Below, in pieces: positions 1-64,000 of a stretch of DNA of 64,000 bases. A program made the translations under genes and the position numbers. The DNA lies in NCBI GenBank assembly GCA_040754075.1, contig JBFMDH010000004.1:248001-312000 (forward strand), read 5' to 3'. The stretch comes from Acidobacteriota bacterium. GTDB taxonomy: Bacteria > Acidobacteriota > Blastocatellia > UBA7656. A model generated the notes under the pieces. The model had not been told where the DNA came from, did not search any database, and saw nothing but the letters and a program-made list of their open reading frames with translations. Position 1 is the stretch's first letter, and each line of letters starts with the position of its first letter.

Positions 1-71
1 AAAAGGAATCTCATTAGAGCAATGCCAAGCCCCGTCTGATAGCAAGTCTAAAATGAACTGATGTTGATTAC

Positions 72-578
72 TCATAGCTTGCCTCCGTGAATGGCGTTTG
101 GAAAATTCAAGTTTGCAAATTCTCCGAACATATCTTTAGCGTAAATATCGTATACCATTGCTGCATGGCACTCGTTCTCGAATGTGCCAAAGCTATACTT
201 TCTTCCTTGGAATGTGGTCTGAGCTTGCCAAGCTTTCTTGTGTTTATTGTTGGCAATATGGACTCCTTTATAGGTAGATTGCGTGCCGTTATGCTTCGGA
301 CAGTTCGCCTGGTTCTGTGACTTCGTAGCAAGTCGGATGTTTTGCCTGCGATTATCCAAGGTGTCCAGGTTGATGTGATCTACTTCCAGTCCCTTTGGCG
401 CATCAAGAATCATCCGGTGCATATAAATATGCTTGTAGTTTATTTTAGTGCTAGCGTACCCCTTAGAGCTGTAGAACCATTTATACTGACTTAACCAGCT
501 ATAATCTTCAGCATCAACTATTGCAACCCTACCTCTTGTTAGGGGTATTTGTTTAATGGTTTCTCGTTGGCCGGTCAT
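72..578 (-). CDS. HNH endonuclease with C-terminal AP2 DNA-binding domain
   Basis: The central part contains an HNH core (LEVDHINLDTLDNRRQNIR), and the C-terminal third (YKGVHIANNKHKKAWQAQ, then YSFGTFENECHAA) matches the AP2/ERF fold of phage homing-type nucleases. This family cuts DNA site-specifically and often moves as a free-standing homing gene. I place the start at the ATG at 578, because the protein then opens like its family (IPLTRGRVAIVDAEDY). An upstream TTG at 626 would add 16 residues. No Shine-Dalgarno sequence precedes either start. The gene is the leftmost visible member of a minus-strand cluster of small phage genes. Confidence 0.85.
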   Translation of the reverse strand: MTGQRETIKQIPLTRGRVAIVDAEDYSWLSQYKWFYSSKGYASTKINYKHIYMHRMILDAPKGLEVDHINLDTLDNRRQNIRLATKSQNQANCPKHNGTQSTYKGVHIANNKHKKAWQAQTTFQGRKYSFGTFENECHAAMVYDIYAKDMFGEFANLNFPNAIHGGKL

Positions 579-668
579 TTTGATTTCATTTAATTGTTTT
601 ATCTTGGAGGAAACGCGCACAGGCAAACTCCATTATCTCCCTTGGGGTTTAATTGCTCTGGGCGTTTT

Positions 669-929
669 TTAATAGTGGATTCTACGCAATTGCTCTAGTG
701 GTAGTGGTGGTTTATCTTTATAAGGATTTTCTCTCATGAATCTATTCCCATCCATTACACCACCAATATAAGTAATTATCCCTAAAAGAACTTTATCTTT
801 TCCCTCAACCGTTTGCTCGTTAATGGCATCTTGTAGCGCCAATTCGATACTCTGCAAAGCCTCGTCCAACCAAGCCGTAGGTGGAAAAGTTCTATGTTGG
901 TCAGCTTCGTAATTTGAAACACGTTCCAT
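669..929 (-). CDS. Hypothetical phage protein, 86 aa
   Basis: I do not recognise this protein. It is an acidic, mostly helical small protein with an ATG start, an N-terminal MERVSNYEAD and a C-terminal PLPLEQLRRIHY. It lies on the minus strand directly downstream of a pseudoknot-forming non-coding stretch (946-1082) and upstream of the HNH gene, in line with neighbouring minus-strand genes. There is no membrane segment or cysteine cluster. The start has no obvious Shine-Dalgarno sequence, as for many genes of this phage. Confidence 0.55.
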   Translation of the reverse strand: MERVSNYEADQHRTFPPTAWLDEALQSIELALQDAINEQTVEGKDKVLLGIITYIGGVMDGNRFMRENPYKDKPPLPLEQLRRIHY

Positions 930-945
930 TTATTTAGCGTTGGTC

Positions 946-1082
946 GCTACCCTATTTAATTATTGGTGGGACTTCTGCGGTAGCAGAATGGAGCTTTAGC
1001 TCCTTAAACAGCCTCTTAACCGGAGTGAGAAGAAAGTCAATGGCCAAACGTAGTGAGCCGTAGGGTAGCCTTTACTTTCTTC
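946..1082 (-). ncRNA. Pseudoknot-forming intergenic RNA element
   Basis: Two perfect 9-bp complementary pairs cross one another: 946-954 (GCTACCCTA) with 1061-1069, and 1029-1037 (GAAGAAAGT) with 1074-1082. Between them are small hairpins with arms TTCTGC/GCAGAA and GGAGCT/AGCTCC. The gap between the 173-aa and 86-aa genes thus has the layout of an H-type pseudoknot enclosing hairpins. Strand is inferred from the flanking genes. A CATTGAC element (1037-1043, minus) inside it resembles the -35 boxes elsewhere in this phage, so part of it could also be a promoter. Confidence 0.5.
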
Positions 1083-1095
1083 GAGCGGAGGTTAT

Positions 1096-1617
1096 TTAAT
1101 CTCTCCACCACCAAATATGAGGATCAAAAATATCTATCTTAACGCGGGTAGGGTCTTCTAGTTTTTCCCAATCTTCTTTAGCCCAAACGTGGTCAGGAAA
1201 CCTATCAGCGCCGTCAACCACTACAGTAAATGCACCTTGGTCTAACATTACATAGTCAATCAAGGCTGGTGTTTCCCGCCAGTAAATCTTTGTTCCCTTA
1301 ACTAACTTGTTCCAATCAAACTCCATCAATTTTGGTAACGTAGTCAGAATCCGACGCGAAGCATAATCAGGTTCTCTGCAAAACTCTTCAAATACCTGTT
1401 CCCCATTACGGAAATAGTGAATCGTTCCGCCCTTACGCCATTCTTCTCCTGATAATTCGCTCTCTTTAAGATAGGTATATGGCTCATAGGAGAATGACCA
1501 AAGGATTCTATGGCCGTTAAATGGGATACCATCAACTTCATAATGGGCGTCCCAATGACCTTGTTTTTCTACCCACTCCAATTCTTTCTCCTTACCATTG
1601 ATATTGACTGTATTCAT
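1096..1617 (-). CDS. Hypothetical phage protein, 173 aa
   Basis: Family unknown. The protein is rich in Trp, Glu and Asp, including a C-terminal DPHIWWWRD, and has no transmembrane segment. It begins MNTVNINGKEKELEW at an ATG and reads as a compact soluble protein. It sits among small minus-strand phage genes, and its product is probably an accessory or early protein, but nothing in the sequence assigns a role. Confidence 0.6.
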   Translation of the reverse strand: MNTVNINGKEKELEWVEKQGHWDAHYEVDGIPFNGHRILWSFSYEPYTYLKESELSGEEWRKGGTIHYFRNGEQVFEEFCREPDYASRRILTTLPKLMEFDWNKLVKGTKIYWRETPALIDYVMLDQGAFTVVVDGADRFPDHVWAKEDWEKLEDPTRVKIDIFDPHIWWWRD

Positions 1618-1647
1618 ATTCGCTACTCTCCGCCGTCAGTGCGGCGA

Positions 1648-1920
1648 TTAATTATGTTTAAAACTAAAAGGTATATGGCTTGGGTTCCTTAGATTCTTTC
1701 CGTTGTTTAGTAGCTTATCAGCGATAGTGGTCATCCCTTTTACAAACTGGTCCTCAATTAGAATCATTTTCTCTCTACTGATTTTCACCTTTCTCTTCTC
1801 TCCGGTATCTCTATTAAAACCTTTCAAAAAGTAAACATTGCCGCCTTGATTGCCATTAGGTTTTGAATAGACCCAGTATTTCATGTATTTTGTTTGGTAA
1901 TAACAATGATCTGTTCTCAT
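1648..1920 (-). CDS. Hypothetical phage protein, 90 aa
   Basis: Small basic protein with an N-terminal Tyr-rich stretch (CYYQTKYMKYWVYSK) and the segment FNRDTGEKRKVKISREKM, which looks like beta strands followed by a helix. No family recognised. ATG start at 1920; an internal ATG at 1884 is an alternative. It lies on the minus strand between the 173-aa and coiled-coil genes with short gaps, so it is likely cotranscribed with them. Confidence 0.5.
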   Translation of the reverse strand: MRTDHCYYQTKYMKYWVYSKPNGNQGGNVYFLKGFNRDTGEKRKVKISREKMILIEDQFVKGMTTIADKLLNNGKNLRNPSHIPFSFKHN

Positions 1921-1982
1921 CTCATTTTGTATTCAAAGATGCTGCCAGCTCTGCCGCTTTCACGAACAGGCCAGCAGCGGTT

Positions 1983-2336
1983 TTAATTTGTTTCAATCTG
2001 TCTCTCTGGCTTCTTAAGTTCCTCTTGCACACGGCGCTTTTCTTCCAATTCGATAATCAAAGTGATCTTGGCTTTCAATACATCAATCCTTTTCTTAAAT
2101 TCTTGTTGCTCGACTTTTTTCCGTTCTTCTTCAATTTTCTTTCTACGCTGTTTCTCTTCATATTCCTGAAGCTCAACAGGGGACATCTTCTTTTTATCAA
2201 CTAGCATTGCCTCAAAAAGACCACTCATTAATTCACCGGCAAAGTCCTTGCTCTTTAGAGCTTCGAGTCCTTCCAAAACCATACTAAAATCCTGTGGGGT
2301 GAGTTGAAAGAACTCATTTAACTTCTCGTTATCCAT
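1983..2336 (-). CDS. Coiled-coil protein, 117 aa
   Basis: The second half (from about residue 55) is a highly charged heptad-rich coil (YEEKQRRKKIEEERKKVE). The N-terminal half resembles a short helical domain (FFQLTPQDFSMVLEGLEAL). Its start codon overlaps the last codons of the small RHH-like gene at 2329-2478, so the two are probably translationally coupled. A DNA-binding RHH protein followed by a coiled-coil partner is an arrangement seen in segregation and toxin-antitoxin modules, but no such function can be assigned here. Confidence 0.6.
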   Translation of the reverse strand: MDNEKLNEFFQLTPQDFSMVLEGLEALKSKDFAGELMSGLFEAMLVDKKKMSPVELQEYEEKQRRKKIEEERKKVEQQEFKKRIDVLKAKITLIIELEEKRRVQEELKKPERQIETN

Positions 2337-2478
2337 CTTTGTTTCCTTTTTGCCCCTCCATTAATGACTTGATAAATTGGTTCCAAGATAATTTTGATCG
2401 TCGGCGTTTTTCTTTAAGGTCTTCCCAGACAGGATCATCCATCCTAATATGCCTGATTTTGTATTCCTTATTCTTCAT
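2329..2478 (-). CDS. Small ribbon-helix-helix-like DNA-binding protein, 49 aa
   Basis: A short ORF starts at the ATG at 2478 and ends 8 bases inside the next gene. The product reads as a beta strand (YKIRHIRMDD), a helix (VWEDLKEKRRRSK) and a second helix (WNQFIKSLME), the order of the ribbon-helix-helix fold of Arc/CopG-type repressors. It has the right length for a complete RHH protein. It directly follows the structured non-coding region, so it may be translated from the same transcript. No Shine-Dalgarno sequence is visible. Confidence 0.6.
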   Translation of the reverse strand: MKNKEYKIRHIRMDDPVWEDLKEKRRRSKLSWNQFIKSLMEGQKGNKDG

Positions 2479-2560
2479 AAGTGTGGACACGAATTGTGGT
2501 CACTGTTCCCCCTCATTCCTTTCCTCTCTCCCGACCCAAGAATGGTGCTGGCGGTGGATG

Positions 2561-2575
2561 TCCTGTGGACAAGTC
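2561..2575 (+). promoter_or_regulatory. DnaA-box-like repeat, copy near the ncRNA 3' end
   Basis: TCCTGTGGACAAGTC differs by two bases from the CCCTGTGGACAACTC word found at 12,097 (inverted), 32,993 and 35,525 (inverted). Its core TGTGGACAA is the complement of TTGTCCACA, a DnaA-box variant. It lies between the last helix of the structured RNA region and the RHH gene, whose product could be one candidate reader of the repeat. Confidence 0.45.
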
Positions 2576-2613
2576 TGAGAAGCCCTAAGATTCTTGAATA
2601 TAAACGCCGATTT

Positions 2614-3480
2614 TTAATAACAAGTCGCTCGGACTATCTAAGCGATACGTCCCCTTTCTTATACGTCTTAGTCTCTATCTCAACATTTTCGGTACCAAAA
2701 AATGTTGTTTAGTGGACTGATGGGGTGCCTGGCAATATCGGGTCAATTCCCAGTCAAGGATAGTCCTGTCGAGTTGTTATTAAGTTTTTAAGGCGCTTGG
2801 GTACGGTGTCGAGTTGGATTTATCGGGGGAGAGTCATAGACTCTATGCTGCTGGCGGTAGGATTTGCGCCTACGGGATTACGCTTCCCCACTCGGTGTTT
2901 AGCCACACCAGCAACATACAATTTATGATTCGATCCGCCGATATTCTTTCGGGTCTTATTTTTGGTCCCTGTTAATTCAGGTTGCACCCTCGGCTTATTC
3001 TCAATAGCTTCCAACGGCGAGGCACATTCTTTAGATTCGCTGGTGTAGGGAGGCTTTGCTTTATCCGCTACGTTTCATTGTATACAATCCGCGTAACTGC
3101 AAAACCTCTTGGTACCAAACGCCCACATCAACGAATCTATTTTTAATCTCACCGTGGAAAGTTAGAGAGCAAAAAACTAGGGGGTAGGGTTAGACCTACA
3201 GAGCAATGGTCTCGATACTTACACTCGGCTTAGTATTCTACCTCTTGCAAGTAAGGTATAAGCCTCGTCCGCATACTGGTGCACCAGCTCTTGCTTAACG
3301 GTGTTGCGGCTCACTGTCCGCCACCCCTAGTTTCTTGCTTGGAGTGAATCCCAGCCAAAGCTGGAAGTCCACATAAGTTGTGGGAGCGACCCACTCCAAA
3401 CAAAAAACCCTTGGCTTAGAATTGGCTGACCTGCTACGGATACAGACCAACCCTAAACAAAGGGTTCTTAATGTAGCAGG
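2614..3480 (-). ncRNA. Candidate giant structured phage RNA
   Basis: About 1.09 kb (2,479-3,566) lacks a convincing gene but is full of perfect helices. Examples, minus strand: 3480-3473/3437-3430 (8 bp, with an inner 6-bp hairpin); 3401-3392/3346-3337 (10 bp); 3364-3360/3355-3351; 3333-3324/3183-3174 (10 bp) closing a multi-hairpin domain with 3264-3259/3232-3227; 3138-3121 with 3050-3032 enclosing 3107-3099/3059-3051; 2918-2906/2856-2844 (13 bp); 2783-2774/2623-2614 (10 bp) plus 2766-2759/2638-2631 (8 bp) enclosing a 9-bp hairpin at 2707-2681. At least five pairs are G-U only when read on the minus strand, which sets the orientation. Size, phage setting and tRNA-like domain recall GOLLD and ROOL RNAs; homology is not shown. 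Confidence 0.6.
2844..2918 (-). other. tRNA-like domain inside the structured RNA
   Basis: A 13-bp closing helix (2918-2906 with 2856-2844, two G-U pairs) is continuous with a 5-bp stem and 7-nt loop (GTAGG, CGCAAAT, CCTAC; 2873-2857). This is the acceptor/T-arm stacking of a tRNA. The T-loop lacks TTC, the D-arm region (GGTGTGGCTAAACACC) folds as its own hairpin, and the middle arm has no normal anticodon loop. It therefore looks like a tRNA mimic or a degenerate tRNA rather than a working one. Confidence 0.45.
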
Positions 3481-3517
3481 ATTTCGTGTGTGGTTTGAAA
3501 AGGACTAACGCTTTCCT

Positions 3518-3562
3518 ACATCATGACAGATATATGAAATCCGTCAATGGCAGTTATCCACA
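3518..3562 (-). promoter_or_regulatory. Promoter with DnaA box upstream of the structured RNA
   Basis: On the minus strand a perfect DnaA box (TTATCCACA on plus, 3554-3562) is followed after a few bases by CATTGACGG, giving a -35 TTGACG at 3547-3542. The best -10 at 17-18 bases spacing is weak (TGATGT, 3523-3518). The box-then-CATTGAC layout repeats at 6166-6189, supporting a shared phage promoter class. Transcription would enter the first RNA hairpin at 3480. Confidence 0.45.
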
Positions 3563-3566
3563 AGGA

Positions 3567-3824
3567 TTAATCCCAGTTTAATTCTCTCGGTCTGACCAGG
3601 GTTTCATCATCATACCCAGAAAATTCCCGCATTAAGAATTCTGAAAATTCAGTTCCCGAAGTAAGTAGTATAGCTCCTGCTTTGTCGAGTTCCGGTTGCT
3701 CGTTCGGATCACCTACCCTTCCCAAGATTTGGTTTACATCTTTGGTATTAAAGAGAATCCCTCCGTCTGGCAAGGTGACATACCGAAGGCGTTCCCCATT
3801 AAACTTAGTAACCTGTATTTGCAT
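3567..3824 (-). CDS. Small BRO-N-like phage regulatory protein, 85 aa
   Basis: The N-terminal 40 residues (MQIQVTKFNGERLRYVTL, then GILFNTKDVNQILG) resemble the start of BRO-N/antirepressor domains, where a beta hairpin is followed by a 'KDVxxxLG' helix. The protein is shorter than the usual BRO-N domain and may be a reduced version. The start is the ATG at 3824, chosen because AAGGAGG sits seven bases upstream; the longer reading from 3857 lacks this. It lies immediately downstream of the XRE regulator gene, with which it forms a two-gene unit. Confidence 0.55.
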   Translation of the reverse strand: MQIQVTKFNGERLRYVTLPDGGILFNTKDVNQILGRVGDPNEQPELDKAGAILLTSGTEFSEFLMREFSGYDDETLVRPRELNWD

Positions 3825-3853
3825 AGTGTCCTCCTTGCCACAGTATATCATTT

Positions 3854-4090
3854 TCACTTTTCCACAAGCTGCTTAATTATCTTTACAGGATCGGCTTCCA
3901 GTGCCTTGACTATATCAAGGAATTCAATAACATCCAGCCTGCGCTCTCCTAACTCATACTTAGCGACGAACGAATGAGCCGTGTTTAGCTTTGAAGCCAG
4001 TTCTCTCTGGGAAAGCCCTTGGGCCTGCCGTGCGTTAATCAGTAAGGAAATAAGAGTTTGATACCGCTCGGTGAAGACGGATTTTGTCAT
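3854..4090 (-). CDS. XRE-family helix-turn-helix regulator, 78 aa
   Basis: A single HTH_3 domain fills most of the protein: ARQAQGLSQRELASKLN is the helix-turn segment, and VAKYELGERRLDVIEFLDIV is the recognition helix and tail typical of Cro/C1-type repressors. It is followed at once by the BRO-like gene. A lipoprotein gene with its own promoter diverges on the opposite side. As the only clear C1-like regulator in the window, it is a candidate for a phage repressor, though it could equally be the antitoxin-like half of a small module with the downstream gene. Confidence 0.8.
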   Translation of the reverse strand: MTKSVFTERYQTLISLLINARQAQGLSQRELASKLNTAHSFVAKYELGERRLDVIEFLDIVKALEADPVKIIKQLVEK

Positions 4091-4115
4091 CCATAGAAAA
4101 TAGAACTCAATTCGT

Positions 4116-4144
4116 TTGCTCTCAAAATGGAAGCAGGGTATACT
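4116..4144 (+). promoter_or_regulatory. Sigma70-like promoter of the lipoprotein gene
   Basis: TTGCTC (4116-4121) and TATACT (4139-4144) are separated by exactly 17 bases, 28 bases before the lipoprotein start codon. It faces away from the XRE gene, so the lipoprotein has its own transcription unit, as expected of a moron gene. Confidence 0.55.
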
Positions 4145-4172
4145 CCGATAAAACTAGAAAGGCGGACCCTTT

Positions 4173-4769
4173 ATGTTTAAAGCAATTAGTGCTGCGCTGT
4201 TGTTGCTATCGGTTTGGGCGTGCGGTACGGAATTTGACAGAAATTCAAATATTGGGAATTCTAGACCAGCTAATGTCTCAGTGACTAATTCCTCCCCTTC
4301 GCAAAATTCCAACTCAAGATCATCCAAAGAAGAAACAATTCTTTCCTGGGATGAATATTATTTAGAACAGGCGAAGAAACAGGCTGAAGCGTATTGGAAG
4401 AGGCATCTAATCCAATGCGGGGGTTCCTATTTTATCTCAGAGAAGAGAGGTGTCTATACAAATTATTATCAAATGAAAGGCGATCCCAATTTTAATGTTG
4501 AAGGTAGGTATTATCCGTCTAAGAATCTGACACAGGCAGAGAAGTTAAACGGTGTTGATCCGCAGCCGTATGAGTGGCGCGGAAAGGCAATGGTAACGTT
4601 TAGTGCCGGAAGATCATGTAATGCCCCTGGCAAGGATCAGGGGATGTGGCGAGACGATTACACTATTCGCGTTAATGTTGACTCGAAGAAAGGTAAATGG
4701 GAGATTCGCTATGAGCCATACGTGAGCCTTATACCAATCAAGTGTGCTGATGTTCCGTGCGAAAAATAA
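4173..4769 (+). CDS. Predicted secreted lipoprotein, 198 aa
   Basis: The protein opens with a hydrophobic signal and a lipobox (LLLLSVWAC, Cys17), so it should be exported and lipid-anchored. A Ser/Asn-rich linker (residues about 25-55) leads to a folded domain with two Cys pairs (CGG, CNAPG, CADVPC). I do not recognise the domain. It stands alone on the plus strand between minus-strand phage genes, with its own promoter at 4116-4144 and a GC-rich, Shine-Dalgarno-like AAAGGCGG upstream. That is the pattern of a moron expressed from the lysogen, possibly altering the host envelope; this last point is inference. Confidence 0.75.
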   Translation: MFKAISAALLLLSVWACGTEFDRNSNIGNSRPANVSVTNSSPSQNSNSRSSKEETILSWDEYYLEQAKKQAEAYWKRHLIQCGGSYFISEKRGVYTNYYQMKGDPNFNVEGRYYPSKNLTQAEKLNGVDPQPYEWRGKAMVTFSAGRSCNAPGKDQGMWRDDYTIRVNVDSKKGKWEIRYEPYVSLIPIKCADVPCEK

Positions 4770-4822
4770 CTGGCCGACCACAACCCCTTGCTGTGGATAT
4801 TATCAGAAAAAGCTTTGTATAA

Positions 4823-6118
4823 TTAATTGCTTTCTGCGTCGCCAAACGGTCTATATTCTTTTCGCTTTGATATGGAGTATCGTTGCCGGTAATAGTATTG
4901 TTTCCCCCCAATACTCTCGTAGGTAATCTGTGGTAGTACTTCAACCTTTATTTCCTCGTTGTGAATCTTGAGGGAATAATCTCCTCTTAAAGTGATGGAG
5001 AATTTCTGCATTTGCTTATCTTCAAGAACTGGTGAACCATCCGTGCTTTGATGAATAACTTCCCCATTGCTGTACACAGTCCAAGATACTTTGATATTCC
5101 TTGCTGTAAATCCTCCACTGTTCTTGATAGCTACCTCAAAAGCTATTTCTGATGAGTTACTATGGCCACCTAATCCAAGTATATGCACATAGGGTCTATT
5201 AACCTCACTCTGAGATTTTCTGGTAGCACCTGTAAATTGCCGATTAAACTCACGGTTTATTTCATTAATCTTTGGGACTAAATCTCCGTCGAAATTTAGT
5301 ACGTGAATACCATGATCCTGCAACAAGAGCTGTCCAGCGCCTTGAATATCGGGGTTTCTATCAAGTGTCCCGATAAAAACTGTCTTAATACCTCTCTCAA
5401 TAACCCTGTTTGCACAGGGAACTTTATGGCTGCTACGAGTGGTGCAAGGTTCTAAAGTGGTAAAGAGTGTTGCTCCTACAAGTTCCTGATCGGCCAGCTT
5501 CTTTTCAAATAGCGTAAACTCTGCGTGGTCTCCTGGCCTTATTTCGCCACGATACGCCTCTCCTAAAATGGCTCCATCACGAACGATCACGGCTCCGACT
5601 TTCGGGGAGATTTTGCCCGGTTCGCTTATGCAGTTTCGGGCAAGCTCTATGGCCCTGAGCATAAACTCTCTATCCTTGTTGTGACTCTTCATTCGCAACT
5701 CAGACTTTTTCACTTCCAGCAACAGCGTTTGCCGTGCTGCACGGTTTATCTGGTCAAGTTTATGCAATGAACTCGCGGAAGGATCGCCGCCGATACGATT
5801 CTTGATACTGACGACTATATTTTCACGACTCGACTCCAACCTCTCACCAAAATCGTTTACATCATCTAGCTCTAGTTTTAATTCATGCTGTTCGTATGCC
5901 TCAACTAAACATTCAATGCGGGCATCTACTATCTTTTGCCAGCGTTCAAGGATCGTGTTAGCGAGGGCTTGATTTAAGACACCACTCTCTCCGAAACCTC
6001 TGCGAACAAAGTCAGCCTGTACTCGATCCATCTCAGGTGTAAACCACGCTTCGATGTCTCTAACCCGTTTTCCAAGGGCTAGGTCACAGTAGCTTTTAGC
6101 CTCATCGGTTAGTTTCAT
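4823..6118 (-). CDS. RibD/dCMP-type deaminase domain protein, 431 aa
   Basis: The centre carries a zinc-dependent deaminase site: HAEFTLFEK supplies the His and Glu, and [19 protein letters not shown] supplies the PCx8C pair; [14 protein letters not shown] follows as in RibD-like enzymes. The N-terminal part is helical (residues 1 to about 150) and the C-terminal 130 residues look like an Ig-like beta domain ([20 protein letters not shown]). That three-part layout is not a standard riboflavin enzyme. The ATG at 6118 is preferred because the upstream extension would run through the plus-strand promoter at 6184-6211. Target (nucleotide or nucleic acid) is unknown. Confidence 0.7.
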
Positions 6119-6165
6119 AATGGCAAAAATGTTAGCAGAAAATCTCCTGTGATTGGAGAGCTTTC

Positions 6166-6211
6166 CCCTGTGGAAAACCCTCATTGACAGTTCATGTGCG
6201 TTTGCTATGCT
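6166..6211 (+). promoter_or_regulatory. Early-operon promoter with DnaA-box-like operator
   Basis: CCCTGTGGAAAACCC (6166-6180) is a variant of the repeated 15-mer. Three bases later comes TTGACA (6184-6189), then a 16-base spacer and TATGCT (6206-6211). This near-consensus promoter points at the 6,348-7,786 operon. The CATTGACAG block is shared with 32,976-32,984 and, with one change, 3,541-3,549. Confidence 0.65.
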
Positions 6212-6347
6212 GACCTTAGATTGATTGGACCAATCTGAAATCATCCTTTTGTATATACCCCCGTCAGTGGTCCAATCACTGCCGGGGTTTTCGTATGCTA
6301 GGGTCGAGGCATACTCCTACCTAATCATTAAATAGAAATCCAAATCT

Positions 6348-6821
6348 ATGACAGAACTAGCGAAGCCTAAACAGACTGAAATAGCTATCCCTCTAAAAGA
6401 CTTGGTGTACGCCTATATCGAAGCCGGAAACAAGGTCAGCAAATTTGAGGAGAAAGCCAAGCCATTCAAGGACGCAAAGGAAGCGATCAAAACGAAGATT
6501 ATAGAATTGTTCAAAAGCCGTGGCGAGTTTAGTAGCCGGATCGAGGGCGCAACCGTGTCTCTTTCCGTCCGAAAGACGGCGGTGATAGTGGATGAAGTAA
6601 AGGTTGTCGAGCAGTTAAAGGAAGCCGGTCTTACTGACTACATCTCTGAAAGAGTGAATGACTTGTTCGAGCAGCCGAAGAAAAAGATAGCCGCAGGCGA
6701 GGAACCATTACTAGAGGGAATGATTATCAAAGAGACTGAGTTCATCTCTGTGCGAAAGAATGAAAAAGACGAACCGCGCAAAGTTGTTACCAGCGATTTT
6801 AAAAAAGTAGAAGGGAGTTAG
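6348..6821 (+). CDS. Hypothetical early phage protein, 157 aa
   Basis: A charged helical protein with no membrane segment; the first 60 residues look coiled-coil (YAYIEAGNKVSKFEEKAK). It resembles in style the small proteins that precede ssDNA-binding or recombination genes in phages (Gp157-like), but the match is not firm enough to name. It is the first gene after the promoter at 6184-6211 and is separated from the next gene by a single base, so the two are coexpressed. Confidence 0.55.
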   Translation: MTELAKPKQTEIAIPLKDLVYAYIEAGNKVSKFEEKAKPFKDAKEAIKTKIIELFKSRGEFSSRIEGATVSLSVRKTAVIVDEVKVVEQLKEAGLTDYISERVNDLFEQPKKKIAAGEEPLLEGMIIKETEFISVRKNEKDEPRKVVTSDFKKVEGS

Positions 6822-6822
6822 T

Positions 6823-7179
6823 ATGGCGCTCGTCAAAACCAATGGCTCGATCAATGAAATCACTGAACGTTTGAAGAGTGAATCCATACCGCCCTCTGAA
6901 CTTGGTGACATTCTCATGCAGCTTGCTGGCTGGTACGCCTTCTACTCAAACAAGATGAAAAAGGTACAGCTTCAAAAAGCTGAGCGGTGGCTAGCCATTA
7001 AGAAGCAAGGCCAACCAAAAGAATATTCCGATACGCGAACTGATATGGAGTGGGAAACAACTCCGTTAGGTAAACAAGAGATTGCCCTTAAATGGGAATT
7101 AAAGCGCATCGAAATTATGCTGACCGGAGTAAGGTCTCGACTCTACTCCGATCAAGTAGAAGCAAAGAATCAATATTAA
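6823..7179 (+). CDS. Hypothetical early phage protein, 118 aa
   Basis: Helical, Lys/Glu-rich protein: LGDILMQLAGWYAFYSNKMKK is followed by a basic middle and a C-terminal helix (KWELKRIEIMLTGVRSRLYS). No family recognised. It is tightly coupled to the upstream gene (one-base gap; GGGAGTTAGT upstream includes a Shine-Dalgarno-like GGGAG) and precedes the SSB-like gene. A role in DNA replication or recombination is plausible from position only. Confidence 0.55.
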   Translation: MALVKTNGSINEITERLKSESIPPSELGDILMQLAGWYAFYSNKMKKVQLQKAERWLAIKKQGQPKEYSDTRTDMEWETTPLGKQEIALKWELKRIEIMLTGVRSRLYSDQVEAKNQY

Positions 7180-7184
7180 TAAGT

Positions 7185-7217
7185 ACAGTGCCGGGTGGCA
7201 CTTGTTAGCGCACTGTT
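7185..7217 (+). promoter_or_regulatory. Leader hairpins before the SSB-like gene
   Basis: ACAGTGC can pair either locally (AGTGCC, GGGT, GGCACT) or with the downstream GCACTGT. The two folds exclude one another, the arrangement of a simple RNA switch, in the 70-base gap before the gene at 7250. Function is not shown. Confidence 0.3.
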
Positions 7218-7249
7218 AGCAAGCGCCCCCGACTTGAAGGAACACTAAT

Positions 7250-7786
7250 ATGGGAAAATTTAATGCAGCAGACACCCTGAAGAAAGCCGAAGCTGATGGC
7301 TTATTGGGTAAAAGTGATTATCTGAAAATTCAAGAGGGGGAAAATCGAATTAGATTGTTGTCTGATCCGGTAGCGTATCAAAGCGAGTTTAAAGGCAAGT
7401 TCAATACTAAGTTCGTGGCTTGGGTCTTAGATCGCAGGGATGGACAAGTAAAAGCCTATTTTATGCCCGCTACTGTTCTTGAAGGTATTGGAGCATTGCA
7501 ATCTAATCCAGACTATGCTTTTGAGGAAGTGCCAATGCCGTTTGATATTACAGTCGTGGCAAAAGGCGCTGGGACCAAAGAAGTCAAATACTCTGTACTC
7601 GGTGCTCGTACCAATACCCCGCTTACTGAGGTTGAATTAAAAGCCTTAGAAGCAAAGGGAACCATTCAAGATTATTTGAAAGAGGTTGAAGAAGTAAAGC
7701 AGTCAGGTGGTACTTCTGAAAAAGCTGTGGAACAAACGCTTGGCGTAGATGAAATAGAGAATGATCCAGAAACCCCTTTCGACTAG
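7250..7786 (+). CDS. Putative single-stranded-DNA-binding protein, 178 aa
   Basis: The N-terminal domain opens with YLKIQEGENRIRLLSDP, the pattern of phage gp32-like/OB-fold ssDNA-binding proteins, and the protein ends in an acidic tail (VDEIENDPETPFD) like the SSB C-terminal tip that recruits repair enzymes. Length suits a phage SSB. It is the last gene of the 6,348-7,786 operon, has AAGGA upstream of its ATG, and is followed by a structured 3' region and a strong terminator. No polymerase or helicase is in the window, so partners are probably left of base 1. Confidence 0.55.
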   Translation: MGKFNAADTLKKAEADGLLGKSDYLKIQEGENRIRLLSDPVAYQSEFKGKFNTKFVAWVLDRRDGQVKAYFMPATVLEGIGALQSNPDYAFEEVPMPFDITVVAKGAGTKEVKYSVLGARTNTPLTEVELKALEAKGTIQDYLKEVEEVKQSGGTSEKAVEQTLGVDEIENDPETPFD

Positions 7787-7794
7787 GCCGTTGC

Positions 7795-7851
7795 TCTCGG
7801 CCTACTCCCTGCGGCTGCCACCAGTGGCCGATTGCAACGGTTAAGAAGTAT
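7795..7851 (+). other. Structured 3' untranslated segment
   Basis: TAGGCCG/CGGCCTA forms a hairpin right after the SSB-like stop. CCGTTGC, lying partly in that stem and loop, is perfectly complementary to GCAACGG about 40 bases on, and GCCAC/GTGGC lies between. These are alternative or pseudoknotted pairings upstream of the terminator at 7902. Confidence 0.3.
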
Positions 7852-7901
7852 CGGCAGATGGGTAAACCGAATTGTTCAATCTGCTTTTGCGCCATATAAA
7901 G

Positions 7902-7930
7902 AAAGCCCTGGCGAAAGCTGGGGCTTTTTT
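7902..7930 (+). terminator. Rho-independent terminator of the early operon
   Basis: AAAGCCCTGGC, GAAA, GCTGGGGCTTT followed by a T run: a strong stem closed by a GAAA tetraloop. It overlaps the stop codon of the convergent restriction gene, so it may serve both directions. Confidence 0.85.
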
Positions 7931-9095
7931 ATTCAAGAGGGAGAGGAGGGGCAATAACTGCCTCCGCTTCTGCTTCGGCCTCTGCCTCGGCTATCTCTCC
8001 TTCAAAGCCCTCATCGTAGTTAAACTCGACTTTGCTTTGTTTGATAATCTCGTTAAGGATGTCCCTTGAAAATCCGTTACCAACAGCTTCCCTAAATCTT
8101 TCAAGTAATACAGGGACGTTTATAATCTCTTCGATACAGTCCATATACTTTTGAACAATAGCCTTGATTGAAAATTGCTTTTCAGCCTGTTCCTTTATCG
8201 CATTGCGGAGGTCATCTACGGAGTCTAAGGATTTAACAACAAAAGTAATGGGGAACCGTTCGATTTTATCAATGTCCAAAAAATATTTCTTTACGTCTAC
8301 AGTCTCGGTTACTTGGAAGAACCTACCGAGCGGTTTCATTACAAAATCAATACCGCCGTCATTGGCGTTAGTTCGGCCTGTTTTATACAGCTTGAGGTTA
8401 TCCTCTTGAATATTCTCTAGGTCATAGCCCCAAAAGATAGTTTGATTGTGATAGTAGTATTTCAAAATGCTGTAGCTGACTATCTCGAAAATACGGGCAT
8501 CAACGGTAGGTTTTAGTAGATCAGTAATGAACTTGGCTGCGCCTTCCTCATCCAGCTTTTGGGCTTGCTCACAGAATTCTATGAATTGGTCAAAGGCATC
8601 CTTTTTAGCCCCTATATAGGCATCAATTATTTCGATGATAGATTGCGCTAGATTATATTCGTTGCCGTTAGCCTCAACCTTGAGCATATTTTCGTTGAAC
8701 CAATACCTGTTACTTGTTCGGAGAATAGGTATTGTCTCACTGGTGGGGAAATACTTTTTAAACTCTTCATTGAGACGATGGTTTAATGCGTGATTTTGGA
8801 GCTTCTGACCAAAGGGCAATTCTCGTTGTCTTTTCAATAGAGCTGTGAACACTGCGCCTTCATAGTCTGAATACTTGTCGGACTTATCAAATCCATTAGC
8901 TAAATAGTCTTCAACTAAAACGTAAATCGCATAAAGATTGGCGAAACTTCCACGCGACTTTGAACCTCTTGTAGCTGACTTGGTTTTGATATTGATATAT
9001 TTCAGAATCTCACTGACATCAAATATAGCTTCTGCATCGTCGCCAAGATTCTTAGCCAGAATTTCTTTAATTGTTTTGGTAAATGCGTGATCCAC
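7929..9095 (-). CDS. Type II restriction endonuclease (PD-(D/E)XK type), 388 aa
   Basis: Residues about 245-270 hold a PD-(D/E)XK-like site: NDGGIDFVMKPLGRFFQVTET gives the Asp and the Q/E-x-T strand. The protein is paired with a DNA methyltransferase three bases upstream and begins at a GTG with GAGGAG just before it, at the end of the methyltransferase gene. The C-terminus is a GluAla repeat from an imperfect six-base DNA repeat, followed by PPLPLE. Together the pair forms a complete restriction-modification system that would protect a lysogen from other phages. Recognition site not deducible. Confidence 0.8.
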   Translation of the reverse strand: MDHAFTKTIKEILAKNLGDDAEAIFDVSEILKYINIKTKSATRGSKSRGSFANLYAIYVLVEDYLANGFDKSDKYSDYEGAVFTALLKRQRELPFGQKLQNHALNHRLNEEFKKYFPTSETIPILRTSNRYWFNENMLKVEANGNEYNLAQSIIEIIDAYIGAKKDAFDQFIEFCEQAQKLDEEGAAKFITDLLKPTVDARIFEIVSYSILKYYYHNQTIFWGYDLENIQEDNLKLYKTGRTNANDGGIDFVMKPLGRFFQVTETVDVKKYFLDIDKIERFPITFVVKSLDSVDDLRNAIKEQAEKQFSIKAIVQKYMDCIEEIINVPVLLERFREAVGNGFSRDILNEIIKQSKVEFNYDEGFEGEIAEAEAEAEAEAVIAPPLPLE

Positions 9096-9097
9096 TA

Positions 9098-9949
9098 TTA
9101 CTCCTCGGCAAACAAAGCCCCTTGTGCATGGGCTTTGCGCTCAAATGTCCGCGCCGGTCTTATAAGAGGTTGACCCTTATAATCAGATGCAATCTCTAAT
9201 CTACGCAATCCAATTTTCACATATTCTTCTTGAGTCTCTATGCCGATTGACCTTCGACTTAACTCCTTAGCGACATAGGAAGTGGTGAATGTTCCAGAAA
9301 ACGGGTCAAGTATAAGGTCATTTTCGTTGGTACTGGCTTTAATGATTCTTTCGAGTAGGGCTATAGGCTTTTGTGTCGGGTGGTCTTCATACTCGTCCAT
9401 TCGATAACGGACTCTGGGCATTTCCCAGACGTTGCCTGGAACTTTCTGTGAGTTGTACTCGGTTGGTACTGGCTTTCGATAGTCAATTAGTTTTCGGACT
9501 GCTCCGGTCTTCGCCTCAACCAAAATGTCATTGGCGTTGAATGTGTAGTTAGCTTTATCCTTAACACAAAATAAAATCGGCTCGTACAATGAGCCGTAGT
9601 ATTTCTTAGCTTGCACACCAGAACTGTCATAGTACCAAACAAGGCGTGAGAGAATAGTGAGACGCTTCCGAACGTATATATCAAGGTATGGCATATTCTG
9701 TGTCGAAGACATTAGATAGAAACTGCCATTGGGCTTGAGCTTCTTGATACAAAGACTAATCCACTTGTAACACCATTTGACATATGCGTCGTCAGATTCC
9801 CATTTGTCTTTAGTGCCATTGAAGTTTTTACCTATGTTGTATGGAGGATCAGCAAAGATCAGGTCAATAGAAGCATTAGGAATCTTGAGTAGTACCTTCA
9901 AGGCATCACCCCAAAATATTGTATGTCTGTCGTCACCAAACCGCTTCAT
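9098..9949 (-). CDS. Site-specific DNA adenine methyltransferase, 283 aa
   Basis: Motif IV DPPY (residues 34-37, in LIFADPPYNIG) precedes motif I (DPFSGTFTTSYVA, near residue 220), the beta-class order. HPTQKP, the motif X region, sits between. DPPY indicates N6-adenine or N4-cytosine methylation with S-adenosylmethionine. It lies first in the operon, with the nuclease second, so modification is made before cutting. Length is normal for the family. Confidence 0.92.
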   Translation of the reverse strand: MKRFGDDRHTIFWGDALKVLLKIPNASIDLIFADPPYNIGKNFNGTKDKWESDDAYVKWCYKWISLCIKKLKPNGSFYLMSSTQNMPYLDIYVRKRLTILSRLVWYYDSSGVQAKKYYGSLYEPILFCVKDKANYTFNANDILVEAKTGAVRKLIDYRKPVPTEYNSQKVPGNVWEMPRVRYRMDEYEDHPTQKPIALLERIIKASTNENDLILDPFSGTFTTSYVAKELSRRSIGIETQEEYVKIGLRRLEIASDYKGQPLIRPARTFERKAHAQGALFAEE

Positions 9950-9965
9950 AGCGCGGATTCTATCG

Positions 9966-10014
9966 AAAAAAAGAGACTGTCACAACCGGGCGCGAAAGGT
10001 TAGGCAGTCTTTTT
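9966..10014 (-). terminator. Terminator between HNH-like and methyltransferase genes
   Basis: Read on minus, AAAAAGACTG pairs with CAGTCTCTTTTTTT across a 25-base loop, ending in a seven-T run. It would end transcripts from the 10-12 kb gene cluster before the restriction-modification operon. Confidence 0.6.
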
Positions 10015-10060
10015 AGTCTCTACTGCAATACGCTTGTAAGGCAGCGAGATAATGAGTGAA

Positions 10061-10405
10061 TCACTTGAGCATTCGGAATACTTGTCGTCCCGGCTTGTGG
10101 CCGTTCTTCTTGTGGCCGTTTGTTTTGGCTTTCTGGTCAAGGCAGGGGGCAAGGTTGCAGGGTCGTCCCATCGCTCCGTAAAGGCAGCGACCTTTCATTC
10201 GGTGGATGCGGACGAGAAGCTGAATTGCCTGTTCGATGCTGAGATTCCCAAACAATCTGTGGTAAGCAGAATGCTTATCAAGGGAAAGCAACAGTAGGTT
10301 TTCAGGGCTTCTGTCTCCGCCGTGCTGTTTGGGTGTTAGGTGATGACGGCATCTGCCGGGATAGTCTTTGCACTCGACTAGCACTGGTTTCTTTCTCCGA
10401 GACAT
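10061..10405 (-). CDS. Small HNH-type zinc protein, 114 aa
   Basis: CRHHLTPKQHGGDRSPENLL followed by DKHSAYHRLFGN matches a widespread family of short HNH-fold proteins with the HHLTPxxxGG and KHxxYHxLFGN signatures. Many lack the full nuclease site, so activity is uncertain. A strong Shine-Dalgarno (GAGGAGG) is five bases before the ATG. The C-terminus is Lys/Asn-rich and disordered. It overlaps the 3' end of the upstream membrane-protein reading frame by about 100 bases. Confidence 0.75.
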   Translation of the reverse strand: MSRRKKPVLVECKDYPGRCRHHLTPKQHGGDRSPENLLLLSLDKHSAYHRLFGNLSIEQAIQLLVRIHRMKGRCLYGAMGRPCNLAPCLDQKAKTNGHKKNGHKPGRQVFRMLK

Positions 10406-10613
10406 TCAATAACCTCCTCAGTTTGAGATACTGGATATAGTTCTCCAGTATCCGGTTGTGGTACTCGACTCGCTGAATCGAAGTGACCTTGTTCGTAACC
10501 TCGGCTTTACCTACCGGCGCAAACATCAGCGAAAGCAAAATGCAAAGCAGGTAAACTATCTTCCAGTAGGTATGGTTGAGTGGCGGTCCTGTTCTGGTAA
10601 TGGTGATCTTCAT
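10302..10613 (-). CDS. Small membrane or exported protein, 103 aa
   Basis: From the ATG at 10613 (CGGAGAA upstream) the protein has one hydrophobic segment (IVYLLCILLSLMFAPVG, about residues 18-34), then a helical outer part (IQRVEYHNRILENYIQYLK) and a Pro/Arg-rich tail. This shape fits an exported spanin-like or signal-anchored protein. Its last 34 codons overlap the HNH-like gene in another frame. No family recognised. Confidence 0.45.
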   Translation of the reverse strand: MKITITRTGPPLNHTYWKIVYLLCILLSLMFAPVGKAEVTNKVTSIQRVEYHNRILENYIQYLKLRRLLNVSEKETSASRVQRLSRQMPSSPNTQTARRRQKP

Positions 10614-10679
10614 GATTTCTCCGGTAAGGCTTTTCAGCCTGTAAGCAGACACCAGTAGCTGAGGTGTACCAGCGTGTTT

Positions 10680-10829
10680 TCACTTTTCCCTCCGCAAGCT
10701 GATGTTCTTGGTTCGTTTCATACGCTCCCAGCGTTGCCGGTCTTTCTCGTCACGGATGGTGAAGGTAAGAAAGGCGACTTTGGAAAGCGTCGAGATGGCG
10801 GTGTAACTGGCTCCGATTTGGATTCTCAT
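10680..10829 (-). CDS. Small basic protein, 49 aa
   Basis: The start is the ATG at 10829, which has AGAAGGAGA upstream; the longer frame back to 10886 has no such signal. The product has a short hydrophobic N-terminus (IGASYTAISTLSKVAFL) and a very basic C-terminus (RQRWERMKRTKN). Family unknown. It belongs to the run of small minus-strand genes with good Shine-Dalgarno sites at 10-11.6 kb. Confidence 0.5.
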   Translation of the reverse strand: MRIQIGASYTAISTLSKVAFLTFTIRDEKDRQRWERMKRTKNISLRREK

Positions 10830-10981
10830 AGCGTCGTCTCCTTCTAACCCTGCTCCTATTTGTTGGCTCGTTGCTACCAACCGCATGAGGTCGATATAGA
10901 AGCAGGATTAGAGGGAGGGGAGCATTTTTCAGCTCCCGGTAGGCGTTATGAGTGGATTAGAGGTGGGAAATAGGCGGCGAA

Positions 10982-11185
10982 CTATCTTTTGCGAGTCTTC
11001 GCTTTCTTCTCTTCTGGCTTCGGGTTAGGAAGCCTGAGTTGAAAGCGGCAGCCCGGAAGCGAATCAACCGTGAGGTTGATTGAACCATCGCTATTGACAA
11101 AGCCGATGCCCGCGCGATTCCACAAGGGTTTCTTGCGGCCCTCGACTTTCACAATCTGATACAGATTTAAAACCTGTGCTGCCAT
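10982..11185 (-). CDS. Conserved small protein, 67 aa
   Basis: WNRAGIGFVNSDGSINLTVD followed by LPGCRFQLRLP matches a compact motif (W-x-R-x-G-x-x-F-x-N-x-DGS-x-N-x-x-x-D-x-x-P) that recurs in short proteins of phages and mobile elements; its function is unknown to me. Start at the ATG at 11185, with AAAAGGAGA upstream. It neighbours the DUF2958 gene, another mobile-element family. Confidence 0.65.
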   Translation of the reverse strand: MAAQVLNLYQIVKVEGRKKPLWNRAGIGFVNSDGSINLTVDSLPGCRFQLRLPNPKPEEKKAKTRKR

Positions 11186-11201
11186 ATCTGTGTATCTCCT
11201 T

Positions 11202-11519
11202 TTACTTGATTTCCGAAACTTTCGATTTCGGTCTAGGTGTGAAGTAGATGTTCCGTTCGATTTTGAGGCCAAACGGTCCTGTGATGGATTCAAGCTCGGT
11301 AATCGAGAAATATCCCCATTCCCGTTCATGTCCGATGACATAACCGAAGCAAATAAACTGGTCTTCCTGTTGCTCACCCTCGGTTGCAAACCACGTCCAC
11401 TGATTCCAGGGACAAAACCACTTCGCATAAACGATAGGGTCTTTGACTTGCTCTTGAGAGTAGAGCTTGGGAAGAGAGTTTTTTACTTCGTCTGGAAAGA
11501 AAGAATACTCTTCACTCAT
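11202..11519 (-). CDS. DUF2958 family protein, 105 aa
   Basis: The whole protein follows the DUF2958 pattern: LPKLYSQEQVKDPIVYAKWF, then WTWFATEGE, FICFGYVIGHEREWGYFSI and GPFGLKIERNIYF. The family is common on conjugative plasmids and phages and has no known function. Start at the ATG at 11519 with GGAGG nearby; the longer frame to 11567 is not needed. It heads the accessory run 11,519-10,061. Confidence 0.85.
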   Translation of the reverse strand: MSEEYSFFPDEVKNSLPKLYSQEQVKDPIVYAKWFCPWNQWTWFATEGEQQEDQFICFGYVIGHEREWGYFSITELESITGPFGLKIERNIYFTPRPKSKVSEIK

Positions 11520-11652
11520 TATTTGGTTGTCCTCCTTTGCAGAAGCGGACTCCTCTGGGTAACCCACTAGACCAATATCTAGCCGGAAGAGGAATCCACT
11601 CCTGCCCCCTGTACCACATAACAGGGAGCGGAGTTTTCGTCCTATTCAGTTG

Positions 11653-11799
11653 TTAAAAGGAATGAGGCTGACTTCGAGAATGCGAGCGGTTACAACGGGA
11701 ACAATAAGGGCGAGCTACTATGGACTCTTCATGCCGCCTCTGAGCTTCACGCTTGGCTTTCCTGCGAGCTTTTGACAATGCTTCTCTATTCGATTTCAT
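11653..11799 (-). CDS. Basic CxxC micro-protein, 48 aa
   Basis: An ORF starts at the ATG at 11799 inside the last codons of the holin-like gene (14-base overlap). It is strongly basic (KARRKAKREAQRRHEE) and ends with CSRCNRSHSRSQPHSF, a CxxC pair with His nearby that could bind metal. The overlap implies translational coupling with the holin-like gene. Too short for domain assignment. Confidence 0.5.
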   Translation of the reverse strand: MKSNREALSKARRKAKREAQRRHEESIVARPYCSRCNRSHSRSQPHSF

Positions 11800-12040
11800 C
11801 GTCTCTGAGCGGTCGTATAGTTACTTCTGAGTCTCGTGCTAGCTTCTGATCAGCAAGGAATTTCAGAAGAGCGTTAAGCAGAACAGAGGCGAGGGCGACA
11901 ATAAGCGGTGTGTATTGGCCGAAATTAACGTTCGGTAGTTCTTGCAAAAGATAAGTGGCAATAGCACCTCCGGCGGCGATTGCTGCGCCTTTGAGGATTT
12001 TTTTTGCATCTTGTTTATTGAGGGTAAATCGGGGACTCAT
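11786..12040 (-). CDS. Holin-like membrane protein, 84 aa
   Basis: Two hydrophobic segments (AAIAAGGAIATYLL and PLIVALASVLLNALLKFLA) separated by a short polar turn, a charged N-terminus and an acidic tail give the two-helix holin shape. It lies immediately after the papain-like protease gene and shares the lysis neighbourhood with the XhlA-like gene. A TATAAT lies 26 bases upstream. Confidence 0.6.
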   Translation of the reverse strand: MSPRFTLNKQDAKKILKGAAIAAGGAIATYLLQELPNVNFGQYTPLIVALASVLLNALLKFLADQKLARDSEVTIRPLRDDEIE

Positions 12041-12065
12041 ATAAATTTCATTAATTCTTAATTCA

Positions 12066-12111
12066 ATTATACTCTCATTCCCTTAAATCAGGGGTTGAGT
12101 TGTCCACAGGG
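12066..12111 (-). promoter_or_regulatory. -10 element and DnaA-box-like operator upstream of holin gene
   Basis: A perfect TATAAT (12071-12066 on minus) lies 26 bases from the holin start. Upstream is CCCTGTGGACAACTC (12111-12097), an exact copy of the repeated phage word. There is no good -35 at the right spacing, so activation or another sigma factor may be needed. Confidence 0.5.
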
Positions 12112-12112
12112 A

Positions 12113-13033
12113 CTACTCGGAATCAATAACCAAACCGGGTTCAATAACGCCAATCTGCTTGCTTGGGCTTGGCGCAGGAACATCAATAATTGGTTCGCCG
12201 CTTTGGGCAATTTTGTTGGCAAAGTTGGCTTCATTAATCCCTATGTTTACTTTCTTGTCTCCGATGCCTAACTCAATGCGGATTGTGCCATTAGGCTCAC
12301 GAATTACACGTGCCATATTATCCTTCCAGTCTTCGGGTAAGTCCCGAAAACTTAATGTGCCGGTGAGTGGGTAGTCCGGCTTTAATATTTTCCACTCTTT
12401 TCCAATACTGTCTTGAATGTATTTATTACCTTGAGAATCTATGTGGTACAAAGTAACTGCGTGATAGGCTGTGATTTTAGCCGGTGCTCCAATCGGGCCG
12501 TTTGACTCCCAATTAGAACCGATGCCTACGGCGATCTGCAATGGGCTGTAATTAAGCGCGTCAATCATCGCGCCCAGTCCATATACCCAACTGAAATTGC
12601 CGCCCTTATATCGCTTCTTTTCTGTCGTATCAGGGAGGTTAAAAATATCTGCCCAAGCGTTCGGCGTACTTAGGTTAAGCATTGCATCCGTAAAGGGTAC
12701 GTCCTTTTCTAGAGTAATCCCTTTCTGCCTAAAGAACTCACTGACCGTATCCATGTAATTACCCTGCTGGGTTGTGCCTGAGATGACGCCTAGTTCCCGG
12801 TCTGACAGGTTAATATCTATGCCTTCTTTCCTGCCTTTGGCCTCAGCGCAGTTAGTCCGGCTGAAAGCGACGCAAAAAGGGATTCGGTATTGACGTTCTC
12901 TTGGTGGGAGAAATGGTTTCCAGTTGAAACTTTCCCCTGACCCAATTCCACCCGCAAAGATTCGGTTATAAACTGCCTGCCCTGGTAAGGGATCACGGAC
13001 TAACAGCCCGTATGGTTGTATGTCTTCGTTCAT
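12113..13033 (-). CDS. Papain-like (C1) cysteine protease, 306 aa
   Basis: RIPFCVAFSRTNCAEA around Cys54 matches the papain active-site helix. AYHAVTLYHIDSQGNKYIQD, near residue 195 on, supplies the His, and DSIGKEW stands in for the Asn-Ser-Trp-Gly segment. There is no signal peptide. It is placed between an XhlA-like and a holin-like gene, where phages keep the endolysin, so it may cleave peptide bonds in the host wall or process a virion protein; both are inference. I take the ATG at 13033 (CATATG context); a TTG at 13072 would add 13 residues and overlap the upstream gene. Confidence 0.75.
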   Translation of the reverse strand: MNEDIQPYGLLVRDPLPGQAVYNRIFAGGIGSGESFNWKPFLPPRERQYRIPFCVAFSRTNCAEAKGRKEGIDINLSDRELGVISGTTQQGNYMDTVSEFFRQKGITLEKDVPFTDAMLNLSTPNAWADIFNLPDTTEKKRYKGGNFSWVYGLGAMIDALNYSPLQIAVGIGSNWESNGPIGAPAKITAYHAVTLYHIDSQGNKYIQDSIGKEWKILKPDYPLTGTLSFRDLPEDWKDNMARVIREPNGTIRIELGIGDKKVNIGINEANFANKIAQSGEPIIDVPAPSPSKQIGVIEPGLVIDSE

Positions 13034-13064
13034 ATGATTGTTGATTAATTGTTTGAGGGGCTTC

Positions 13065-13340
13065 TTAGCCAAATAGATATTTGATGATGAAAGGCAGGAG
13101 GACGTTTATGACAATCAAGCCACCAATCATAAGATTCTGCGTTGTCCGTACACGGTCGAGTCTTCTGTCTGTCTGAGCAAGATCAACCTTGCTTGCCTTA
13201 TTTTTCTCAAGCTCATCTACATCACGCTCAACGTCGGTGAGTCGCTCGGTTGTGCCGTCCTTTAAATCTCGGATGTCAACGCGCATCCCTTTGACTTCGG
13301 TGCGAAGCTCGATGAGTAAATCGTGGTCTTCTTGTGTCAT
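13065..13340 (-). CDS. XhlA-like coiled-coil membrane protein, 91 aa
   Basis: A long heptad-rich coil (LRTEVKGMRVDIRDLKDG, then ERDVDELEKNKASKVDLAQ) ends in one C-terminal membrane helix (LMIGGLIVINVLLPFIIKYLF). This is the layout of haemolysin XhlA and related phage lysis proteins, which act with a holin. It precedes the protease and holin genes on the same strand, completing a lysis cassette. Confidence 0.6.
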   Translation of the reverse strand: MTQEDHDLLIELRTEVKGMRVDIRDLKDGTTERLTDVERDVDELEKNKASKVDLAQTDRRLDRVRTTQNLMIGGLIVINVLLPFIIKYLFG

Positions 13341-13461
13341 TAATTCTTGGTTAATTATTGGCTTGTTTATGAGGAGTTAATTGACAGATTTTGTGGAACG
13401 TGTACGCTGTGCGGTATGATAGCTGTTTTATTTGCAATAATCTTTATAGGCTACCTCATCT

Positions 13462-14997
13462 TTAGTCCTTCTTCCGACTAGATTCAATAATCTTCTGTAG
13501 CAGGATATTGGCCTTTTTAAAGTCACCCTTAGCCAGCGAATTCGCCAAGCTGGTTTTTATTATTGCTGATGTGGTTCTCCATCCGGTTGACTGAACAGCC
13601 TGCTTTAAGAACTTCAAAGTAGCCGCACCGACAATTACATTGCCTACGGTTCCTTTGATCACGCCACCGGCAATAGCTCCGCCCTCTATGGCTAGTTGAT
13701 CGCTAATAGGGTTTTGGGATTTGGTTCTTTGAATCGTGTCACCTACTACTTGCCTTACATTGCTCCAAAAAGTGAATTCCTTATTAAGCTTTGCTATATC
13801 AGGAAAATCTTCTGCAAGTTGCTGACGAATAGAATTGGCAGCGAGCTTTTGGACAGCGAGCCTGTCAGTTTCTTTGCCGGTAAGACCAAATATCTTACTT
13901 TTTTGCGATATAGACCTGTCTAAAATTTGACGAACTTTTCGTGCTGTTTCAACGGAAACCACAGCCTCTCGCGCTTCCTTGGCGCTCCCCCCGACTATAT
14001 CGAAAAGGTCTTTTTCTAGTCCCTGAAGTGCTCGGTAGCGTCCAACGTCCATTACAACATCGTTGACAATCAATTCTTCCTTTGCTTGTCTAATTGAGTT
14101 AAATACGGGAGTCCATGTAGTCTGGGCGTTCTTTGGAAGTTTGGCATAACCTTCTTCCAGGGCTTCCCCTGCTTTTTCCACGTTTCTCTGTGCTTTGTTA
14201 TATAAAGTGTTTCTAGTCAGGCCAGTAACTTTGCGGTCTATCAATTCAGGGACAACCTTATCTGAAAGCATCTTGTTTTCTTTTGTAGTAGCTCCAATGC
14301 CTTTGGAATAAGACTTCTCGGCTGATGTGCGAAGACCACTAGCGGCTGGCTTAGATAATGCTCCGGCAGCGGCTCCGAATAAAGCACCTGCCCCAGCGCC
14401 AATAGTAGTGTCCTTAACGACACTTCCTACTGTCTTGTCCTCTTTCTGTAGTCCGACGCCTCCCCCGCTTAATGCTCCTATTGCCGTTCCTTTTCCTGCG
14501 GCTCGCGTTATGATTTGTCTTGCCCCTTGCTTTACTGCTTGTGACCCTACCTTTGCTCCTGGGATAAAGAATGTGGCTCCCTCTGCGCCAACGCCAGCGG
14601 CATCAAGTCCTGGCTTTTGAATAACCTTTGTGTTTCCGAAAAAGGGAACGTTGACCCCTTTCCGAATAGGGGCATAGCCTTCTTCAAGATTGCGCTTATA
14701 ACCTTCTGTATCTCCGCGCCGTTTAGCTGCGTTAGCTTCAAGGGCATTCTTAAAACCTACCCCAGCCGCATAAAGGGATGCACCAGTGCGTACAAAGGGG
14801 TTGACGATTCCCTTAGCCAGTGATTTAAGGAATCCATCTTTTTTCGGTTCTTCCTGCGTCGGTTGTGAGATAGTGACCTGCTGTTTTTGCTGTAACTGCT
14901 GCTTGAACTGCTGAACGCGCGAAGATCCGCCAGTAGAAGAACTTGGGGCAGTCTGGATACCTTTCTGCTTTTTAAATTGTTCGACTCGATTAGACAT
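13462..14997 (-). CDS. Putative internal virion / DNA-ejection protein, 511 aa
   Basis: The N-terminus carries Gln-rich, disordered repeats (SNRVEQFKKQK, SSRVQQFKQQL). A Gly/Ala-rich hydrophobic region (AIGALSGGGVG and GAGAGALFGAAAGALS) lies around residues 170-225, followed by a long helical part. Membrane-active glycine-rich segments plus helices are usual in podovirus ejection proteins. Its start overlaps the stop of the upstream gene (ATGTCTAA), as expected for a virion operon. Confidence 0.45.
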   Translation of the reverse strand: MSNRVEQFKKQKGIQTAPSSSTGGSSRVQQFKQQLQQKQQVTISQPTQEEPKKDGFLKSLAKGIVNPFVRTGASLYAAGVGFKNALEANAAKRRGDTEGYKRNLEEGYAPIRKGVNVPFFGNTKVIQKPGLDAAGVGAEGATFFIPGAKVGSQAVKQGARQIITRAAGKGTAIGALSGGGVGLQKEDKTVGSVVKDTTIGAGAGALFGAAAGALSKPAASGLRTSAEKSYSKGIGATTKENKMLSDKVVPELIDRKVTGLTRNTLYNKAQRNVEKAGEALEEGYAKLPKNAQTTWTPVFNSIRQAKEELIVNDVVMDVGRYRALQGLEKDLFDIVGGSAKEAREAVVSVETARKVRQILDRSISQKSKIFGLTGKETDRLAVQKLAANSIRQQLAEDFPDIAKLNKEFTFWSNVRQVVGDTIQRTKSQNPISDQLAIEGGAIAGGVIKGTVGNVIVGAATLKFLKQAVQSTGWRTTSAIIKTSLANSLAKGDFKKANILLQKIIESSRKKD

Positions 14998-16972
14998 ATG
15001 ATTTATCTAAGAATGATTTGACTTCTCTAGCTGTGTAATAAGAACCGTTTCCTTTAGGCATTGTTATATCAACGTGGGAACCGTCACCGCCGTTTGAGTA
15101 TACCTTTCCAGAGTTACCACCAAGAGCTATTACCTGTCCTGCGTTTACTCTCTGGCCTTTCTTAACTTTTAATGCGTCGAAGTGTGATAGCCAAATTTCC
15201 TTTCCGTCATCAGTCCTAATCTTCACTTGGTTGCCGAAGCCGCCGTTAGCACCTGCGTAAATAACTGTTCCTGATACCGGGGCTTTCACCGGATCGCCTT
15301 TCTTCACATCTACGTCCAGACCCCACTTCCAGTACTTACTTCCATCTAATCCGGTGATAGCACCTAGGGTCTTCAGGTAAGGTGTGCTACCACCCTTAGT
15401 AAAATTTCCCGGCGAGTTTCCTATTAGCTCTTGTATCTCCGCTTCGGTCGCGTCCGGGTATTGTTGAACGAAGCTTGCTACTTCGAGGTATGGATATTTA
15501 TTTACAAGCGGATTCGTAAAGCGCCGTGGGTCATTGCCGTTTAATGGAGTCAGTGATACCGGCTCATCTTCAAAGGTAGTACCAAAATCACGAAGGCCCA
15601 TTTCTCTAGGGATACCAAACTGATCGAGCTGGTTTCCGTAGAAATCTACTGCTCTCTGGTAGCTCATTTCTTTTCGGGAATAGAGGTCCTTAGCGGCATC
15701 TGCAAAGTAGCGCCTGCCTTCTTCGGTCAATCGAGTACCTTTGATGAATTTATCTGGAATATTGAACCATCGTTGCAATGTTCCCTGTGCTTGCTCGGCG
15801 TTAGCAAATTCGGTTTCACGAACAACGGAATTCGGATCAAGCATCTTCATAAAGCCGAAAAGCAAAGCCAAGTCGCCTTGAGCGTTATTCTGGTTTGCTC
15901 CGGTCTGTACCCGCTCGTAGCCGTCTCTGGTAATAATAAAGTCCTTAATGTCTGGGTCTTGTCTGACATTACCCTGGACTCGTTGTAGCTCGGTGCGCTG
16001 TTCTTTGGTAAGTCCGCCGTATGTTGGGTCGGTTTCTTCGGGCTTTAAGAATTCTCCCTGACCGAATCCGGGGGCAATTTGAGCAATCCCTTTAGTCCTG
16101 TTAAATAGAATTGGGGTTCCATCAGGAGCGATAGTCAAATCCATATCATCGGGTATGTCCATTTCCACATTCTTTGTTACAAGCTCTCCTGTGATAGGGT
16201 CAATGCCGTAGAACAGCCCTTTCCCATCTGCAAGCTTTTCAAATTTATAATCAATCTGTTCAGACTTCTTTTTCATTGCGTTATAAACAAGGTCGAACAT
16301 ATCGTTGTCTTCATAGCCAGCTTGTTTGGCGAGGGCTGCTCTTTGAGCCGGATTGAGTTGCTTCAAATCCACGCCGCTACTAGCAAGGGTTTTTAAGTCA
16401 CCCCTGGCTTGTTCTTGTGCCTGTGTAAACGCATCCATATCCCGTTCGTACTGTCCTTGGGCTTCTGCCTTCCTTTCTTTGATGGCCTCAGATGCGCGGT
16501 CTTCGATGTTCAAAAGTACGGCATTAACCTTTGCCTGTTTTTCTTCTTCGAGGTACTTGACCTGCTGTTGGTTAAATTGAGTGGTCTTTTCCTGCTGGGC
16601 TTGACCAAAATCAGAACCCATAAGCCCGGAGCGTGAGACAATGGACCTTGTTTGACCTGATCGGTCTTGTCCCGCTACCTGCTCCTGACTGATAAGGTTG
16701 GCGTAGTTGGCATTTATCGCATCAATCGTGCCTTGCATCCGCTTTCGGGTTTCTTCGCGGATGGCATTCTCATCTACCGTCTGCAATTTTGGTTTAGCCA
16801 CAGTAGGAGCCACAGGTAAAGATGGTGCTGGGCTTGGCGCGGGCGCAGTATACCTTCTTACCGGAGAAGTTGGAGTTGTGGGAGTAGATACAGGAGGTGG
16901 AGCTACTGACGGGGTATCTTGGCCAACAAAGAATTGCTGGCCGTTGTTTGTTCCTATAATGTCTTTTGGCAT
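14990..16972 (-). CDS. Virion protein with C-terminal M23-like domain, 660 aa
   Basis: A Pro/Thr-rich linker (about residues 25-60) leads to a coiled-coil region (70-250), a middle part, and a C-terminal M23/LysM-peptidase-like fold: GDPVKAPVSGTVIYAG, then WLSHFDALKVKKGQRVNAG and GSHVDITM. In the M23 family the first zinc ligand sits in H-x-G-x-D; here the place reads KWGLD, and the last HxH reads HVD. The domain may therefore be inactive or use other ligands. Such domains at the tip of tail or internal proteins help cross the cell wall. Confidence 0.7.
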   Translation of the reverse strand: MPKDIIGTNNGQQFFVGQDTPSVAPPPVSTPTTPTSPVRRYTAPAPSPAPSLPVAPTVAKPKLQTVDENAIREETRKRMQGTIDAINANYANLISQEQVAGQDRSGQTRSIVSRSGLMGSDFGQAQQEKTTQFNQQQVKYLEEEKQAKVNAVLLNIEDRASEAIKERKAEAQGQYERDMDAFTQAQEQARGDLKTLASSGVDLKQLNPAQRAALAKQAGYEDNDMFDLVYNAMKKKSEQIDYKFEKLADGKGLFYGIDPITGELVTKNVEMDIPDDMDLTIAPDGTPILFNRTKGIAQIAPGFGQGEFLKPEETDPTYGGLTKEQRTELQRVQGNVRQDPDIKDFIITRDGYERVQTGANQNNAQGDLALLFGFMKMLDPNSVVRETEFANAEQAQGTLQRWFNIPDKFIKGTRLTEEGRRYFADAAKDLYSRKEMSYQRAVDFYGNQLDQFGIPREMGLRDFGTTFEDEPVSLTPLNGNDPRRFTNPLVNKYPYLEVASFVQQYPDATEAEIQELIGNSPGNFTKGGSTPYLKTLGAITGLDGSKYWKWGLDVDVKKGDPVKAPVSGTVIYAGANGGFGNQVKIRTDDGKEIWLSHFDALKVKKGQRVNAGQVIALGGNSGKVYSNGGDGSHVDITMPKGNGSYYTAREVKSFLDKSYV

Positions 16973-16977
16973 ATGGT

Positions 16978-18483
16978 TTATCTAATGCTCTCAATTACAC
17001 ACCACTCAACAACACAGTCATTCGCTGCGTTGTTGGTTTGGGTTAAGGTGATTTCTAAAGTCTGATTCGCCGTAGAATCAATCGCTCCTGCGGCGTTAGC
17101 AAAGAAATGTGACTTGTCCATCGAAACTGCGGCGTCAGTCGCAGACTCAGCGGTACTGGCAGCGGTATCAAGTAGCAATGCTTCAGCGGTCATTTTTTGA
17201 GCGTTGGTCGCGCCATCAGCTAAAATGTATCCTTCCAAGAAGCCACTCAGTCCCGCTAAGTTATTAAGCGAAGCCACACTATTCAAAGTCAGTTGCGTTA
17301 CCCCGCCGTATTTGACCTTGAATACCCACGAAGCAGCATTTTGTAGGATGTTCGCATCACGGATAAAAATTTTGAACTTGATGCCGTTATTAGTGCCGAG
17401 CAATCCGCCTGGGATGGTTGCTGAGAATAGGGTCTGCTCGCTTCCCGCTCCTGCCCCACCATTCCCATCGGTGAAAGTAAGTTCAGTAGTCGAGAGAGAG
17501 ACTTTTTTGCTGGTCCCAATGAAACCTGAAGCAATGAAGTTATCTGAACCAGAGCGCACGATTTTGTCGGCTGCCGCGCTTGCTGATACATCATTGGCGG
17601 TTACATATTTATTTAAGCCAGAAGGCGTGCCAGATGTTCCCGCCAAAGCATCCTGCTGGTCTTCGGTAAGCTGCTGGTCAAAACGAGGGTAAAAATAAAG
17701 TGAGGTGGTTGATTTGGCGAACCCTACAGTTACTTCCTTCGTTCCGGCACTCGAAGAGATTTCGCCAGCCGTGTTGGAAGCGTAGTAAGGCGCACCTGCG
17801 GTCAATCCTGACTGGTTTTCATCTAAGCCGAAGAGCAAGACACCACCAGAGATTGCCCCGCCGTCTACACCGGCTCCTTGGGCAATACCTAAGATTACGT
17901 TTTCAACGGTGGCTGCGGTGTCCGCATCGCATTTCTTCCACTCATTGTCAGTATCATCAAAATAAACTAGGTTTCCGGCTGCTACTGTCTCACCTGCGGT
18001 CCCTGCAACAATCAATTTATCGTGCGATACTGCGCCGCCATTGACTACGGTTAATACCCACGCCCTATGAGCAATATCATAGTCATTAGTTGGATTGCCG
18101 ACATTAGAGGCATAGCGAAGTAGAGTTGGAAGCTCATAGCCACTGACAACCGCAAGCATATTGCGAATGTAGGCCAAGATTGGATAGTCCGTAATTTTTA
18201 CGCTCGCGCCTCTGCGGTGAGCCTTTTTGTTGGCCAACACCTCTGTTTCAGGATCATCAGCATCACAGCCTCTTTTAGAGATTGTTACGGTAGTACCTGA
18301 AATTGTGCCGACTACAAATTCTTCATCTGCGGTTCCTTCATCAATAATGAACCCGTAGAGCCCAGATAAGGCGTTGCCGTCTCGGTCTGTTCCTGAAACG
18401 ACAGAAAATGATGTTGCGGCGGCAGTCATTGCCGAGGCAAGCGAAGTCTCAAACAGTGCGGAGATTTTGGGGATTAATACCAT
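16978..18483 (-). CDS. Phage fibre / tail structural protein, 501 aa
   Basis: A Ser/Thr/Ala/Gly-rich beta protein without signal peptide. The N-terminal 110 residues (FIIDEGTADEEFVVGTISG, then SKRGCDADDPET) resemble a virion-attachment domain, and the middle (LTAGAPYYASNTAGEISS) recurs in phage head and tail fibres. The C-terminal 200 residues look like a separate beta-sandwich. It lies between the M23 protein and the tail-hub gene. The start context lacks Shine-Dalgarno. Confidence 0.55.
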   Translation of the reverse strand: MVLIPKISALFETSLASAMTAAATSFSVVSGTDRDGNALSGLYGFIIDEGTADEEFVVGTISGTTVTISKRGCDADDPETEVLANKKAHRRGASVKITDYPILAYIRNMLAVVSGYELPTLLRYASNVGNPTNDYDIAHRAWVLTVVNGGAVSHDKLIVAGTAGETVAAGNLVYFDDTDNEWKKCDADTAATVENVILGIAQGAGVDGGAISGGVLLFGLDENQSGLTAGAPYYASNTAGEISSSAGTKEVTVGFAKSTTSLYFYPRFDQQLTEDQQDALAGTSGTPSGLNKYVTANDVSASAAADKIVRSGSDNFIASGFIGTSKKVSLSTTELTFTDGNGGAGAGSEQTLFSATIPGGLLGTNNGIKFKIFIRDANILQNAASWVFKVKYGGVTQLTLNSVASLNNLAGLSGFLEGYILADGATNAQKMTAEALLLDTAASTAESATDAAVSMDKSHFFANAAGAIDSTANQTLEITLTQTNNAANDCVVEWCVIESIR

Positions 18484-18501
18484 TGGAGTAGAGTTAATTA
18501 T

Positions 18502-20346
18502 TTATGCTCGATAACGAGTCGGGAGCTTATTTACATAGGTGAGAATGTCATTGAAGGTGTAAGAGGATACTGAACAGTAACCGATAGAAGTACACTCAAA
18601 TTTGATTTTGACTTCGCGGAACTTGCCTTGAATAAGCCTGATTTCTTTGATGTAGTTATAGACAGAAGTAGAGGTTTGACCACCGAGCGTAGATTGGCCG
18701 ATTACGTCAGAGCCGATTACTGTACGAGGGGCAGAGTCTACATTGTCATCATTGCCTTCTTGAGTGCCGAGTAAGACATACGCACTGCGGTCAAAAGAAG
18801 CGTATATCTTCAAGACCTGATCCTTGGAAATTTCACCTTGAACCCAAAACTTTTTGACACGCTTTAAATTTTCGAGGTCGAGCTTGGATAAATTACCTTC
18901 CCAATAATTCGGGATCGTGGCGGTGTTGTCATCAAAGCCACTAAAAAGTTCAACTACATTTTCAGATATGGATTCACCGGCTACAAGAGCGCCGTTATAA
19001 ACAGCCAAACAATACACAAAATAATCGTGTTTTTCCCAGAGCTTCAGCCGCTTATTATACATAAACAGCGTATTGTTATTGGTGACATCTTTATGGCGAC
19101 AGGCGAAAACTACAAACTCTCCCCACTCATAGGTTACTGCCTGATCAAAGCGGTAATCCTGCAAATTAAGCTCGTCAGAAACAGGCAGGGGAATAACTTG
19201 AGTAGAAATATTGTTAATGGTCAACAGTCTGAATTTCGGATCGGTCTGATCGAAGTCGTCAACGTAGTAAATGCCGTCGCCCGTAGCGACTGAGGCAAGC
19301 TCGTTAGGGATACCGACATTCTGGCGATAGATCAAGTTTGTGGCGCTCGTGTCAGTGGCGGTGAGGGTAAGTGCGTAGGTGAGCTTCTTATGAAGGCAGT
19401 ATTCAACATCTCCATAGCTCTCTACGTTCATTATCGGAGATCCGCCGTCATCTTGCCGGAATACAAAGCCCTGTCCTGCGGTTCTTGGGGTGGACTTAGA
19501 GAAATCCATCACGCCCTGGTTAGTGGAATCTTCCCACTGGTAGTTTGCAGTTCCCACGCCCGCATTGGAGAGTGTGTAGGCTCCGGTCATGTAGTTGATA
19601 GTTCCAGTACCGCCGAGTGATCCAGTGAGGACACCGTTGTAATCGTCCGTATAAACCTCGCCGGTTGCTGTGATTGTTATCTGGACTGCAAAACAGGTGC
19701 GCTTAGAGCCGCCAGCTTTAAATGCGAGTGTCCCTGAAAGCGAAGTTGTTGCTTCGCCGCTGACCGAAGTATATTGAGCGTTATCAATGTAAGAGCCATA
19801 GGCTCCGGTATAGTCGTTCTGCTCAGTCGAGCCTGATTTGGTGCGTTGCCATAGAAAGCAACGGTTTTGCTTTATCTTAATGTAGCCTTTGAAATTCTTA
19901 GTAGAACTGTATTGGTCTGAGTAGTCACCAGGATTAGCAACCATTATCTTGAACGGCCCAGAATTCGGTGCACAAATGAGCATCTGGTTTCCGGCTAGTG
20001 ATGCGTAGTTAGTAAACGTGGCGTAGTTGCTGGAATCAGCAGCAGCAAAGATATTGGTCCCGACTTCAACCCAGTCGCTGGTAGCGGTGCTGTAATATTC
20101 CAGCTTCCGACCTCGTTTCCTAAATAAGACCTGAGTGCCATCAGCTTTATAGGCGACGTGCAAGCCGGTAACTTTCCCTGATCCGCTTTGCTCGGTCCCT
20201 AGAACCTTATAACCTTTCCGAAGCTCTATCTTGTCTCCCTTGTAGCGCCAGTTGAGCAGGCTCGAAGCCGCTCCGTCTGGAATGGAGTAGTCTTCAATCG
20301 AGGTTATGAGTCCTTTAAGGAAATTTGCGACGGTTTTGATTCGCAT
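18502..20346 (-). CDS. Putative tail hub / DNA-stabilisation protein, 614 aa
   Basis: Large beta-rich protein with repeated short strands. The N-terminus (SIPDGAASSLLNWRYKGDKIELRKG) is typical of podovirus tail proteins that plug the connector, such as the P22 gp10 group. One base separates it from the adaptor gene upstream in the operon. No tape measure or tube protein is found in the operon, consistent with a short tail. Assignment rests on position and style, not on a firm match. Confidence 0.5.
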   Translation of the reverse strand: MRIKTVANFLKGLITSIEDYSIPDGAASSLLNWRYKGDKIELRKGYKVLGTEQSGSGKVTGLHVAYKADGTQVLFRKRGRKLEYYSTATSDWVEVGTNIFAAADSSNYATFTNYASLAGNQMLICAPNSGPFKIMVANPGDYSDQYSSTKNFKGYIKIKQNRCFLWQRTKSGSTEQNDYTGAYGSYIDNAQYTSVSGEATTSLSGTLAFKAGGSKRTCFAVQITITATGEVYTDDYNGVLTGSLGGTGTINYMTGAYTLSNAGVGTANYQWEDSTNQGVMDFSKSTPRTAGQGFVFRQDDGGSPIMNVESYGDVEYCLHKKLTYALTLTATDTSATNLIYRQNVGIPNELASVATGDGIYYVDDFDQTDPKFRLLTINNISTQVIPLPVSDELNLQDYRFDQAVTYEWGEFVVFACRHKDVTNNNTLFMYNKRLKLWEKHDYFVYCLAVYNGALVAGESISENVVELFSGFDDNTATIPNYWEGNLSKLDLENLKRVKKFWVQGEISKDQVLKIYASFDRSAYVLLGTQEGNDDNVDSAPRTVIGSDVIGQSTLGGQTSTSVYNYIKEIRLIQGKFREVKIKFECTSIGYCSVSSYTFNDILTYVNKLPTRYRA

Positions 20347-20987
20347 TAGATTGGAACTCTATTTTCGCTACTTAATGCCGCATCAAAGGGAGTGGTTGAA
20401 TTATCCATACCGTTGAGCTTTAGTTTATGGTCCCACTGGATCATCTGGTTCTTGAGTTCGGTGTAATACAATTGCATTTCAGGACTCCACGACCTGCCTT
20501 TTTCACCCGCGTCAATGGCAAAGTATTTTCGGGCCATCTCATAAGGGATGAGCGAGTGAAATCTTGTGGGCCATATCGGACTTGTGGCGGTGGTAAGGTC
20601 GTCAGTCTCTCTCTGATAGAAGAAATAAATCGTCTGGGCTGATCCCTGCGTTCCGGTGAGGTAAAACACATCATTTGCTAGGTCAATCCAGTAGTAACCT
20701 GAGATTTCCCGGTAATCAATCTGTGCTTCAAAGGGAATGGGGTAGACTTTTTGGGTCCCTACACGGATAACCAAAGGCGATAGAAAATCACTTGGTAATG
20801 CTCTTGAGGTGGTATAAGTCTGTCCTGCGCTGGTTGAAAGCGAAGAATTCAATTTCTTCGTGATCTCCAATTCAAGCTCGGTTTCAATGGAGTTCTTGGC
20901 ATCATTTGCCAACTGCAACTCAAAATCTGCACCAAGATCATCGCCAATGAGGTTATGGAATTTTTCGAGGATTTGTGAGCCGGTCAT
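20346..20987 (-). CDS. Putative head-tail adaptor, 213 aa
   Basis: A mixed helical and beta protein of the size of P22 gp4-type adaptors: N-terminal helices (QILEKFHNLIGDDLGADFEL), a beta middle (PSDFLSPLVIRVGTQKVYPI) and a C-terminal helix (QLYYTELKNQMIQWDHKLK). These adaptors dock under the portal. The stop overlaps the start of the tail-hub gene. Function is inferred from shape and gene order. Confidence 0.5.
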   Translation of the reverse strand: MTGSQILEKFHNLIGDDLGADFELQLANDAKNSIETELELEITKKLNSSLSTSAGQTYTTSRALPSDFLSPLVIRVGTQKVYPIPFEAQIDYREISGYYWIDLANDVFYLTGTQGSAQTIYFFYQRETDDLTTATSPIWPTRFHSLIPYEMARKYFAIDAGEKGRSWSPEMQLYYTELKNQMIQWDHKLKLNGMDNSTTPFDAALSSENRVPI

Positions 20988-21005
20988 AGATTAAATATTT
21001 AAGTA

Positions 21006-22376
21006 TTAACTTACTGCTGTTCTGGCTCCTGCGGCAGTTCTAGCGCCTGCTTGCGTGCGGGTGTTGGTCAAACTCTCCCACGTTGCGGCGGTAATAGTTC
21101 CGTTATAGCCGTTGCCGGATGAATCAGCGGCGGTAGAGCCGGTTCCCTCATCTATATTCCATTTACCTACCAGCCCTCGCGTGATAGCGGCTCCACGGAC
21201 AAGTTGCTTAATCTCATCCTGAGTGAGCACAACATTATGTGCGCGAAAATCCTTGATAAGCCCTGGTACATTGCGGCTGCCAGTATTTCGATTGCCTATC
21301 AGGAAATCTGCGCCAACGGTAGAACTGATAGGGTTAGCATAAGGGTCACTGACATTGATAGTGGACATAATATCGGCTTCACCATTCACATAAATCTGAG
21401 TGGTGCCATCATTGAAGGTGACTGCGACGTGATACCACCTGTGAGCTTGCAAGCGTGTTGATCCCCAATACTCAACAGTCCCCCCGGCACTGCGTTCAAC
21501 TTCCAAAGCCAGCCGGTTTCTCATACCGTTGGTCTGATCGCCCATAAAACAGAAGAAGTGCGGGTTTTTACCGCAGATTCGCGGCAGCACGTTTTCATTC
21601 GTGTTAAAGAGATAAATCCATCCGGCCCAAGTGAAGGTGTGGGTTGCTTCGGGCCTGAGAAGGGCAGTATCAGCGACAGTCACCACCTTGGTCGTATCGA
21701 GGGCGAAATTGAGCGCCTTGTTACTGCCGACCGGAGCAATCCGATTCATCGGAGCAGTTTCATAGGTTCCTCCGGTCAGTGTGCCATTATTGCCATTTCC
21801 CGAAGAGTCGGTAACGTCACCTTGGAACAGGTATTTGCCTGTAGGACTTGAGGGAACCTTGCCGGTACTGTAGAGACCAACGACTTCTTCAAGCGTTAGT
21901 ACCTTGTTGTTATAGAACAATAGCTCGCCCATCTGGAAGGCGGCGAAGTTAGTAGCTCCTGTAGCCCTGCGTCCTATGGTTAGAGTCTGCGTCGGTGCGG
22001 TCATGGTGATTGCGGTATCAGTACCCACCAACACTCCATTGATATAGAGCTTGGCGCTGTTCTGTTCATAGGTGGCAACAACATGGATTGGAACATCTAA
22101 GAGAGTATTTTCTTTATCCAAACCAACGTCTTGTGATGCACCGTTAAATACCTGGAAGCTCAATCGCTGCCGGGAACCCTGGTTTAAGGTAAACCCGCCT
22201 GATGGCCCGGCATCGCCCCAGTCAATGACGCGGGCGCTCGCAACTACGGAAACCGGCTTATACCAAAAGGCGACCGAAAACGAAGTTGTCGAGGGGGTAA
22301 TTGGCAAGGTCATCAAATCAGATGAGCCGTTGAACCGAAGCCAGTTGAATATACGATTTGTTTGGCGGCGAGGCAT
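21006..22376 (-). CDS. Virion protein with two LamG/concanavalin-type domains, 456 aa
   Basis: Two copies of a LamG_3-like beta sandwich are seen: FSVAFWYKPVSVVASARVID to YINGVLVGTD, and FTWAGWIYLFNTNENVLPR to IYVNGEADI. Each is followed by the SSGNGNNGT / SSGNGYNGT signature. Such domains bind carbohydrate, so this is probably a receptor-binding or decoration protein on the virion. It sits between the adaptor gene and a small zinc-ribbon gene in the late operon. Confidence 0.75.
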   Translation of the reverse strand: MPRRQTNRIFNWLRFNGSSDLMTLPITPSTTSFSVAFWYKPVSVVASARVIDWGDAGPSGGFTLNQGSRQRLSFQVFNGASQDVGLDKENTLLDVPIHVVATYEQNSAKLYINGVLVGTDTAITMTAPTQTLTIGRRATGATNFAAFQMGELLFYNNKVLTLEEVVGLYSTGKVPSSPTGKYLFQGDVTDSSGNGNNGTLTGGTYETAPMNRIAPVGSNKALNFALDTTKVVTVADTALLRPEATHTFTWAGWIYLFNTNENVLPRICGKNPHFFCFMGDQTNGMRNRLALEVERSAGGTVEYWGSTRLQAHRWYHVAVTFNDGTTQIYVNGEADIMSTINVSDPYANPISSTVGADFLIGNRNTGSRNVPGLIKDFRAHNVVLTQDEIKQLVRGAAITRGLVGKWNIDEGTGSTAADSSGNGYNGTITAATWESLTNTRTQAGARTAAGARTAVS

Positions 22377-22380
22377 TTAT

Positions 22381-22533
22381 TTAGGGATTAACATATTCTC
22401 TCCATTCATGACCATTGGGACATAAATACGAGTTAGTTGGTTGGTTGCGCATGCCTTCGGCTGGGTTAGTAGCGACAAGCTCTGCGGCCACATCATTCCC
22501 TTCCTGAGCACAATAAGGGCATTTTTTATCCAT
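22381..22533 (-). CDS. Zinc-ribbon micro-protein, 50 aa
   Basis: CPYCAQEGNDV near the N-terminus and LCPNGHEWREY near the C-terminus give a four-ligand zinc knuckle. The ATG at 22533 has the CATATG context shared with several phage genes. It fills the gap between two structural genes on the same strand, with a stop four bases before the LamG gene starts. Such ribbons are found in many phages, with unknown roles. Confidence 0.65.
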   Translation of the reverse strand: MDKKCPYCAQEGNDVAAELVATNPAEGMRNQPTNSYLCPNGHEWREYVNP

Positions 22534-22537
22534 ATGA

Positions 22538-23206
22538 TTAGCGATAGATTACGGTTATCTTGGAAGCGGCTGCGGTGACGATACGGAGTCCAGTAGCAAA
22601 GGAACAGTTGAATACATACGTTCCTTCAACAATCGAAGCTTTTAACTCTCCTAAGTTGGTTGTTGTGCCACTTGTGTTGTCAATAACTTTAATTGAACCG
22701 GCAGCGGTTTCACCAACCACAATAGCGTGCAAAAAGCCTGCGCCACTCTTTACCTGAGTCGTGGTTGCGGTTGAGATGTAGTTATAACTGAATCGTTGCT
22801 CGACCTTGATTACGTCGTTCGTCAGGTCTTCACCGGCTTGAAGCTCACTAGCAAAGGCGACGTTTGACGAAGTGGTGATTTCTTCTGGTGAAGAAAAGCC
22901 TATCTGCACCCCTACGGCCACATTAGATGAGCCAGTGCGGATCAGGCGCATCTTAAACAGGTCAACGTGGCGGAAGTGGTAGTACACACCTTTCTTTAGC
23001 AAGATGCCTTTGCTTGCGGTCGGGGTCTGGTCGTCGAACAATACCCGTATGTCTCCGTCTTCGACGTATAAATCTACTCCGTTGAGACTATCCGGGAAGA
23101 CGTGCGTGACTGAACCAGCCGTATCTAACAAACTCTTGAGCAGGGTAGCGGTGCCGGTGACCGCTATGACACTGGAGTTTGCATTTTGCAATGCGTAATA
23201 AATCAT
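22538..23206 (-). CDS. Hypothetical structural protein, 222 aa
   Basis: Beta-rich protein without signal or membrane segments (MIYYALQNANSSVIAVTGTA; GVDLYVEDGDIRVLFDDQTP). Its composition fits a virion decoration or fibre part. It is flanked by the beta-helix gene and the zinc-ribbon gene inside the late operon. No family recognised. Confidence 0.5.
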   Translation of the reverse strand: MIYYALQNANSSVIAVTGTATLLKSLLDTAGSVTHVFPDSLNGVDLYVEDGDIRVLFDDQTPTASKGILLKKGVYYHFRHVDLFKMRLIRTGSSNVAVGVQIGFSSPEEITTSSNVAFASELQAGEDLTNDVIKVEQRFSYNYISTATTTQVKSGAGFLHAIVVGETAAGSIKVIDNTSGTTTNLGELKASIVEGTYVFNCSFATGLRIVTAAASKITVIYR

Positions 23207-23274
23207 AGTTTTCTTTATTAATTATGGGTTCATCCCTGCTCCCGGAAAGAGAGCAGAGGGAATCCACAAGGGGA

Positions 23275-24207
23275 TTAATCGGCGTCTGCGGCTGGAACGA
23301 GAATGCCATTGAGGGCTGCTTCCTCGACAACATAGTTCTCGTGGAAGTCCATACCTGTACCAGCAACGATGTTTGAGGCAATCGTTGTGTGACGGCCTGA
23401 GCAGAAGTTCTGACTCATGACACCAGTGCTGTTGCCGGTTGTGAACGTCACGACGGCAGTAGCGGCCTTGGTGTTCTTAAAGATGTTGTTGCGAATGGTG
23501 GCCAGCGTTGCGGTGGCTTCATCCATCAACACGCCTGTTGAAAACTGGCCTTGGATAACGCAGTTTCGGATTACGGGTCGAGCAACGGCGGCTTCGAGAG
23601 AAAGCCAAGAAACACAGTCAACAACAGTGTTGTAGGCTACGACATCTTCGACAAGCAGATCATCGCCGCCTGAAGCGACGGTGATGATGTCAGTCTTATT
23701 CTTAGAAGTCTGGGAACCAATGTGGTAAGTGTTGCGAATGGTGCAACCGGCTGCGGCTACGTTGATGTCCGCTGTCTGGTCGTCGGTTTCAGGAGCCGCG
23801 AAGCGGATATTCTCAATGGTGACACCAGCAGCAGTGACGTTGAATACGTCAATCGTTCCGTTGCCGGTGATGGTCGGGCGCTTTGTACCGGAACCCAAAC
23901 CGATAATGGAAACACCGGCTACGTTAACTGTGATAGCGGCTGTGCGAGTTTCGGTGTAGTCAGGAGCCACCAGGATAATGTCACCTGCGTTAGCAACACA
24001 ATTGGCGATTGCATCAGAGATAGTGGCGAAAACGTTCGGCTTGGCGTTTTCATAGACGGCAAAATGCTCATCGTAGAACGCCTGATAGTCACTAGCACTT
24101 GGGTTCTTCACCCAATAGATGTGACCAGAACCCATGCCACCGCTGGTGATGATAGTGTCAGCGAAGAGAGGGCCGTTCACTTTCACACCTCGATTAAATA
24201 CTTTCAT
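23275..24207 (-). CDS. Right-handed beta-helix virion protein, 310 aa
   Basis: Repeating short strands with Asn/Ile ladders (GTIDVFNVTAAGVTIENIRF, then TADINVAAAGCTIRNTYHI) mark a pectate-lyase-like parallel beta helix over residues 70-290. In phages this fold forms tailspikes, head fibres or decoration proteins, some with glycosidase activity. It follows the coat gene directly, which favours a head or fibre role. AAGG precedes the ATG. Confidence 0.7.
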   Translation of the reverse strand: MKVFNRGVKVNGPLFADTIITSGGMGSGHIYWVKNPSASDYQAFYDEHFAVYENAKPNVFATISDAIANCVANAGDIILVAPDYTETRTAAITVNVAGVSIIGLGSGTKRPTITGNGTIDVFNVTAAGVTIENIRFAAPETDDQTADINVAAAGCTIRNTYHIGSQTSKNKTDIITVASGGDDLLVEDVVAYNTVVDCVSWLSLEAAVARPVIRNCVIQGQFSTGVLMDEATATLATIRNNIFKNTKAATAVVTFTTGNSTGVMSQNFCSGRHTTIASNIVAGTGMDFHENYVVEEAALNGILVPAADAD

Positions 24208-24303
24208 AATTGTCCTTAGTAGGAGTCCTCCAAAACAGAGGCTCTTACCTTATTTATTAAGAGAGGGTTTTGACCCAAACCCTCAAAGGGCTAATCACTC
24301 AGA

Positions 24304-25509
24304 TTAGGTGTAAGAGAAGGTATTTACTTTCACGTTGACGAGCTTCTTAGCTCCATCCTGGAAGGTCTTCTTTCCAAACAGGGTGTAAGGAATTACCTTG
24401 TAACCGAGTCGGGCTTCTGCCTTCTCGATCTGGACGGTCGGCTGCTTCTGGATCACAAAGTCAACCGCACCCTTTTCACCAAACATCAACTGGTTCATAC
24501 AAAGAGTTGTAGACCAGCCATCGGTAGTGTCAGTGAGCGTGTCAGAAACAACTACGCCGCCAGCGCCACGATAGGTAATGTTCATCCAGTCTGAACCAGG
24601 AACGTCAGTGGCAGTTAAACCATAGAATTTCACTTGGTCATCGTTGGCTAAAGCAACCTGAGTGGAGTTGGTTGTACCAGGGGCATTGAACAGCGCAGCC
24701 AAGTTGACGCGGGTAGCATCAACGTTAGCGCCGATCAATACGTTTCCAGCGGTAGAACCGATGGAAGAAACAAAGGTGATGGTTACACCGTTGAATACAA
24801 TCGTATCGTTAGCGGTTGGCTGAGTGGCTAAGTTCAAACGTCCAGTCCAGTAGGTAGCATTGGAAACGAACAAGTCGAACCCAAAGTATTTACCCATAGA
24901 ACCGTTTTCGCCGGTTCTGTCACCTAAGACAGATTCTTTACCAGCCAAGTATTCAAGCAAGGTCTGGTAAACGTCAGGGGTCAAGTTGGCAAACATATTG
25001 CCCATCTTGACGTTCCTGCGGGCGAGCTTCTTCTGAGCAAGGGCAAACATCTTTTGGATATTTGCAGGAGTAATCGTTGCGGCCTGAGCAGCAGTGCCAC
25101 CGAAATCAGCAGCATCAATGGTGTTGGTCGCATTGGTTACTTCAGCGAGGTAGTAGCCGTCAATGATGTGGTTAAGGTCTTTAACCGTATCAGCGGTGTA
25201 CTGCTCGCGGGTGTCGTAGTGTGACTGGATCGCATCGAGGTCATCAACGTAGAACGGAAGCACTGGGGTCTTATCAACCGTCAGGCTTTCCGCAGTATCG
25301 GTGATGTCCTTGAAGGTCACGTCACTACCACGAGTGTATTCGGCAGGAACGATGTTGGAGCGGTAAACTCGCTTCACCGTGTCGCCGTCTTTGAGGTCGC
25401 TTTCCAGCCGGAAGTTCGCTTGTTTGCGAAAAACGTCCATCTTTTCCAGACGTTCCTGCATTTCGCGTCCCCACCGGGTAGGAAATGACGCAGATAGTGA
25501 GTTGGGCAT
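24304..25509 (-). CDS. Major capsid protein (P22 coat-like), 401 aa
   Basis: The N-terminal arm (WGREMQERLEKMDVFRKQAN), the middle (VDDLDAIQSHYDTREQYTAD) and the C-terminus (IEKAEARLGYKVIPYTLFGKK) follow the P22-type coat pattern of the HK97 fold. An extra beta domain (TIVFNGVTITFVSSIGSTAG to about residue 335) is inserted, as is usual in P22-like coats. It follows the scaffold gene by 11 bases. Coat protein assembles on the scaffold to form the procapsid. Confidence 0.85.
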   Translation of the reverse strand: MPNSLSASFPTRWGREMQERLEKMDVFRKQANFRLESDLKDGDTVKRVYRSNIVPAEYTRGSDVTFKDITDTAESLTVDKTPVLPFYVDDLDAIQSHYDTREQYTADTVKDLNHIIDGYYLAEVTNATNTIDAADFGGTAAQAATITPANIQKMFALAQKKLARRNVKMGNMFANLTPDVYQTLLEYLAGKESVLGDRTGENGSMGKYFGFDLFVSNATYWTGRLNLATQPTANDTIVFNGVTITFVSSIGSTAGNVLIGANVDATRVNLAALFNAPGTTNSTQVALANDDQVKFYGLTATDVPGSDWMNITYRGAGGVVVSDTLTDTTDGWSTTLCMNQLMFGEKGAVDFVIQKQPTVQIEKAEARLGYKVIPYTLFGKKTFQDGAKKLVNVKVNTFSYT

Positions 25510-25520
25510 CTAAGTGAGGG

Positions 25521-26411
25521 TTATTTAATTCTTTGAATCGGGGATTTGCCCTCTTTGTGTTCTCTTACCCAAGCGTTGTACTTCTCAAAGGTAGCCGAAT
25601 CCATGTTGTCAATGTCTTTTGGATCATCGCGGTTATAGATTTCCTCAAAGTCTATGACTTCGGTGGCCTGAGTGCCGCCTTGTGAAGACTCAGCACTCGA
25701 TTTCCCCGGCTCTATCTCAGGCTTGATAAAGCCAAAATAGAGTTCGGAAAGTTCCTTTTGGAAGTACGGTTCGCCGTCAGGTGCTTTCTCAGTTGAGTAA
25801 GCAAGAGCTAAGAGCTTTTCTCTGACTTTTGGATCAGTGAATTGCTCATCCGGGAAAGTTTTGGCAAGGGAATCTACTCGCGCATTAAACGCTTTCAACT
25901 CTTCCTGTTGTTCTTTCTCAGCTTTTCGCTCCTCTAGTAGCTCCTGGACTTCTTTGGGAAGCTCAGGATTCAAACCATCGCGGGCCGTTGCCACGATGTC
26001 AGCAAGGATTTCCTCATCAAGACCATACTTTTCAGCAAGTGCCTTGATTTTGTCGTCCGCCTGTACAGAAGCCGGTTGCTCTGAGAGCTTTTTAATTTGC
26101 TCTTTAAGCTGGTCGTTTTCCGTCTTGAGGTCGTGATTCTTGGATAAGAGATCAGCAATGGGCTTTGGCTTTTTGGTAAATTTACCTTCAGGATCGCGCG
26201 GTTGTCCCTCATCGGCTTTGGGTGCCTCAGCAGGATCAGCCACTTTATCCTCAGTCTTAGCCTCGACTGGCTTTTCTGGCTCTTTGGGAGCCTCAGTTTG
26301 CTCTGGAGCTTTTTCAGGTTCTTTTGGGTCCTGCGGCTGCTCAGCCGGTTCGTCCTCATACTTCACGCCCGGTACTGGGTCGAAGTTGTCAGACGGTTCT
26401 GGATTTGGCAT
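25521..26411 (-). CDS. Capsid scaffolding protein, 296 aa
   Basis: Very acidic protein with a Pro/Glu/Lys-rich N-terminal third (EPEKAPEQTEAPKEPEKPVE), a coiled coil (LLSKNHDLKTENDQLKEQIK) and a helical C-terminus. Its place just before the coat gene is the standard place for scaffold. The AUG and its AGGAG lie inside a perfect hairpin (26409-26424), and upstream are a terminator-like stem and a pseudoknot, so expression is likely RNA-controlled. Confidence 0.8.
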   Translation of the reverse strand: MPNPEPSDNFDPVPGVKYEDEPAEQPQDPKEPEKAPEQTEAPKEPEKPVEAKTEDKVADPAEAPKADEGQPRDPEGKFTKKPKPIADLLSKNHDLKTENDQLKEQIKKLSEQPASVQADDKIKALAEKYGLDEEILADIVATARDGLNPELPKEVQELLEERKAEKEQQEELKAFNARVDSLAKTFPDEQFTDPKVREKLLALAYSTEKAPDGEPYFQKELSELYFGFIKPEIEPGKSSAESSQGGTQATEVIDFEEIYNRDDPKDIDNMDSATFEKYNAWVREHKEGKSPIQRIK

Positions 26412-26424
26412 AGGTACTCCTATG
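26409..26424 (-). promoter_or_regulatory. Start-codon hairpin masking the scaffold ribosome site
   Basis: CATAGGAGTACCTATG is a perfect 6-bp hairpin with a 4-base loop. It contains both the AGGAG and, as its last three bases, the AUG of the scaffold gene, so it would block initiation until opened. Confidence 0.55.
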
Positions 26425-26510
26425 GATTAATTGTTTGGGTTGCCGTTCTCTCGGCAAGAAATGGATTAAGGCTCCAAGTAAGCCTTTGCCCTTTTGGGTT
26501 GTGGGCTAAC

Positions 26511-26540
26511 AAAAAGAGCCACCTTTCGGTGACTCAAAGC
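26511..26540 (-). terminator. Terminator-like stem in the scaffold leader
   Basis: On minus, GAGTCACC, GAAA, GGTGGCTC and a TTTTT run form an intrinsic terminator (one G-U pair fits minus only). It lies downstream of the pseudoknot and 100 bases before the scaffold start, so scaffold and coat expression requires readthrough or a promoter after it. Confidence 0.75.
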
Positions 26541-26544
26541 TGAA

Positions 26545-26609
26545 CCTAATGAGAACAATCACGAAACTCATTAGGTATCAACGCTGAATACCCAAAGGGT
26601 GTGATTGTT
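26545..26609 (-). promoter_or_regulatory. H-type pseudoknot leader before scaffold and coat genes
   Basis: 26545-26553 (CCTAATGAG) pairs perfectly with 26567-26575. The loop between holds AACAATCAC (26554-26562), which pairs perfectly with GTGATTGTT at 26601-26609. Two 9-bp helices thus interlock as a classical pseudoknot. On the minus transcript it comes just before the terminator at 26540-26511, an attenuator-like order. Confidence 0.6.
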
Positions 26610-26629
26610 TTTAGTTGGTTTGGAAAGAG

Positions 26630-27022
26630 CTATCTGACTGATCCGCCGATTTTGCCGGCAAACTGGTTAGCTAACTTCTCGGCATCTTCGCCGTGATCCT
26701 CTAAAGAATAGGTGCGGACATAGCCACCGTCTCTGGTATAAACATCAAAGGATGTTTTAGCCTCTTTTGCTACCTTGGCCGCTTCAATCGCAGCGTAGAT
26801 TTCATCCGCTGTCATCTCAGCAGTAATAGCCAATTCCGCCTTAGCAGCAGCCTTACGAGCTTTCTCAAGCTCTTTTTCGGCGGCAGCCTTTACTTTGGCA
26901 GCCTCGACTAAGGCGTTTAATTCCTCAGCCGTGGTTTCTTCTTTGAATTCCACGCCAAGTTTGGTTGCGGCTTTACGAAGAGCGGTTAGCTCTTTCTTAG
27001 CCTGCTTTTCTTGTTCTGTCAT
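26630..27022 (-). CDS. Ala/Lys-rich helical protein with LEM/HeH-like repeats, 130 aa
   Basis: Two related helix-turn-helix segments (VEFKEETTAEELNALVEAA and LAITAEMTADEIYAAIEAA) resemble the HeH/LEM fold found in phage proteins near capsid genes. The rest is Ala/Lys/Glu helix ending in FAGKIGGSVR. ATG at 27022 in a CATATG context. It precedes the scaffold leader in the packaging-capsid operon; role unknown, possibly head-associated. Confidence 0.55.
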   Translation of the reverse strand: MTEQEKQAKKELTALRKAATKLGVEFKEETTAEELNALVEAAKVKAAAEKELEKARKAAAKAELAITAEMTADEIYAAIEAAKVAKEAKTSFDVYTRDGGYVRTYSLEDHGEDAEKLANQFAGKIGGSVR

Positions 27023-27031
27023 ATGGTTTGA

Positions 27032-27211
27032 TTACTGATTAATTGTTTCAAAAGTGCCTAATGGCTTTCTAATCCGTCCAATGCTCGTATTGAGCCAAGC
27101 GTGGCTTTTACCAAGGGTAATGCTCTCTATGCTGTAGACCACATAGCCAATGCGGTGTCGCTGCACAAAGTACCTGAACCACTTTCGGAGTAAGAACAAT
27201 ATAAATCTCAT
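27032..27211 (-). CDS. Small basic protein, 59 aa
   Basis: The ATG at 27211 overlaps the TGA of the preceding gene (ATGA), a coupling seen repeatedly in this phage. The product is basic and aromatic (LRKWFRYFVQRHRIGYVVYS) with an amphipathic N-terminus and an Asn/Gln C-terminus. Family unknown. The gap it fills would otherwise be 180 empty bases in a dense operon. Confidence 0.5.
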   Translation of the reverse strand: MRFILFLLRKWFRYFVQRHRIGYVVYSIESITLGKSHAWLNTSIGRIRKPLGTFETINQ

Positions 27212-27462
27212 TTGTTTATTACTTGGTTAATTAATTTTCCAACTGCGGCGAGAAACTCTCCCGCGTGTTTATCGAACTTATCGGGCTTCACAAGCTCTCG
27301 CAAGGTGCTATCTGTGAACGCTCCATACTTCACTTTCCCCTTGTAAGAAACAATGACCATACCTTTCTTTATGTCTGCTGAGATCATCAGGAAGTTTCGC
27401 TTGGTAACTCCAATATGAGGGATTGAGCTAAACGCTGCTTTAATTCTGTTGAGAACGCCCAT
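27208..27462 (-). CDS. Hypothetical phage protein, 84 aa
   Basis: Small mixed protein (RIKAAFSSIPHIGVTKRNFL; GMVIVSYKGKVKYGAF) with a C-terminal helix (AGEFLAAVGKLINQVINK). No family recognised. It overlaps the genes on both sides by a few bases, so it is cotranslated with the packaging cluster. Confidence 0.5.
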   Translation of the reverse strand: MGVLNRIKAAFSSIPHIGVTKRNFLMISADIKKGMVIVSYKGKVKYGAFTDSTLRELVKPDKFDKHAGEFLAAVGKLINQVINK

Positions 27463-27790
27463 AATCTAGGTCTTTAATAATATCCTGCCTCAATTCTTCT
27501 TTGGCTTTACCGTTAAAGAGGGAAGTGAAATTGTCACAAATATCTATCTTGGCAAATAGCGCGTCTCTTTGTCGGTCGGTTAGCTCTCGGTTGGTCTTTA
27601 GCTGCTGTTCGCAATGCTCCACCTGAAACTGCATATACTCGTAAAACTCTTTGATAACCGGATTCTCGATGGCCTTTTCTTTCATCAAGAGTTCTGATAA
27701 ACGCTCCTCATACTGTGCTACGAGTTTTCTATCCTCTGCTTGAAAGCTCGGATCAGAAACCAGTTGTTTTAGCTGTTCGAGTTCAATCAT
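27440..27790 (-). CDS. Coiled-coil phage protein, 116 aa
   Basis: All-helical, charged protein (DRKLVAQYEERLSELLMKEK, then YMQFQVEHCEQQLKTNREL). It overlaps the metallopeptidase-like gene upstream by four bases and the 84-aa gene by 23 bases. Role unknown; position between portal and scaffold suggests a head-assembly or packaging accessory. Confidence 0.5.
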   Translation of the reverse strand: MIELEQLKQLVSDPSFQAEDRKLVAQYEERLSELLMKEKAIENPVIKEFYEYMQFQVEHCEQQLKTNRELTDRQRDALFAKIDICDNFTSLFNGKAKEELRQDIIKDLDYGRSQQN

Positions 27791-28167
27791 TGCTTTCTAA
27801 AATCCCTTAATACTTGCTCAACAATATATTCGACTCCATACGCCACCACTTCATCATTATCTGCATTAAATGGAATTCCCATTGTCTGATATATCTGGAT
27901 TACAGAATGTAGTGCTTCGTGGGCTAGAGTAGCGATTCCAGATGGGTTAGTAGGAGCATTCTTAAGCCATAGAATAGTCTGGTTTGTTCCGAAATGGAGA
28001 GTTTTCCCCACTCTTCCAGGTTCCCACGCTTCGTGATCCAGAGTTCTTAGGTGGTACTTTCTTTCTAAGTAAACCCTAACTTCATCCAACTCCATCCCCT
28101 GACATACAAGAATATCGTAGGGGAACAAACCGAGCTTAAGCAGCTTATAATACTTCCGTTTCTTCAT
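27787..28167 (-). CDS. Zincin-like metallopeptidase domain protein, 126 aa
   Basis: IATLAHEALHSVIQI holds an HExxH-type zinc site (HEALH), followed 20 residues later by DNDEVVAYGVEYIVEQ, which can supply the third, Glu, ligand. No signal peptide. It comes straight after the portal gene, where many phages keep a prohead protease. Prohead proteases are usually serine enzymes, so a metal-dependent version would be unusual. It could also be a minor host-directed protein. Confidence 0.6.
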   Translation of the reverse strand: MKKRKYYKLLKLGLFPYDILVCQGMELDEVRVYLERKYHLRTLDHEAWEPGRVGKTLHFGTNQTILWLKNAPTNPSGIATLAHEALHSVIQIYQTMGIPFNADNDEVVAYGVEYIVEQVLRDFRKQ

Positions 28168-28203
28168 ACCAAGGGCTTCTTACTTGTCGTTCTAAATATT
28201 CCT

Positions 28204-30174
28204 TCATACTTGTGGGGCTATTTCAGGGCTTAATTGCTGTGAACGGCTCAAAGTACCGCCTGGGGTGTTTGGTGCGCTCTGCGGGGCATCTTCAGCGTCT
28301 GGCGAGCCATATAGCTGTTCCGTAGCTGACGGTGGCTGCGGCATCGCTCCCCTTTGGGCCATCATCTGTACTGCTTTTCTGGCTGCGTTCTCCTGAGCAA
28401 TAGGGAGATGGACTTCAACAATTTCCATCAGCTTATTGAATTTGTCCATCGGAAGATCGGTATCAATGGCGTAATCAAGAATCTTCTGGCAAAAAGCAGT
28501 ATTCGCGCCCCGGTTGACCTTGTAGGGCTTACTAGCTAGACAATCCTGAATCATCTGTGAGGCTTCAGCTAATATCTCGCGGTTGCCCTCATTCTCTTTA
28601 TCAAAGGCCATACGAATTTCATCCTCGTCAACTCCTCCGGCTCGGAACTTGGTTTCAGCCCGCCAGCGCGGAGAAGTTATCGCTAATTCATCTTCAGCCA
28701 GTCCTTCCATAATCTCTTTTAGGCGCTGCTTCTTTACTTCATCAGCTTGCATCTCAGCATTGCCGCCTTCGACTCGGATATTCCAGTTTGGGTTTACTTC
28801 AATGCGCTTGATCTCATCCCACTCTGCGCCCTTCTCGCCAATGATCCGAACAGCCATAGGAGCGCGTAAGTGTTCAAACAATCCCCAAAGGTATCTTCGG
28901 CCAATAGCAGCCCAGGCTTTCTTATAGCTCTTGTTGTATAAGCCTAAGCGGTCGGCTACCTGCTGCATATTGCCGTAGTAAATACCTACCTTGTCTTCGC
29001 TGCTCTGGCCTTGCGTGTCTGCGGTAACGCCGGTCTTCTGGCCAATGACATTATCAATGTATTGGACTAGGTTAATTGTGCCGTTTAATTCAGGGGTTTC
29101 AAATTGGTAGATACCGTCTTGAATGCGCTTTGCGCCAACATTCTTGAATTTAACTAGACCATCAGGTCGCCAATTCAACTCGGCTGGATCAGCTATCAAG
29201 TTAGTGTCATAGCCACGCATCCCCCAGTTCTTCTTATTGCGGTTATCCAGTTCCTGATTAACCAGGATTCTAGCCATTTCTGCTAGAGGCACGATGTCAT
29301 CAACCGGAGCCTTAGACCAGAAGTTGAAAATGTCTCGGTGAGTAGCCCAGGAAGGATAAGGTGATAGGTCAGACTTAAATACTTCGGTTAATGGGCAAAC
29401 CTTTACACCCAGCCCGGTTTCGTAGTTGAAAAGAACATACTGCTTTACGCCATTCCAAGTGGTGAACCCCTCAATCAGCTTATACAATGCCTGACCTGCG
29501 TAGTTGTGAGTAATACCATCCATCCCAAGTGCCATCATTCGGCTTTGCTTGGATTGGTACATATTGTCATTCTGGACCAACTTATCAGCCGAGGTTGCAT
29601 TAATCAGTTTTTGGACTGTTTCTTTGTCATATCCACGTTCTTTTACCCCTTCTTTTAAATCCTCCCTACTCTTAAAGAGATTATCTTCATAATCGAAGCG
29701 ATGTTTATTGAAATCACCGCCGCCAATCGGGTCAGCAACGAAATCATAAACGTCAACCACCTTCAAATTGCTTCTGTATTTAGGCTTTGATTCAGACCAA
29801 AACTTAAAGATTGCTCGCCCATACAGAATTGCCTGCTTCTTGGCGTCGAGGTCAATCATATCCCAATCGTGGTCTTCGTTCTGGCTCTCTGCTTCGTAGA
29901 AGGCTTGAACTTTCTTTGCTGCCTTGTAATCCGCTTCCTCAGCCTGTTCAAACTTCAAAGACGGTGGATCATCAATCTTGGATAACAAAGTCTCAACAAA
30001 GCCGGGCACAATCGGGATCGGCACGTTATAGCGTTGCTTTAGGCTCTTGGTCTGCTTGTTGAAATACTGGTCCTCTGCCAGCTTCCAAGCTGCCTCGCGC
30101 TGATGCCTGAATTGCAAACCAGCGTCGTATTCGGCGCGAGCTTGTTTAACGATTTGTTGTTTCTCACTATCCAT
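28204..30174 (-). CDS. Portal protein, 656 aa
   Basis: Large helical protein with portal-type segments (YNVPIPIVPGFVETLLSKID near the N-terminus; VKVCPLTEVFKSDLSPYP and YIDNVIGQKTGVTADTQGQ in the middle) and a Pro/Ala-rich C-terminus, resembling P22-like portals. It forms the dodecameric ring through which terminase pumps DNA. The ATG at 30174 is chosen: it overlaps the terminase stop (ATGGATAG), whereas the longer frame to 30228 lies inside the terminase gene. Confidence 0.85.
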   Translation of the reverse strand: MDSEKQQIVKQARAEYDAGLQFRHQREAAWKLAEDQYFNKQTKSLKQRYNVPIPIVPGFVETLLSKIDDPPSLKFEQAEEADYKAAKKVQAFYEAESQNEDHDWDMIDLDAKKQAILYGRAIFKFWSESKPKYRSNLKVVDVYDFVADPIGGGDFNKHRFDYEDNLFKSREDLKEGVKERGYDKETVQKLINATSADKLVQNDNMYQSKQSRMMALGMDGITHNYAGQALYKLIEGFTTWNGVKQYVLFNYETGLGVKVCPLTEVFKSDLSPYPSWATHRDIFNFWSKAPVDDIVPLAEMARILVNQELDNRNKKNWGMRGYDTNLIADPAELNWRPDGLVKFKNVGAKRIQDGIYQFETPELNGTINLVQYIDNVIGQKTGVTADTQGQSSEDKVGIYYGNMQQVADRLGLYNKSYKKAWAAIGRRYLWGLFEHLRAPMAVRIIGEKGAEWDEIKRIEVNPNWNIRVEGGNAEMQADEVKKQRLKEIMEGLAEDELAITSPRWRAETKFRAGGVDEDEIRMAFDKENEGNREILAEASQMIQDCLASKPYKVNRGANTAFCQKILDYAIDTDLPMDKFNKLMEIVEVHLPIAQENAARKAVQMMAQRGAMPQPPSATEQLYGSPDAEDAPQSAPNTPGGTLSRSQQLSPEIAPQV

Positions 30175-31465
30175 AGTATTGCGTGTCTGCCTCCCACTGA
30201 GGCTGTACATAAGGCTTAAAATCTTCATTGACCATCTGGTCTTCTACCAGCGCAGTGTATCTGTGTTCATCGGCTCCGTGACTGGTCCAGTCGTGAAGCG
30301 GCTTATCCTTAAAAATCTTCTTATCTTCATCGTACTCTTTCGTGTATTGGGGAATTAATCGGAGCCAGTCTTTGCAGTTAGTCTTATCAACCCAGAGCTT
30401 CCTGAAGAGTCTCCTGCCGGCTTCTATACCATCCTGTACGGGTAGATTCGGGACTATCTCAAACTCGATACCTAATTCCTTGGCCACTTCCCAGCGGCTT
30501 TTGCCGGTCCCTAGCTCTCGTACCTGAATGTCGTGCGGGGCAAAATGTTTGCCGTAGGTATAGGGTTTTTCCTTTACGAGCTTGATTGCTTCTGCGAGTC
30601 CTTTTCCGGTGAATTCGAGGTAGTCAATCTTTCGTCGTTCGAGTCCAACGGCCTGGTAAAATCCAATTGCCATTGAATCTCTGATCCCCAAGTCCCAAAC
30701 GGTGTGGACAAGAACCGATGGATCATAAGGTACGTTAGTGAACCGACCAGCTTTCTCTGCTTCGTCATATTCTTTCCAATAATAGGCTCCCATAATGGCT
30801 GCGGTGAATGAACAATAATATTCCTGCTGGATCATTTCTTCGGCCATCCCTGACTCCCGTTCTTCCTGAATAACCTCTGGGCTTATAATGCCGGTGTCAT
30901 CTACGGTGAGCTTCTGTACAAACCATTTCGGATTCTCCCTAGCCATTTCATATAGGTCGTAACCGTGATTCTTACCTCTTGGAGTGTAATTAAAGATTGC
31001 CCACCCGCCGTTTTCTGCCAGTATCGGCCTGATGAAATCCCAGACTTTCGGGTTTTGAAGAGCATATTCTGAGAACACACAGCCAACAGGGTTAGTACCT
31101 ACAATCGAATCATAATCATCTGTGCCGATAATCTGGAAGACCGAGTTATTCTTGAACTCGATCAGCATTTCAGTGTTATCCGTTCGCTGTCTGAGTTCTT
31201 GCGGAAAGTGGTCAGTAAACTTGAAGCCGTCCTTGTCCATTCCTTTCCAGAGGATCTTCTTGCCTTGCTTGTAGGTCGGGAAAAAGTAGTAGTAGGTTCC
31301 TACCCGTTCCATCATCTTCTTGGCTACCAGATTGACTAGAGTTTTATCTTTTCCACAGCGACGATGCCAGAGGATGACGGCGCGTTTGATTCCATTATCA
31401 ACTGCTTGTAAAAGAGGTAACTGGTAGTCTCTAGGTGTGAACTTGTGGGGGAGGATTATTTCCAT
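30167..31465 (-). CDS. terL: Terminase large subunit, 432 aa
   Basis: ATPase site: WHRRCGKDKT (Walker A) and VGCVFSEYAL (Walker B region). Nuclease part: HTVWDLGIRDSMAIGFYQ gives the first metal-binding Asp, with FAPHDIQVRE and DWTSHGADEHRY further on. Order and size are standard for TerL, which cuts and packages the genome through the portal. It overlaps the small-subunit-like gene by 35 bases and the portal gene by 8. Confidence 0.93.
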   Translation of the reverse strand: MEIILPHKFTPRDYQLPLLQAVDNGIKRAVILWHRRCGKDKTLVNLVAKKMMERVGTYYYFFPTYKQGKKILWKGMDKDGFKFTDHFPQELRQRTDNTEMLIEFKNNSVFQIIGTDDYDSIVGTNPVGCVFSEYALQNPKVWDFIRPILAENGGWAIFNYTPRGKNHGYDLYEMARENPKWFVQKLTVDDTGIISPEVIQEERESGMAEEMIQQEYYCSFTAAIMGAYYWKEYDEAEKAGRFTNVPYDPSVLVHTVWDLGIRDSMAIGFYQAVGLERRKIDYLEFTGKGLAEAIKLVKEKPYTYGKHFAPHDIQVRELGTGKSRWEVAKELGIEFEIVPNLPVQDGIEAGRRLFRKLWVDKTNCKDWLRLIPQYTKEYDEDKKIFKDKPLHDWTSHGADEHRYTALVEDQMVNEDFKPYVQPQWEADTQYYG

Positions 31466-31871
31466 AGGAGACAATTTTCACGATTACTTCTCCGTCATCT
31501 CCTGTACCGGCTATCTTCGTTACCGCTTTACCAAAGGCTCTATCCATCAATGAATCAATAGCCTTGTTATCTGGGGTCTTAGTCGTAATGTAGTAGTAGG
31601 TATCTTCGGTATTACCGTCTAGGTATGCTTTGATCTCTTCTGGATCGGTTACCAAAACGTGTTCCTCGCGCTTCTTACTCCCTTCACCAATTTGGTCAAC
31701 TCGATACAAGTAAGAGCATCCTTCAGCGATAGATATTTGGGCGTTAAAGAGTTTGTCCACATTCTGAATAACCCTGTTGATAAACTGATCCTCTGCTGCT
31801 TTCTTTTCCAGGGTTGTTTTGTTCAGGGAGCCTTTCTTGCGTCCCGCTCCTTTTCTCTTACCGCCCTTCAT
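31431..31871 (-). CDS. terS: Putative terminase small subunit, 146 aa
   Basis: Basic N-terminus (GGKRKGAGRKKGSLNKTTLEKK) typical of small terminase DNA-binding regions, then a helical body. It directly precedes and overlaps TerL. The first 20 residues match the 'GRKKGSLNKxT' opening common in TerS proteins. The rest is not recognisable, so the name rests on order and this segment. Confidence 0.65.
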   Translation of the reverse strand: MKGGKRKGAGRKKGSLNKTTLEKKAAEDQFINRVIQNVDKLFNAQISIAEGCSYLYRVDQIGEGSKKREEHVLVTDPEEIKAYLDGNTEDTYYYITTKTPDNKAIDSLMDRAFGKAVTKIAGTGDDGEVIVKIVSYGNNPPPQVHT

Positions 31872-31898
31872 ATTGATTTCTTTATCTATTTATCAAAA

Positions 31899-32027
31899 CT
31901 ATTTATTTCCATACTTCTCTAAATATCTCTCTTGTACCTCTGCGACGGTAGGTATGTCTCCTGTCTCTTTCTTCAGTTCGTTGTAGCAGTCCAATAATAG
32001 CTGTTCTGTTTTAGTCTGTTTCTTCAC
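31899..32027 (-). CDS. Small helical protein at the head of the late operon, 42 aa
   Basis: A short ORF opens with GTG at 32027 and reads KKQTKTEQLLLDCYNELKKE, then TVAEVQERYLEKYGNK: a clean two-helix protein with no low-complexity signs. It would be the first gene transcribed from the divergent promoter region at 32.1 kb and precedes the small terminase gene by 27 bases. Role unknown. Confidence 0.5.
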   Translation of the reverse strand: MKKQTKTEQLLLDCYNELKKETGDIPTVAEVQERYLEKYGNK

Positions 32028-32086
32028 GAAATTTTATTTGGCTTATTTAAGGAGATGATCACGATGAATCTGTATTACGCTGAATA

Positions 32087-32135
32087 TCCACAATACTTGT
32101 CAATTGACACTGTAACTGTAAACTGTTAATATAAT
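32087..32135. promoter_or_regulatory. Divergent promoter region between late and small-gene operons
   Basis: The 12-base palindrome TGTCAATTGACA (32098-32109) supplies a -35 TTGACA on each strand. On plus, TTGACA at 32104-32109 is followed after 17 bases by TAATAT (32127-32132, overlapping a TATAAT). On minus, the matching TTGACA is followed by TAATAC at a long, 20-base spacing. TATCCACAA (32087-32095), a weak copy of the DnaA-like repeat, lies alongside. It would drive TerS onward leftwards and the 32.2-35.1 kb genes rightwards. Confidence 0.6.
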
Positions 32136-32143
32136 TACAGATA

Positions 32144-32205
32144 GCTGGGGGAGCGGACAACGAATTGAAAGCCAACTAGAGATTCAAAAGCCGTTCTCCC
32201 CCTAA
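32144..32205 (+). other. Leader hairpin of the small-gene operon
   Basis: GGGGGAG and the following CGG pair with CCG and CTCCCCC about 45 bases on, with a TTGAA/TTCAA stem inside. It forms a stable 5' hairpin just after the promoter at 32104-32132. Confidence 0.4.
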
Positions 32206-32242
32206 CTCCTTAAAGCTCATTCGAGCGGAAATAAATAATCAT

Positions 32243-32461
32243 ATGAAGCTAGAAGAAATCTTTGTCAGCAAACTTGTGAGTGAAAATGAAGGGGGAGATT
32301 CAAACCAGTATGAGTATATCGGTTTATCTCGCGCTATTAATAAGTACGGCCAGTATTGCCGAAACTTTGAACACTTCTATCGCTCTCCTAAACTGAATAT
32401 GCCTGAGCGTTCAGAGCTAAAATTCAAAACATTTGACGAATGGCTATTAACCGAAATCTAA
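32243..32461 (+). CDS. Hypothetical phage protein, 72 aa
   Basis: Acidic small protein (MKLEEIFVSKLVSENEGG; FKTFDEWLLTEI at the end) with no known family. ATG in a CATATG context after an AT-rich leader and without Shine-Dalgarno. First gene of the plus-strand operon reading away from the divergent promoter. Confidence 0.6.
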   Translation: MKLEEIFVSKLVSENEGGDSNQYEYIGLSRAINKYGQYCRNFEHFYRSPKLNMPERSELKFKTFDEWLLTEI

Positions 32462-32493
32462 TCAATTAACGCCTAACGGCAGAAACAAAACAT

Positions 32494-32640
32494 ATGGCAG
32501 TGGATACAAAAGCAGTCCTGCGAGACTATAAATCGCTTATCAAAAAAGGTCGGAAACGCTTCATCAGTGCGTTGGCTCGAAAGCATAACTGCTCTCGGAC
32601 CTACATCTACAAAATTATTAAAGAATCTCAACCTGTATGA
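32494..32640 (+). CDS. Small helix-turn-helix protein, 48 aa
   Basis: KRFISALARKHNCSRTYIYK followed by IIKES reads as a classic helix-turn-helix, with a basic N-terminal helix (LRDYKSLIKKGRK). It is the size of the smallest phage DNA-binding regulators. Its TGA overlaps the next ATG (ATGA). It begins at CATATG. A candidate reader of the operator-like repeats, by inference. Confidence 0.6.
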   Translation: MAVDTKAVLRDYKSLIKKGRKRFISALARKHNCSRTYIYKIIKESQPV

Positions 32641-32780
32641 AAGACCTGTTCTACCTGATTTTGCTAGTCATTATGTTTTTTGGCTTCGTTTATCTGGCTA
32701 CCAGACCAACCGAAGCCGAGTATCAACACTGTATGGTCACCTCAACCGACAAAGCAATCTGTGAATCATTAAAGCCCTAA
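32637..32780 (+). CDS. Single-span membrane micro-protein, 47 aa
   Basis: One strong membrane helix (LFYLILLVIMFFGFVYLA) at the N-terminus and a short outer part with two Cys (CMVTSTDKAIC). ATGA overlap with the HTH gene. It could be a small holin or lysis-control protein for the lysozyme encoded nearby, but nothing confirms that. Confidence 0.5.
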   Translation: MKDLFYLILLVIMFFGFVYLATRPTEAEYQHCMVTSTDKAICESLKP

Positions 32781-32782
32781 CT

Positions 32783-32878
32783 ATGAGCGACTACCTAGAT
32801 CAGTTTTTGAAAGAACACGAGGAAGCGGAGGAGAAAAGAAAGCGTAAAAAAGAACAAGAGAACGAAGGGAAAGCGTAG
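32783..32878 (+). CDS. Charged micro-protein, 31 aa
   Basis: Very short ORF two bases after the membrane micro-protein: SDYLDQFLKEHEEAEEKRKR followed by more Lys/Glu, a single highly charged helix. Kept because of its tight spacing in the operon. Composition alone could be chance. Confidence 0.35.
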   Translation: MSDYLDQFLKEHEEAEEKRKRKKEQENEGKA

Positions 32879-32954
32879 GTACATTTCCGGTAGCGGTACC
32901 AATGCCCTAAGCCTTATTTTTAGCCTCAGCTAAAATTCATATCCCTTATATCTT

Positions 32955-33007
32955 CATAATGGCACATCTGCAATTGCTGTCAATGGGGATAACCCTGTGG
33001 ACAACTC
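32955..33007. promoter_or_regulatory. Operator-like repeat with CATTGACAG element
   Basis: CCCTGTGGACAACTC (32993-33007) is an exact copy of the phage repeat. Next to it, on minus, CATTGACAG gives TTGACA at 32983-32978 with a fair ATTATG 17 bases on. A leftward promoter here would run antisense to the micro-protein genes, so the block may act only as a binding site in front of the lysozyme gene. Confidence 0.4.
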
Positions 33008-33026
33008 ATCATTAACCAACACAAAT

Positions 33027-33545
33027 ATGAAAAACAAAATACAACTTATCGGCTACTCCTTGACCATCGGCTTTATTCTTCTCCTGCTCATTAAAGGAAC
33101 CCTAGATTATGCCCAGTGGCACTCAACGTACAGCTTTAAGATTCAGAACATCTTCTTAATCGAACCGAGAGAAACGCCGATAGCAAACCCGGTGGTAAAA
33201 GAAGCAGAAGCCAAAGAGCCAACCCTAGAGGACAGGGTACGAGATGTTTTCGGCAACCATACGGACACCTTTATGAAAATAGCCTCTGCGGAAAGCGGCC
33301 AGAACTCAGGCAACAAAGGCTATAACTGTATTTATAACGGCGAGTCTATGGCCTGTAAGAAAGGCGATGAAGCCAAGGCGTGGTCAGTAGACTGCGGATT
33401 CTTACAGGTCAATGTTCAAGGCCGAATTTGTCCTGCTGAGATGTATGACCTCGAATACAACCTGCAAGCCGCTAAAGGGAAGTTTGACCGGCAAGGGTTT
33501 CAGGCGTGGTCGGTCTGTCGTTATAAGAAAGTAATATGCAAGTAA
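33027..33545 (+). CDS. Membrane-anchored lysozyme / transglycosylase-like endolysin, 172 aa
   Basis: An N-terminal hydrophobic segment (IGYSLTIGFILLLLI, residues 8-22) is followed by a Pro/Glu linker and a lysozyme-fold domain. KIASAESGQNSG places the likely catalytic Glu at residue 89, and VDCGFLQVNVQ and AAKGKFDRQGFQAWSVC fit SLT/goose-type muramidases. The N-terminal anchor suggests a signal-arrest-release endolysin. I start at the ATG at 33027; the GTG at 32997 lies within the operator-like repeat. Confidence 0.75.
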   Translation: MKNKIQLIGYSLTIGFILLLLIKGTLDYAQWHSTYSFKIQNIFLIEPRETPIANPVVKEAEAKEPTLEDRVRDVFGNHTDTFMKIASAESGQNSGNKGYNCIYNGESMACKKGDEAKAWSVDCGFLQVNVQGRICPAEMYDLEYNLQAAKGKFDRQGFQAWSVCRYKKVICK

Positions 33546-33548
33546 ACT

Positions 33549-33809
33549 ATGAAGAAACCATTTGTCGCACCACTGGTAAAATGCGTGGTTAAGAATTGCC
33601 CTGGTTGGCGAACTACTACCGGCAAACCAAACCTGCTTCAGCATGTGAAAAGTATCGCCAAGTCTGAGGTGCTGAATAAACATATTATGGGTTCAGGTGA
33701 AACCATCCACGCAGACTACCTTAAGAAACATATCCACAAGTCAATCGAGACTAGGCAGAGAATTACAATTGTCTTAAAAGGTAAGACACACATCTTTGAT
33801 CTAGATTAA
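33549..33809 (+). CDS. Hypothetical phage protein, 86 aa
   Basis: Small basic protein with Cys near the N-terminus (VKCVVKNCPGW) and a helical middle (LLQHVKSIAKSEVLNKHI). No family recognised. Three bases after the lysozyme stop, so cotranscribed. Confidence 0.55.
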   Translation: MKKPFVAPLVKCVVKNCPGWRTTTGKPNLLQHVKSIAKSEVLNKHIMGSGETIHADYLKKHIHKSIETRQRITIVLKGKTHIFDLD

Positions 33810-33844
33810 TCAACTAACAGTGCTTCATTAGCACGGTAATAACT

Positions 33845-34237
33845 ATGAATAGAATAATCAAATTTCGAGCTTGGGATAAAAGAGAAAAAAAGATGATAGT
33901 CCCTGAAGACCTTTTTGATCCTTACAATATCCCTGTTGAGCCCGATGAGTATGGCTTTACATTAAAAAGCAAGTTCGAGCTAATGCAATTCACCGGACTC
34001 TTAGATAAGAACGGGTCGGAAATATTTGAGGGAGATATTGTATCTTGGGGTTCTTCAAGAAATATGTTCATTAAATATGAAGACAGAGGAATGTATGAAT
34101 TCTGGCATACAGAAACAGAAAAAGCTCACCACTGGGGAATCTGGAATATACATAAAGAACTCGAAGTCATCGGCAACATTTATGAAAATCCAGAATTAAT
34201 CATTAACCCACCTAAAGCGTATGAACCTTGTATTTAA
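33845..34237 (+). CDS. YopX family protein, 130 aa
   Basis: The pattern IKFRAWDKREKKMI, then LMQFTGLLDKNGSEIFEGDI and LEVIGNIYENPEL, is that of the YopX domain found in many phages of diverse hosts. Function unknown. Complete length for the family. Its end overlaps the next membrane micro-protein start by 17 bases. Confidence 0.9.
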   Translation: MNRIIKFRAWDKREKKMIVPEDLFDPYNIPVEPDEYGFTLKSKFELMQFTGLLDKNGSEIFEGDIVSWGSSRNMFIKYEDRGMYEFWHTETEKAHHWGIWNIHKELEVIGNIYENPELIINPPKAYEPCI

Positions 34238-34373
34238 AATAGCCTCTAAAATCGTAAAGCTAATTTTCTTACCCGTTGTACTACCAGTAGCAATAATTCT
34301 CGGTCTTGTAGTAGCAGAAGATTGGCAAGATTACCGAGATGGATTGATAGACTTAATCACATTGAACAACTAA
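34221..34373 (+). CDS. Single-span membrane micro-protein, 50 aa
   Basis: One hydrophobic helix (KLIFLPVVLPVAIILGLVV) with a basic N-terminal face and an acidic C-terminus (EDWQDYRDGLIDLITLNN). The ATG at 34221 lies within the end of the YopX gene in another frame, so translation is probably coupled. Confidence 0.5.
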   Translation: MNLVFKIASKIVKLIFLPVVLPVAIILGLVVAEDWQDYRDGLIDLITLNN

Positions 34374-34401
34374 CTTCCTGCGGCCTAAGAAGCCGAATTA
34401 T

Positions 34402-34590
34402 ATGAACGAAGAATATACCTGCTCTATGTGTCAGCAAACATATCAAAAAGGTTGGTCTGATTATAAAGCTAATAAAGAGGCTGAATCCCTCTGGGACGTC
34501 GAATCTGCATCAACTAACCCAAGTATGGCAATCGTCTGTGATGACTGCTTTATTAAAATGACTGGCATCGTTAACACTAAACTCCTATGA
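34402..34590 (+). CDS. CxxC-CxxC zinc-binding protein, 62 aa
   Basis: YTCSMCQQTYQKGW and VCDDCFIKM give two CxxC pairs, the layout of a small treble-clef or zinc ribbon. Overlaps the next gene by four bases (ATGA). First of three consecutive Cys-containing micro-proteins. Confidence 0.65.
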   Translation: MNEEYTCSMCQQTYQKGWSDYKANKEAESLWDVESASTNPSMAIVCDDCFIKMTGIVNTKLL

Positions 34591-34919
34591 CCAGAACCCA
34601 AGACCTAGAATCAAAACAAGCACAAGAGAATCAAGTAGAAAGTTGGGAGGAAGATTTTGATAAAACGTTCGTGTTTGAGAGAGATAGCGATGCAGGCTTT
34701 GATATTCTTCTCAAATATGGTGAGAACTATAATGACGTGGCTACAGATACTGACATTAAAGCCTTCATCCGTGAAGTCCGTAGAGAGGCCCAGCTTGAAG
34801 TAATCGAGGAGCTAAAAGACGGAATGAAAGTCCCATTGGATGATGGACGCTGGCTTAATGCTTTTGACATACAAGCCCTCAAACAACACCTTAAACAACT
34901 ATTCAAATTAGACCCATGA
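34587..34919 (+). CDS. Hypothetical acidic protein, 110 aa
   Basis: Acidic and helical (SWEEDFDKTFVFERDSDAG; AFIREVRREAQLEVIEELKD). No family recognised. ATGA overlaps at both ends tie it to the CxxC genes before and after. Confidence 0.55.
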   Translation: MTRTQDLESKQAQENQVESWEEDFDKTFVFERDSDAGFDILLKYGENYNDVATDTDIKAFIREVRREAQLEVIEELKDGMKVPLDDGRWLNAFDIQALKQHLKQLFKLDP

Positions 34920-35038
34920 CCCTCTGGACTAGATTCCTCATCTGGTACGGCCACCTCTCATCTTGCTGCACGGCTAAAACACTCTACGACGCATCCTATG
35001 ATCAAACAATCTGCTCAAAATGTAAACAACGCCTATGA
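34916..35038 (+). CDS. Cys-rich micro-protein, 40 aa
   Basis: An aromatic N-terminus (TLWTRFLIWYGHLSSCCTAK) is followed by ICSKCKQRL, giving CC and CxxC pairs that could bind one zinc. It overlaps the neighbouring genes by four bases at both ends. Confidence 0.5.
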   Translation: MTLWTRFLIWYGHLSSCCTAKTLYDASYDQTICSKCKQRL

Positions 35039-35127
35039 AAGAACCAACACCAGGATTAGAACACATTAACGACCTCAGACTATGCGGTGACTGCATTATC
35101 ACCGTAGACGAAAATAAGACCTCCTAA
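35035..35127 (+). CDS. CxxC micro-protein, 30 aa
   Basis: Ends the operon: LEHINDLRLCGDCIITVDEN with one CxxC. The ATGA overlap with the gene before it supports translation, though 30 residues is at the limit of what can be believed from sequence. Confidence 0.4.
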   Translation: MKEPTPGLEHINDLRLCGDCIITVDENKTS

Positions 35128-35260
35128 CCGGGGGCTTTCAACTTTACACTAGAGATTTGAGGCTTGCGGGTTACGGCGCGGAATAATTTGAAAATCCTAG
35201 AACGAGCACCTTGACGCAAGGGTTCGACTGCTACACTACGAGGACAAGGGAGAAAGGGGG

Positions 35261-35416
35261 CTACCACCCCCAGATACTCAAAACTACCACTGCCAGGACT
35301 CCCACCGCTACTGTTCTCCAACTCAAATACTTCAAGTCTCCCCAGGGATCTTTCTTCTTCCCTCCGTAATACTCTTTCTGAAGCTCCCTCAGTAGGACTA
35401 CTTTCCACTTTTCCAT
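35261..35416 (-). CDS. Small C-terminally anchored membrane protein, 51 aa
   Basis: From the ATG at 35416, with AGGAGGGAG upstream, the product has a charged helix (KWKVVLLRELQKEYYGGKKK) and a C-terminal membrane span (TVAVGVLAVVVLSIWGW). The competing 94-aa frame in the same DNA (35124-35408) lacks a ribosome site and looks like frame noise. Family unknown. Confidence 0.55.
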   Translation of the reverse strand: MEKWKVVLLRELQKEYYGGKKKDPWGDLKYLSWRTVAVGVLAVVVLSIWGW

Positions 35417-35524
35417 ACTCAAACCTTTCTCCCTCCTGGTCCCTATCAAGCAGTCAGGGGTTCCCTTGTGTCATAGGTCGAGTACAATGATTTTCAATTT
35501 ATGCCGGGTTAAATCTCAGAGCGA

Positions 35525-35569
35525 GAGTTGTCCACAGGGGCAAATTGTTTAAAGCCCCTGTGTGTCAAC
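35525..35569. promoter_or_regulatory. Inverted pair of DnaA-box-like repeats
   Basis: GTTGTCCACAGGGGC (35527-35541) and GCCCCTGTGTGTCAAC (35554-35569) are near-perfect inverted copies separated by 12 AT-rich bases. The left arm contains the exact phage word GAGTTGTCCACAGGG. This is the only place where the repeat is paired, which would suit a dimeric repressor or an origin-like structure. Confidence 0.5.
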
Positions 35570-35738
35570 TCGCCGCTCTTTTAGCAGACGATAGACGGAC
35601 TGCTTCTCTGTGGGTTTCAGATCTACAGCCTTCCAGAATACCTCCCGGTCTTCTTTCTACGACACCCAATGACCCTCTTCCGAGGACCATTCCCATATAG
35701 GGCTTGCTGACTAACGTGCGGTTTACATAGCGTGGCAC
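35549..35738 (-). pseudogene. Small gene split by a +1 shift
   Basis: Frame one reads VPRYVNRTLVSKPYMGMVLG and continues to GVV. A second frame then reads KEDREVFWKAVDLKPTEKQS and on to RRVDTQGL before a stop. Both look like protein, each is out of frame with the other, and a single extra base in the AAA run at 35654-35656 would explain it. It may be a decayed gene, a sequencing error or a programmed +1 shift. The downstream half has no start codon of its own, and a TAG lies just before it. Confidence 0.4.
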
Positions 35739-35966
35739 TCGAATGCCTATCGTCTATCTAAAGTATACCGCTCAAAACAGCAATGGGGCGTAAAGTTATC
35801 CCGAGCGGAGCGAGAGGGACTGCTGCAAGCCGGAATCAGGAACAAATAAGAATAGTCGGAAGATTGGGAAACCCGCATTTACCGATGAATAAAAGGATTT
35901 CCTACTGTGCGGCTATCCTCTTTATTGGAATAGTTTTGGATGTCAATTGGAAACACCATTGGAAGG

Positions 35967-36662
35967 TCACTCAATGGTTTCGAGCGAGTAAAATTCGACG
36001 ACAGGACTCATTAACACTTCGGCTAAAGGGGTGGCGACAAGCCTAAGATGTGGGGCTACAGTAAATTGATTGTTGCGCCTAGCTTGGGCAAGGATTGGAA
36101 GGATTTCTTTGGCGTACTGAGCGGCAGTCTTCGTGATGGGTTCGTAAGGATTCTTCTGGTAATCTTGAACCGTAAAGACAACATAAAACCTACCGGGCTT
36201 GGCTAGGTACTGCTGAACCTTCTCTCTGATGTCTATCCCTTCCTGGGTGCCTCGTTCAACTTCAAAGTAAAATTGTTTGCCGAAAATCTGGAGAGCACGG
36301 TCAAAACGAAAGCCGTCTTTTTGGTCAGACTGGTGTTCCCAGATCAAAGAAAGTCCAGTCTTGCGGAAAGCAACATAGAGGTCGCCACACTCCTTTTCGT
36401 GCTTCCAGCTTTGCTCTGATACGGCCTTGCGCTTGTCGTCACTTCGTTTCCAAAAATAAATCCTCGAACCGCTTTTTTTGTTCTGGTGTAAGACCGCTAT
36501 CGGCTTGGGAATTATCAGCTTCCTGTCCCACAGGGCTTTGAGGGCTTTTCTTACGGTATCCGGCTTTGCTTCCGTCAACCTTATTAGCTGTTCGGCGGTT
36601 AGGTTTGGTTCCTCTCTCAGCGCGAACAGTATCTTGTCCTTCAAATCGCTTGCGTTGTTCAT
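35967..36662 (-). CDS. Replication-relaxation (PF13814-type) protein, 231 aa
   Basis: An N-terminal winged helix (LKDKILFALREEPNLTAEQL, then TVRKALKALWDRKLI) is followed by a nuclease-like core: GFRFDRALQIFGKQFYFEVE, then GIDIREKVQQYL, recalling PD-(D/E)XK folds. The domain order is that of 'replication-relaxation' proteins, which sit beside coupling ATPases on conjugative plasmids. Its first 75 codons lie inside the 3' end of the ATPase gene in another frame, so about 220 bases encode two proteins. No nuclease activity is proven for this family here. Confidence 0.7.
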   Translation of the reverse strand: MNNASDLKDKILFALREEPNLTAEQLIRLTEAKPDTVRKALKALWDRKLIIPKPIAVLHQNKKSGSRIYFWKRSDDKRKAVSEQSWKHEKECGDLYVAFRKTGLSLIWEHQSDQKDGFRFDRALQIFGKQFYFEVERGTQEGIDIREKVQQYLAKPGRFYVVFTVQDYQKNPYEPITKTAAQYAKEILPILAQARRNNQFTVAPHLRLVATPLAEVLMSPVVEFYSLETIE

Positions 36663-38007
36663 TGAGTAAATCGTCTACGTCTAGGTATGTACTTTCATTA
36701 TACAGTGCTTCCAAATAAGGCTTGGTATCCACTTCAATATCAGGCACGTTCGGTATCTTGATTAGCGCCGGGTCCATCTTCGACAGTTTAATAACGGCGT
36801 GCTGCTTCCTGATCTGAGACAGGGCATAGGAAACGTCCCGGTCAGCCAGCGCACCGCCATAGAACATCTTGACCACCTTTAAGCGGTCATCAGGGTTTGG
36901 AATATTAAAAGCGACTTTCAGCTTACAAAGATTCAATACCGCATCCAATACCGCTTTATCCTCAAACTGACCAAAGTATTGATGGGCGATAATGACAGCT
37001 AATCCGCTCTTTCGTTTATATGCCAAAAGGTTTGCCAGCTTCTGTGTGGCATACTGCCCAGCCTCGTCAATGTAGAGATAATACCGGCCTTTCCAGCCGT
37101 GATCCCGCAGCCGGTCTATCGAATCCACAATCTCATTGATAATCGTCGTACCTAAAAGTTTGGCGTGTATCGGCTCAAAGCCTGCGCCTGAGTACAGATT
37201 CACTAATACCACCCAGCCCTGAGATATTAAGTCGGTGAATTTGATTCCTTCCTTTGTTCCAAACATCAGTTCAAGCGTCGGGTGCTGATAGACCTCCAAT
37301 CGCCTGAGCGTGGACTGAAGCTCATTTAGATACATCGCCCTAGAATTAAAAACCTCTTCAAGCGCCAGTCTATGCCTGTCCATTTCATCGGACTGTTCCA
37401 GTATTGTTTTCCGCTCCCTGATGTAGAGAGGATCAGAGAAGTATTTGGCTTCCCTGATAGTCATTCCCGCGTTCCACAGTAAAGACAGAATAGCCGTCAG
37501 GTAACGCTGAATCCTCGGAGTCTCGGACTGATCTTTATTACCAAAGGTAGTTTGAATGGCATCCCGAACATTCGATACTGAGGCTTCCTTATTTCCTTGT
37601 AGCGGGTTTATAGGAACAATTTTGTTGTAGTCATACCTAGAGGCCGGATCAATCAATAAAACCTTCTTGTGGCCGACTTTGGCGCAGTAGGCGAGGATTT
37701 TATAAACCGTATCGCCGCCGTCTGAGGAATCTAAAAAACACAGTCCATTTCCCCGGTCTATATCTTCCCGTACTAGGTGTTCTAAGAATCTGGATTTGCC
37801 TTCGCCAGTCGTGCCAATGATGTGCATATGCTCGCCGCGTTCTTCTTCGGAGAGCAATACCTGAGTAGATTCATTCTCGCCTAATAGCCGTAGCTTGTAC
37901 TTGGAATTTGCCTGCTTCCACATTTCGGCGGAAGTCTGTTCGGCTTTCGGAAAACGAAAGTCTTCCTCCTTTGAATTGCCACTGAGTTTCTTATACCAGT
38001 CGGTCAA
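36439..38007 (-). CDS. VirD4/HerA-type conjugation-like ATPase, 522 aa
   Basis: Walker A is GTTGEGKS (residues 65-72), in HMHIIGTTGEGKSRFLEHL. Walker B is YYLYIDEAGQY near residue 313, followed by KRKSGLAVIIAHQYFGQF, the sensor region of TraG/VirD4 and HerA motors. No N-terminal membrane helices are present, unlike classical coupling proteins. The last 75 residues are polar and disordered and are encoded in the stretch shared with the downstream gene. It would pump or translocate DNA, with the replication-relaxation protein as the likely partner. Confidence 0.85.
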   Translation of the reverse strand: MTDWYKKLSGNSKEEDFRFPKAEQTSAEMWKQANSKYKLRLLGENESTQVLLSEEERGEHMHIIGTTGEGKSRFLEHLVREDIDRGNGLCFLDSSDGGDTVYKILAYCAKVGHKKVLLIDPASRYDYNKIVPINPLQGNKEASVSNVRDAIQTTFGNKDQSETPRIQRYLTAILSLLWNAGMTIREAKYFSDPLYIRERKTILEQSDEMDRHRLALEEVFNSRAMYLNELQSTLRRLEVYQHPTLELMFGTKEGIKFTDLISQGWVVLVNLYSGAGFEPIHAKLLGTTIINEIVDSIDRLRDHGWKGRYYLYIDEAGQYATQKLANLLAYKRKSGLAVIIAHQYFGQFEDKAVLDAVLNLCKLKVAFNIPNPDDRLKVVKMFYGGALADRDVSYALSQIRKQHAVIKLSKMDPALIKIPNVPDIEVDTKPYLEALYNESTYLDVDDLLNEQRKRFEGQDTVRAERGTKPNRRTANKVDGSKAGYRKKSPQSPVGQEADNSQADSGLTPEQKKRFEDLFLETK

Positions 38008-38783
38008 AGCAGTTCTCCAAGTTCCTTAATCTTTCGGCTATAAGTATTCATCTCGTTTTTCAATCTCTTTACCTCTGCCTTGTCATACGGGGTCGTTGCA
38101 TTATCCTTCATCTCGTAATAGACCTTCATTGTTTTGGAAAGCTCGGACTGAAGCCGCTGATACATTCTAAGATTATGGGTGGTTTTGTATTCGTGCATCA
38201 TTCGGTCAAGCGCAGCCTCGCGCTCCTTCATCTCGGCTTCAAGCACTCTCATTCTCTGGTGCTTACTAACTTCAATATCAGCAAGCCGCTCGGCTTCCTT
38301 CATCCGTAGGTCGCTCTTGTGATCGCGCAAGGCAATCTTCTTATCAATCTCAAGCTGCATCAAAAGGGCTTGCTGGTATGTCTCAACGGTCATCCCTTGA
38401 CGGGTAGCAAGCTCGGTGACTATCGCGTGATTTCGACTTAATACAACTTCAAGCTCATGCCTGACCTTAACTAAAGTGGCTTCTCCTTGCAGCTTTATTG
38501 CTTCAACTGCCAGATGAATTTCATCATTCAATACCGTTAATAACCGCCCTCGTCCTGCGGATTTCCTCCGCTGCCAGAAGGACGTAAAAACACCACGGTC
38601 GGGGTGATACTTTTGAAGTATCTCGCCAATCTGGTCAAACATAGGGTCGGGGTCTAATGAATACTCAACGTACTTATTAGGATATTTAGCCCGTATTAGT
38701 CGGCCAACCTCAGCATCATCCATATTCCCATATTGGGAATATTTAGATTTCACTAATGCCCCTAACTCATCAACGGTCTTCAT
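38004..38783 (-). CDS. Coiled-coil protein with N-terminal helical domain, 259 aa
   Basis: The N-terminal 45 residues (LGALVKSKYSQYGNMDDAEV, then LIRAKYP) match a short helical motif common in phage and mobile-element proteins. The rest is long coiled coil (IALRDHKSDLRMKEAERLAD). It overlaps the ATPase start by four bases (ATGA), so the two are coupled. It could be a structural partner of the motor. Confidence 0.6.
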   Translation of the reverse strand: MKTVDELGALVKSKYSQYGNMDDAEVGRLIRAKYPNKYVEYSLDPDPMFDQIGEILQKYHPDRGVFTSFWQRRKSAGRGRLLTVLNDEIHLAVEAIKLQGEATLVKVRHELEVVLSRNHAIVTELATRQGMTVETYQQALLMQLEIDKKIALRDHKSDLRMKEAERLADIEVSKHQRMRVLEAEMKEREAALDRMMHEYKTTHNLRMYQRLQSELSKTMKVYYEMKDNATTPYDKAEVKRLKNEMNTYSRKIKELGELL

Positions 38784-38906
38784 TTATTTCCTCAGAATAC
38801 CCAGCGGGTCATCATCATCTTCATCAACCATCGGCCTATCTTCACTCTTGATAAAGATATAAACCGCCAAAACAACTATTACGACGCCGATGATTATATA
38901 AGTCAT
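38784..38906 (-). CDS. Single-span membrane micro-protein, 40 aa
   Basis: One membrane helix (YIIIGVVIVVLAVYIFI) followed by a very acidic tail (DRPMVDEDDDDPLGILRK). The ATG at 38906 is favoured because AGAGG stands at the right distance. Its stop is adjacent to the coiled-coil start (TAAATG). It belongs to the ATPase operon, so it may anchor that complex to the membrane, by inference. Confidence 0.55.
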   Translation of the reverse strand: MTYIIIGVVIVVLAVYIFIKSEDRPMVDEDDDDPLGILRK

Positions 38907-38922
38907 AGTCATCCTCTAGGAA

Positions 38923-39351
38923 CTACCGGACGTTCTGCATTTGACCCATAGTCCCCCACTCCTGTGTTTGATACCTATATCGCAGCGTCATATCATTGCA
39001 ACCTTTATCCGGTATGAAAATCTCAGCACCATCCTGTTTTCGTGCTAAAACTCCAGGGCAGTTACCTACAGAGCTTCTCCCCACTAATCGAAACTCGTGG
39101 GTCGTGCCGTTCGCCAAGCGTTCAATCCATACATCACCATTTCGAGAGAAATCCCGGCGCTTATTCCCTGTGTCGTCCTGCTCGAACATAACGTAGAAAC
39201 TTGAAACCGCGTTTGAAACTGGTTGCGAGTTCTTATTGGAAACAGTGTCCCTACCACTAGGAAACCAGTTTGGCAGCTCTGTATAGATACCATAAAAAAC
39301 TAATCCAATTCCGACAACAAAGAGTAAAATTGATAGCCGCTTTTGGTCCAT
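38923..39351 (-). CDS. Signal-anchored protein, 142 aa
   Basis: An N-terminal hydrophobic helix (LSILLFVVGIGLVFYGIY) is followed by a beta-rich outer domain with two Cys (VGNCPGVLARKQDGAEIFIP, then KGCNDMTLRYR), which could form a disulphide. No family recognised. It lies three bases after the GH16 gene stop and is probably exposed outside the cell membrane. Confidence 0.6.
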   Translation of the reverse strand: MDQKRLSILLFVVGIGLVFYGIYTELPNWFPSGRDTVSNKNSQPVSNAVSSFYVMFEQDDTGNKRRDFSRNGDVWIERLANGTTHEFRLVGRSSVGNCPGVLARKQDGAEIFIPDKGCNDMTLRYRYQTQEWGTMGQMQNVR

Positions 39352-39354
39352 TCA

Positions 39355-40065
39355 TTAATCTCCAAAAGCAGCATCAATAATGTTCTTATGAACAGCGGGT
39401 CTTCCTTTTGATGCCGGGTCATACTCAAATCGTTTGATAATGATCTCGTGACTCTTCCCATTTGAGGGCGGCTGTCCATTATGCAGCCATAAGTTTATAT
39501 GAACTTTCAAATCCCCCTCTGGAATTCCTCTGATCAGTTCACCGCCCATATCGTATTGCTCGCTAAAATAACCCTCCCAAATCAAATTTTGCTTCGGTGG
39601 TCGGGAGTAATGTCCGTGGATACTGGTGTATTCGACAGCATAATCATTCCAATCAATAACGTGCGTCGTATAGTTTCCGGCAAGTTTCATGTTAAACCGC
39701 TCTTTTGTGACCTCCATATCCCGCATCACATACTGGGCGTTTCGTGACTTCTCCTTACCCCAGCGGGAGAACTCTATATCTATTTCGTTCTTGTCATTCT
39801 TATAAAGGAACAGGCCCAGCACCACATTCTTATCAAGCTGATCAATCCTGCCATCCACATAGAAACGGTACTTGCCATACCCAAGCGGCTTCGCCAGCTT
39901 CACCTCGGCGCATTTCCAGTGATTGTGTCGCTCTGCCACTTTTAGGTGTAGACCCGTTTCATCAACCCAAACGTGGTTCTCTGACCACCAGTTGTTGCCC
40001 GGTCCTTTCGGGCGGCTGCCTGACTTGACAACCCATTCATAGCCTGAAAAATTTACTATTTTCAT
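39355..40065 (-). CDS. GH16-family glycoside hydrolase, 236 aa
   Basis: A beta-jelly-roll protein with the GH16 active-site strand KNEIDIEFSRWG (E-x-D-x-E), a family that cleaves beta-1,3/1,4-glucans and related polymers. WSENHVWVDETGLHLKV and YGKYRFYVDGRI are also family-like. There is no signal peptide; the ATG at 40065 is used because the longer frame adds no signal. It is first in the operon that leads to the ATPase and is the gene nearest the attachment site. A phage or lysogen could use it on host wall or capsule glucan. Confidence 0.85.
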   Translation of the reverse strand: MKIVNFSGYEWVVKSGSRPKGPGNNWWSENHVWVDETGLHLKVAERHNHWKCAEVKLAKPLGYGKYRFYVDGRIDQLDKNVVLGLFLYKNDKNEIDIEFSRWGKEKSRNAQYVMRDMEVTKERFNMKLAGNYTTHVIDWNDYAVEYTSIHGHYSRPPKQNLIWEGYFSEQYDMGGELIRGIPEGDLKVHINLWLHNGQPPSNGKSHEIIIKRFEYDPASKGRPAVHKNIIDAAFGD

Positions 40066-40134
40066 AAGTAACCCGCAGGCGGGATTATACCTAATTGACA
40101 AGGGGTGTTAGAATAGCGTTTTTGAGGAGTACCT

Positions 40135-40338
40135 ATGGATACGCCACTGAGACGGAAATACGAAGAAGAGCTAAAGGAACTAAAGACACAAGCTGATACA
40201 TTTCACAAACTCCTGAATAAAGATCCGCTTCCTAGAAACTGGTATCAAGAATTCAAGAATCTCCAAGCATTAGCGAGGGCGTTGAACGAAACTGAGAAAA
40301 TGAAACAGACGGAAGAAGATATAATCAAGAGCCGTTGA
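40135..40338 (+). CDS. Small coiled-coil protein, 67 aa
   Basis: Charged helical protein (LRRKYEEELKELKTQADTFH, then LQALARALNETEKMK). GAGGAG precedes the ATG. It is divergent from the GH16 gene and is the last gene before the attachment site, the place where an integrase or excisionase is often found. It has no recombinase features, and an excisionase-like role is only a guess. Confidence 0.6.
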   Translation: MDTPLRRKYEEELKELKTQADTFHKLLNKDPLPRNWYQEFKNLQALARALNETEKMKQTEEDIIKSR

Positions 40339-40391
40339 TAAAATGTACCCAAAAACGTACCCACAAGGCGTGGGGAAAAGGCGCAAAAATA

Positions 40392-40418
40392 AGGCATCTT
40401 TCTTGAGCTAAGATGCCT
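40392..40418. terminator. Hairpin terminator next to the attachment site
   Basis: AGGCATCTT and AAGATGCCT pair perfectly around a 9-base loop. The minus strand has a TTATTTTT run after it and the plus strand CGGTTTT, so it can stop transcription both ways and insulate the prophage end. Confidence 0.65.
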
Positions 40419-40476
40419 CGGTTTTGGTAAGTGTTTTATTGCTGATAACTTAGCCGAAATTAGGAGAAGACGATGA

Positions 40477-40523
<47 letters not shown>

Positions 40524-40531
40524 TTAAATAA

Positions 40532-40561
40532 AAAGCCGTCCTTCGGGGCGGCTTTCGTGTT
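40532..40561 (+). terminator. tRNA terminator
   Basis: AAAGCCGTCC, TTCG, GGGCGGCTTT with one G-U pair fitting plus, followed after CGTG by a run of T. It is the natural terminator of the tRNA-Asp gene, left behind with the 3' half. Confidence 0.85.
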
Positions 40562-40641
40562 TTTTAAGAATTCGATTTAGCTTTTGAGCTTGTCCGCTTA
40601 TTTTCGGATTTCCTTACAGCGACTACTAGGACTTTCAGTAG

Positions 40642-40773
40642 CTAGTACACTGGAACCTAAATTTGTTGAGGTTCAGAGTTACGCCTTCAGGCGTGAGAGC
40701 AACGTATATCACGCCTGAAGGCGTAACTCTGAACTCTGAAAAATATCAACTTACTTTGGTTCCAATGTACTAG
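40642..40773. mobile_element. MITE-like palindromic element, 132 bp
   Basis: The ends CTAGTACACTGGAACC and GGTTCCAATGTACTAG are imperfect inverted copies. Inside is a perfect 26-bp inverted repeat (40671-40696 with 40709-40734) around a 12-base loop, itself built on ACGCCTTCAGGCGT. No coding capacity. It lies just beyond the tRNA fragment in the low-GC block. Confidence 0.6.
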
Positions 40774-40922
40774 GAAGTTATCGCTAAAACACATCCCTTT
40801 TTAGCACCGGCATCTAATCGTCCTGTGTGTTGCGGATGTTATCAATGGGATAAAGCAATAAGAGAAAAATCAATTTAATTAGGAGTCAGTGTACGCTTTG
40901 TTACTGTATGATTCCATAAAAG

Positions 40923-40950
40923 AAGCCCTCTCAAAAACGGAAGGGCTTTA
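40923..40950. terminator. Terminator after the HEPN-motif gene
   Basis: AAGCCCT and AGGGCTT with a short loop, followed by CTTTTA on minus and TTTAAATTTT on plus. It would end transcripts of the 40,962-42,446 gene. Confidence 0.6.
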
Positions 40951-40961
40951 AATTTTAATAT

Positions 40962-42446
40962 TTACTCTAAATGCGCCAGGAAGTCTAAGATCAGGAATGC
41001 CCTGATTGTGTTTGCTTTCCTGCCATAGGTTAGGTATTCGCCGTGCATTATCTTATGGCGGCTGAGTGTGAATGGATTGGTTAGAGGCTGACCATATCGC
41101 GCATTCTGGAACAGGATGCTGAACAGAATATAGTTTACTAGCTCAAGCATATGTCCACTGAGAATATCTTGGTTAGTCGCTTCAGCTTCAAACCAAACTC
41201 TAAGTTCTTGTAGCTGGTTTTCTGCCCCATGCGTTTTAAACACGAGCCCCTTTTGTCTTCTGAATCTTGTTAAAACGCCATCAATCTGAGCAATCAAAGT
41301 GGGCACCACTACATTTGAAGGATTTTCCCTATTCTTTGCTCGCCTAAGTGTAGCAACACAATCTCGGAAGATTTTTATCCTACGCTTGAACAGCGGATTT
41401 TCCGCCCAACCTTCTACCATATTTGACAGGTTTTTAAAATCATTTTCTGAGAAGTATTCCCAGAAAAGAGCGTTCATCTCAGCGAGCTTGTTCCCTCTCT
41501 TCCTTCCAAGCTTTACTGCATCGTAAACAAAACTTTTTGGTAAAGACGGTGTAACAAACCAGTTGTATTTCTTCAGTACCCGAGCAGCCTTCTGTTCTGC
41601 GATGGGATAAATATTTTCAAAATCTTCCCAATACTTTGACAAACCGTCAAAGATGCTAGAGTGAGCATCAACCCAGCCTTGGTAAAAATTAATTTTTGGC
41701 TGTATCGCCTCTAGAAGGGAATCCGTGATCTTCTTGAAGTTTCCCGCAAGAGGATCATAGAAATTCATAGTTGGGAGTTGAAGCTTCGCCAACAGGTTAT
41801 CGGTGATGTCCTTAGAAAACTTCTCTGCGATTTGAGCGGCTGTTGGTGTCATTCCGCTAACTAAATTTTCAATGCCAGATGCTTTGACGACATCGAACCC
41901 AGAAATGGGATTCACAAAATCAGGCATCTTAGGTCTCGCAGCCTCAATGATGTTCTGAAAGCCACTAATGGCCATTGTCATTTCTCTGTGCCTTGACATC
42001 CCCATCTCCTTTAGAGCCTCAAGAGCGGAATTTCGTGAAAGGCTCTGAGCTAGATATGAAAAGTGAGAAGTGCCAATGTTGCTAATTTTTCTCAAAGTCG
42101 CGTCCAACTCTTCTCTATCTTTCTTGAACTTTGATTCAACAGCATTCTTAAAACTAAAAAACACTTGATCATCCTTAACATCATCTAGGGACTGCTTCAA
42201 TTCATTTCGTGCGTAGTCCTTAGCAATCTGGATAAATTCTATCTCAGCTAGGTTTTTTAACTCATTCAATTCTAATTTTGGAGATTTAAGCTGGTTTCCA
42301 ATAGTTTTGAAGGTAAATTCCTTAGCATCCTTGATAGACCATAGCCAATCTTCAATCTGCTGCTGGTCATTACAAGAAATATAACCAATCTCAACATCTC
42401 CAAGCGTAGGAGATGTTGTCTTCGTGTTGAAATCATCTAAATTCAT
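40962..42446 (-). CDS. HEPN-motif protein of a putative defence pair, 494 aa
   Basis: The C-terminus holds LSRHKIMHGEYLTYG: R-x4-H (RHKIMH) followed by a helical end (AFLILDFLAHL), the signature of HEPN RNases. The first 400 residues are helical and unrecognised, with repeated phenylalanine-rich helices. AAAGGAG precedes the ATG. Codon choice is AT-rich compared with the chromosome. It sits beside a DUF4238 gene and an integration site, a usual place for defence genes. RNase activity and defence are inference. Confidence 0.6.
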   Translation of the reverse strand: MNLDDFNTKTTSPTLGDVEIGYISCNDQQQIEDWLWSIKDAKEFTFKTIGNQLKSPKLELNELKNLAEIEFIQIAKDYARNELKQSLDDVKDDQVFFSFKNAVESKFKKDREELDATLRKISNIGTSHFSYLAQSLSRNSALEALKEMGMSRHREMTMAISGFQNIIEAARPKMPDFVNPISGFDVVKASGIENLVSGMTPTAAQIAEKFSKDITDNLLAKLQLPTMNFYDPLAGNFKKITDSLLEAIQPKINFYQGWVDAHSSIFDGLSKYWEDFENIYPIAEQKAARVLKKYNWFVTPSLPKSFVYDAVKLGRKRGNKLAEMNALFWEYFSENDFKNLSNMVEGWAENPLFKRRIKIFRDCVATLRRAKNRENPSNVVVPTLIAQIDGVLTRFRRQKGLVFKTHGAENQLQELRVWFEAEATNQDILSGHMLELVNYILFSILFQNARYGQPLTNPFTLSRHKIMHGEYLTYGRKANTIRAFLILDFLAHLE

Positions 42447-42560
42447 AACATATCTCCTTTATGAGGCGATATGTTACTCTGGTTTAATAATTGAAACAAT
42501 ATGTCTTTAATGAAATTAAACCGCTAGATAGAATCTTCTCTGAATGGGAGGTGTTATTGG

Positions 42561-43565
42561 TTATTCTATGTCATCTTTACTGTGAAGACTAATTATCTGT
42601 GTAACTTTGTTTGGGTCATCAGTTTTTATCAACTCAGAAGCCTGAACCTCAATTTTTTCTCTCGGTTTGCAAATCTCAGATAGTTCATCACAGACGTTTT
42701 CAGCTAAAGAAAAGTCATTATTAATAGAGTAAATTTGACGATGACTATTAATGACTTGGTATCTATTAAATTCATTTACTTCATCTACTTCAGTCAAAGT
42801 TACAATACAACCATCAGCTTTTTCATAATCTTTGAAGTGAGTTCTTTCATAAATGAGTAGGAGTCGGTTTGGATTGAGCGGAAAATTAATTTCCACTCCT
42901 GGTGAAAGCCACCCTCTTTTGCCAATTTCTTTAATATGATTATCCTTTACGACCGGATTATCTGATGTATAAAAAGGCTGGTTAGTTTTATTTACTGCAA
43001 CTACCCATATCATCTTGGATAATGATTCTGCCATTTCTCTAATATTTTCTTCATCAAAGATATGCTGGGCATGAATAAATGCCTCAAATCCTTCTGTAAC
43101 CTTGAGTGTAGCAGTACCTTTAGGCAAATCTGGGAAATTCAATTTCATCAACGAATCAATCAGTGCTTGTCCATAGGCTCTCTCCCCCTCAATAATTTGA
43201 TTTCGCATATCTCGCGTCCTTAGAATTTGAAATGTAAGGACTACAGCCAAAGCCTGAACAAGTTCCTCGGACAGAAACTGATCTTCGAGGAGATTGATTG
43301 CCTTCTCTATTATCGGCTTGAATCTTCCTTCAAGCTCTGCGAACCTATCTTCGATATACTTTTCATGTATTCCTTCTGCTCTCCGTTTATCGGTGATCAA
43401 TTTGGAGGGCAGTTCGTAAAAGTAATTCTCGTGACCTACATTTAACGTTGTGTCCGGTCTAATTTCACGTTTGAATTTGTCATAAACAAAAAGGTGATCC
43501 CCATCTTCCGTAAAGAAACTGAGGTAGAACTGTGGAACATAATGTTGCTTCTTCTTACCTGCCAT
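42561..43565 (-). CDS. DUF4238 family protein, 334 aa
   Basis: KKKQHYVPQFYLSFFTEDGD is the defining N-terminal signature of DUF4238. FYTSDNPVVKDNHI and INFPLNPNRLLLIYE are also typical. The family is scattered among genomic islands and its function is unknown. GAGGAG precedes the ATG. It is upstream of, and in line with, the HEPN-motif gene, with 114 bases between. Confidence 0.85.
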   Translation of the reverse strand: MAGKKKQHYVPQFYLSFFTEDGDHLFVYDKFKREIRPDTTLNVGHENYFYELPSKLITDKRRAEGIHEKYIEDRFAELEGRFKPIIEKAINLLEDQFLSEELVQALAVVLTFQILRTRDMRNQIIEGERAYGQALIDSLMKLNFPDLPKGTATLKVTEGFEAFIHAQHIFDEENIREMAESLSKMIWVVAVNKTNQPFYTSDNPVVKDNHIKEIGKRGWLSPGVEINFPLNPNRLLLIYERTHFKDYEKADGCIVTLTEVDEVNEFNRYQVINSHRQIYSINNDFSLAENVCDELSEICKPREKIEVQASELIKTDDPNKVTQIISLHSKDDIE

Positions 43566-43718
43566 AAAAACTCCTCAATTATCAAAACAACGATTTTACC
43601 GAAAAAAGATTGAGACACCGAAGGCGCTCAGTCAAAGGGTTTTTCATCACAATGCTATCAGGACATTGTAATAACAGTAATTTTGTATCTGAACTTTGCA
43701 GAGCAACTACTATTTAAA

Positions 43719-44345
43719 TTACTGCGTTGATTTATCCAACTGTCTGGTCGTGTGTTCGGTGACGCTTGGGCGAGGGGAACTTGATTCGTACCAGTCGGCG
43801 GTGGGCGTTAAGGCGTCGTTGGTCAAAGTCTCTTTGGATTCGAGCATGCGCCCGGTGTCTTTTTGTTGAAGCTCGAAGTTGTGCAACTCAACCAGTTTTT
43901 TACTGACAATCAAACCGTTGAAAATCAAGCCGAGACCGATGAAGAAGGGAATCAACCCCGCAACCCAGATGCGATTGAGAATTTCTGCTTCGCCTTGACC
44001 GACTTCGCCGCTCAAGGTGATGCCGCGCATAAAAATATAAAGGAAAATCATGACACTGATGCCGACGCTTGAAGTAATCACTCCGGCTTTGATTTCGTTA
44101 TAACGTTTGACCGTCTGTTTATAGCGTTTGTCGGCGGGCGAGAGCCGGGCTTGGTGTTCAAGTTCTCGACGTTCGCGCTCTTCATCCGACATCAGGATTT
44201 CAGCTACCCAGGTTTTGCTCATATCGAATTTTTCATTCGGCACTCGTTTGGTGACCGCCTGGCGAACCGCTGCGAGGTCTGCGCCGCATTGTTTACAGAA
44301 ATTCAAAGTATCATCTTGCGTGGTGCCACATTTCGGACAAAACAT
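43719..44345 (-). CDS. Zinc-ribbon membrane protein, 208 aa
   Basis: MFCPKCGTTQDDTLNFCKQC is an N-terminal zinc ribbon of the 'double zinc ribbon' type. Two membrane helices follow (VGISVMIFLYIFMRGITL and WVAGLIPFFIGLGLIFNGLI), then a polar tail. Such proteins are frequent, unassigned membrane proteins in Acidobacteriota. It marks the beginning of normal chromosomal composition. Confidence 0.75.
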   Translation of the reverse strand: MFCPKCGTTQDDTLNFCKQCGADLAAVRQAVTKRVPNEKFDMSKTWVAEILMSDEERERRELEHQARLSPADKRYKQTVKRYNEIKAGVITSSVGISVMIFLYIFMRGITLSGEVGQGEAEILNRIWVAGLIPFFIGLGLIFNGLIVSKKLVELHNFELQQKDTGRMLESKETLTNDALTPTADWYESSSPRPSVTEHTTRQLDKSTQ

Positions 44346-44716
44346 GTTGATTCTCCTTTGGTACTCCCAAAATTACGACGATTATAAAGCCCCGGTTCAA
44401 TCAATTACTAGCGCGAGTCCGGTGAAAGCTCACGCCAAGCCGCAAAGATTGGCAAAGCCTGAAAGGATTTTTCGTGTCATCAAGGTATTGAAATTTCATC
44501 GCAAAAATAGAACGCGAATAACCTCAATGCTACGGATGCTCATGAATTTCTTCCGCTATGGATGAGCGCGAATCGCCTCCGTGAAGCTTTGTCGTATCCG
44601 TCTAATCTGTGTCCGCTTGCCTGAAATAATCGCAAACAACCCGCGCACACTAGCAACTCACTCAGGTTATCGTTACAATCGTGATTCATTTTTCAGCCGT
44701 TTTTTTTCATTGCTTT
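44346..44716. other. Intergenic gap, no feature seen
   Basis: 370 bases between divergent genes. Both strands have only short or frame-noise readings, and I see no tRNA, terminator or convincing promoter. Confidence 0.5.
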
Positions 44717-45919
44717 ATGATTACCGTTGATCAGGCTCTCGAAATTATTTTACATCGCGTTGCGCCGCTTGGCAGCGAATCGGTTGCGCTCGATGCCGTC
44801 TATCGGCGCACCCTTGCCGAAGAGGTCATCGCCGATATGGATTTGCCGCCGTTCAACAGAGCGCGAATGGATGGCTATGCTTTACGCGCCGAAGACGCGC
44901 AGACGGCTCCCGTGACCTTAAAACTAATCGGAGAAATCGCGGCGGGCGCATCATTCAATGGTGAAATCAAACCCGGTGAAGCGATTAAAATTTTCACCGG
45001 CGCGCCGGTTCCCGCAGGCGCAACCGCTGTGCAGAAAGTCGAAGTCACCGAAAGCGACGCCCTCACCGTCACCATCAAAGAGCCTGTAAAACCGGGGCAA
45101 TTCATCACTCCACGCGCCAGCGAAATCAATGCAGGCGAAACCATCACCCGCGCCGGACGTCGCATCGATGCGGCGGAAATGGCGGTGCTCGCCTCATTCG
45201 GTTACCCGCAAGTGAAAGTGTTTCGCCGTCCGCGTGTCGCCGTTTTATCGACCGGCAGCGAACTCGTCGAGGTTTCTCAAAAACCGGTTGAGGCGCAAAT
45301 TCGCAACTCGAACAGTTACAGCATTGCCGCTTATGTTGAACGCGCCGGTGGTGTGGTGGAAAATTTAGGGACGGTAATTGATACGCCTGAAGCCACCCGC
45401 GAAGCCTTGCTCAAAGCCTTTGAGCATCGCGATGTGGTGATTACCTCTGGCGGCGTTTCGATGGGCGATTACGATTTGGTGAAAGCGACACTCAAAGAAC
45501 TCGGCGCAGAAATCTATTTCGATAAAGTCATCATACGCCCCGGAAAACCTACGGTTTTCGCTCGACGCGACGACACCTGGTTTTTCGGATTGCCGGGAAA
45601 TCCCGTATCAACTTCGGTGACTTTCAATGTGTTTGCGCGACCCGCTTTGCGAATTTTGCAAGGCGATAGCGAACCCCTATTGCCGACCATTCACGCGGAA
45701 CTTGTCAGCGGCATTAAAGACGCTTCGAGTCGTCGAAGTTTTCTGCCCGCGCGGTTATTCGTTAAAGATGGTCGCGCATTGGTTGAATCGTTAAAATGGG
45801 GCGGGTCATCTGACCTGGTCGCGTTTATGAATGCCAATGCCTTGATTATCGCGCGCGAACAGGTTCACGAAATCGCCGCCGGGAGTTTGGTTGAAGTTTT
45901 AACTTTGAATGAATTTTAA
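44717..45919 (+). CDS. moeA: Molybdopterin molybdotransferase MoeA, 400 aa
   Basis: MoeA inserts molybdate into adenylated molybdopterin. Typical segments are present in order: NRARMDGYALRAED, IFTGAPVPAGATAV, SNSYSIAAYVERAGG, TSGGVSMGDYDLVKATLKEL and WFFGLPGNPVSTSVTFNVF. I start at the ATG at 44717 (MITVDQALEII, the normal family opening) rather than the GTG at 44681. moaC follows 139 bases downstream, with a repeat between. Confidence 0.95.
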   Translation: MITVDQALEIILHRVAPLGSESVALDAVYRRTLAEEVIADMDLPPFNRARMDGYALRAEDAQTAPVTLKLIGEIAAGASFNGEIKPGEAIKIFTGAPVPAGATAVQKVEVTESDALTVTIKEPVKPGQFITPRASEINAGETITRAGRRIDAAEMAVLASFGYPQVKVFRRPRVAVLSTGSELVEVSQKPVEAQIRNSNSYSIAAYVERAGGVVENLGTVIDTPEATREALLKAFEHRDVVITSGGVSMGDYDLVKATLKELGAEIYFDKVIIRPGKPTVFARRDDTWFFGLPGNPVSTSVTFNVFARPALRILQGDSEPLLPTIHAELVSGIKDASSRRSFLPARLFVKDGRALVESLKWGGSSDLVAFMNANALIIAREQVHEIAAGSLVEVLTLNEF

Positions 45920-45927
45920 TGTCGGAA

Positions 45928-46051
45928 AAAAACACAGAGCAGAAGAAAGGGAGAGGGGGAGAAAGGGAGAAAGGGAGAGAGGGATGCCCTGCATCTTCTG
46001 TCGTTCCTCTTTTGCTTGTTTCCTCTGTGTCTCTGTGTCTCGGTGGTGAAT
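45928..46051. repeat. Dispersed repeat between moeA and moaC
   Basis: A purine-rich run (GGGAGAGGGGGAGAAAGGGA) is flanked by an AACACAGAG start and CCTCTGTGTCTCTGTGTCTC end, forming an imperfect inverted repeat. Its ends resemble the widespread intergenic 'ACCACCGAGACACAGAG' repeat of soil bacteria. Non-coding. Confidence 0.5.
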
Positions 46052-46058
46052 CATAATT

Positions 46059-46535
46059 ATGCCGTTTACCCATTTAGATGAAGAAGGTCGGGCGCGCATG
46101 GTTGATGTGAGCGCCAAACCTGTGACCACGCGCGCGGCGGTTGCCAGTGGCTTTGTGCGCATGTCGGCAGCGACCATCGAAGCGATTCGCCATCAGCAAA
46201 CCCCGAAAGGCGACCCGTTTGAAGTGGCGCGCATCGCTGGCATCATGGCTGCCAAACGCACTGCCGAACTCATTCCGCTTTGTCACCCGTTGCCGTTGAA
46301 TTATGCCGATGTGCAATTGGAAATTGGTGATGAGGGCATTGCAATAACTGCCACGACGCGCATCGACAGTAAAACCGGCGTCGAAATGGAAGCCTTGACG
46401 GCGGTCGCCGTCGCGGCGCTTACGCTTTACGATATGTGCAAAGCGATTGATAAAAGCATGGTGATTTCAGACATTCGATTGGAATCCAAAACCGGTGGTA
46501 TTTCGGGAGATTATCAGAGAGAAACTCAGCCGTGA
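46059..46535 (+). CDS. moaC: Cyclic pyranopterin monophosphate synthase MoaC, 158 aa
   Basis: MoaC makes cyclic pyranopterin phosphate, the first stable precursor of the molybdenum cofactor. The family segments are clear: [56 protein letters not shown] and [15 protein letters not shown]. Full length for the family. Its TGA overlaps the GTG of the CheR-like gene. Confidence 0.96.
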
Positions 46536-47383
46536 GCCGTAAACATCATTCTCACCTCAACGAAATCGAACAGGCGATTGCCTCACACTTCGGCTGGAAA
46601 ATTACCGATGAGTGGCGCGAGAAATTAGCCCTTGAAGTCAAACGCAAAGCCGAAAAGTTACAGGTTGATGAAGCCGAGTATTGTTTGAAAGCCGCGCATA
46701 CGACTGCCGAACTCGAAGTGCTTGCCGATTTGCTCTCGCATAATGAAACCCGTTTTTTCCGCGAACGTGAACAGATTCATACGCTCAGCCAGCAAGTGAT
46801 TCCACAATTGATTGCCGCGCGCGCGCCGGAAAAAATTTTGAATGTCTGGAGCGCGGCGTGTTCAACCGGCGAAGAGGCGTACACCATTGCTATGCTGATT
46901 TGCGAAGCCATTCCTGCGAATGAAAAATGGCAAGTGCATATTCTGGCAACCGACCTGCGCGGCAAAGCGATACTCACCGCAATGCGTGGCGCGTACCCGG
47001 CATCGGCTCTGGTATTGATTGATCCGCTGCTGCGCGAACGTTATTTTTCAACGGCTGCGGGTAACGGGCAGGGAAGTCTGCTCGGTTACGAGCAATCATT
47101 CGATGTCGTGAGAGAGTTGAAAGAGTGGGTTACCTTTCGTCGCGCCAATCTCTATGATCAGAATTTCTGGCGGAGTTTGCGCCAGCAGTTTGATTTGATC
47201 GTTTGTAATAATTTGCTGATGCACTTTCATCCGATAGGCGTTCATCAGACCGTCGAACGGCTCGCCAAATCATTAAATCGCGGCGGCGTATTGACCGTCA
47301 TCAAAGGCGAAGGGATGTTCATCGACCATTCAAGCCTGAAACGTGACCAGGCATTTCCCGGCAACTTTTTCGTGAAAAAATAA
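46532..47383 (+). CDS. CheR-type protein methyltransferase, 283 aa
   Basis: An N-terminal helical domain is followed by the S-adenosylmethionine fold: [51 protein letters not shown] and [17 protein letters not shown], all characteristic of CheR. The usual DLIFCRNVLIYF reads [12 protein letters not shown]. CheR methylates glutamates of chemoreceptors. No chemotaxis genes are nearby, and the four-base overlap with moaC suggests coexpression only by position. Confidence 0.88.
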
Positions 47384-48709
47384 TCAACGATTTTTTTTCA
47401 ACCCGACTTGTCGCATCGCTTCATGGATTTCCCGATTTTGCATAAACCATTTCCACACCTTGCCGCTGCGTAAATTTTCGGCGCTCAGTAAGGTGATGCC
47501 GACATCGATACCAATCACATCCGAGTTCACCCAGCCGGTTTGCGGATTGAAAGCATCGACGAATCCGTATCTGCCATAAATTTTATCGCCGAATTTTGCT
47601 TTCATCTCTTTAAGCGCCGCAAGGCAAATATCCGGCGCGAACATCAATGAACCGCCCGCCGCGTAAGGCACAACCGTGCCATCGGTTGCCGGGTCAAGCG
47701 GCGGACCGCCCCAGGAGATGTAACCTTTCTGGCTATCGGATGCCGTGATGCCCCACAGATTTTCCGAGTAACCGGTAAACCCGAGTTTATTGAGGCTCAT
47801 GCAAAATTCCCGATGAGCGCGGGTCGCCGCGATTGAGTTGGCGAAGTAGTCAACATAAGGCGGCGCGGATTCGCTTCTGCCGCGAAAATCGACCCAGGCG
47901 TGTGAAAATTGTTGCACGAAAAGCGGCGCACCGGTGATGTAGGTGTATCCCGCAAAGGTTAGCCAATCGCGTCGCCACGCATACCACATACGCGCATCAG
48001 ATGGGTGCGTCGGCGAACCGATTGCCAGTAAATCCAGCATCAAATGTTCGCTGAACTGATCCCAGCGACTTTCGAGAAAACCGCTTTCCGGTCTCCAGCC
48101 CATCGTCAAGGTCAACCTGCCGTTTTGCATCCACGCGAAATCAATGCGCTCGTAAATCAAGGTCGCCAGTCTGACGATTTCCGCATCGGTTTTGAATTTC
48201 TGTCTGGCAGTTAATATGCCGCCCAGCAAAAGCGTCGTGTCTATCGAAGAGATTTCGCTTTGCCAGCGCCGTTCGCCGCTTGACGGGTCGAGCCAGTGAT
48301 AAAACCAGCCTTTTTCATTGAATGCCTGACCGGCGAAAAACCGTAACGTCTTGCGAATTCGTTCACGCGCCTCTTTATCGCTAATCCAGCCGCGCTCAGC
48401 GGCGATGCACAACCCTGTCAATCCGAAACCGGTTGACGCCGTGCTGGCGATGTTTTTACTCGGATGGGAATCGGGCAATGGCGAACCATCGCTGCGGGCG
48501 CGGTCAAGCACCAGACCATTTTCAGGATTTGCATGGTCTATGAAGTATTGAAAACTGCGGCGCGATAAATCTTCGAGAAAGGCATCATCGGCTTTCGAGA
48601 TTTTGAAGCGCTCAGGATAGTCGATGGGTGGAAAAGATTGTTGGGCAAAACAGAGACTGCTTACCGCAAAAAAAATAGTGAGAATGAACGCAAGTTTGAT
48701 TGGCAGCAT
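47384..48709 (-). CDS. Secreted GH144-type (glycoamylase domain) glucanase, 441 aa
   Basis: A signal peptide (LAFILTIFFAVSSLCFAQ) precedes a PF10091 'glycoamylase' domain: QYFIDHANPENGLVLDRA, IASTASTGFGLTGLCIAA, SIDTTLLLGGILTAR, YWNLW-like SENLWGITASDSQKGYISWG and GTVVPYAAGGSLMFAPD. GH144 members studied so far are endo-beta-1,2-glucanases. I start at the ATG at 48709; the extra 78 codons upstream would run through a dispersed DNA repeat. The GH3 gene lies upstream on the same strand. Confidence 0.82.
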   Translation of the reverse strand: MLPIKLAFILTIFFAVSSLCFAQQSFPPIDYPERFKISKADDAFLEDLSRRSFQYFIDHANPENGLVLDRARSDGSPLPDSHPSKNIASTASTGFGLTGLCIAAERGWISDKEARERIRKTLRFFAGQAFNEKGWFYHWLDPSSGERRWQSEISSIDTTLLLGGILTARQKFKTDAEIVRLATLIYERIDFAWMQNGRLTLTMGWRPESGFLESRWDQFSEHLMLDLLAIGSPTHPSDARMWYAWRRDWLTFAGYTYITGAPLFVQQFSHAWVDFRGRSESAPPYVDYFANSIAATRAHREFCMSLNKLGFTGYSENLWGITASDSQKGYISWGGPPLDPATDGTVVPYAAGGSLMFAPDICLAALKEMKAKFGDKIYGRYGFVDAFNPQTGWVNSDVIGIDVGITLLSAENLRSGKVWKWFMQNREIHEAMRQVGLKKNR

Positions 48710-48803
48710 GGGTTTTTGATTGAGGCAAGCGGCAGAGACCGCGATGCCAATACCTGTTGAGCGCCTTTGACACAATTCGACGCTCTTGTTTACGAAGGTT
48801 TTT

Positions 48804-48884
48804 TCACCGCAGAGACGCAGAGGTTGCGCAGAGAAAGCCTCATCCCTCTGCGCCGCCTCTGCGTTCTCTGCGTCTTTGCGGTGA
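48804..48884. repeat. Dispersed inverted repeat (cgcagagacgcagag type)
   Basis: TCACCGCAGAGACGCAGAGG and its imperfect inverted copy (CTCTGCGTCTTTGCGGTGA) face each other over a short spacer. It is the type of intergenic repeat found scattered in many soil bacteria and lies just upstream of the GH144 start. Confidence 0.65.
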
Positions 48885-48958
48885 CTGACCATTTTTTGCC
48901 CGGTTAATTGAGAATCTATCGAATGTTGATTTATCACAGTCAAAGATTCTACGAAAAT

Positions 48959-51181
48959 TTATTTTGCGGCAACCTCGAAACTCGATTCCAAACCGCCAAC
49001 CGAACTGTTGCCGACGAAAACTTTGAACTCGCCCGGCTCCACCGTAAATTTCAGGGCGCGATTGTAAAAGCCTAAATGCTCAGGCGCGAGGGTAAATTCG
49101 ACGCGCCGCTTTTCATTGGGCTTCAAACTGATGCGCTCAAACCCGCGCAACTCTTTTACCGGTCGGGTAATGCTTCCCGCCACATCGCGAATATAAAGTT
49201 GCACGACTTCATCACCGGCGCGTTTGCCGATGTTTTCAACCTCGATGCTCACTTTTATTTTGCCATTCGGTTGAATGCTTTTGGCGCTCAGTTGCAAATT
49301 CGACAGACGAAACTGTGTGTAACTCAAACCGTATCCGAACGGATAAAGTGGCGTCCACGCGACATCCAGATACTTCGAGGTATATTTGTTATTCGCATCC
49401 GGCGGACGACCGGTATTTTTATGGTTGTAATAAATCGGGCATTGTCCGACCGAACGCGGAAAGGTCACAGGCAATTTGCCGCCGGGGTTGACATCGCCAA
49501 ATAAGACATCGGCAATCGCGTTGCCCGCTTGGGTTCCTGCAAACCAGGTTTCCAAAATCGCCGGGGCATTTTCAGCAACCCAGTTGATGGCAAGTGGTCT
49601 GCCGTTCATCAACACCACAACCGTCGGTTTGCCTGTGGCGATGATGGCTTTCACCAAATCGAGTTGTTTGCCGGGCAAATCAAGCGAACTGCGTGATGCA
49701 GCTTCGCCGCTCATATCGGCGGTTTCACCGACAGTGATAACGGCGACATCGGATTCACGCGCGGCGCGAATCGCTTCATCAAACCCTGCGGTTGAATCGC
49801 TGCCGACCTCGCAGCCTTTCGCATAAATGATTTTAGTTGATGAACCGACTTTTGCTTTGATTCCTGCAAGCAAGGTGACGGCATCTTCTTTTCTGCCGTC
49901 GCCCGACCACGAACCAATCATATCGAGTTGGCTGTCAGCCAATGCGCCAATCACCGCGATTGAATTTAAGTTTTTACTGAGCGGCAACGTCTCGCGTTCA
50001 TTTTTCAGTAATACCATCGAACGCGCCGCCACTTCACGCGCCGCCGCTAAATTTTCTTTGCTTAAAATCGCTTGAGCCTCGCGCGATTCATCAACGAACG
50101 GTTTTTCAAAGAGCTTCAGTCGAAATTTGATTCTCAAAACTCGTCGCACCGCTTCATCAATGGTTGCCATGCTGAGTTTGCCTTCGCGGACGAGTTGCGC
50201 GCCGTTTTGATTGTAGAGGCGGCTCACCATCTCGATATCGACGCCCGCGTTCAGCGCGTGGCGCACCGCATCGGCTCCCGTAGGCGCGATGCCGTGATTC
50301 ATCAATTCGCGCACCGATTCATAATCGCTCACCATAATGCCATCGAATTTCCATTCGTTGCGCAATACCTGAGTGAGGGTAAATGGATTTGCCGAACCCG
50401 GCACCCCATCGATGTCATTGAACGAACTCATAAAGGTGCCAACGCCGGCATCAAGCGCCGCTTTGAATGGCGGAAAATAGGTTTCCCGCAAATCTCTTTC
50501 GGTGAGATTGGTGGTGTTGTAATCGCGCCCGGCTTCGGCTGCGCCATAGGCAACCCAGTGCTTGGCGCAGGCGACGACTTTGTCCGGGGCGCTGTAATCG
50601 TTGCCTTGAAACCCCTGAACACGGGCGCGCGCCATCGCCATGCCCAAATAGGTATCTTCGCCAGCGCCTTCGACGATGCGCCCCCAACGGGCATCACGCG
50701 CAATGTCGACCATCGGCGCAAATGTCCATCGCACGCCTGAGGCGCTGGCTTCACTGGCAGCAACGCTAGCAGCGCGTTCAACTGCGGCAGTATCCCAACT
50801 CGCCGCTTCGCCGAGCGGCACCGGAAAAATCGTTCGATAACCGTGAATCACATCAAACGCAAACAGCATGGGAATTTTTAAACGCGACTCATTGACTGCA
50901 ATGCGTTGCAATTCATTCACACGCTTTGCGCCGCGTATATTCAAGGTGGAACCCAGCGTGCCTTTGCGAATCATCTCAGGATGTTCGGGGCGGAAATTCC
51001 CGTTGGCTTCACCATCGAGTTGCTGCAATTGCCCAAGCTTTTCTTCAAGCGTCATGCGTCGCAGCAGGGCATTGATGCGACTTTCGATACTATCATTGCG
51101 CGGCGGTAAGGCTATCGACGGAAGCGTTAAAAATAGTAAAGCGGGTAAAAGTAGAAGCCTGTTGACTTTCAAAACCTTCAT
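48959..51181 (-). CDS. bglX: Periplasmic beta-glucosidase (GH3), BglX-like, 740 aa
   Basis: A signal peptide (LKVNRLLLLPALLFLTLPSI) is followed by the GH3 barrel, with MTLEEKLGQLQQLDG, RWGRIVEGAGEDTYLG, CAKHWVAYGAAEAGRDYN and GIMVSDYESVRELMNHG (Asp nucleophile in SDY). The second domain and a C-terminal fibronectin-III-like domain (ELRGFERISLKPNEKRRVEF) follow. It would split short beta-glucosides, including sophorooligosaccharides from GH144. The ATG at 51181 is chosen because the signal peptide begins there. Confidence 0.9.
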   Translation of the reverse strand: MKVLKVNRLLLLPALLFLTLPSIALPPRNDSIESRINALLRRMTLEEKLGQLQQLDGEANGNFRPEHPEMIRKGTLGSTLNIRGAKRVNELQRIAVNESRLKIPMLFAFDVIHGYRTIFPVPLGEAASWDTAAVERAASVAASEASASGVRWTFAPMVDIARDARWGRIVEGAGEDTYLGMAMARARVQGFQGNDYSAPDKVVACAKHWVAYGAAEAGRDYNTTNLTERDLRETYFPPFKAALDAGVGTFMSSFNDIDGVPGSANPFTLTQVLRNEWKFDGIMVSDYESVRELMNHGIAPTGADAVRHALNAGVDIEMVSRLYNQNGAQLVREGKLSMATIDEAVRRVLRIKFRLKLFEKPFVDESREAQAILSKENLAAAREVAARSMVLLKNERETLPLSKNLNSIAVIGALADSQLDMIGSWSGDGRKEDAVTLLAGIKAKVGSSTKIIYAKGCEVGSDSTAGFDEAIRAARESDVAVITVGETADMSGEAASRSSLDLPGKQLDLVKAIIATGKPTVVVLMNGRPLAINWVAENAPAILETWFAGTQAGNAIADVLFGDVNPGGKLPVTFPRSVGQCPIYYNHKNTGRPPDANNKYTSKYLDVAWTPLYPFGYGLSYTQFRLSNLQLSAKSIQPNGKIKVSIEVENIGKRAGDEVVQLYIRDVAGSITRPVKELRGFERISLKPNEKRRVEFTLAPEHLGFYNRALKFTVEPGEFKVFVGNSSVGGLESSFEVAAK

Positions 51182-51277
51182 CTTCAAGGCACTCCTTGCT
51201 GGACGTCTCATTCGTCCCTGCTAAATCGGTTTACGAATTGAATCTCCACTGCGTATACTTCAACAAACTGGCAAACC

Positions 51278-52669
51278 ATGAATGGTATAAAAAAATTGTT
51301 ACGAAAAAAAAAATCAACGGTCGCCCGGTTACATTTTGCGATTAGCTTGATGGTTATGTTCGGGGCGCTGTTTTATGGTTGTGCGGCAAACCTCTTTGCG
51401 AACCCCTTGCAAAACCCTGCGCCGCCTGCAACCGTTGAAACCTTGTTGCAGGAAGCGGTCACATTTCTCAAAGCGCAAAACCTGAGCGAGGCTGAATCGC
51501 GATTGCGGCGCGCGCTCAAACTGGCTCCGCAAAATGCCGATGCCCACAATCTGCTCGGCATCGTTCTCGATCAACAAGGTAAGGCTGCCGAATCCGAACG
51601 CGAATATCGCGCTGCCTTGCGCCTCAACCCCAATTCAATTTCAGCCCGCGCCAATCTGGGCGTTTTACTCGCTCGCGGCAAACGTGACAGCGAAGCTATC
51701 GAGAATTTTGAAGCCGTGTTAAAACTGGCTCCCGACCACCCGCAGGCAACCATCAATCTCGGATTGCTGTATGCTTCTCGCAAAGACTTTCAACGAGCGG
51801 CGAATTTGCTGACGCGAGCCAATGAATTACAGCCCAATACGTTTGACATTCTTCTGCACCTGGGCATTGCGCGTTATCATTTGCAACAGCTTGATGACGC
51901 TGCCAAGACGTTTATCGCCGCATCGAGTCTGGCAAATCATGCCGCCGAGCCGTTTTACTTTCTCGGTTTGATCGCGGCGGCGCGCGGCGAGGACGAAACC
52001 GCTTCCGAATATCTGGAGAAATCTCTGGCGCTTCGCCCGCAATACCCTGAAGCCAATTTCAAACTCGGTGAGTTACTGCAAAAGCATCAACTTTATAAAT
52101 CGGCAAAAGAGTTTTACGAACGCGCTTTAGCACAAGACCCCACGCAGCCGGCTTATTATGCGAGATTGGGTGGAACCTATATCCTGCTGGCAAATTTTGA
52201 ACAGGCGCTTCTGGTCTTTCAGCAGGCGACCGAGCGATTTGCGAAAAACGCCGATATGCACTATTTTCTTGCGCTCGCGGCGCGTGGCATTGCCGATTAC
52301 GAACTGGCGCAAACGGCGCTGCGCAAATCGCTCGCCCTGCAACCTGATCAACCGGACGCGCTGGCGCTTTTAGGCGCAATCATCAGCGACCGTGGCGCTG
52401 CTGTCGAAGCCGAAAAACTGTTGCGCCGCGCCGTCAGGCTGGATGACAAACATTTCAATGCTCATCATGACCTGGGACTGTTGTTGGTTAGAACCCAGCG
52501 GTACAACGAAGCCTTGCTTATCCTGCAACGCGCCGCCGCGTTGAATAACGAAGATGCCGACACCCATTATCAACTCTTCATCACCTTATCGAGACTCAAG
52601 CGCAGAGAAGAGGCAGAGCGCGAACTCGCCATCTACAAGCAACTCATGGAAAAATCAAAGAACAAATAA
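51278..52669 (+). CDS. TPR-repeat protein with N-terminal anchor, 463 aa
   Basis: An N-terminal hydrophobic segment (HFAISLMVMFGALFYGC) could be a signal or lipobox (FYGC). From residue 50 on there are about eleven tetratricopeptide repeats (AHNLLGIVLDQQGKAAESER and so on). TPR proteins are docking platforms for complexes. It is divergent from the GH3 gene with 96 bases between and convergent with the TonB receptor. Confidence 0.88.
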   Translation: MNGIKKLLRKKKSTVARLHFAISLMVMFGALFYGCAANLFANPLQNPAPPATVETLLQEAVTFLKAQNLSEAESRLRRALKLAPQNADAHNLLGIVLDQQGKAAESEREYRAALRLNPNSISARANLGVLLARGKRDSEAIENFEAVLKLAPDHPQATINLGLLYASRKDFQRAANLLTRANELQPNTFDILLHLGIARYHLQQLDDAAKTFIAASSLANHAAEPFYFLGLIAAARGEDETASEYLEKSLALRPQYPEANFKLGELLQKHQLYKSAKEFYERALAQDPTQPAYYARLGGTYILLANFEQALLVFQQATERFAKNADMHYFLALAARGIADYELAQTALRKSLALQPDQPDALALLGAIISDRGAAVEAEKLLRRAVRLDDKHFNAHHDLGLLLVRTQRYNEALLILQRAAALNNEDADTHYQLFITLSRLKRREEAERELAIYKQLMEKSKNK

Positions 52670-52671
52670 AG

Positions 52672-52706
52672 GCGCGAAGAACAGGTCAATTGCCCGTTCT
52701 TCGCGC
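52672..52706. terminator. Strong hairpin between convergent genes
   Basis: GCGCGAAGAAC and GTTCTTCGCGC are perfect 11-bp arms around a 13-base loop. No T run follows on either strand, so it may stabilise RNA ends more than stop transcription. Confidence 0.5.
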
Positions 52707-52785
52707 TGATATGCAACATCCTTTTTCATCTTACTCATAAAAGTCAGGGTGACCTTCCTTTCAGATTTGGAAAGTCACCTGAGAT

Positions 52786-55700
52786 TTAGAAACTGAACCG
52801 CGCCTGGAACTCGATGACACGACCGGCTAACGCGCCGTCGGGTTCACCAAATGTCGGGCGATTGACGAACACCCCATTGCTGAACGCCTGGAAGGGCGAC
52901 AGGTTGAGGTTGTTGAAGGTGTTGAAAATGTTGAAACGCAAATCGAGTCCGACGTTTTCACCCAGGACTCCGAAATTCGGCAACCCGAAACGTTTCGCCA
53001 GACTCAGGTCTGTAGAAAAGTATTTGGGACCGCGAAAGACATTGCGTCCGATTCCCGGCGGATTCAAATCAAACGTGGGAGTTCCGGTTGCATCGGTTCG
53101 CACCGTTGTACTGAAATAGGCGGAGCCGCCGCCCGGGAAGATGCCGTTCGGGCGCAGGAAATTGTCGTTGGAATTGCTCGACGGTTGTTTGCCGAGGAAG
53201 TTGGTCGGGCGAATCGGGCCAAAGAAGTTGCCGTTTGGACCTCTGAGACCCTGATCGATTTTAGGCGTCCAGGGGAAACCTGTATGCTTGGTGATGATGG
53301 CGCTGATTTGCCAGCCGCCAAGCAACTTGCCTGTCCAATCCGTCTGTTTTCTGAAAAACGGCAAATCCCACACCGCCGAACCGGCAAAGAAATGTCGGAC
53401 ATCGAAATCCGAAGGTCCGTGTTCCTGACGATTGTCAACCGGATAGGTTTGGTTGGTGCAACCGCAAGGCGCTTCATAGGATGTGGAGTCAATGCTCTTG
53501 CTGAAACGGTAATTGAAATCAAATTGCAAGCCGCCTGAGAAGCGTCTTTGCAAACGCGCCAGCAAGGCATTGTAGTTAGTGTTGACATCCGGCACGGCAA
53601 AATACACCGCGAAGAAATGCGGATTCTGAACCGGCTGAACCAGATGTTGCGGAACAATGCGAACGAACTTGTGACCGGTGGTTCCTTGATAGCCGAGGGT
53701 TGCGGTTAATTTGCCAGGCAGTTCGTATTGTCCTTCAAGTGAGTAACGATAGACATAAGAATTCGGCAGATCGGGGAAGGTGCCGTAAATTTCGATTGCG
53801 CCAACTCTCGGCGCGCCAGTCGCCGGGTCGATGCCGCCGCCGAGAACCGAGTTTGCCGGGTAACTGAATGGTGAATTGCTGCTGCCCAGCGCATAGAGAA
53901 TCTGCCCGTCAACAAAGGGTCTCGCCCAATCTTCGCCGCCTGCGGCTCCAGCGCCGCCACAGCAGATGCCATAGCGCGCGCCATTGGGTGGATTGGCGCG
54001 GGCGTTTGCCAATAAAGCGTTCGGCAAACGGTCGAAACCAACTCCGAAACCACCGCGCACCACGCCTTTTTCGTTAAGCAGTTTCGGACTCCAGGCAAAA
54101 CCGATTTGCGGTCCGAAGTTGTTGTAGTCGGAATTGCTGAGCTTATCAACCGTAACTACTTTGGCATCTGCCAAACCTTGTGAGCCGAAAACCAGATTTC
54201 CCAATTGTCCGCCGCGCGCCGTAATCGGTTGAAAATATTCCCAGCGCAATCCGAGATTCAAGGTTAAATTGGGACGGAATTTCCAGTCATCCTGGAAGAA
54301 GAAACTGAGGTCGCCACTCTTGAACCCGGTATCGTTGGCTTGCGGTGTGCCGCTGGCATCAGCGTTAATCGCCTCGAAAATCGGCGTGTCATTGGCAAAG
54401 TTCCAGGGTCTGACAAATGAGTAGAGCGGACGCGCCCCGCCGGAACCGGTATCGTCGTTCAAGTCGATACGATATTCGGCACCCGCCTTCAAAGCATGGC
54501 TACCTATGACTTTGGTTAATGAATCACGAAAATCCAACTGGGTTTCTTTGAGAACGCCGGGGGTATTTTCCGAGCGGTTGGCGCCAAAACGCAGACGGTC
54601 GCCGCCCGGCAGTAAGCCTTCGATTTCAATACGCGGAATGCCGAAATTGACCTCCGGGTTCGCGGAAATTTCGTCAAACGACCAGCGCGTGATATTGAAG
54701 CGGGCTTCGTTCAACATGGTTGCTGAGAGATTGCGTGTGTAAATTACCCCGACATCCCAGTTCAATCTGTCGGAGGTAATGTCTGCCATCGGTCGGCTTT
54801 GCGCCGCTGAATCGGAGACGAAATTGGTCACCGGCGTGAAAAATGCCGTGAACGCAACGTTATCTTTTTGCGACACGGTGTAGTCAACACGCGTGAAATA
54901 CTGGTTGCCTCGAAAACGTGTCGGGTCGACAAGCAACACATATTGCAAGTCGGGAATGCCATCAAGACCTCCACCGAGCGGCGCGCTGAACGGCACATAT
55001 TGTCCCGGCGAGCCGGACGGCGAACCAATATCAAACCCACCGGCAACGAGTTGGCAGGAAGGCACAGCGAAACTGGCATCGGCGCAGGTGCGCGACAAGG
55101 TGCTGACAATCCGCGGTTCGATGCCCGGTTGCGTTAAAATTTTTGCCGCAATCGAATTGGGTCGCACGCTGCGAATCAGTTGACGAAGTTGCGGCGTTTC
55201 TACGAAGGCTTGGTGAGTGTTGTTGGTGTTGCTGCGAAAGCCTTCATACGAGAAGAAGAAAAACAAACGGTTTTGAATAACCGGACCGCCCAGACTGCCG
55301 CCATAGGATTTGTTCAACTGCTCGACACGTTGCGGCGCAGAAAGGCGCGTGGTTCCGGGAATGCCGAAGAATTGATTGAAGGCGTTCAAGCCCGGACTGG
55401 TATATCTGTAAAAACCGCTGCCGTGAAAATTGTTGGTGCCATTTTGCGTAACCACTTTGATTTGTGCGCCGCTGTTGCGTCCATCTTCGGCTGAATAGGT
55501 GGTGGAGGTTACTTGCAACTCTTTAATGCTTTCCTGCGACGGGGTAATTACCGCAGCCCCACCCCAGGTTTGACTGTTTACACTGATGCCGTCAATCTGA
55601 AAATTATTAGAAGAAACGCGCTGTCCGTTGGCGCTGATGGGAACCTGATTTTCAGTTGAAAAGATCGACACGCTTGAGCCGCCCGGGCCGCTGGTGTTTG

Positions 55701-56250
55701 GCAAATTGGCAGCGCCGCCGTTGGCTGAACGCGCGCCTTCGCCAAAGACGCCGGGCGTCAGTCTGAGCAAAGAGAAGGGGTCGCGTCCGGCTTGCGGTAA
55801 ACGCAAAACTTCCAGATTGGAGAGTGTTTTGTTGATACTGGCATTTTCGGTTTGCAGCGGGGCTTCGCTGGTGGCGGTCACGGTTACCGATTCGGCAACC
55901 TGCCCTGCTTCAAGGGTAATATTGATGCCCTGCGTTTCTTCCGCATGAATAACGTAGTTTTCCAGAACTTTCTTTTTAAAGCCGTCGAGTTCGGCAGTCA
56001 CCGTGTAGACGCCTGGCGCAAGTCCGGTTACACGATAGAAGCCTTCGTCGCTGCTTTGTACTTGTTGCGTTTTTCCAGTTTCTTTATTGGTAACAGTAAT
56101 CGTTGCGCCCGAAACGACTGCGCCCGACGCATCGGTTATTGTACCTTGAATGCTGGCTTTGAATTGTGCTTTAGCGGTTAATGAAAACCCGAAAAGCAAG
56201 GCAAATCCAAAGGTCAAGCAAAATAGTTTTTTCCATGATTGATACATCAC
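52786..56250 (-). CDS. Oar-like TonB-dependent outer-membrane receptor, 1154 aa
   Basis: A signal peptide (LFCLTFGFALLFGFSLTAKA) is followed by a carboxypeptidase-regulatory-like beta domain (IQGTITDASGAVVSGATITV), a plug domain (SSNNFQIDGISVNSQTW; GRNSGAQIKVVTQNGTNNFHG) and a long beta barrel ending in the aromatic EFQARFSF. This is the size and layout of the Oar-type receptors that abound in Acidobacteriota. It probably imports an oligosaccharide. A LacI-type operator lies in its upstream region. Confidence 0.9.
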   Translation of the reverse strand: MMYQSWKKLFCLTFGFALLFGFSLTAKAQFKASIQGTITDASGAVVSGATITVTNKETGKTQQVQSSDEGFYRVTGLAPGVYTVTAELDGFKKKVLENYVIHAEETQGINITLEAGQVAESVTVTATSEAPLQTENASINKTLSNLEVLRLPQAGRDPFSLLRLTPGVFGEGARSANGGAANLPNTSGPGGSSVSIFSTENQVPISANGQRVSSNNFQIDGISVNSQTWGGAAVITPSQESIKELQVTSTTYSAEDGRNSGAQIKVVTQNGTNNFHGSGFYRYTSPGLNAFNQFFGIPGTTRLSAPQRVEQLNKSYGGSLGGPVIQNRLFFFFSYEGFRSNTNNTHQAFVETPQLRQLIRSVRPNSIAAKILTQPGIEPRIVSTLSRTCADASFAVPSCQLVAGGFDIGSPSGSPGQYVPFSAPLGGGLDGIPDLQYVLLVDPTRFRGNQYFTRVDYTVSQKDNVAFTAFFTPVTNFVSDSAAQSRPMADITSDRLNWDVGVIYTRNLSATMLNEARFNITRWSFDEISANPEVNFGIPRIEIEGLLPGGDRLRFGANRSENTPGVLKETQLDFRDSLTKVIGSHALKAGAEYRIDLNDDTGSGGARPLYSFVRPWNFANDTPIFEAINADASGTPQANDTGFKSGDLSFFFQDDWKFRPNLTLNLGLRWEYFQPITARGGQLGNLVFGSQGLADAKVVTVDKLSNSDYNNFGPQIGFAWSPKLLNEKGVVRGGFGVGFDRLPNALLANARANPPNGARYGICCGGAGAAGGEDWARPFVDGQILYALGSSNSPFSYPANSVLGGGIDPATGAPRVGAIEIYGTFPDLPNSYVYRYSLEGQYELPGKLTATLGYQGTTGHKFVRIVPQHLVQPVQNPHFFAVYFAVPDVNTNYNALLARLQRRFSGGLQFDFNYRFSKSIDSTSYEAPCGCTNQTYPVDNRQEHGPSDFDVRHFFAGSAVWDLPFFRKQTDWTGKLLGGWQISAIITKHTGFPWTPKIDQGLRGPNGNFFGPIRPTNFLGKQPSSNSNDNFLRPNGIFPGGGSAYFSTTVRTDATGTPTFDLNPPGIGRNVFRGPKYFSTDLSLAKRFGLPNFGVLGENVGLDLRFNIFNTFNNLNLSPFQAFSNGVFVNRPTFGEPDGALAGRVIEFQARFSF

Positions 56251-56332
56251 TTGCCCCTCCGACGATTAATTTGATTTGCAACGGCGGTTTGCGTGAGTAC
56301 GCCTTCGTTGCAAAGCGAAATGGTTTAAGCTT

Positions 56333-56348
56333 ACTAAAACGATTTAGT
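56333..56348. promoter_or_regulatory. LacI-type operator between receptor and regulator
   Basis: ACTAAAACGATTTAGT is palindromic apart from its centre (arms ACTAAA/TTTAGT, central CG), the form of LacI/GalR operators. It lies in the 228-base region between the TonB receptor and the divergent LacI gene, so it could control both. Confidence 0.6.
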
Positions 56349-56478
56349 TAATACGTTCCGCAGACTAGCACTGTCCCAAAATGGAGTCAAGCGGATTTTG
56401 GTCAAGTGAAAAATAAAATATCCATGCTTGCCGGGGGAACGCTTGATTTGAAAAGGTCGATATGCGAAACTCCGCACT

Positions 56479-57582
56479 ATGCCGCGCAAAAAAAGCGACA
56501 TTGCTGCCAGCAAAAAGCGGGGAATTGAACATCATCGCTCAATCAGCCTGAAACAACTGGCTGCTCATGTGGGCTTGTCACCGACAACCGTCTCCTTCGT
56601 TTTAAACGATTCGCCGCTTGCGAGCACCATTCCCCAGGAAACCAAAGACCGCATCTTCGATGCCGCCAGAGAATTGAATTATCGTCCCAACTTTTTAGCG
56701 CGGTCGCTGAGAACGCAGCGCAGTTATACGATAGGTGTCCTGGTTCCCGAAGTCAGCGGCGGTTACACGGCAGGCGTCATGAATGGCATCGAAGAATACC
56801 TTCTTGAAAAAGGCTATTTTTATATTGTTGCAAGCCACCGCCATAAACCCGAACTGCTGGATTATTATCCCAAACTTTTTCTTGACCGTTGTGTCGAAGG
56901 CATCATCGGGGTCGATACGCCGATTCACAAACCGCAACTGTTGCCGATGGTTTCGGTATCAGGACACGAAGACATCAAAGGCGTCACCAACATTGTTTTA
57001 GACCACCAGAAAGCCGCCGAACTGGCGATTGAATACATCGTCCGTATGGGACATCAACAGCTTGCGGTGATCAAAGGGCAGGCGTTCAGTTCCGATACCC
57101 AAGTGCGTTGGGACACCCTCAGCAATGCCGCCAAACAACATAATATTCGTATCAATCCTCAATTGGTTTCATCGCTTGAAGGCGATTCGCCGTCGCCGGA
57201 AATCGGTTATCAGGCGGCAAAAAAATTGCTCGCCGCAGGCAACCCGTTTAGCGCGGTTTTCGCCTTCAATGACATTTCGGCAATCGGCGCAATCAGCGCC
57301 TTTCGTGAAGCCGGTTTTCGGGTTCCCGAAGACATTTCGGTTATCGGCTTTGATGACATAGACAGCGCTTCGTTTCATAACCCGCCGCTTACCACCATTC
57401 GTCAACCGCTCAGACGGATGGGTTGGTATGCCGCCGAAACTCTGCTCGACCGCATCACCAAAGGCGCAGATTTCCACTACCCGGAAATATTAACCGTCGA
57501 ACCGAAATTGATTATTCGCCAGTCAACCGCCGCCGCTCCGGCGAATGGAGCGATGAAAAAAATCAGAGCCCGAGGTCGTTAA
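56479..57582 (+). CDS. LacI-family transcriptional regulator, 367 aa
   Basis: The N-terminal HTH reads SLKQLAAHVGLSPTTVSFVL followed by a hinge helix (NYRPNFLARSLRTQRSYTIG). The sugar-binding domain carries SVIGFDDIDSASFHNPPLTT, standard for the family. It likely controls the neighbouring receptor, and by extension the glucan genes, through the operator at 56333-56348. The ATG is at 56479. It overlaps no other real gene; the MFS gene starts 38 bases after it. Confidence 0.92.
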   Translation: MPRKKSDIAASKKRGIEHHRSISLKQLAAHVGLSPTTVSFVLNDSPLASTIPQETKDRIFDAARELNYRPNFLARSLRTQRSYTIGVLVPEVSGGYTAGVMNGIEEYLLEKGYFYIVASHRHKPELLDYYPKLFLDRCVEGIIGVDTPIHKPQLLPMVSVSGHEDIKGVTNIVLDHQKAAELAIEYIVRMGHQQLAVIKGQAFSSDTQVRWDTLSNAAKQHNIRINPQLVSSLEGDSPSPEIGYQAAKKLLAAGNPFSAVFAFNDISAIGAISAFREAGFRVPEDISVIGFDDIDSASFHNPPLTTIRQPLRRMGWYAAETLLDRITKGADFHYPEILTVEPKLIIRQSTAAAPANGAMKKIRARGR

Positions 57583-57620
57583 TTCAACTCTGCTCATCCG
57601 CATTCCGCAAGCGATTCATC

Positions 57621-58817
57621 ATGCTGCAAACCGCGCAAAACCCCAAAAGCGAAAAAAACCAACTAAACCTGATTGTTCACGTCGGGTTTGCTTTGACAGG
57701 TGTGGTGACGACGATGATGGGCGCTGTTCTGCCGATGTTTACACAGCGTTGGTCGATTGATGATGCGCAAGCCGGCTACCTGTTTGCCGCGCAAAATGTC
57801 GGCGGCTTGCTGACCACACTTTTTGTCGGAGAAATCATTAAGCGTTTTGGCATCAAAGCGGCTCTGGTAGCCGGTTTCGGGTTACTGGCAACCGGAGTTG
57901 CGGGATTGAATGTCAGTCAGTTCGGTTTCGGCATCGCAGCCGTTTTCTTATACGGGCTGGGTTTGGGGATTGCCCTTCCTGCATCGAATATTTTAATTGC
58001 CGAACTCAACCGCGAACGCCGGGCGGCGGCGTTGAATATTTTGAATTTCATCTGGTGCATCGGGGCGGTTATCGGTACGCCTGCACTGAGCCTGTTGATC
58101 GCGCGACTCAACCTCTGGTTGCCTCTCGGCGGACTGACCTTTGTGCTGTTTGGCATCGGAGTGATACTTTCGCAATTAACAGGTTGCTTTGAAACCGAAA
58201 CGCAAAAAAATATTCAACCAACTTCATCAAAGACAACCGATGATTCAAAAATTCGCTTTGCGCTCTACATTTGCGCCTTCGCCTTTCTGGTGGTTGGCAT
58301 AGAAAATTCTTTGAGCGGATGGATTGCCTCTTTGGTTACCCGACTTGATGCCTCGCAACGTTCATTTGCATCAATGTATCAGGCGGTTTTCTGGGTCGCC
58401 ATGCTTTTCGGCAGAGCCTCTGCGCCAAAAACCCTTTCGCGCATCTCGGAAATGCAATTGCTGCTGCTGGGCGTTAGCATCGCAACACTGGGCATGGCGA
58501 CGATTCTAGCGTCAGTTAACTTCGCCATGATTTTATTGGGTATATTTATTTCAGGGTTGGGACTCTCAACGATTTTTCCAACCACCATTGCAATTTTTTC
58601 GCAGGTTCTCGGCGCACAGGCAGGGCAAAAATCGAACTGGCTGTTTGCCAGCGCCAGTTTCGGAAGTTCTCTGTTGCCCTTTCTGGTCGGCGTCGTTTCT
58701 TCACGGGTTACCAATCTGCGCGTCGGTTTAAGTGTTGCGCTGATTGCGGGCGTTTTCGCAACCATCTTACAGGTTCAACTGCGACGACTGGCGCAAAGGA
58801 ATTCAGAACCTCACTAA
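57621..58817 (+). CDS. MFS sugar transporter, 398 aa
   Basis: Twelve hydrophobic helices are visible (LIVHVGFALTGVVTTMMGAV, LFGIGVILSQLTGCF and so on), with the MFS loop pattern GEIIKRFGIKAALVAGFG between helices 2 and 3. It resembles the FHS-type sugar permeases of this superfamily. The ATG at 57621 gives a normal N-terminus; the frame back to 57423 lies inside the LacI gene. It would take up the sugars freed by the glucosidases. Confidence 0.85.
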   Translation: MLQTAQNPKSEKNQLNLIVHVGFALTGVVTTMMGAVLPMFTQRWSIDDAQAGYLFAAQNVGGLLTTLFVGEIIKRFGIKAALVAGFGLLATGVAGLNVSQFGFGIAAVFLYGLGLGIALPASNILIAELNRERRAAALNILNFIWCIGAVIGTPALSLLIARLNLWLPLGGLTFVLFGIGVILSQLTGCFETETQKNIQPTSSKTTDDSKIRFALYICAFAFLVVGIENSLSGWIASLVTRLDASQRSFASMYQAVFWVAMLFGRASAPKTLSRISEMQLLLLGVSIATLGMATILASVNFAMILLGIFISGLGLSTIFPTTIAIFSQVLGAQAGQKSNWLFASASFGSSLLPFLVGVVSSRVTNLRVGLSVALIAGVFATILQVQLRRLAQRNSEPH

Positions 58818-58839
58818 TGCCGCCAACGTACAGCCAGTT

Positions 58840-59610
58840 ATGACCAATCAAATCGAAACCAAAGAATCGTTCAAACTGGTGATGCTGGCTTCGGTCTTCA
58901 CTTTGATTTTATGGTTCATTCCTTTTGCCGAAGTTATCACCTATCCCGTCAGATTATTCGTCACCTTCATTCACGAAGCCGGACATGCGCTCGCCACGGT
59001 TCTCTCGCTTGGCAGTGTTCATCAGATAGAGCTTTATACGGATGGCAGCGGCGTAACCGAAACGATGGGCGGCATGCGTTTGTTGATTTCCAGCGCCGGT
59101 TATTTGAGCACGATATTTTTTGGCGCAGGAATATTGCTTTTGCTTCGCAAACAAAAGTACGCCAAACCCCTGGCGTTGATAACGGCGGCATTATTGGTCA
59201 TGGTCACGGTTCTCTGGGGCGGCAATATTTTAGCCTGGGCAGTCGGCATGATTTTAGGCGGCGCTCTGCTTGGTTTGGCATTTAAAGGCAAACCCGGCGT
59301 CGCCCATTTCGTGATGAGTTTTCTCGGCGTGCAATCGATTCTGAATGCGCTTTATGATTTGCGTACCTTACTCTATTTGTCAGCCTTTACCAAAGAATCA
59401 ACCGATGCGGCAAATATGTCTATAGCGACCGGAGGGTTCATTCCACCGATATTCTGGGCGCTCGGTTGGTCATTGATTTCCGTTGTGATGCTGGCGTTGA
59501 CGGTGATGGTCTATTATCGCAGCATCAACCATCGCGCGGCGCTTGACCCGGTAAAAATACCGCAACTCTTACCGGACGATTTCAACAAAGTGTTCGATAA
59601 AAAATTGTAG
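58840..59610 (+). CDS. M50-type membrane metallopeptidase, 256 aa
   Basis: Several membrane helices are present. LFVTFIHEAGHALATVLSLG holds the HExxH zinc site (HEAGH) of site-2-type proteases. FGGxD-type ligand: the GGMRLLISSAGY segment follows the beta-rich part as in the M50B group. The ATG at 58840 is favoured over the frame to 58744, which overlaps the MFS gene. It may cut membrane-bound regulators. Confidence 0.75.
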   Translation: MTNQIETKESFKLVMLASVFTLILWFIPFAEVITYPVRLFVTFIHEAGHALATVLSLGSVHQIELYTDGSGVTETMGGMRLLISSAGYLSTIFFGAGILLLLRKQKYAKPLALITAALLVMVTVLWGGNILAWAVGMILGGALLGLAFKGKPGVAHFVMSFLGVQSILNALYDLRTLLYLSAFTKESTDAANMSIATGGFIPPIFWALGWSLISVVMLALTVMVYYRSINHRAALDPVKIPQLLPDDFNKVFDKKL

Positions 59611-59651
59611 CGCGTGTTTATCGCTTCACTACCGTTTCAACAAGTGTTCGC

Positions 59652-61601
59652 TTATTCTTCGATGGCTTCTTCATCCAGCAATTCTCTCACTTTTTTACTG
59701 AGTGACGCGGGCGTAAACGGTTTTTCCAGAAAAGCGATATTCGGTTCAAGGATGCCATGACTGACAATCGTCCGGTCGGTGTAACCTGACATATAGAGAA
59801 TTTTTTTGTCATATCCCATTGCCCGCAACTGCTCAACCAAATCACTGCCGCTAAGACCGGGCAAGACCACATCGGTTATGACCATCTCAATTGCATCCTG
59901 ATGTATCTGGCAAAGGTTAATCGCCTCAATGCCATTGCTGGCTTCGATCACCGTGTAGCCATTCATTTCGAGGATTTGACGCGCCAATGTCCGAACCGCT
60001 TCTTCATCTTCAATCAGCAAGAGGGTTTCCGACCCGCCGTGCGGGGTACTTGCCGCTTGCTGCGCATCATTTATTTCAAGCTTTTGATTGATGCTTGGCA
60101 AATAAACTTTAAAGGTCGTGCCCTGATTCAGCTCACTGTAAATCCAGATGTTGCCGCCGCTTTGTTTGACAATGCCATAAACCGTGGATAAGCCGAGTCC
60201 CGTGCCTTTGCCAAATTCTTTGGTGGTATAAAACGGTTCAAAAATACGGGATTGTGTTTCTTTATCCATGCCGATGCCGGTGTCGCTCACCGCCAGCAGA
60301 ACATAGGGACCGGGTTTGATGGTCACATGGTCGCTGGCATAGGTTTCATCCAAATGGATATTGGCGGTTTCAATGGTTAATTTGCCACCTTGCGGCATCG
60401 CATCGCGGGCATTGACTGCCAGATTCATAATGATTTGTTCCATTTGTCTGGGGTCAGCTTTAACGGAATCGAGTTGCGGGTCGGGGATAACTGAAAAATC
60501 AATATCTTCACCAATCAACCGCCGCAACATCTTTTCAATATCATCAATGACCGCATTCAGGTTGATGACTTTGGGTTGCAGCACTTGTTTGCGACTGAAC
60601 GCGAGGAGTTGCCCGGTCAATTCGGCAGCCCGTTTCCCGGCTTTTTCAACTTCGGCAATTTTTAAATAAATCGGGTCATTATCCTGGAGTTGATCCATCA
60701 CCAGTTGGCTGTAACCGATGATCGCGGTGAGCAGATTGTTGAAATCATGAGCGATGCCACCAGCCAGTCTCCCAATCGCCTCCATTTTTTGCGCTTGAAT
60801 CAATTGTTCCTGAGTATCGCGCAGCAAACCTTCGGTGCGCTGTCTTTCACTTAAATCGCGAAAGACGATGACCACCCCTGTCGGATTGCGGGATTCGTCG
60901 CGCAGACAGGCGGCGGAATAATCAATCGGAATTTTTTCGGCTTTGCGGTTGAGTAGAAAAACATTCCCCGATATGTCGGTGACAATGCCACTCGTCAAGG
61001 TGGTGCTAATCGGGTCAATCAGTTGTTCATAATCATTTGCCGAGAGCATTTGAAAAACTTCTTTGGCTTGTCTGCCGATGGCTTCTCTAGCGCCCCAACC
61101 GGTTACCCACTCGGCTACCGGATTGAGGAAGGTGACCAGGGTTTCTCTGTCAGTGGCAATCACGCCATCGGCAATTCCGCGCATGGAAGCGGCAAACCAG
61201 TTTTCAATATTGCGCTGTTTAATTTCGGCTTCGTGTTTATAAAGCGCCATTTCGATATTGGCGCGCAGTTCGCGTTCGGAAAAGGGTTTGACGATGTAGC
61301 CAAAAGGTTCGGTGATTCTGGCGCGTTGCAAAGTCGTGTCATCGGTATAGGCGGTTAAATAGATAACCGGAATTGACCAGCGGCGGCGAATTTTCGCGGC
61401 GGTTTCAATGCCATCCAAATCGCCTTTTATGACAATATCCATCAGCACCAGATCGGGTTCGGTTTCTTCGATAAGCGCAATGGCTTCGCGTCCCGATGAG
61501 GCAATTCCGGTGACCTCATAACCGAGCAACGTGAGGCGGGCTTCCAATTCTCTGGCGATAATAATTTCATCATCAACAATCAAGATTTTTTTAGGTATCA
61601 T
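59652..61601 (-). CDS. Hybrid sensor kinase (REC-PAS-HisKA-HATPase-REC), 649 aa
   Basis: An N-terminal receiver domain (ILIVDDEIIIARELEARL; PDLVLMDIVIKGDLDGIE; VKPFSERELRANIE) is followed by a PAS domain (VIATDRETLVTFLNPVAEWV), a His box (LAGGIAHDFNNLLTAIIGYS), an HATPase (VSDTGIGMDKETQSRIFEPF) and a C-terminal receiver (MVITDVVLPGLSGSDLVEQL). It is five bases from the upstream kinase gene, with GGGGAT before its ATG, so the two form an operon. The signal is unknown. Confidence 0.92.
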   Translation of the reverse strand: MIPKKILIVDDEIIIARELEARLTLLGYEVTGIASSGREAIALIEETEPDLVLMDIVIKGDLDGIETAAKIRRRWSIPVIYLTAYTDDTTLQRARITEPFGYIVKPFSERELRANIEMALYKHEAEIKQRNIENWFAASMRGIADGVIATDRETLVTFLNPVAEWVTGWGAREAIGRQAKEVFQMLSANDYEQLIDPISTTLTSGIVTDISGNVFLLNRKAEKIPIDYSAACLRDESRNPTGVVIVFRDLSERQRTEGLLRDTQEQLIQAQKMEAIGRLAGGIAHDFNNLLTAIIGYSQLVMDQLQDNDPIYLKIAEVEKAGKRAAELTGQLLAFSRKQVLQPKVINLNAVIDDIEKMLRRLIGEDIDFSVIPDPQLDSVKADPRQMEQIIMNLAVNARDAMPQGGKLTIETANIHLDETYASDHVTIKPGPYVLLAVSDTGIGMDKETQSRIFEPFYTTKEFGKGTGLGLSTVYGIVKQSGGNIWIYSELNQGTTFKVYLPSINQKLEINDAQQAASTPHGGSETLLLIEDEEAVRTLARQILEMNGYTVIEASNGIEAINLCQIHQDAIEMVITDVVLPGLSGSDLVEQLRAMGYDKKILYMSGYTDRTIVSHGILEPNIAFLEKPFTPASLSKKVRELLDEEAIEE

Positions 61602-61606
61602 CGAAA

Positions 61607-63088
61607 CTATCCCCTTTCTTTATACTGCAACTCACCGAAGGTAATTTGAAATCGAGTCTTGGGTTGATTGAATACCTCAATCTTGCCTTCGAGTTGTTTG
61701 GTTAAATCCATCACCAGTTTGAGTCCCAGAGAGCGGGTCTTTTTCCAGTCGAGATTGGCAGGCAATCCCACCCCATTGTCACTAATGGATAGGCTGAATT
61801 GCTTATCGCCGAGCGGATGCAAATCAACCCAGATTTCTCCCGGTTGATTATTGGGAAAGGCGTGTTTGAGGGCATTCGAGATTAACTCGTTAATAATGAG
61901 TCCAAGCGGAATGGCGGTGTCGATTCCCAGATGAATGGTTTCCAGGTCGGTATGAACCGCGAGTCCTTCGTGCAGTCCACTATAGGTGCGAAAAATATCC
62001 ACCAGCAGGTCGCGAACATAACCTGCAAAATCAAGCTTCTCGATATTATCCGAACGGTAGAGTTTTTCATGAATCAAGGCAATGGATTTGACGCGCGTTT
62101 GACTCTCGCGCAAAATTTCGAGGGTCGCCGTATCATTGACATAAGCCGATTGCAGGTAGAGCAGAGATGAAATGACCTGTAAATTATTTTTAATCCGATG
62201 ATGCAGCTCTTTTTGATGAACCTCTTTCAGATGCATCTCTCGCCGCATAGCTTCCTGAACTTTCAGTTCAGCCGTTTTTCGTTCGGTGATGTCGCGAACC
62301 ACTGCCAGCACGACCCGGTCGAATTCCATCTGCACAGGACTGAGCATGACATCAACAGGAAATTCTGTGCCGTCTTTACGTTTGCCATAAAGTTCCAATC
62401 CCGCGCCCATCGTTCGCGTGAGCGGCGCGTTGAGAAAGCCTGAGCGATGACCGATATGTTTTGCAGTAAAGCGGTCGGGAATGAGAATTTCAATCGGCTG
62501 GTTTATCAACTCGTTTCTGGTGAAGCCAAACATCTCTTCGGTTTGGGCATTCGCGCGGGTGATGCAGCCATTCTTACCGATAACGATGATGGCATCAGGG
62601 GCGAATTCAAACAGGCGGGAAAAAATTTCCTGGGCTTCGCGCGCCTGGGCTTCGACAAATTTGTGTTCGGTAATATCACGAACCGCCGCAAGAATCATTC
62701 TGCCGTTTTCGCTTTCAATCGGACTGAGCGAGATGTCAACCGGAAATTCCGAACCGTCTTTACGCTGCGCATAAAGGTCGAGGGCTTCGCCCATTGGACG
62801 AACATGCGGAGCGCCGAGATATTGATTGCGCTGATTGATATGGCGATTGCTGAACCGTTCGGGGATGAGGCATTCGACGGGCTGTCCGATGAGTTCATGG
62901 CGACTGAATCCGAACATCTGTTCAGCCCGAGCATTGACCTGATTGATCAATCCGTTTTTATCAACAACGACAATCCCATCGGGGGCAAATTCAAAAAGTT
63001 GTTGAAAAATTTTTTCGTGGTCTGGGCTGGCTCCTTTATTAATGGACGATGGAGCAGAAATGTCAACTAGGTCTTCATTCAAACGCAT
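61607..63088 (-). CDS. PAS-PAS-HisKA_2 sensor kinase, 493 aa
   Basis: Two tandem PAS domains are close copies of one another (FEFAPDGIVVVDKNGLINQV and FEFAPDAIIVIGKNGCITRA), showing an internal duplication. A HisKA_2 box (QKELHHRIKNNLQVISSLLY) and an HATPase (HATPase N box LGLIINELISNALKHAFPNN) follow. The kinase shares an operon with the hybrid kinase downstream. Cytoplasmic; no membrane helix is seen. Confidence 0.92.
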   Translation of the reverse strand: MRLNEDLVDISAPSSINKGASPDHEKIFQQLFEFAPDGIVVVDKNGLINQVNARAEQMFGFSRHELIGQPVECLIPERFSNRHINQRNQYLGAPHVRPMGEALDLYAQRKDGSEFPVDISLSPIESENGRMILAAVRDITEHKFVEAQAREAQEIFSRLFEFAPDAIIVIGKNGCITRANAQTEEMFGFTRNELINQPIEILIPDRFTAKHIGHRSGFLNAPLTRTMGAGLELYGKRKDGTEFPVDVMLSPVQMEFDRVVLAVVRDITERKTAELKVQEAMRREMHLKEVHQKELHHRIKNNLQVISSLLYLQSAYVNDTATLEILRESQTRVKSIALIHEKLYRSDNIEKLDFAGYVRDLLVDIFRTYSGLHEGLAVHTDLETIHLGIDTAIPLGLIINELISNALKHAFPNNQPGEIWVDLHPLGDKQFSLSISDNGVGLPANLDWKKTRSLGLKLVMDLTKQLEGKIEVFNQPKTRFQITFGELQYKERG

Positions 63089-63378
63089 GGTGATTTAGCT
63101 CCGGGAAAATTTTTTATTATTTATTTTCTCAAGGAGACGCTTTCCCAAAACCCTGCGCCGCATGTGGTACGTTTAAATGTTCACTTCGATTAAAATTCGA
63201 GGTGAGGTGCTAGATTTCCTGGCACATAGACTAACTCTTTTTAATCGCTTCTACCAGAAGTTTTTTTCTTTTATTCAGCCTTGCCGGTAATTATTCAAGA
63301 ATAAAACGAGCGCGTCGGCGGGTGAACAAGCGTCACCCGCGCAACCTTCGTAATTTCTTTTTAATTTTTCTTTGAGGT

Positions 63379-64000
63379 TTAAAATTTGCCGAACAGGTGA
63401 CCCATCGAGCGAAAGATGTCTGTATAAAAATTACCGCCGATTTCTCTGACAATTTCAAAGGGCAAACCGGGTGCGCCAAAAAACGGGCGCAATGTCCACG
63501 CCAATTGCGTGCCAACAAAAGCAAACAGCAGTAACCAGAATCGCAGAAACATGCGCCGCGCCTTGATCATTTGGACATTGTCTTCGGAAAGTTGAACGTA
63601 CATGCGATTGAAAAACAGCACGCCCAGCAGACCTGAAACCGAGAAAAAGGAAACATTGAGAATTTTGAAAAATTGATAATTGTGCGTTGTCACAATGAAA
63701 AAGAGGGTAATCGGCGCAAACCCAACCAGTGCCAGCCCGATAATCGCGCTGCCGGTAGACAGCAACACAAAGGTCTGTAAAACGGAGCGCTTGGAGCCGA
63801 AAAATGAACTGAAAATAAATAATGTCGGCATGCAGATGGCGCTCGTCAGCAAAAATAAAATCGGCAGTTTTAAACAGGATGAAAGGGCTTGCAGCAAACT
63901 ATGCTGACTGCCGATGATTGCGCCATAAATTCCAAATGAGACAGCCGCAATCAGATTGAGGTCAATCAATTTTCTTTTTAAGTCGCTGCCTTCGGCAATC
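63379..64000 (-). CDS. Multi-span membrane protein, 5' end beyond the window
   Basis: At least five hydrophobic helices (LPILFLLTSAICMPTLFIFS, LLSTGSAIIGLALVGFAPIT, FLRFWLLLFAFVGTQLAWTL) are followed by a C-terminal FFGAPGLPFEIVREIGG. The frame stays open to base 64,000, reading ...IAEGSDLKRKLID before the first printed TTG, so the N-terminus is missing. The Yip1-like or actin-binding-WH2-labelled membrane proteins of Acidobacteriota look similar. Function unknown. Confidence 0.7.
   Translation of the reverse strand, partial: IAEGSDLKRKLIDLNLIAAVSFGIYGAIIGSQHSLLQALSSCLKLPILFLLTSAICMPTLFIFSSFFGSKRSVLQTFVLLSTGSAIIGLALVGFAPITLFFIVTTHNYQFFKILNVSFFSVSGLLGVLFFNRMYVQLSEDNVQMIKARRMFLRFWLLLFAFVGTQLAWTLRPFFGAPGLPFEIVREIGGNFYTDIFRSMGHLFGKF

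Follow-up and report, generated by a model that had tools for sequence, protein, structure and literature searches.

A strongly folded non-coding region in an Acidobacteriota prophage as a candidate for a large structured RNA of no known family

Introduction

Do phages carry giant structured RNAs beyond those already classified? To our knowledge, two families of giant phage RNA are known, GOLLD and ROOL, and an unrelated third one would help to show whether phages in general make use of large structured RNAs. Both families form cages, the use of which is unknown (PMC12286853).

The question is raised anew by about 1 kb of DNA (positions 2490-3540, minus strand) in an Acidobacteriota genome of 7.58 Mb, situated in the 64,000-nucleotide stretch analysed here as a whole (the window; C4:248001-312000). 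A preliminary description, made from the letters of the window, had proposed that this region specifies a giant, richly folded non-coding phage RNA. The analysis presented below provides good support for a strongly folded non-coding prophage region. Our best reading, to which we assign a probability of about 0.5, is that it encodes a standalone large structured non-coding phage RNA of no known family with a scaffold-like role, the transcription, strand and ends of which are putative.

The region lies in a prophage

Two copies of a 47-bp exact repeat, one of them the end of a tRNA-Asp gene, delimit a span of 42,826 bp (42.8 kb) in which an integrase gene adjoins the tRNA-Asp and which also encodes a single-strand-binding-type protein, a DNA methylase, a major head protein and a terminase. 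Because the tRNA-Asp repeat bounds such a set of genes, the element is considered a prophage. Some 3.6 kb from the integrase gene, the region is flanked by an XRE regulator gene and an orphan ORF on one side and by a small RHH-like ORF on the other, all on the minus strand. The neighbours named in the preliminary description thus stand in part: the XRE gene (3854-4090) is confirmed, the ORF 3567-3857, called BRO, matches neither Pfam nor PHROG families at E≤0.01, and the RHH-like ORF (2329-2490) has a VAPB_antitox match below the cut-off (E 0.0073). Elsewhere on the same strand of the prophage (window 4823-6244), a 473-aa protein with a cytidine/deoxycytidylate deaminase domain is encoded.

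Relatives of these genes were sought in other genomes and in viruses. Three integrase relatives (63-65% identity) were found in genome contigs, all from Acidobacteriota assemblies, in keeping with an acidobacterial host, and with the RNA absent beside them, and none in viral contigs. The single-strand-binding protein has one viral relative and 30 distant phage records, and terminase relatives are encoded by 241 viral stretches (up to 70% identical) and, at E≤1e-40, by none of the 395 other genomes of the phylum. No viral relatives were found for the neighbours at 3567-3857 and 1983-2336, nor did phages or a further 161 genomes of the class yield one for the former.

As had been claimed at the outset, the kilobase itself holds no convincing ORF. 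Its longest minus-strand ORF has 64 aa and a TTG start. Nine ORFs of at least 40 aa overlap 2490-3540; the eight that were scanned matched nothing in Pfam at E≤1, and their two PHROG matches are weak (E 0.43 and 0.046), i.e. no convincing coding signature. A coding region was rejected on these grounds.

Folding exceeds that of shuffled and neighbouring sequences

Folded as RNA, the minus strand of 2490-3540 reaches -358.8 kcal/mol, compared with a mean of -294.7 kcal/mol (SD 8.1) for 60 dinucleotide shuffles, which corresponds to a z of -7.9; the plus strand has a z of -3.8 against dinucleotide shuffles. The minus-strand value lies beyond all 40 segments of equal length taken elsewhere in the window (mean z -1.2, SD 1.4, range +1.4 to -4.4), a control based on six shuffles per segment with a pooled SD of 8.95, by which the region scores about -7.2, and leaving out the gap 40102-40961. 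The latter, located around the right attachment site, has z values of -7.0/-6.0, for most of which a single hairpin accounts (its tile has a z of -11.7 on one strand and -11.8 on the other), and is read as an ordinary hairpin. Tiles of 160 nt from the region average a z of only -0.9 versus -7.9 for the whole; its stability therefore sits in domains closed over 60-200 nt, which sets it apart from hairpin gaps. By halves, the 5′ half has a z of -7.5 (complement -3.6) and the 3′ half one of -4.0 (complement -2.7).

For comparison, the same method was applied to phage RNA loci outside this genome. The phage K gap 37700-38640, which contains the lnc002 region, gave -6.3 (minus strand) and -2.2 (plus strand), the ICP1 gap -2.5 and -2.4, little better than shuffles, and three ROOL RNAs -4.3, -1.6 and 0.0 (complements -3.5, -4.0 and -1.0). 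The z of the whole region is below all of these, which differ from it in length, but that of its 3′ half does not fall below the value of the best ROOL.

These controls also bear on which strand would be the RNA. Of the four RNAs whose strand is known, two (that of phage K and one ROOL) have the lower z on the RNA strand and the other two on the complement; since z picks the RNA strand in only half of these cases, it is an insecure guide, and the minus strand is a lean rather than a proof. G-U pairs, which had been put forward as evidence for the minus strand, name no strand because they are more frequent in the plus-strand minimum free energy fold (33 of 337 pairs) than in that of the minus strand (25 of 320), and their count was rejected as proof.

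A succession of closed domains

In the probabilistic fold of the minus strand, 27 of the 61 helices have at least 5 bp, and 22 of these have a mean probability of at least 0.7. The expectation of more than ten helices in successive domains is borne out, with 12 helices that reach 8 bp or more and a probability of at least 0.7 distributed over separate domains that follow one another from 3469-3403 to 2798-2602 and that include a three-way and a multi-hairpin junction (Table 1). Near the 5′ end, the first helices face competition from an 8-bp alternative seen by eye (3480-3473/3437-3430).

Table 1. Features of the region and its surroundings (window positions)
Feature	Position	Strand	Details
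Large structured RNA candidate	2490-3540	-	z -7.9 minus/-3.8 plus; no Rfam match; ends putative
Promoter-like site TTGACG-16-CATGAT, TG before second hexamer	3520-3547	-	consensus scan, weak
Domain 1	3403-3469	-	stems 3469-3460/3412-3403 (probability 0.93) and 3458-3447/3425-3414 (1.00)
Domain 2	3339-3399	-	three-way junction: 12-bp stem (0.96) closing two hairpins (0.95, 1.00)
Domain 3	3169-3338	-	15-bp stem (0.84) closing multi-hairpin domain; inner helices 0.5-0.9; inverted repeat I3, 94%
Domain 4, long arm	3032-3139	-	11-, 6-, 10- and 6-bp stems; probabilities 0.99, 0.99, 1.00, 0.74
13-nt bulge with palindrome UUGGUACCAA, candidate contact site	3109-3121	-	self duplex -13.6 kcal/mol
Domain with 13-bp stem, 'tRNA-like' element	2831-2931	-	2918-2906/2856-2844, probability 0.96
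Domain of stacked 7-, 10-, 3- and 8-bp stems	2602-2798	-	0.91-1.00; inverted repeat I1, 84%
Hairpin loop with GGUACC, candidate partner	2691-2697	-	self duplex -8.2 kcal/mol; stem probability 0.83
Repeat UAAGCC(A/G)AG(G/U)GU, copy 1	3407-3418	-	
Repeat UAAGCC(A/G)AG(G/U)GU, copy 2	3221-3232	-	
Repeat UAAGCC(A/G)AG(G/U)GU, copy 3	2986-2997	-	
Attachment-site repeat, prophage right end	40477-40523	+	47-bp exact copy of tRNA-Asp end, C4:245698-245744

Two kinds of short sequence recur within this fold, and the tests on both were made post hoc, the features having been seen first. Three copies of a repeat, all differing from a reference at no more than one position, as in Table 1, appeared in one of 300 shuffles. 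As to the GGUACC palindromes, the bulge 3121-3109 and the loop 2697-2691 can form a predicted duplex of -10.6 kcal/mol. This best duplex between different loops and the best duplex overall (-13.6 kcal/mol) were each equalled by one of 60 shuffles, in a loop test that kept the four best pairs per sequence and may understate the between-loop count; a doubled 6-nt palindrome anywhere in the sequence is common (236 of 300 shuffles). The GGUACC sites could thus be candidates for pairing with each other or between RNA copies, and as palindromes they would permit self-assembly.

Signals at the ends of the region are less telling. The promoter with a DnaA box noted previously proves weak, the promoter-like site being one of six found by the consensus scan where 3.1 were expected, and the DnaA box (TTATCCACA, 3554-3562) being the one site in the window where 0.42 would be expected by chance. 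Were the promoter-like site used, the 5′ end would lie near 3513. No terminator-like sites were found on the minus strand within 2200-4200. The tRNA-like acceptor and T-arm likewise fail to hold up: ARAGORN at its default found no tRNA in the window, and Infernal reported none at E≤5 in 2300-4100. With the threshold set to 70%, ARAGORN calls four or more pseudo-tRNAs within 1.8 kb; one of these covers the 'tRNA-like' element, there on the plus strand. The nearest tRNAs found, the host tRNA-Val and tRNA-Asp, lie about 4.7 kb off, at the attachment site. tRNA, tmRNA and introns, none detected by ARAGORN at its default or by Infernal, were rejected as candidates.

Comparison with known RNA families

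A search with 4227 Rfam models returned no match in the window at gathering thresholds and none in 2300-4100 at E≤5. ROOL (RF03087) was matched neither in the region at E≤5 nor in the genome at E≤10, and the same search exceeded the cut-off in three of five phages, which shows that it works. For GOLLD (RF02032), too, the region is empty at E≤5, and its sole match in the genome scores 14.8 bits on contig C12, where the cut-off is 150; because none of the five phages, a set without a genuine GOLLD, was matched, this search stands without a positive control. The preliminary description, which saw no motif that would place the RNA in either family, is upheld on this point.

There are, nonetheless, resemblances in kind. 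ROOL, which forms an octameric cage, is a large folded RNA of phages and prophages that lacks ORFs and has loop-loop contacts (PMC12286853). The region resembles it in fold, prophage location and want of a convincing ORF, with contacts that are predicted, but differs in its length of about 1 kb versus the 574-position model, in having no Infernal match and in the absence of tRNAs from the window, ROOL often lying near tRNA islands (a usual, not an obligatory, position). Many GOLLD members, according to the same text, exceed 800 nt, reside in prophages and assemble into a 14-mer cage (PMC12286853). Size and prophage location are similar here, but the only match is the one of 14.8 bits on another contig, and again no tRNA lies in the window. 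In OLE RNA, palindromic loops pair between two copies (PMC12286853), as is predicted here, but the window has no Rfam match at gathering thresholds. The region may work like GOLLD and ROOL, and we file it as a member of neither.

Similar in general appearance are two gaps of about 1 kb that are devoid of ORFs and lie outside Rfam, in phage K (L179:37700-38640) and in ICP1 (L180:20098-21108), the RNAs of which match neither RF02032 nor RF03087. According to Table 1 of PMC9241854, lnc002 is transcribed from the minus strand of phage K at 37679-38832, and transcription of both lnc002 and the ICP1 gp139-gp140 RNA was shown (PMC9241854, PMC7567579). Since these expressed RNAs lie outside both Rfam models, present families miss some such RNAs. 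With lnc002 the region has in common an ORF-less gap of about 1 kb and a strong fold, which in lnc002 is on the transcribed strand; it differs from lnc002 and the ICP1 RNA in that those are shown to be transcribed and have no sequence likeness to the region.

No homologues among the genomes and viruses searched

The region is a single copy in its own genome, where it matches only itself. By blastn it gave two chance matches in phages (36 and 30 nt) and none in plasmids or in E. coli genomes. Among 97 relatives, 56 had matches at E≤1, all of 17-59 nt (best E 0.007, over 31 nt), and of the terminase-related virus loci searched (50 of 80), eight had matches of 14-28 nt (best E 0.02); both sets are taken as chance. 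Single-sequence covariance models were built for three parts of the fold (R1, 3029-3143; R2, 2826-2935; R3, 3339-3480). R1 and R3 found only the own genome among 396 genomes and nothing in the 395 others of the phylum, in scans with stricter filters above 40 genomes, and among virus loci (66 and 68 sources, plus further loci) they found only the window, as did R2 among 68 sources. Sequence patterns fared no better in viral contigs: the spaced repeat pair matched once, in a repetitive protein gene, which is ascribed to chance, the palindrome pattern did not match, and a 17-mer pattern occurred, again by chance, in six contigs that gave no model matches, each time within an open frame 100 codons or more in length. 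A narrow search of the open-access literature found no paper on a large structured RNA in an Acidobacteria prophage.

A 'new class' is a possibility drawn from one sequence. What was first proposed survives as a large folded non-coding region of a phage genome that is neither ROOL nor GOLLD by Infernal, and loses its link to tRNAs.

A possible scaffold RNA and its alternatives

In the proposed mechanism, the stretch that separates the XRE-side genes from the RHH-like gene (2490-3540) would give rise, from its minus strand, to a structured non-coding RNA of about 1 kb that would act as RNA and not via a protein. Most probably it would serve as a multi-domain scaffold in which loop contacts hold the arms together, within one molecule or between copies, the best candidates for such contacts being the GGUACC palindromes of bulge 3121-3109 and loop 2697-2691. 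That it assembles into particles as reported for GOLLD and ROOL is speculative and rather unlikely. Equally doubtful is the bolder proposal that the region represents a new giant RNA class of phages which has no sequence relationship with GOLLD or ROOL and forms homo-oligomers via GGUACC loop contacts. If this is true, phages would have invented RNA particles repeatedly, and the GGUACC sites offer a concrete, testable prediction.

Several points speak against a standalone RNA, namely the lack of a homologue in the searches above, the lack of a terminator-like site on the minus strand and the fact that hairpin gaps also score strongly. We rank it first all the same. The second reading is a structured 5′ leader of exceptional length, belonging to the RHH-like gene and the small genes that follow, whose translation it would control or whose message it would protect. 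The region lies on the same strand directly upstream of the RHH-like ORF with no terminator-like site in between, and a G-rich stretch 17-22 bases before the GTG at 2490 can pair (2830-2825/2512-2507, probability 0.46). However, the best-folded part is the distal 5′ half, and usual leaders need far less than a kilobase with several closed domains, which is why we consider a leader unlikely, if ahead of the other rivals. A region that is simply rich in hairpins, dispersed or relict, with no role as one RNA would suit its single copy, the lack of conservation in the genomes and loci searched and the equally strong scores of other phage gaps read as runs of hairpins; long-range stems that close whole domains, and the gulf between tile and whole-region scores, make it improbable.

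Next in order, and improbable too, comes an element that works as DNA, e.g. a replication origin, a packaging site or a regulator array, the inverted repeats of which would also give RNA folds. Such an element would explain the DnaA-box match and a plus strand that also folds below its shuffles, but a single box means little at 0.42 expected, and the closing stems of 11-15 bp across 100-170 nt, together with the better folding of one strand, point to RNA. Least probable of all is a very divergent GOLLD or ROOL beyond the reach of the Rfam models. Size, prophage location and a large multi-domain fold are in its favour, as is the precedent of the phage K and ICP1 RNAs, which have been likened to both families in print and which also miss both models; against it stand the empty searches of the region at E≤5, the absence of ROOL from the genome in a search that succeeded in three of five phages, a GOLLD match far below its cut-off on another contig and the lack of a tRNA in the window.

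ORF-poor gaps in related phages

A scan for ORF-poor gaps in 60 pieces of 38 terminase-related records turned up several further loci. A gap upstream of an integrase gene and on its strand, in a viral contig with a related terminase (L112:5990-6570; G170, IMGVR_UViG_3300025912_000006), contains many short hairpins, with z -2.9/-3.4, no 9-mer in common with the region, no phage match and no Rfam match above gathering. Beside an integrase-like gene, L117:867-2148 (G166) reaches z -12.6/-9.4 on the two strands (10 shuffles) and is read as a run of hairpins, several of them terminator-like, with small ORFs. Three other gaps, also from phages with related terminases and unmatched in Rfam at gathering, have z values of -5.3 (L165:5300-6518), -4.5 (L169:2462-3500) and -4.3 (L166:1889-2790). 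Lastly, five matches to the CRISPR-DR38 repeat lie in a viral contig at L142:3675-4004 (G188).
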